Below are positions 1-16,404 of a stretch of DNA of 16,404 nt, one piece after another. The position numbers were made by a program, and so were the translations under genes. Source of the DNA: Planctomycetota bacterium (lineage in GTDB: Bacteria; Planctomycetota; UBA1135). The notes beneath the pieces were generated by a model that had not been told where the DNA came from, ran no database searches, and worked only from the letters and a program-made list of their open reading frames with translations. The stretch is from the NCBI GenBank assembly GCA_029243845.1, contig JAQWRF010000123.1:1-16404 (forward strand). The letters run 5' to 3'. The stretch's first letter is position 1, and every line of letters starts with the position of its first letter.

Positions 1-1127
1 ACGTGTCGGCGATTACCACCGCTGACTTTTTGGAAGATGGGCGTGCAGTAGCCAAGTCCGACTGGAACAACGATGGCGCTGTTGATTTAATCTTGCGCAA
101 TCGCAATGCCCCGCGCTTGCGCGTCTTGCAAAATAATTTATTGCATAACAATTGGCTGCAAGTTCGACTCGTTGGCAATGGCATCACTGTTAACCGCGAT
201 GGTATTGGCACTAAAGTTGTTGCGACAATAGGCGACTCACAGCACATGGAAGTTTTGACCGCAGGCGATGGATACCTTAGCCAATCTTCAAAAATGCTTT
301 ACTTCGGAATGGCTGACGCAAAATCGGTCGATAAGCTCGAAGTCACTTGGCCAGATGGCAGCAAAATGTCCTACAGCGATGTCGCCTGCAACCAGCAGCT
401 AACATTCACTCACGGCGTCGGCATGAATACCATTGATGCGACAGGCAGCAAATTACCGAGTGACGATTGGAGCGCAGCCAGCGACAACGACGTGTGGAGA
501 ATCCCACTAGTCAGCCGCCTGCCGGTAGCCGAGGTCCCAATTCCATCCGCAGCTGATCCTGGACGCAAGCTCGGTGACTTAGCTGGACGCCCCGCTCTGC
601 TGAACTTCTGGTCTACAACCTGTGCGGTCTGTTTAGCAGAGTTAGATGAGTTGGCGCAGGCCAAGAAGAAGCTAAATCGCTTCAATCTACAAGTGGTAAC
701 CATGTGCACCGACGGTTCCGAAATGGACCCCTTAGCGGCCAAGCTGATGCAATCTTTCGGATTTGACAAATTAGCCGGAGCTGCGAATGCTGAGGTAGTC
801 CAAATAATGCAAGTGCTTGTTAATGAAGCACTTGGGCCGGACACCACCACTCCGCTACCGTTCAGCCTGTTGATTGATAGCCGCGGTGATTTAGTCGAGA
901 TTTACTTCGGGAAACTGCAGGTACAGGGCCTTTTACGCGATTTGCGGCTACAGAAGACCCTCAGCACTCAAACGCCCGACCTTGGCCCACTTTCATTCGG
1001 ATCGAGGCTCGCTTTTCGTGATCGCTCGTTCCTGTCTCTCGCGGCGGAATTCCGCCAATTGGGCCTAGATTCACTGGCAAATTACTACCAACAGTTCGAT
1101 GGGCGCTTCGGCCCATCACGAAAATGA
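1..1127 (+). CDS. ASPIC/UnbV domain-thioredoxin fusion protein, C-terminal part (5' truncated by window)
   Basis: The reading frame is open from the window edge, so the true start lies upstream; the GTG at position 3 is probably internal. The first 45 residues resemble an FG-GAP/VCBS repeat end (DWNNDGAVDLIL). Next comes an ASPIC/UnbV domain (about residues 50-140) with the LVGNGITVNRDGIGTKV signature and WPDGS. From about residue 185 a TlpA/ResA-like thioredoxin domain follows, with LLNFWSTTCAVC carrying a CxxC pair (C-A-V-C). The final 45 residues are unassigned and look helical. FG-GAP/UnbV proteins are usually exported, and TlpA-type domains act in reducing thiols outside the cytoplasm, so a periplasmic or surface role is inferred; the substrate is unknown. 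It ends with TGA at 1125-1127, just before the rpsD promoter. Domain calls are fairly firm and the function is open. Confidence 0.85.
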   Translation, partial: VSAITTADFLEDGRAVAKSDWNNDGAVDLILRNRNAPRLRVLQNNLLHNNWLQVRLVGNGITVNRDGIGTKVVATIGDSQHMEVLTAGDGYLSQSSKMLYFGMADAKSVDKLEVTWPDGSKMSYSDVACNQQLTFTHGVGMNTIDATGSKLPSDDWSAASDNDVWRIPLVSRLPVAEVPIPSAADPGRKLGDLAGRPALLNFWSTTCAVCLAELDELAQAKKKLNRFNLQVVTMCTDGSEMDPLAAKLMQSFGFDKLAGAANAEVVQIMQVLVNEALGPDTTTPLPFSLLIDSRGDLVEIYFGKLQVQGLLRDLRLQKTLSTQTPDLGPLSFGSRLAFRDRSFLSLAAEFRQLGLDSLANYYQQFDGRFGPSRK

Positions 1128-1135
1128 TTTTATCC

Positions 1136-1164
1136 TTGACGATTTTGTCAGTTTTCCCTACTAT
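1136..1164 (+). promoter_or_regulatory. Sigma70-type promoter for rpsD
   Basis: A TTGACG -35 box (1136-1141) and a TACTAT -10 box (1159-1164) are separated by exactly 17 bp. A second possible -10 (TATATT, 1162-1167) overlaps. Transcription would begin near 1171, giving a leader of about 50 nt before the rpsD ATG at 1221. It lies directly after the stop of the upstream gene, so rpsD is probably transcribed independently. It is the best consensus promoter in the window. No clear Shine-Dalgarno sequence precedes the ATG. Confidence 0.7.
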
Positions 1165-1220
1165 ATTCGACCGTTTCGCCCTATCTCCGTATCAATTCAG
1201 GGCGTACATAAAATCAATTC

Positions 1221-1826
1221 ATGGCTACATACACAGGCCCTAAAGTTCGCTTGTCCCGTCAACTCGGCGTGGCAATTTCCGACAACCCTAAGCACCTTAA
1301 CTCGCGTCGCCTAGACACGCCTCCGGGTGGTTCTGCTAAGCGTATGCGTCGTCTTTCCGACTACGGTGTGCGTTTGCGTGAAAAGCAAAAGTTGCGTTAC
1401 TACTACAACGTGCAAGAGAAGCAATTTCGCAAATACATGAAGGAAGCTACACGCCGCAAGGGTAACACCGGTGACAACCTCATCGAAATACTCGAGCGCC
1501 GCCTAGACAACGTTTGCCGCCGTATCAACTTTGGCCGCAGTATTTGGCAAGCACGTCAAGGAGTTAACCACGGTCACGTAAAAGTGAACGGCCGTCGCGT
1601 TGACATCCCTTCGTACCAAGTTCGCCCAGGTGACGTTATTACTGTTGCTGACAAGTCAAAAGAATTTATCGGTCGTTCGGTTGAGCTCGCAGAAAATGCT
1701 CCTACTTTCGAGTGGATGACATTTGACGGTGCTAACTTAACTTGTACTATTACCGACATGCCAAAAGGTGCTCAACATCCATTCGATGTTCACCTCGGTA
1801 TGATTGTAGAATTCTACTCATCGTAG
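1221..1826 (+). CDS. rpsD: 30S ribosomal protein S4
   Basis: This 201-residue protein is ribosomal protein S4, a primary 16S rRNA-binding protein that nucleates 30S assembly. The N-terminus starts with the typical YTGPK; the core has KQKLRYYYNVQEKQFRKY. The S4 RNA-binding domain spans about residues 90-155 (ERRLDNVCRRINFG, ARQGVNHGHVKVNGR, PGDVI). The zinc-binding cysteines of many bacterial S4 proteins are missing from the N-terminal region; the only cysteines are one in the S4 domain and one near the C-terminus. This Cys-less form with a TPPGG segment fits my memory of planctomycete S4 proteins. The gene stands alone, without rpsM, rpsK or rpoA next to it, has its own promoter, and is followed by a hairpin terminator. 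The length is normal for the family. Confidence 0.97.
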   Translation: MATYTGPKVRLSRQLGVAISDNPKHLNSRRLDTPPGGSAKRMRRLSDYGVRLREKQKLRYYYNVQEKQFRKYMKEATRRKGNTGDNLIEILERRLDNVCRRINFGRSIWQARQGVNHGHVKVNGRRVDIPSYQVRPGDVITVADKSKEFIGRSVELAENAPTFEWMTFDGANLTCTITDMPKGAQHPFDVHLGMIVEFYSS

Positions 1827-1873
1827 AACTCAAATAACGATGGTCATAGTTGGCCTCTAACGCCAACACCCCT

Positions 1874-1908
1874 AACGAACCTACCCTTGCCGGTAGGTTT
1901 GTTTTTTA
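1874..1908 (+). terminator. Rho-independent terminator after rpsD
   Basis: A 12-bp stem (1874-1885 with 1892-1903, one G-U pair) encloses a 6-nt loop and is followed by further T residues (stem end plus 1904-1907). It lies 48 nt after the rpsD stop and directly beyond the end of the convergent small CxxC gene. The T-rich side faces rpsD transcription, so rpsD is the main client; on the other strand the hairpin has no good T tract. Confidence 0.85.
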
Positions 1909-2151
1909 TTAGGTCCACTTATCGTTGTTAAGGTCGTCCGGCCTATCTGGCTTTTCTTCTGCCTTCTTGGCTGCCTGCGTAAATAGGTCATCAAGCTCGT
2001 TTTTGCGGTTATTCTCCGCCGCCAACGCCTGGCCGAAATCTATGCCAGAAGGCTGATCTTTCTTACCATGGCTGATGATTTCGCCACTATCGCGGTCGAT
2101 GCGCATCTCTACATCGCAGTCAGGGCACTTAATATATAGGTCTTTTTTCAT
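1909..2151 (-). CDS. Small CxxC (zinc-ribbon-like) protein, function unknown
   Basis: I do not recognise a named family for this 80-residue protein. It has one CxxC pair near the N-terminus (CPDC, residues 9-12) followed by a short acidic strand-like segment (EMRIDRDSGEIISHG), which looks like half of a zinc ribbon. The rest is hydrophilic and probably helical (about residues 38-70), with an acidic tail. A single CxxC could complete a metal site by dimerisation; this is inference. The gene lies about 160 bp downstream of mazG on the same strand, convergent with rpsD. No good Shine-Dalgarno precedes the ATG; only an A-rich AAAGAA stretch lies directly before it. Confidence 0.65.
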   Translation of the reverse strand: MKKDLYIKCPDCDVEMRIDRDSGEIISHGKKDQPSGIDFGQALAAENNRKNELDDLFTQAAKKAEEKPDRPDDLNNDKWT

Positions 2152-2208
2152 TTCTTTATGTTTTTTAAATTAATTGGGAACCTTTTGCTGTTTGCGCCCT
2201 CTAAATAG

Positions 2209-2273
2209 TGAAGCAAGTAAGTTTTATTATCGCATTTAATCCAGGGGGCTGATGATGAGACCCTTGCTTCATT
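2209..2273. repeat. Inverted repeat in the mazG/CxxC-protein gap
   Basis: A perfect 9-bp inverted repeat, TGAAGCAAG (2209-2217) and CTTGCTTCA (2263-2271), can be extended at the outer edge by a G-U and an A-T pair. The arms are 45 nt apart. No T tract follows on either strand, so it is not a simple terminator. It lies in the longest non-coding gap of the window and could be a leader structure or a protein-binding site. Nothing identifies a known riboswitch. Confidence 0.4.
2226..2231 (-). promoter_or_regulatory. Possible extended -10 element for the small CxxC gene
   Basis: On the minus strand the sequence reads TGC-GATAAT, an extended -10 with five of six consensus bases. No good -35 box lies 16-18 bp upstream. 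It would give a leader of about 67 nt for the gene starting at 2151. It falls inside the inverted repeat's loop, which could allow regulation. Low confidence. Confidence 0.25.
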
Positions 2274-2311
2274 CAACTCAAGCCGCAACTTCATCCCCTC
2301 ATAGATAAAGT

Positions 2312-2599
2312 TTAGGAGCACGCGCAAGGCACCGCACTACAGTACGGACATCCTTGTGCGTATTTTTTTTGCGCTACTGTTTCTAGATCGATACCTTTCA
2401 TAGAAGCCAAGGTGACCAACCAAGCCAGTACATCGGCGAACTCTTCTTCAAGGTTCTCGCGGTCATCATCGCGCCGGATGGCACGCGTTAACTCGCCAAC
2501 CTCTTCGGCGAACCACATAAAAGTGCCTTCGATACCGCGCGCACTGTCTTTGTTGAAGTATATTGCTTCAATGTGTTTCTGGAATTCACTTATCTTCAT
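2312..2599 (-). CDS. MazG-like nucleotide pyrophosphohydrolase with Cys-rich tail
   Basis: This 95-residue protein belongs to the all-alpha MazG-type NTP pyrophosphohydrolase superfamily, whose members hydrolyse (d)NTPs to the monophosphate and PPi for pool sanitation. The metal-binding pattern is visible: EEVGE (residues 32-36) and EEEFAD (51-56), followed by the helical VLAWLVTLASMKGIDLE. It is a single MazG domain, much shorter than E. coli MazG. The last residues form a compact cysteine cluster CPYCSAVPCAC (84-94; C84, C87, C92, C94) that could bind zinc; this is inference. The start overlaps the end of the phosphatase-like gene by 14 nt, so the two are translationally linked. The substrate cannot be told from sequence. 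Confidence 0.85.
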   Translation of the reverse strand: MKISEFQKHIEAIYFNKDSARGIEGTFMWFAEEVGELTRAIRRDDDRENLEEEFADVLAWLVTLASMKGIDLETVAQKKYAQGCPYCSAVPCACS

Positions 2600-3998
2600 T
2601 AGCTTTAGTGTTTCTAATTAGCACAAACCCAAGATCAGGATGCGCATTGTCGCCGAGGTACTTCAGCAACTTTTCTTGCATGATTTCTAAGCCACTCTCG
2701 ACTGCAATCTTAGCCAAGGCATAAACTCCTTTTTCGCCAAGCTCTTTGCCAGCTGCGTTTTCACAAGTAGTAGCGCGCGGGCTATACATGAACATGGCAT
2801 CGCCATCTTTAAGCTGTAGCTGCAGAGTTTCAACAGAGTTTCTAAAAATGGGGCCGCCGTCAAAGCCGAGGGCGATACCGTTGGGCTGCAAGGTACGCAT
2901 TTCACCGGACTCGGCATCGAAGCGCACGGCTGGAGACTGATGGCCTGCGGATACTATTTCTCCTTCGCCAGTTTGCGGATTAAAGCGCGCTGCCATAACT
3001 GTGCAATACATGCCTTTCGCCAAGTCACGGTGCAAAGCAAAGTTAGCGGCGTCTATGGATTCGGCGAGCGCTAATCCGGAAAGCGAGCGCACCCGCAAAT
3101 AGGAACGCGTCATGGTCATGATTAAGGCGCCGGCAAGCCCACTTATCGACGGTGCGCCGACCCATGCGGTAACGAAGCCATCTTCATCGTCGCGCATAGC
3201 ATCTACGAAGTCACCAGTACCAGGGCCTTCTGCCTCAAGCACGCAAGTCGAGACTTCCCAGTTGTTGACCACTGGGATATCCATAGGTCGCAGGCGGCGT
3301 TGCACGTCGCGCAAATTTGCCGTCTCGGAAAGAGAATCAACAAGCGCTTGTGCTTGCTCTTGGCTTTCAACCAAATCATCTACCATCCGCTCTACAGCGA
3401 TAGCAAGATGCGCTACTTCGCCAACAGCGTTTTCAGCGCTGATACTGGTGTCTACGTGGCCACGTGAAATTTTCAACACGTCATCGACCATTTCGTTGAG
3501 CGGTCGGGTGATGCGCTTGGCAGTGATTAACGCCATAACGACCACGATTAAAACGAAAGCGGCAAAGACCAACACCACCAACGAGATTATTTTAGTCGAA
3601 GCAGATGCCATGCTATCTAGCGGGGCATAAAAGCCCTCGGAAATAGAATTTTGACCGCCTTGATTTGCTGGCGATGCCAAAAAAACAATTTTATCGACAG
3701 TCTCGCCGTCAACGTCGAGTTTACCTTTGCCAACCTGAACTACTAAACCGGATTGCGAGGTATGGCGTGTTAAATACATGTCGCCCGACCTCTCGGCATT
3801 CAAAGCATTCAACCGCGCCGTCTCGGATGCCAGCTCCACCTGCGCAGCAGTCGTTATCGTGCCACCAATTTCGTCGATGCCATTCAGTAACAAGAACGAG
3901 GCTGCAACCGCGACTACGCTGGCGACCAATCCCAACCCGAGCGTAAAACGACTGGCAATACCCATTCCGGGTTTACGGCGTACGTATTCTTCAGACAT
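2586..3998 (-). CDS. Membrane HAMP protein with degenerate SpoIIE/PP2C-type phosphatase domain
   Basis: This 470-residue protein has one membrane helix at about 17-39, an extracytoplasmic region (40-133), a second helix at about 136-160, a HAMP linker (161-213) and a short coiled coil. A SpoIIE/RsbU-type PPM phosphatase fold covers about residues 240-463. This layout is that of a sensor controlling a Ser/Thr phosphatase, typically acting in partner-switch systems. Fold landmarks are kept: GD at 262-263, AL-x-M (291-294), SAGH (350-353), NGIALG. Key residues are not. The usual D-V-S-G-H-G is A-P-S-I-S-G (282-287), so the metal Asp is Ala282. The usual T-D-G is S-P-R (406-408), so the second Asp is Pro407. 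A catalytically dead, signalling or scaffolding role is inferred. The start overlaps the pgpA stop (TAATG), and the stop is TGA. Confidence 0.85.
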   Translation of the reverse strand: MSEEYVRRKPGMGIASRFTLGLGLVASVVAVAASFLLLNGIDEIGGTITTAAQVELASETARLNALNAERSGDMYLTRHTSQSGLVVQVGKGKLDVDGETVDKIVFLASPANQGGQNSISEGFYAPLDSMASASTKIISLVVLVFAAFVLIVVVMALITAKRITRPLNEMVDDVLKISRGHVDTSISAENAVGEVAHLAIAVERMVDDLVESQEQAQALVDSLSETANLRDVQRRLRPMDIPVVNNWEVSTCVLEAEGPGTGDFVDAMRDDEDGFVTAWVGAPSISGLAGALIMTMTRSYLRVRSLSGLALAESIDAANFALHRDLAKGMYCTVMAARFNPQTGEGEIVSAGHQSPAVRFDAESGEMRTLQPNGIALGFDGGPIFRNSVETLQLQLKDGDAMFMYSPRATTCENAAGKELGEKGVYALAKIAVESGLEIMQEKLLKYLGDNAHPDLGFVLIRNTKANEDK

Positions 3999-4480
3999 TA
4001 AGCGATGTAGTTAGTGTAAATGCACAAGGCGATAGCAGCATAAATACCCGCGACGACATCGTCGAGGATAATTCCCCATCCGCCTGAAACTTTTTCTAGT
4101 TGGCGGGCAGGTGGTGGCTTGAAGATGTCAAAAAATCTAAACAGCAAGAAGCCGACAGCTAAATGAATAGTCAAGTTATGTTCAGGGTCAATAAAGGCAA
4201 CCGTGACCAAAAAACCGATCACTTCATCGAGCACATATTGGCCCGGATCTTTGCGCTGCCATTTCTCTTCGGCCCACTTGCCGAGAGGCGCGCCAATTAA
4301 AGTCAGCACCACTGCAGTGACCAAACATGCGAGCATATAATGCGCCGGCAAGTACAACGCGAAAACTATAGCAAGCGCAACTCCACCGAGAGTACCGAAC
4401 GTACCCGAAGCAATGGGCGCATAGCCTAAACCGAAACAAGTTAGGTATGCTTCAATGAGGCGGTCTTTAGCAGATGACAT
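3998..4480 (-). CDS. pgpA: Phosphatidylglycerophosphatase A
   Basis: PgpA removes the phosphate of phosphatidylglycerol phosphate to give phosphatidylglycerol at the cytoplasmic membrane. Family signatures are all present in this 160-residue protein: GLGYAPIASGTFGTLGG near the N-terminus, DEVIGF in the middle, FRFFDIFKPPPAR, and GIILDDVVAG near the C-terminus. These supply the acidic residues of the active site. Several hydrophobic segments (about residues 30-50, 52-66, 85-97, 105-115 and 140-158) fit a small multi-span membrane protein. The length is normal. It begins 3 nt after the uvrD stop (TAG-GGT-ATG) and its stop overlaps the next gene's ATG, so it is part of a tight minus-strand operon. 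Confidence 0.95.
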   Translation of the reverse strand: MSSAKDRLIEAYLTCFGLGYAPIASGTFGTLGGVALAIVFALYLPAHYMLACLVTAVVLTLIGAPLGKWAEEKWQRKDPGQYVLDEVIGFLVTVAFIDPEHNLTIHLAVGFLLFRFFDIFKPPPARQLEKVSGGWGIILDDVVAGIYAAIALCIYTNYIA

Positions 4481-4483
4481 ACC

Positions 4484-6652
4484 CTAGCTTAGCTTCTCGA
4501 GCATCGAATAAGCCATAAGCAATGTGCGCTGTTCTGCAGTTTCGTTAAATTCAACGACAATGCGCGCGTTGGCGCCAGTGCCTTGAATGCGCTCAACGAA
4601 GCCATCGCCAAACACGGGGTGGCGCACTTCGTCACCAACGACGATTTCCGAAGAAGTACCGTCATCGCTATTGGTCAAACTGGTGCTGCTACGCGTCGGG
4701 AAACTGTCAACTTCTTTTAGCTGAGAAGCGAATGCCGTTTCGGGCAGCACTTCTTGCGGAATTTCTTGCAGAAATCGTGACGGTGAGGTTGGCCCAGGAG
4801 AACCGGTTCGATAACGCACTTTTGCATGCGTTAGCATGATCTCTTTACGCGCACGCGTTAGCGCCACATAAAACAACCGGCGCTCTTCTTCGAGTCCGTC
4901 AGGGTCTTCGAAAGAACGCGCATGGGGGAACAAACCCTCTTCGTTACCCACCACCGCAACGCAATCAAATTCTAAACCTTTGGCCGCGTGGATCGTCATC
5001 AATGAAATTTTCTCGGCAGTGACATCCCATCGTTTGGTGTCGGTAAGCAACGAAATCTCTTGCAGGAAGCCGTGGACTCCGCCTTCTTCACGCGCATCAT
5101 ACTCAGCGGCGAATGCTAATAATTCATCAATGTTCGCTAGGCGATCGACATCTTCAGTCGCTTCTAACTTATCTGCATAGCGGCGATAACCCGTGCGCTC
5201 GACGATGTTGCGCAAAGTTATTTCTGCGGAAGTCGTCTGCTGGCAAATGTTGTCGTAAATCGACAAGAACTTCAGGATACCTCTTTTGGCTGTACCACGA
5301 ATGGACGCGCGCACGTCGTCGCGTTTAATACTCGTTAACATCGATTCGCGATTAGCATTGGCTTGCTCATGTAAACGCACTATCGATGTTGCGCCAATTC
5401 CACGTGGTGGGACATTAACAATTCTGTCAAAGGCCACGTCGTCGCGAGGATTGACGACTAAACGCGCAAACGAAATGAGGTCTTTAATTTCTTTGCGTTC
5501 AAAGAAGCTAAGGCCGCCAATCATTTGATAAGGGATTTGCAAGCGAGTTAATGCCTGCTCTAAAGATCGCGAGCAGGAGTTGGTGCGGTAGAACACCGCA
5601 ATTTCTTTGGCGGATGTACCTGCGTCAACCCAGCGCGCGATTTGCATCGCTACAGTGTCGGCCTCGCGCTCTTCGTCGTAAGCATCGGTCAATAAAATAG
5701 GTGCGCCATCTTCTTGCTCGGTCATCAAACCTTTTTCATAACGCTCTTCGTTTTGCTCGATAACATTTTGAGCAGCTTTAAGGATATTACCAACCGAACG
5801 GTAATTCTGCTCGAGGCGCACAATCTTAGCATTCGGGAAGTCGCGCTCGAAGTTAAGGATATTCGAAATGTCAGCGCCACGCCAGCTGTAGATGGATTGG
5901 TCAGGGTCGCCACAAACAGCCAAATTGGTTGTTGCCTTCGACAGCAGACTTACCATTTCAAACTGCACTTGGTTTGTATCTTGGTATTCATCTACCAAAA
6001 CATGGTCGAAACGGTTTACCCAACGCGGGGCAGGCTGTTCTGCGTCATATTTCAGTAACATCAAGCCTTTCCAGAGCAGATCGTCGAAGTCTAGAGAGTC
6101 TTGCTGCGCTAAAGCATGTTCGTACTTGCCATAAATTTGCGCACAAATTTCAGCCTCGCGCCCGTAAACAGGCTCGTCGTTTAAATCAGCTGGTGACATA
6201 CGATTTTGCTTCCAGGTCGAGATGATATTCTCAAATTTGCGTGGACGATAAATCTGCGGGTCGAAACCGGCCTCTTTAATCAACCTGCGCAGTAATTTTC
6301 GCCGATCGTCGACATCGATAATCGAAAAATTAGAGGTACGCCCAACCGGCTCGGGCTGCATTTTTAACATACGCGCACAAATACCATGAAAAGTTCCGGC
6401 CCAAATACCAGTGTGCGGCACGAAAGCAGCAATCCGACTTTTCATTTCTTGCGCAGCCTTATTGGTGAAGGTAATCGCCAAGATGCGTGACGGCAGTACG
6501 CGGCGCTCGGTCACCAAATGCGCAACACGACGGGTAATGGTACGCGTCTTACCTGTGCCCGCACCCGCTAATATCAGCAATGGACCATCACCGTGCTCAA
6601 CAGCTTGCTGCTGCGCTGGATTTAGCTTCGAGAGGAGGTCACTGTCTTGCAT
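4484..6652 (-). CDS. pcrA: UvrD/PcrA-type 3'-5' DNA helicase
   Basis: This superfamily 1A DNA helicase unwinds DNA with 3'-5' polarity in repair and replication restart. Motifs occur in order: Q motif LNPAQQQAVEH; Walker A GAGTGKT (residues 30-36); ITFTNKAAQEM (Ia); DEYQDTN (II); GDPDQSIYSWRGAD (III); QNYRS (IV); MTIHAAKGLEFD (V); FYVALTRARKE (VI). The C-terminal tail GDEVRHPVFGDGFV is the Tudor-like module typical of PcrA/UvrD, which contacts RNA polymerase in characterised members. I chose ATG 6652 (722 residues) over the longest frame (start 6748), because the extra 32 residues match nothing in the family and would overlap the divergent acpS gene. The gene heads the operon with pgpA. UvrD and PcrA cannot be separated by eye. 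Confidence 0.96.
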   Translation of the reverse strand: MQDSDLLSKLNPAQQQAVEHGDGPLLILAGAGTGKTRTITRRVAHLVTERRVLPSRILAITFTNKAAQEMKSRIAAFVPHTGIWAGTFHGICARMLKMQPEPVGRTSNFSIIDVDDRRKLLRRLIKEAGFDPQIYRPRKFENIISTWKQNRMSPADLNDEPVYGREAEICAQIYGKYEHALAQQDSLDFDDLLWKGLMLLKYDAEQPAPRWVNRFDHVLVDEYQDTNQVQFEMVSLLSKATTNLAVCGDPDQSIYSWRGADISNILNFERDFPNAKIVRLEQNYRSVGNILKAAQNVIEQNEERYEKGLMTEQEDGAPILLTDAYDEEREADTVAMQIARWVDAGTSAKEIAVFYRTNSCSRSLEQALTRLQIPYQMIGGLSFFERKEIKDLISFARLVVNPRDDVAFDRIVNVPPRGIGATSIVRLHEQANANRESMLTSIKRDDVRASIRGTAKRGILKFLSIYDNICQQTTSAEITLRNIVERTGYRRYADKLEATEDVDRLANIDELLAFAAEYDAREEGGVHGFLQEISLLTDTKRWDVTAEKISLMTIHAAKGLEFDCVAVVGNEEGLFPHARSFEDPDGLEEERRLFYVALTRARKEIMLTHAKVRYRTGSPGPTSPSRFLQEIPQEVLPETAFASQLKEVDSFPTRSSTSLTNSDDGTSSEIVVGDEVRHPVFGDGFVERIQGTGANARIVVEFNETAEQRTLLMAYSMLEKLS

Positions 6653-6654
6653 GA

Positions 6655-6663
6655 TGCTATATG
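6655..6663 (+). promoter_or_regulatory. Possible extended -10 element in the uvrD/acpS divergent gap
   Basis: The sequence TGC-TATATG reads as an extended -10 towards acpS, giving a start near 6670 and a leader of about 12 nt. The same stretch read on the other strand (CATATA or TATAGC) lies 3-5 nt before the uvrD ATG. Neither direction shows a convincing -35. Because only 29 bp separate the two coding regions, both promoters must overlap here or inside the neighbouring genes. Confidence 0.3.
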
Positions 6664-6681
6664 ATGACGTCGAGCAAGCCC

Positions 6682-7092
6682 ATGAGCGACCCCCTTCCTT
6701 CAATCTTCGGAATTGGCCTCGACTTAGTCGATATTCAGCGCCTAGCAAAGTCCATCGAGCAAGGTGGGCAGAGTTTTCTCGACCGCATCTTCACCGTGGC
6801 CGAACAAGTCTACTGCAGTGGCGGTAGCCGTCCGCATGAGCATTTTGCCGCACGTTGGGCAGCTAAAGAAGCGGCGATGAAAGTACTAGGAACCGGATGG
6901 TCTGGCGGCGTTGCGTTTACAGATTTCGAAGTGAGTAACGACAGTAACGGTCGCCCTTCCTTAACGGTGGCCGGGGTAGCGGCAACAGTGGCGAGCGAGA
7001 TGGGTATTGTCGAATGGCAACTATCGTTATCGCATACAGGTACTACGGCTGGCGCGGTGGTGCAGGCAATCAGCGCCCGCCCTGGCGCATAA
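6682..7092 (+). CDS. acpS: Holo-[acyl-carrier-protein] synthase
   Basis: AcpS transfers the 4'-phosphopantetheine arm of coenzyme A to a serine of acyl carrier protein, activating it for fatty acid synthesis. Family motifs are clear: GIGLDLVDIQR with the metal-binding Asp, FTVAEQVYC, and FAARWAAKEAAMKVLGTG with the catalytic WAAKEA. The C-terminal WQLSLSHTGTTAGAVV is the usual LSLSHxxxxA segment. ATG 6682 gives 136 residues, close to the family norm; the ATGs at 6661 and 6664 would add seven residues without similarity. It is divergent from uvrD. Its 3' end overlaps the convergent TPR gene by 23 bp. No Shine-Dalgarno is visible. Confidence 0.95.
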   Translation: MSDPLPSIFGIGLDLVDIQRLAKSIEQGGQSFLDRIFTVAEQVYCSGGSRPHEHFAARWAAKEAAMKVLGTGWSGGVAFTDFEVSNDSNGRPSLTVAGVAATVASEMGIVEWQLSLSHTGTTAGAVVQAISARPGA

Positions 7093-7804
7093 GTTGGATA
7101 ACTTGGGGCGCCTTTAATTTGGATAAGGCCTTAGCCACCGCCGCACCTTCTTCGCTTGGCGCCGACGCCTGCTTTTTCATTTTTTTATGTAGCGCAGCCA
7201 GCTCTTTTTCAGCAGAGGCCCACTCACGGCTTTCGGCAAGTGCGCATATAAAAACATCACTCGCGCGAATGTAATCGACACTCGACAGCACACGCTTGCG
7301 CCACAACTTAGCCGCGGCGATAGCGGCGTCGTATTCTTTAAGGCTCAAGTTCAACTTGGCTAGCCATGATTGCCCACGAACCTGATAACTCAGGCTTCCT
7401 TTATCGTGCGCCGCGGCCAAAGCGTAATAAGACAGACTGTCTACGTATTGCTTTGCACGTCGACATAAATGACCGAGCTCGAGCAAAGCCCGAATATAAA
7501 AGTCGCTGTCCTCAGGAGCCGCTTCTAGCACTTCTTCAAAGCAGCCGCGAGCGGCACCGATTTCTTCGAGCGATCGCAACAATTCGGCACGCCGATAACA
7601 AGACTCTTCGACAAAAGGATGCGCCTCAGGCCAGTAACGTTTAACATCGGCGTAAGCCGTAGCAGCCACTCGTTTTTGTGTGACTTTAGCGAGACCATTG
7701 AGGCCAACGCAAAGGCTCTTTTGCGCTTTGGCAATATCGAATTGAGCTTCGGCGCTAACCGCTTGCTGAAAGACACACAAACTAAATATCAGGGCAACAA
7801 TCAT
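7070..7804 (-). CDS. Secreted TPR-like protein linked to an ECF sigma factor gene
   Basis: This 244-residue protein starts with a probable signal peptide (residues 1-18, MIVALIFSLCVFQQAVSA), so it should be exported. Most of the remainder is helical repeats of TPR type, for example AARGCFEEVLEAAPEDSDFYIRA and the following AKQYVDSLSYYALAAAHDKG and LKEYDAAIAAAKLW segments. The end is basic and alanine-rich. I recognise no catalytic domain. Its ATG overlaps the TGA of the ECF sigma gene (ATGA, 7801-7804), so the two are co-translated. A role in the same envelope response is inferred. It is not a typical anti-sigma factor: there is no zinc-binding HxxxCxxC motif and no central membrane helix with a cytoplasmic domain. 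Confidence 0.75.
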   Translation of the reverse strand: MIVALIFSLCVFQQAVSAEAQFDIAKAQKSLCVGLNGLAKVTQKRVAATAYADVKRYWPEAHPFVEESCYRRAELLRSLEEIGAARGCFEEVLEAAPEDSDFYIRALLELGHLCRRAKQYVDSLSYYALAAAHDKGSLSYQVRGQSWLAKLNLSLKEYDAAIAAAKLWRKRVLSSVDYIRASDVFICALAESREWASAEKELAALHKKMKKQASAPSEEGAAVAKALSKLKAPQVIQLMRQGGR

Positions 7805-8349
7805 TTTGCTGCCAATTCAATTTCGAGTTGTTCGCGCAAGCGATGACGCGCACGGTACATTCTTCCCTTTGACGCCGTCAAAGAAATACCCTCGTTGCAC
7901 GAAAACTCTTTTAAAGTCTTACCATGCTTATAGTAACCATCGAGATAGCGACGGTCGAGGCTATTCAATTTAGCAACCGCACGTGGCATTAGGGTCATCA
8001 ACTCAACTCGTGATACTTCAATGTCGCCCACCGCGCACATAGCGCCATCGTCTGCGTCTATGGAGTTAGGGTCGACCTCGTAATCACCCCACTCGTGCCC
8101 GACGTAATGCGGGCGCCGTGCGCGATACTCGTCGGTGATGAGATTACGCACCACCTGAAACAGCCAGGCACGTGGATTGTGGATGACCTTGCCTTTCTGA
8201 AGGTAATCGAAATATCGAGTCAAAGCCTCTTGTGCCATATCTTCGGCTAGATACTTGCTTTGCACTTTCTTTATGCAGTACCCAATCAGCTGCGAACGCA
8301 GGCTTACATAATTGGGGGGTGGCGATTCCATTTGGTGAGTTAAAGTCAT
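7801..8349 (-). CDS. ECF-type RNA polymerase sigma factor
   Basis: This is a small sigma70-family factor with region 2 and region 4 only. Region 2 is seen in LAEDMAQEALTRYFDYLQKG and NPRAWLFQVVRNLITDEYR, which bind core polymerase and the -10 element. Region 4 near the C-terminus has LMPRAVAKLNSLDRRYLDGYY and a helix-turn-helix ending GRMYRARHRLREQL. An acidic linker (GDYEVDPNSIDADDGA) lies between. The start is uncertain: ATG 8349 (182 residues) is used here, but GTG 8382 (longest frame) and ATG 8331 are possible. Its stop overlaps the ATG of a secreted TPR gene. A strong terminator lies just upstream, so the operon needs its own promoter; only a TATAGA at 8394-8399 (minus strand) is a weak candidate. 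Which stimulus and target genes it serves is unknown. Confidence 0.9.
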   Translation of the reverse strand: MTLTHQMESPPPNYVSLRSQLIGYCIKKVQSKYLAEDMAQEALTRYFDYLQKGKVIHNPRAWLFQVVRNLITDEYRARRPHYVGHEWGDYEVDPNSIDADDGAMCAVGDIEVSRVELMTLMPRAVAKLNSLDRRYLDGYYKHGKTLKEFSCNEGISLTASKGRMYRARHRLREQLEIELAAK

Positions 8350-8394
8350 CACAGCGATGACGTTTTCACCAACGAAAAGCACAGTTGTTGATAT

Positions 8395-8427
8395 CTATAA
8401 AAAAAGCGCATCAAATGATGCGCTTTT
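8395..8427 (-). terminator. Rho-independent terminator after the xdhC/TPR operon
   Basis: A perfect hairpin pairs 8402-8412 with 8417-8427 around a 4-nt loop (core GCGCATC/GATGCGC). On the minus strand a run of seven T follows (8405-8399, partly within the stem). It lies about 28 nt beyond the stop of the 360-residue TPR gene and separates that operon from the ECF sigma operon. It is the cleanest terminator in the window. Flanking A/T pairs might also allow weak activity on the plus strand. Confidence 0.9.
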
Positions 8428-8454
8428 CAACAGACGTTAACTTATCAACGTGGA

Positions 8455-9537
8455 TTACTTTATGTTAAGTTCTTTGAACAATTTAGTTTTCCAGCTTGAG
8501 CCCGGAAAAAGTTTCTTCAAACGGCCTGCTACTTTTTTAGCCGAACTAGGGTCGCCGATGCGCTTTAGAGCATCGCCAGCAAAAAACATGGCGCGCGGCA
8601 CGAATTCGACGTGCTCGCGGTAAACACTTGCAACAGTCAAAAAATCTAGAATAGCATTTTCGAGCAAAGGCCTTTGCCCATCGAGCGAATCTAAAGCCAA
8701 AGCTTGGCGGTAAGAGCAATCGCCCATACCTGAAATCGCAGATGCCAGCACAGCTTCGGTGCTAGTTTCGTCTTCGAGAATCGCGGTGAAGAAGTTATAA
8801 GCCTTTTCGTATTCTTCGCCATCGACCATCGCATGGCCCACCGCAACACGCGCACGCGCCGCTACTGACGGATAAGAATCTGCATTCTTTTCAGCAAGAC
8901 CCTGCAGGCTACGCTGCTTTGATTGAGCATTAGACTTCGAGTCGATCAACACCAAGCCAAGTTCGGCTTCGTTTTCCCAGCGCCTAGAAAGCCCCATTGA
9001 AACGACCTTATCGTTCAACATCGAATATGCAGCCTCGGCACCAGACGTGTCGCCCATATTGCTAAGCGACTTCGCTTTCATGATGAGAGCTTGCGCGTAA
9101 AAGAAAGTATCTGGCACTGCTGCAATTAACGCATCAGCCTTTTGCGCCACCATTTCGAATTGCGCCAAAGCGTAAAGACAGCGCATCTCGCGAAAACGTG
9201 CGTGCTGGTTAGCCCAAGCATAAGTCGAACGTTCTAACAATTTGTCATCTGCCTGCACGTCGCGAAAACTGTAAACGGCGTCGTTGTAATTGCCCGCTTT
9301 CATCGAATCTACGCCGGCTGCGTAATCTGCGAGCTTACTGTTGCCCAACGCGTGTATGACCTCGGCGACATCAGCCGCATCTTTGCGGCCAGTTGAACTG
9401 CCATTCTTGTAACTCACCTCAGAGTAAGTCTCGGCGGTGATTTTATCGACCTCAAGCACAGAGCCATCGGTTAGAACAAGTTGGTCTGTGCTTTGCGCAC
9501 AAACAGCGAGAATCGTAGTAGCAAGAATGTTAAGCAT
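8455..9537 (-). CDS. Secreted TPR-repeat protein with N-terminal beta domain
   Basis: This 360-residue protein starts with a short signal peptide (about residues 1-15, MLNILATTILAVCAQ). The next 45 residues (LVLTDGSVLEVDKI through AADVAEVIH) form a small beta-rich unit with the pattern 'L-x-DGSVL ... V-x-x-E-x-Y', which I have met at the N-terminus of planctomycete TPR proteins. From about residue 70 on there are repeated helix pairs of TPR/Sel1-like character (LADYAAGVDSMKAGNYNDAVYSF, AQALIMKAKSLSNMGDTSGAEAAY, ARVAVGHAMVDGEEYEKAYNFF, RAMFFAGDALKRIGDPSSAKKV). No enzyme motif is visible. It begins 18 nt after the xdhC stop and ends before a strong terminator, so it shares the xdhC transcript. 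An envelope scaffold role is inferred. Confidence 0.8.
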   Translation of the reverse strand: MLNILATTILAVCAQSTDQLVLTDGSVLEVDKITAETYSEVSYKNGSSTGRKDAADVAEVIHALGNSKLADYAAGVDSMKAGNYNDAVYSFRDVQADDKLLERSTYAWANQHARFREMRCLYALAQFEMVAQKADALIAAVPDTFFYAQALIMKAKSLSNMGDTSGAEAAYSMLNDKVVSMGLSRRWENEAELGLVLIDSKSNAQSKQRSLQGLAEKNADSYPSVAARARVAVGHAMVDGEEYEKAYNFFTAILEDETSTEAVLASAISGMGDCSYRQALALDSLDGQRPLLENAILDFLTVASVYREHVEFVPRAMFFAGDALKRIGDPSSAKKVAGRLKKLFPGSSWKTKLFKELNIK

Positions 9538-9555
9538 GTTCAGTGATTTTGGGTC

Positions 9556-10347
9556 TTACAGAATACCGTTGCGCCGTAATTTCACTAGTTGCGAAACGAG
9601 GCTAACTGCAATTTCTCCAGACGATTTCGCGCCGATATCGAGGCCGATTGGGGTTTGTATAGACGCAAGCCATTCATCAGATACACCACGATCGCGCAAA
9701 ATATTATCCAGCTGCGCCTTTTTGGCCCTAGAGCCAATCATTCCTAGATACTTTGGACGGCATCCGCCCTCGTGTATCTGCCACAGCACCTCTTCGTCGT
9801 CCTTATGGCCCCTGGTGACTATTACAAGGTAATGGTGTTGTGCGAGCCCGACCTTTTTGACTATTTCACTCCATTCACCGGCTATTACCTCGTCAGCGGC
9901 CGGATGTTCTGCAGCGTTCGCATATTCTTCGCGGTTATCGCATACCCACACGCGTAAATCACATTCTTTGGCTACACGCGCGGCGGCGGCGGCGACGTGC
10001 CCTGCCCCGAGTAAAACCAGTAACGGCGGCACCACCGGTTCGGCGAGGATGGTGACTTGACCACCGCAAATGAGGCCTGATTCTGGAACGTCGACCTGGT
10101 TTAGTCTAAAGGACTTGGTCTCGGAGCGGTCATGTGCAATCACTTCAAGCGCCATCTGCCGCACATCTTCTTCAACGCAGCCGCCACCGACGCTGCCGAC
10201 CGTAGAGCCATCACCGCGTACCAGCATTTTCATGGTCTCTTTGCCTGGAGTCGAGCCGCGCGACAACATTACGGTGCACAAAGCAGCCGGCTCACCCAAT
10301 TTGCGTAGGCGTACTATTTCTTCGTAAATGTCGAAGTGGGCTTGCAT
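9556..10347 (-). CDS. xdhC: XdhC/CoxI family protein
   Basis: XdhC-type proteins bind molybdenum cofactor and help sulfurate and insert it into molybdenum hydroxylases such as xanthine dehydrogenase or CO dehydrogenase. The N-terminal XdhC_CoxI domain shows ALCTVMLSRGSTPGKETMKM and GSVGGGCVEEDV. The C-terminal Rossmann-like domain shows LLVLLGAGHVAAAAARVA, WVCDNREEYA, VTRGHKDDEEVLW and YLGMIGSRAKK. ATG 10347 gives 263 residues. The longer frame to 10434 adds 29 residues unlike the family and would run through the divergent patatin gene. No hydroxylase subunits are encoded in this window, so its client is elsewhere or unknown. It is followed after 18 nt by the secreted TPR gene. A promoter overlapping the patatin promoter probably drives it. 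Confidence 0.93.
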   Translation of the reverse strand: MQAHFDIYEEIVRLRKLGEPAALCTVMLSRGSTPGKETMKMLVRGDGSTVGSVGGGCVEEDVRQMALEVIAHDRSETKSFRLNQVDVPESGLICGGQVTILAEPVVPPLLVLLGAGHVAAAAARVAKECDLRVWVCDNREEYANAAEHPAADEVIAGEWSEIVKKVGLAQHHYLVIVTRGHKDDEEVLWQIHEGGCRPKYLGMIGSRAKKAQLDNILRDRGVSDEWLASIQTPIGLDIGAKSSGEIAVSLVSQLVKLRRNGIL

Positions 10348-10356
10348 TGCTATAAT
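10348..10356 (+). promoter_or_regulatory. Extended -10 promoter element for the patatin gene
   Basis: TGC-TATAAT is a perfect extended -10 (TATAAT at 10351-10356). The -35 position (about 10328-10333) shows no good match, as is usual with extended -10 promoters. The start would be near 10363, only about 3 nt before the ATG at 10366, implying an almost leaderless mRNA. Confidence 0.6.
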
Positions 10357-10360
10357 CTTA
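10355..10360 (-). promoter_or_regulatory. Possible -10 element for xdhC, overlapping the patatin promoter
   Basis: On the minus strand TAAGAT lies 7 nt before the xdhC ATG (10347), so the start would fall at or next to the A of ATG. It overlaps the opposing TATAAT by 2 bp, so the two promoters would compete for the same DNA. An alternative reading is TTATAG (minus strand), 3 nt closer. No -35 is evident. Confidence 0.4.
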
Positions 10361-10365
10361 ACACA

Positions 10366-11277
10366 ATGACGAAAGACGACAAAGTATCTGTAGTGATAGC
10401 TCTGGGTGGCGGCGCAGCCCGCGGGATAGCACACATAGGGATATTAGAGGTATTAGAAAAGAATGGTATCGAAGTAAAAGGAATCGCCGGCACCAGTATT
10501 GGCGCTATCATCGGAGCTCTACGCGCCGCGAATACATTAGAAGACTTCGAGTCTTTCATTCGCCAACTAGATGCCAAAGGCATGCTTAAGCTTCTTGACC
10601 CAGTGGTGCCGCGATCTGGATTATTCGCCGGCAACCGCATTGCCAGAAAACTCGATGAGTTTATACCTGATATGGATATTGAAGATTTAGGCCTACCCTT
10701 CTGCGCAGTATCAACCAACATCACAAACGGAGAAGAGGTTTTGCATGCTTCAGGGCCGGTCAGGCTACCCATCCGTGCATCGATGGCTATCCCCGGAGTA
10801 TTCGCGCCAGTACAAGTGAATAACCAATGGCTCGTTGACGGCGGAGTGTCCTCACCCGTGCCCATCTCAGCCGCACGCAAATTATGTCCAGGCTTACCGG
10901 TGATTGCTGTCAATTTATTTAACACTAACCTGCCGTTCGAAGGCGATCTCGACCCTATCGATCAAACTTCAAAGGCAGAATTGAACCGCCTAGAGCGATT
11001 GCTGCTAAAAATGCGTCAATCAAACAAAGAAGGGCGCCCTGGCTTATTCGCCTCACTTAGTGACACCATTACGCATATGGAACAACGTATTTGCCGCTTC
11101 CAGATTGCCGCAGAAGAACCTGAGTTGGTTTTAGAGCCTGCGGTATTTGGCATTGGTTTGTTTGACTTCCATCAAGGCGATCAGGTGATTGCCGCAGGTA
11201 CGCGTTGTGCGCAGGCGATGGTGGATTCGGGTGAGCTTGACGTATTTAAACGTCGCTACGCCACAAAACGTCCGTAG
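10366..11277 (+). CDS. Patatin-like phospholipase
   Basis: This 303-residue protein is a patatin-family lipid acyl hydrolase with a Ser-Asp dyad. The glycine-rich oxyanion segment GGGAARGIAHIG is at residues 14-25. The nucleophile elbow GTSIG (42-46) carries Ser44. The dyad Asp is in DGG (158-160). The sequence resembles the RssA/NTE-like bacterial branch, predicted cytoplasmic, with no signal peptide. Natural substrates of this branch are mostly unknown, with phospholipid or lysophospholipid acyl ester cleavage the usual expectation. ATG 10366 was chosen over 10336, because the latter lies upstream of the -10 element and inside xdhC. Its 3' end overlaps the convergent adenosyltransferase gene by 32 bp. 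It appears to be transcribed alone. Confidence 0.94.
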   Translation: MTKDDKVSVVIALGGGAARGIAHIGILEVLEKNGIEVKGIAGTSIGAIIGALRAANTLEDFESFIRQLDAKGMLKLLDPVVPRSGLFAGNRIARKLDEFIPDMDIEDLGLPFCAVSTNITNGEEVLHASGPVRLPIRASMAIPGVFAPVQVNNQWLVDGGVSSPVPISAARKLCPGLPVIAVNLFNTNLPFEGDLDPIDQTSKAELNRLERLLLKMRQSNKEGRPGLFASLSDTITHMEQRICRFQIAAEEPELVLEPAVFGIGLFDFHQGDQVIAAGTRCAQAMVDSGELDVFKRRYATKRP

Positions 11278-11788
11278 TATCGTCTAACTTATTCGCATAA
11301 CGCGCTAAAGCGAACAACCAGTCGGACAAGCGGTTAAAGTACTTTATAAATTCGCCATCGATATTTTCATTAGCCGCGAGTTCGACTAAATCGCGCTCGA
11401 TGCGACGGCACACGGTCCGCGCAATATGCAGTCGCGCTGACAGTTCGCATCCACCTGGTAAAATAAAGTTTTTCAGTGGTTCTAGCTGAGCATCGAATCC
11501 GTCAATTTCGTTTTCGAGGGTCGCTACGCAATCTGTTGGCAGATTGGGCAAGTTGTCGTTGGCTTTGTCAGCTGGCGTCGCCAAGTGTGATCCTACATTA
11601 AAAATATGATGCTGTTCGCGACTAAGCAATGCGCTTAAAGGTGATTCGATTACCGCGCACCACCCCAGCACCGAATTCAATTCGTCGCTGCCGCCATAAC
11701 AAGAAACTCGCGGCGAAGACTTCGATACGCGCGACCCGCCATAAAGGCCAGTCTCGCCGTCGTCTCCGCCGCGAGTGTAAATTTTCAC
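11246..11788 (-). CDS. ATP:cob(I)alamin adenosyltransferase (PduO type)
   Basis: This enzyme transfers the adenosyl group of ATP to cob(I)alamin, making coenzyme B12. The 180-residue protein has the PduO/MMAB-type signatures: YTRGGDDGETGLYGG at the N-terminus (ATP binding), DELNS at about 35-39, FILPGG, then ARTVCRRIERD and YFNRLSDWLFALAR near the C-terminus. The length is normal. The start is GTG at 11788, one base after the stop of the peroxiredoxin gene, so the two are co-transcribed and probably translationally coupled. Neighbours give no sign of a B12-dependent enzyme. The 3' end overlaps the patatin gene on the opposite strand. Confidence 0.95.
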   Translation of the reverse strand: MKIYTRGGDDGETGLYGGSRVSKSSPRVSCYGGSDELNSVLGWCAVIESPLSALLSREQHHIFNVGSHLATPADKANDNLPNLPTDCVATLENEIDGFDAQLEPLKNFILPGGCELSARLHIARTVCRRIERDLVELAANENIDGEFIKYFNRLSDWLFALARYANKLDDTTDVLWRSDV

Positions 11789-11789
11789 T

Positions 11790-12389
11790 TTATAGTGAAG
11801 ATGCGTTATCAGCTAGGTATGAAGCTACGCCTTCGGCGGTAGGTTCCATGCCTGGCTTACCTGGTGCCCAGCCGGCTGGACAAACCATGCCGCTAGTTGC
11901 CAAGAACTCTAATGCATCCAACATGCGCAACACTTCGTCGATGTTACGACCTAGTGGCAAGTTGTTAACAGTTTGCGATTGCACCATACCTTCTTTATCG
12001 ATTAAGAAAGTACCGCGCATAGCGAATGTAGTTTCTTCATGCAACACGTCGTAGGCCTTAGTCATGCTGCGATCTTCATCGCATAACAAAGGGTACTTAA
12101 CCGGACCAATGCCACCTTCGTTGATAGCAGTATTGCGCCAGTTTGCGTGAGATTCTGCGTCGTCAATGGAGACACCCAAAACTTGGATGCCGCGCTTGTT
12201 GAACTCGTCCATACGATGATCAAAAGCGATTAATTCGGAAGGTCAGACAAAAGTGAAGTCTTTAGGGTAGAAGAACAGAGCCACATACTGACCTTTGTAA
12301 TCTGACAAAGAAACAGTTTGGGTTGATCCGTCTTCCATGATTGCAGTTGCTGAGAAAGCAGGTGCAGATTGGTTTACTAGAACAGTCAT
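11790..12389 (-). CDS. Typical 2-Cys peroxiredoxin with in-frame TGA at the peroxidatic residue: probable selenoprotein
   Basis: Peroxiredoxins of the AhpC/Prx1 group reduce hydrogen peroxide, organic peroxides and peroxynitrite with a peroxidatic Cys. Reading from ATG 12389 gives 199 residues interrupted only by TGA at codon 49 (12243-12245). Around it lies [10 protein letters not shown](TGA)-PSELIAF, the family active-site motif PxxxTxxC, with Pro42 and Thr46 present and the TGA replacing Cys. Other landmarks are intact: Arg125 in AMRGTFLID, and the resolving Cys170 in MVCPAGW, encoded by TGT. An extra Cys lies at 103 (PLLCDED). TGA is a normal stop in neighbouring genes. Selenocysteine at position 49 is the best reading; a sequencing error or fresh nonsense mutation is the alternative. 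Starting at ATG 12212 instead would leave 140 residues without the active site. It is followed by the adenosyltransferase gene after 1 nt. Confidence 0.85.
12201..12245 (-). promoter_or_regulatory. Candidate bacterial SECIS region downstream of the UGA
   Basis: Bacterial SECIS elements are hairpins just 3' of the UGA, inside the coding sequence, with a small apical loop that usually has a G in its first two bases. Here 12216-12224 can pair with 12204-12212 (minus-strand RNA) around loop CGU (12213-12215). That gives eight pairs with three G-U and one A-A mismatch. The loop starts 27 nt after the UGA. GAAUU (12236-12232) may pair with AGUUC (12205-12201) to close an outer stem, with a bulge; this uses one base of the first hairpin, so the two would adjust. 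An alternative upper stem is UCGU/ACGA with loop AUGG. All are weak by eye. Confidence 0.3.
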
Positions 12390-12395
12390 GCCAAT

Positions 12396-12423
12396 ATTCT
12401 AAAAACGCTTTAATCCAATGCAA
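12396..12423 (-). promoter_or_regulatory. Promoter of the peroxiredoxin-adenosyltransferase operon
   Basis: On the minus strand TTGCAT (12423-12418) and TAGAAT (12401-12396) are 16 bp apart. The -10 box matches consensus at five of six bases. The expected start coincides with the A of ATG 12389, six bases after the -10, so the mRNA would be leaderless. The -35 lies in a palindrome shared with the divergent sulfatase-like gene. Confidence 0.5.
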
Positions 12424-12428
12424 GCATT
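12417..12428. repeat. Palindrome between the divergent peroxiredoxin and sulfatase promoters
   Basis: AATGC-AA-GCATT is a 5-bp inverted repeat with a 2-bp centre. It covers the -35 of the peroxiredoxin promoter and lies where the -35 of the opposing gene would be. It could be an operator for a dimeric regulator controlling both directions, but such a short repeat can also occur by chance. Confidence 0.35.
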
Positions 12429-12434
12429 AAGGCT

Positions 12435-12447
12435 TATGATGTAAGAT
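12435..12447 (+). promoter_or_regulatory. Possible -10 elements for the sulfatase-like gene
   Basis: TATGAT (12435-12440) and TAAGAT (12442-12447) both lie just ahead of ATG 12453, giving a leader of about 6 nt or none. A weak -35-like ATGCAA (12418-12423) lies 18 bp before TAAGAT. Either choice fits the short-leader pattern seen at other operon starts in the window. Confidence 0.35.
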
Positions 12448-12452
12448 GAGGC

Positions 12453-14906
12453 ATGGGAAACTCTTCTCTCAATCTCCCTAATTGGGCGAAGTACAGTACT
12501 TTGGTGGCTGTAATTACTTTTGCAGTAGCGGCTTACAGCGAATTTAAGCCAGCGCCAACCGGCCTTGATGCCGACTTTAAGAACTGCCTAATCGTTACTT
12601 TCGACACTACGCGCGCTGATGCGATTGGTCGCTATGGCAACATGAACGCCTACACCCCAAACCTCGATCGCATGGCTGACAACGGGGTATTGTTCAAGCG
12701 CTGCATGACTGTGGCGCCGATTACCCTGCCCTCGCACGCCAGTATTTTATCCGGCCAATACCCTATCACTCATGGGGCACGGAATAACGGCACCCACCAT
12801 GTGCCGGAAGATGTCATTACCATCGCCGAACAACTTAACGATAGCGGGTTCTCTACCGGAGCGGTGGTCAGCGCATTGGTACTTGATTCACGCTATGGCC
12901 TCGACCAAGGTTTTGACTTTTACGATGACAACTTGGCGCACGCTGAAAAGGCTCCGATGTTTATGTTTCGCGAAACCAAAGCGAGCGACACCTCCCAGCG
13001 CGCCATTAAATTTCTCAAAGAGCGTAATGGCGAACGTTGGTTTTTATGGGTGCACTTTTTTGATCCACACGCTAATTACAGCCCGCCACAGTTTTACTTA
13101 GACAAAGCGAATGGCGATAGCTATGACGGAGAAATAGCCTATGCCGATTCAGGCTTGGGTGAAATCATGCAGTTTCTGCAAAAGACGCGGCAACTTGACG
13201 AAACGCTAGTCGTGATGACCGCCGACCACGGCGACTCAATGGGAGAGCATGGCGAAAGCACGCACGGCATGTTTGTATATGATGCAACCACGCACGTGCC
13301 ATTGCTAATGATGCATCCGCAATTAGCGCAGGGCATGCAAGTGAATGGCACCGTGTCATCGGTTGACATTACTCCTACCGTTTTAGACTTGCTTGATGTG
13401 AAGGCACAAACAAAATTCGATGGCATTAGTTTTGCCAGCGACATCCGACCAGGCGCCAAAGGAATCGTAAAGCGTCCACCGGTGTATCAAGAAGCGATGA
13501 CCCCTTACTACAACCACGGCTGGTCTTCGGTTCGAGCAGTGCGTGATGACCAGGCGCGTTATCTCATGGCGCCGACTGCTGAGTTTTATGATATGTTCCG
13601 CGACCCTAACGAGTTGAATAATTTGTTGCCTGGCGCAGAATCTCAATCGAAGGCTTATATCGACACGCTAGATAGTTATCTTGCCGATGGCGAGGCAGAC
13701 AGCAAAGGTGACGATATTAAATCGATGGATCCTGAGATGCGTTCTGCTCTTGCAGAATTGGGCTACGTTTGGTCAGATGACGAAGAGCCTCTTGCGGAAG
13801 ATGACGGCGCATTAGATGACCCGAAAGACAAAGTAGAGATGTGGGAGAAATCGCAGCGTGCGAATAACTTGGTACGCAGTGAGCGAACGGAGGAGGCAGA
13901 AGCTTTGTTAGTGGAAATCTTAACCGAAGACCCTGGGGCTATGTTGTCACGCTCTGCACTCGCCGGGATTTACATCAAAGACGAACGCTATACCGAGGCT
14001 TTTGAGCTGCTGGAAGAAACGTCAACCATGAAGGGCGCACGAAATTCGGTGTTCTTGCGTTTATGTGCGCTCGATCGCAAAATGGGAAACGGTCTATGGC
14101 AGGAACACATGATGGCCGCTAAACAAATGGACCCGCGTGATCCGCTGCCATGGGTGCGCGAAGGTGATTGGATGCAAGAAGATGGTCACACCGAAGCTGC
14201 TTTGATGGCCTACAAGAAAGCCCTTGCGTTAGACGAACGTTCTGCCAAAGCGCTGGTCGGCATTGGTAATATTGAACATCGTCGCGGTAACGAAAAACTT
14301 GCATGGGAAGCGTTCGAAAAATCTATCGAGTATGATCCCATTGCATTTGAAGCGTGGTACAACCTTGGCGTGGTTGCCGAAACACTCGAGTCTTCTCAAA
14401 AATCTATTGGGTACTACCAAAAAGCTCTCGAGCTACAAGATGATCACGTACTGACTCTTGTTAACCTCGGAAATCTAATGATGCGCGCTAAGGATTACTC
14501 TGAGGCTAAGCCTTACTACGACAGGGCCTTGGCGACAGCCCCCGATGATTTCAAAGCAAACTACAACTATGGTTTATTACTCCTTGAGACCCAAAACATT
14601 AAGGGGGCACAGCAAAAATTTGAGGCTGCCTGCCGCACCGAGCCTTCTGAGATGCTGGCGTGGAATCAGTACATTCGCGCTTCACTCCTACTGCAAGATT
14701 ATGAAAATGCGCTGCAAGGCGCGGAGGTAGTCCTCAGTGTGACGCCAAACTCGCCATCCGTGCTAGGCGCTGCGGCTATCGCATCCGCCGAGAGCGACCG
14801 TCGTGAAGAAGCAAAAGGGTTCATGAATCGCCTTAAAGAAGTTAATGCGGAGCGTTGGCAAAAAATGATTGACAACAATGAGACGCTAAGAGATCTCGTC
14901 GAATGA
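12453..14906 (+). CDS. Membrane-anchored sulfatase-like protein with C-terminal TPR repeats
   Basis: This 817-residue protein has one N-terminal membrane helix (about 13-30), an alkaline-phosphatase/sulfatase-superfamily domain (about 45-400) and a long TPR region (about 460-815). The catalytic domain shows VTFDTTRADAIGRYG (Asp51), PITLPSHASILSG (Thr91 at the nucleophile position), HFFDPHANYSPP (Asp204, His206) and TADHGDSMGEHG (Asp258, His259), then a His at 271. The classic sulfatase C/S-x-P-S-R motif is absent; T-L-P-S-H replaces it, so formylglycine-dependent sulfatase activity is unlikely. This ITLPSHAS variant fused to TPRs is a recurring bacterial type of unknown substrate; phosphoesterase or transferase activity is possible. 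It should face the periplasm. The next gene's ATG overlaps its TGA, so they form an operon. Confidence 0.88.
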   Translation: MGNSSLNLPNWAKYSTLVAVITFAVAAYSEFKPAPTGLDADFKNCLIVTFDTTRADAIGRYGNMNAYTPNLDRMADNGVLFKRCMTVAPITLPSHASILSGQYPITHGARNNGTHHVPEDVITIAEQLNDSGFSTGAVVSALVLDSRYGLDQGFDFYDDNLAHAEKAPMFMFRETKASDTSQRAIKFLKERNGERWFLWVHFFDPHANYSPPQFYLDKANGDSYDGEIAYADSGLGEIMQFLQKTRQLDETLVVMTADHGDSMGEHGESTHGMFVYDATTHVPLLMMHPQLAQGMQVNGTVSSVDITPTVLDLLDVKAQTKFDGISFASDIRPGAKGIVKRPPVYQEAMTPYYNHGWSSVRAVRDDQARYLMAPTAEFYDMFRDPNELNNLLPGAESQSKAYIDTLDSYLADGEADSKGDDIKSMDPEMRSALAELGYVWSDDEEPLAEDDGALDDPKDKVEMWEKSQRANNLVRSERTEEAEALLVEILTEDPGAMLSRSALAGIYIKDERYTEAFELLEETSTMKGARNSVFLRLCALDRKMGNGLWQEHMMAAKQMDPRDPLPWVREGDWMQEDGHTEAALMAYKKALALDERSAKALVGIGNIEHRRGNEKLAWEAFEKSIEYDPIAFEAWYNLGVVAETLESSQKSIGYYQKALELQDDHVLTLVNLGNLMMRAKDYSEAKPYYDRALATAPDDFKANYNYGLLLLETQNIKGAQQKFEAACRTEPSEMLAWNQYIRASLLLQDYENALQGAEVVLSVTPNSPSVLGAAAIASAESDRREEAKGFMNRLKEVNAERWQKMIDNNETLRDLVE

Positions 14907-16096
14907 AAAAAATACTCGTCTTGCTAGGTTGCTTTAGTGCATTACTTTTCGTTGTGATGGGCGATAGTGCGCCCATTGCCGAGATTGTTAAAGAAGAGAT
15001 TGCTTCTGTCGAAACAATAACCGCCGAGCCGGCGCCCAGAATCGAGCGCTCTAACCCACTCAACTTGGTAGAAGTAACGGTGAATATTATTGGAGACAAA
15101 GCTCAAGGGCTTGAAAAATTGCGGGTCATTTTGGTTAACAAAAATGACATTGCCAAGCAATTCGATTTTCACGACAAACCGCACCACAGCTATTTGTTGC
15201 AAATGGGTGAATGGCAGCTTGATGTTACCTCAAAAGATTACATGACACACACGCAACAGTTTGTCGTTACGGCCAACACTACCGAAGTCAACGTCCAGTT
15301 GTTTGGCGCGGCAAGAATTGTGGGTAAAGTGAGCGATTCTTTTGGGAATCCTGTCGCGCGCGAGCACCTCTTCTTTTTAACGAATGAGCAACAGCACCCG
15401 CAATTGCATGATGATTACCGCAAGGATATGTTTTATGCGCTCGCGAATGAGGAAGGACGATTCACCTCTCCACCACTACCCGCTGGTGAATATTACCTCT
15501 CGGTAGGACGTCCGCGATCTCCTGGGCTTCGCAGTCTTACGGCAGCAACCTTGCTTGAATTTGAACGTAAATCAGCGACGGTTGTGGTGGCCGACAAAAC
15601 TTTATTGCGCTTGATAGCCAATGGCGAAATGAGCAAAGAAATTAATCTTAGCTTGCAAGAGCTTGATGAGGGCCAAGTACAGCGCAACGCGTTTGCTCGG
15701 AATGATGAGCGGGAGGAAGAGAAAGACCCATGGGAGCGGGCGAAACGCATCAAAAAGGCTGACCTCTCTGAAGAGGGCGAGGTGTTGATGACTGATTTGC
15801 GTCCAGGCCGCTATCGCTTGGTGGTTGAGGCCGGCAAGCAAAAGTATTTATTCGAGACGCCCTTCGATTTACAAGCCGGAATGCCTGTAACTGTTCGGTA
15901 TGACGTTCCTGAAGTTGTCCAAAGAGTTAAATTGACCCAAGAGGAGCGTGACGAAAAACGCCGGCTCCGCGACGAACAGCGTGAGCTAGGCATCAAACCT
16001 GACCGTGGCCCGAAATACCTGCCCCTCATCGCAACCATTACAGCCCCCGATTTCGCCTCTAATATTATGGTCCCTGTCGGTATTTCCTGGCAATAG
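14903..16096 (+). CDS. Exported protein with carboxypeptidase-regulatory-like beta domains
   Basis: This 397-residue protein begins with a signal peptide or anchor (about 1-21, MKKILVLLGCFSALLFVVMG). Next come beta-rich segments, including a carboxypeptidase-regulatory-like (prealbumin-type) unit at about 133-205: ARIVGKVSDSFGNPVAREHL through EEGRFTSPPLPAGEYYLSVG. A second similar stretch runs EGEVLMTDLRPGRYRLVVEAG at about 295-315. A charged segment (about 270-290, DEREEEKDPWERAKRIKK) and a late basic/acidic helix (EERDEKRRLRDEQREL) lie between and after. Such domains usually serve binding or structure, not catalysis. The ATG overlaps the TGA of the sulfatase-like/TPR gene (14903-14906), so the two proteins are made together and probably meet in the envelope. 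No closer function can be given. Confidence 0.8.
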   Translation: MKKILVLLGCFSALLFVVMGDSAPIAEIVKEEIASVETITAEPAPRIERSNPLNLVEVTVNIIGDKAQGLEKLRVILVNKNDIAKQFDFHDKPHHSYLLQMGEWQLDVTSKDYMTHTQQFVVTANTTEVNVQLFGAARIVGKVSDSFGNPVAREHLFFLTNEQQHPQLHDDYRKDMFYALANEEGRFTSPPLPAGEYYLSVGRPRSPGLRSLTAATLLEFERKSATVVVADKTLLRLIANGEMSKEINLSLQELDEGQVQRNAFARNDEREEEKDPWERAKRIKKADLSEEGEVLMTDLRPGRYRLVVEAGKQKYLFETPFDLQAGMPVTVRYDVPEVVQRVKLTQEERDEKRRLRDEQRELGIKPDRGPKYLPLIATITAPDFASNIMVPVGISWQ

Positions 16097-16125
16097 CATT
16101 CGCATTTACTTGGCCATCAGGCTAC

Positions 16126-16131
16126 TATAAA
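16126..16131 (+). promoter_or_regulatory. Possible -10 element for the beta-helix gene
   Basis: TATAAA (or the overlapping TACTAT at 16123-16128) lies in the 86-bp gap before ATG 16183. No good -35 box lies at the right distance. A hairpin follows in the leader: 16136-16143 pairs with 16150-16157 (8 bp with one G-U) around a 6-nt loop. It has no T tract, so it is not a standard terminator. Confidence 0.3.
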
Positions 16132-16182
16132 GCAAGTTGCATTTGTTGGAATGCGACTCCGTCCTACCCTGTCAAGTCAATC

Positions 16183-16404
16183 ATGAACAAACTGCTTCGA
16201 GTCTTTTTTATAGCCGCTTTAATCGTCGGTTCACCCTCTAATCTGATTTTTGCTTTAGCGGGCACCGAATATTATGTGGATATCAGCGCTGCTGCCGGCG
16301 GCGATGGCTCTTCGGCCCTCCCCTGGGCAACTATTTCAGAGGCGGTTGATTCCGGGCAGTTAGCGGATGGCGATACCGTTCACATCGCAACCGGAATTTA
16401 CGAC
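16183..16404 (+). CDS. Exported probable parallel beta-helix protein, N-terminal part (3' cut by window)
   Basis: Only 74 residues are in the window and the frame stays open to the edge. The N-terminus is a signal peptide (about 1-27): MNKLLRVFFIAALIVG followed by a small-residue stretch ending ALA. The mature part begins TEYYVDISAAAGGDGSSALP and continues PWATISEAVDSGQLADGDTVHIATGIY. This pattern, YYVD...GxDGSxxxPWxTIxxAV...GDTVxIxxGxY, is the familiar opening of right-handed parallel beta-helix proteins (pectate-lyase-like, DUF1565-type) that are often cell-surface or secreted polysaccharide-related proteins. The full length, C-terminal sorting signals and any catalytic residues are not visible. 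No Shine-Dalgarno precedes the ATG. Confidence 0.8.
   Translation, partial: MNKLLRVFFIAALIVGSPSNLIFALAGTEYYVDISAAAGGDGSSALPWATISEAVDSGQLADGDTVHIATGIYD

Follow-up and report, generated by a model that had tools for sequence, protein, structure and literature searches.

A probable selenocysteine form of a typical 2-Cys peroxiredoxin in Planctomycetota, with a probable reversion to cysteine in a sister genus

A gene within the 16,404-nucleotide stretch of planctomycete DNA analysed here (the window) very probably encodes a typical 2-Cys peroxiredoxin with selenocysteine (Sec) as its peroxidatic residue, and we regard it as a very probable real selenoprotein gene. The initial annotation had proposed Sec at codon 49, a reading that is now strongly supported by several observations: an intact reading frame, a conserved column that holds either the same TGA or a Cys codon, a hairpin signal and, in the genome of origin, tRNA-Sec, SelB and part of SelD. 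The most interesting feature is that a sister genus has probably reverted from Sec to Cys, which can be tested.

The gene occupies 11790..12389 on the minus strand and comprises 199 codons, from an ATG at 12389 to a TAA stop at 11790-11792. Its translation is interrupted in frame just once, by the TGA of codon 49 (12243..12245, minus strand), which, as had been claimed, occupies the peroxidatic position of the motif YPKDFTFV(TGA)PSEL and which aligns with the Cys of homologues. Pfam matches AhpC-TSA over residues 5-137 (134 bits) and 1-cysPrx_C over residues 160-192, in line with the earlier description of a complete AhpC/Prx1-type frame. The AhpC-TSA domain with P-x3-T-x2-[C/U] and the C-terminal resolving Cys are both present, the latter encoded by the TGT of codon 170 (11880..11882, minus strand) in VCPAGW. 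Mechanical ORF calling recovers only a headless 140-residue frame from ATG 12212, exactly the misannotation that had been foreseen, and the protein database holds a near-identical (99%) 140-residue entry, P0022, with 56 member sequences.

The same TGA recurs in relatives. A protein search over 61 genomes, the genome of origin and 60 relatives, returned some match in 60. In 30 fetched loci (own and 29 relatives), alignment with Cys homologues, a check that the initial annotation had suggested, gave TGA at codon 49 in 16 and TGC or TGT in 14, always in the same column. Five further genomes were read at this codon (G017, Sec; G037, G041, G043 and G059, Cys), and the tally over the 61 genomes is 17 Sec and 18 Cys, with 26 either unread at the column or without a close homologue; in the congener G001, the contig match stops at residue 33. 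The 17 Sec genomes are spread over three families (f1, f6 and f8). Of 392 sampled genomes from the phylum, 91 had a match at E<=1e-50, and codon 49 is TGA in 15 of these: 11 seen previously and four of seven further flagged genomes that were read. The remaining three, G328, G281 and G391, have Cys at codon 49 and were rejected as Sec forms; the TGA flagged in them is probably the natural stop. Rows without the motif (L261, L063, L116 and L161) were dropped from the codon-49 reading. Four pairs of rows (L061/L041, L089/L256, L174/L255 and L240/L269) appear to be one gene each, so that counts over mixed sets include some genes twice.

A lone TGA in an otherwise good frame might also mean that a Cys peroxiredoxin has suffered a nonsense mutation at codon 49 or was misread there in sequencing, making the gene a pseudogene or the TGA an artefact, a reading that we consider scarcely credible. 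Sequencing error is excluded because the TGA recurs at the same column across loci, and its presence in 17 of the 61 genomes also speaks against a pseudogene. Between loci L001 and L029, the 48 codons before the TGA carry 22 synonymous and 9 amino-acid changes, and the 150 codons after it carry 59 and 21, respectively. Synonymous change thus predominates on both sides, against the pseudogene reading, and the codons there evolve as coding sequence under purifying selection. None of the 16 Sec loci examined contains a further in-frame stop in its 199 codons, in agreement with the earlier remark that the gene bears no other damage.

The code itself does not appear to be reassigned, as had been argued previously. 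Within the window TGA functions normally as a stop and terminates 5 of 16 frames checked (the four sites named in the initial annotation and 7070-7072), which weighs against codon 49 being read as another residue, such as Trp via reassignment or suppression, or acting as a regulated stop. We hold this alternative to be very improbable, although 13 database relatives (P0002 and P0010-P0021, with 238 member sequences in P0021) show Trp at column 49; presumably, gene callers translated the TGA as Trp. In the 30 loci read as DNA, by contrast, the column alternates solely between TGA and Cys codons, and Trp is not known to be capable of peroxidatic chemistry.

Beyond the TGA lies a SECIS-like hairpin (12193..12228, minus strand; 15-50 bases after the TGA, loop at about 12210-12214), for which the Sec genes here give evidence of both base pairing and constraint at synonymous sites. 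It is a small-loop hairpin placed just after the TGA, as in the bacterial SECIS type, with a conserved G in the apical loop (column 17 of A1); in the window gene an alternative register of the upper stem is also possible. Pairing was tested on 14 distinct rows of the 16 Sec rows, with L028 and L031 omitted as identical there to L001 and L030. The 13-pair structure, which is favoured by having been drawn up from the same Sec rows later tested, is paired in 97.3% of 182 cells, with double-sided changes in 11 cells. The percentage paired, the number of double-change cells and the covariation score were each matched by 0 of 500 shuffles, and two of five measures did not rise above them: pairs changed on both sides were matched in 260 of 500 shuffles and further pair types in 500 of 500. 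Shifting the structure along the rows gave at most 46.2% pairing.

In a shuffle test that draws synonymous codons from the same gene, the mean z was -1.57 in the 16 Sec genes versus -0.41 in 12 Cys genes outside genus g11 (Mann-Whitney p 5.7e-6, with related rows that are not independent); individually, just 5 of the 16 Sec genes fell at p<0.05. One Ala codon contributes its third base to a stem pair; all 16 Sec genes use GCT there, as do 2 of the 12 Cys genes outside g11 (Fisher p 5e-6). The structure does not fit every relative: 8 of 27 Sec rows, all from other clades (L057, L131, L089, L174 and L255-L258), form 3-6 pairs only, and 2 of 38 Cys rows outside g11 (L048 and L051) form 11 and 12 of the 13 pairs.

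A search of the same genome for selA, selB, selC and selD, also suggested by the initial annotation, was borne out in all but one part. The genome of origin encodes tRNA-Sec (74.7 bits, cut-off 47, anticodon UCA), SelB (265.9 bits, cut-off 242, in a 659-residue frame) and an incomplete SelD cut by a contig edge (194 bits, cut-off 125). The 85%-complete assembly yielded no SelA, a point in favour of a pseudogene, whereas the Sec machinery that is present counts against one. The missing SelA is most likely an assembly gap, because SelA is over cut-off in both congeners and is split there at contig ends. Across all 61 genomes, SelA exceeds its cut-off in 57, and tRNA-Sec and SelB each do so in 56; among the 17 with a Sec peroxiredoxin the corresponding numbers are 15 (not the genome of origin, G000, or G017), 16 (not G032) and 16 (not G006). 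The machinery is also present in most genomes with the Cys form, and having it therefore does not tell which form a genome carries.

UGA decoding by SelB and Sec-tRNA and the reduction of peroxides are standard family chemistry, with Se replacing S. From such general knowledge of the family we infer how the protein would be made and would act. SelB with Sec-tRNA(UCA) would bind the hairpin just past the UGA, so that Sec is inserted at codon 49, and the Sec49 selenolate would then attack a hydroperoxide. Cys170 of the other subunit in a dimer would resolve the resulting selenenic acid, giving a selenenyl-sulfide from which a thioredoxin-type reductant would regenerate the enzyme.

Sec peroxiredoxins as such are already known. 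The family of the window protein is evident from its sequence, and what distinguishes it is that it belongs to the Prx1 subfamily and has retained its resolving Cys. PrxU of Eubacterium acidaminophilum was reportedly described by Soehling in 2001. In the openly accessible parts of the sources, Prx (TxxU) is listed as a selenoprotein family with 12 cases in 2006 (PMC1794560), 43 in the Sargasso Sea (PMC1088965) and 91 in 78 organisms in 2016 (PMC5029168); the Sec Prx family also features in reviews from 2022 and 2026 (PMC9312934, PMC13188914), and Sec is described as rare among peroxiredoxins in a review from 2021 (PMC8533274). Another paper reports planctomycete selenoproteins, and its main text, in its accessible part, does not use the word peroxiredoxin (PMC4807772). 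The initial annotation had expected a typical 2-Cys Sec form in a probable planctomycete to be unusual; that holds only in part, as TxxU Sec peroxiredoxins in general are a listed and widespread family, and the distinctive point is the Prx1 subfamily with its retained resolving Cys.

A scan of a genome collection for the pattern FTFV-TGA-P[S/T]E gave at least 120 stretches from many phyla and, among the matches listed, 119 of 120 align with the window protein at E below 1e-10. Named Sec loci among the matches listed number 120, of which 117 have the strict motif and 113 are at least 150 residues long. In these 113, again among the matches listed, the resolving column is Cys in 21 and not in 92. 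In the near set, it is Cys in 20 of 21 Sec rows, with Ala in the exception, L040. That gene (from G008) is a Sec form inside the clade whose resolving Cys has been lost (VAPAGW), and it would work as a 1-Sec enzyme.

The window protein shares with PrxU (NF040737) a Sec at the peroxidatic position, an AhpC/Prx1-like fold and the FTFVUP motif, but it scores 156.5 bits against that model, below the cut-off of 270. Three of nine other Sec peroxiredoxins scanned (L105, L127 and L110) pass the model at 325-375 bits, and in these the resolving position is occupied by Met or Thr rather than by the Cys of the window protein. The best NCBIfam match of the window protein is peroxiredoxin C (NF011576), a model of the typical 2-Cys enzymes (Prx1/Prx2), at 231 bits, below the cut-off of 301; unlike those enzymes, it has TGA in place of the peroxidatic Cys codon. 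Among solved structures, the best matches are 1qq2 and 1qmv (thioredoxin peroxidase 2 and peroxiredoxin-2), which align through both Cys positions.

The history of the TGA column is most striking in genus g11. Its two genomes, G012 (locus L039) and G020 (locus L038), which belong to the same family, have TGC at codon 49. In an 89-row tree, which includes 20 named Sec loci and from which L061, L252, L250 and L269 were left out by choice, the distribution of Sec requires 7 changes of state (7-8 across bootstrap trees), and g11 sits on starred branches within a clade of 12 Sec rows. Two further trees, one of them built from a 33-row set, leave the exact sister of g11 open and still place it in a starred clade with L036, L037 and L040. 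Constraining the Sec rows together against g11 was rejected with 26 rows (AU p 2.8e-5) and with 33 chosen rows in which 4 of the 13 Trp rows were scored as Sec (AU p 2.65e-4), values that are generous as the tested group was named after the first tree had been seen. An AU p of 0.007 obtained with the Trp rows scored as non-Sec was badly framed and is superseded by the analysis that scores them as Sec.

The g11 genes also retain 12 and 13 of the 13 hairpin pairs. Against the Sec gene L037, the hairpin codons of L039 match at 12 of 14 positions versus 55 of 144 elsewhere (Fisher p 0.001), and those of L038 at 11 of 14 versus 56 of 145 (Fisher p 0.008); between L038 and L039 themselves the excess is small (9 of 14 versus 74 of 157). 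G012 has tRNA-Sec and SelB over cut-off and four pieces of SelA; decay of SelA in this Cys genome was considered and rejected, as the four pieces are separated by assembly runs of N. In G020, tRNA-Sec is present and the end of SelA lies at a contig edge, and SelB over cut-off was not found in this 73%-complete assembly.

We favour, as the probable account, that Sec and Cys have switched in both directions within one peroxiredoxin lineage, and that g11 returned to Cys by a single-base TGA-to-TGC change while keeping the hairpin and at least part of the machinery. If this is true, the g11 hairpin is either a fossil or a standing substrate for regaining Sec. That g11 instead retained an ancestral Cys while its sister lineages gained Sec separately is a less likely but still serious alternative. 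It accords with a general bacterial trend from Cys to Sec, with five such events and no Sec-to-Cys event in Prx in the accessible part of the source (PMC1794560), and with the near-complete hairpins of the Cys genes L048 and L051 outside g11. Some pairs of Cys genes also match better in hairpin codons than elsewhere, by less, in three of the four pairs compared (9 of 11 versus 96 of 147, 11 of 13 versus 110 of 145, and 11 of 12 versus 132 of 158); the fourth has no excess (11 of 14 versus 134 of 164). What weighs against an ancestral Cys is the nesting of g11 among the 12 Sec rows, the rejection of both constrained topologies, and the retained g11 pairs together with the excess match of their codons to L037. 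An open-access literature search found, in the accessible parts of its sources, no report of Sec-to-Cys reversion of this peroxiredoxin. Elsewhere in the same family, the Sec genes L054 and L259 (from G006 and G017) group apart on a starred branch of their own in the peroxiredoxin tree, which possibly reflects an independent gain.

These observations bear on wider questions. First, genes for selenoproteins readily escape correct annotation: this one appears as a headless 140-residue protein, and 13 database representatives show Trp at the critical column. Second, a clade with close Sec and Cys relatives, in which the resolving Cys is kept and the hairpin is visible in a Cys form, offers a direct test of the benefit of Sec in a typical 2-Cys peroxiredoxin. 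Finally, the same clade allows one to test whether a return from Sec to Cys is really as restricted in bacteria as reviews describe.

The genome of origin contains a further candidate, as 2 of its 9 AhpC-TSA matches carry a TGA, which also speaks for the Sec reading of the window gene. The second, P0122, lies on contig C266 (L003:1495-2010, minus strand) and encodes 171 residues with the motif TPGUTKE. It shares the AhpC-TSA Pfam family and a TGA at the peroxidatic position with the window gene but belongs to another subfamily, PrxQ/Bcp-like by its motif, with an N-terminus that by eye resembles a lipoprotein signal. An NCBIfam scan at E<=1e-30 gave no match for it, a result that says little. 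Among 30 loci fetched with P0122, TPGU is found in 9 (own and 8 relatives) and TPGC in 1, and 20 were missed by the motif.

Two other genes in the window were also noted. The frame at 3-1127 on the plus strand, whose start is cut by the window edge, resembles a TlpA/ResA thiol-disulfide oxidoreductase over residues ~182-308, below curated cut-offs, and no NCBIfam model matched its N-terminal part. Immediately downstream of the peroxiredoxin, beginning 1 base past its stop, is a gene for a PduO-type cobalamin adenosyltransferase (11246..11788, minus strand; TIGR00636, 177 bits, cut-off 108), which we note purely as genomic context. Within the fetched flank, a PduO-type homologue stands beside the peroxiredoxin gene in 16 of 29 relatives, with Sec and Cys forms alike.
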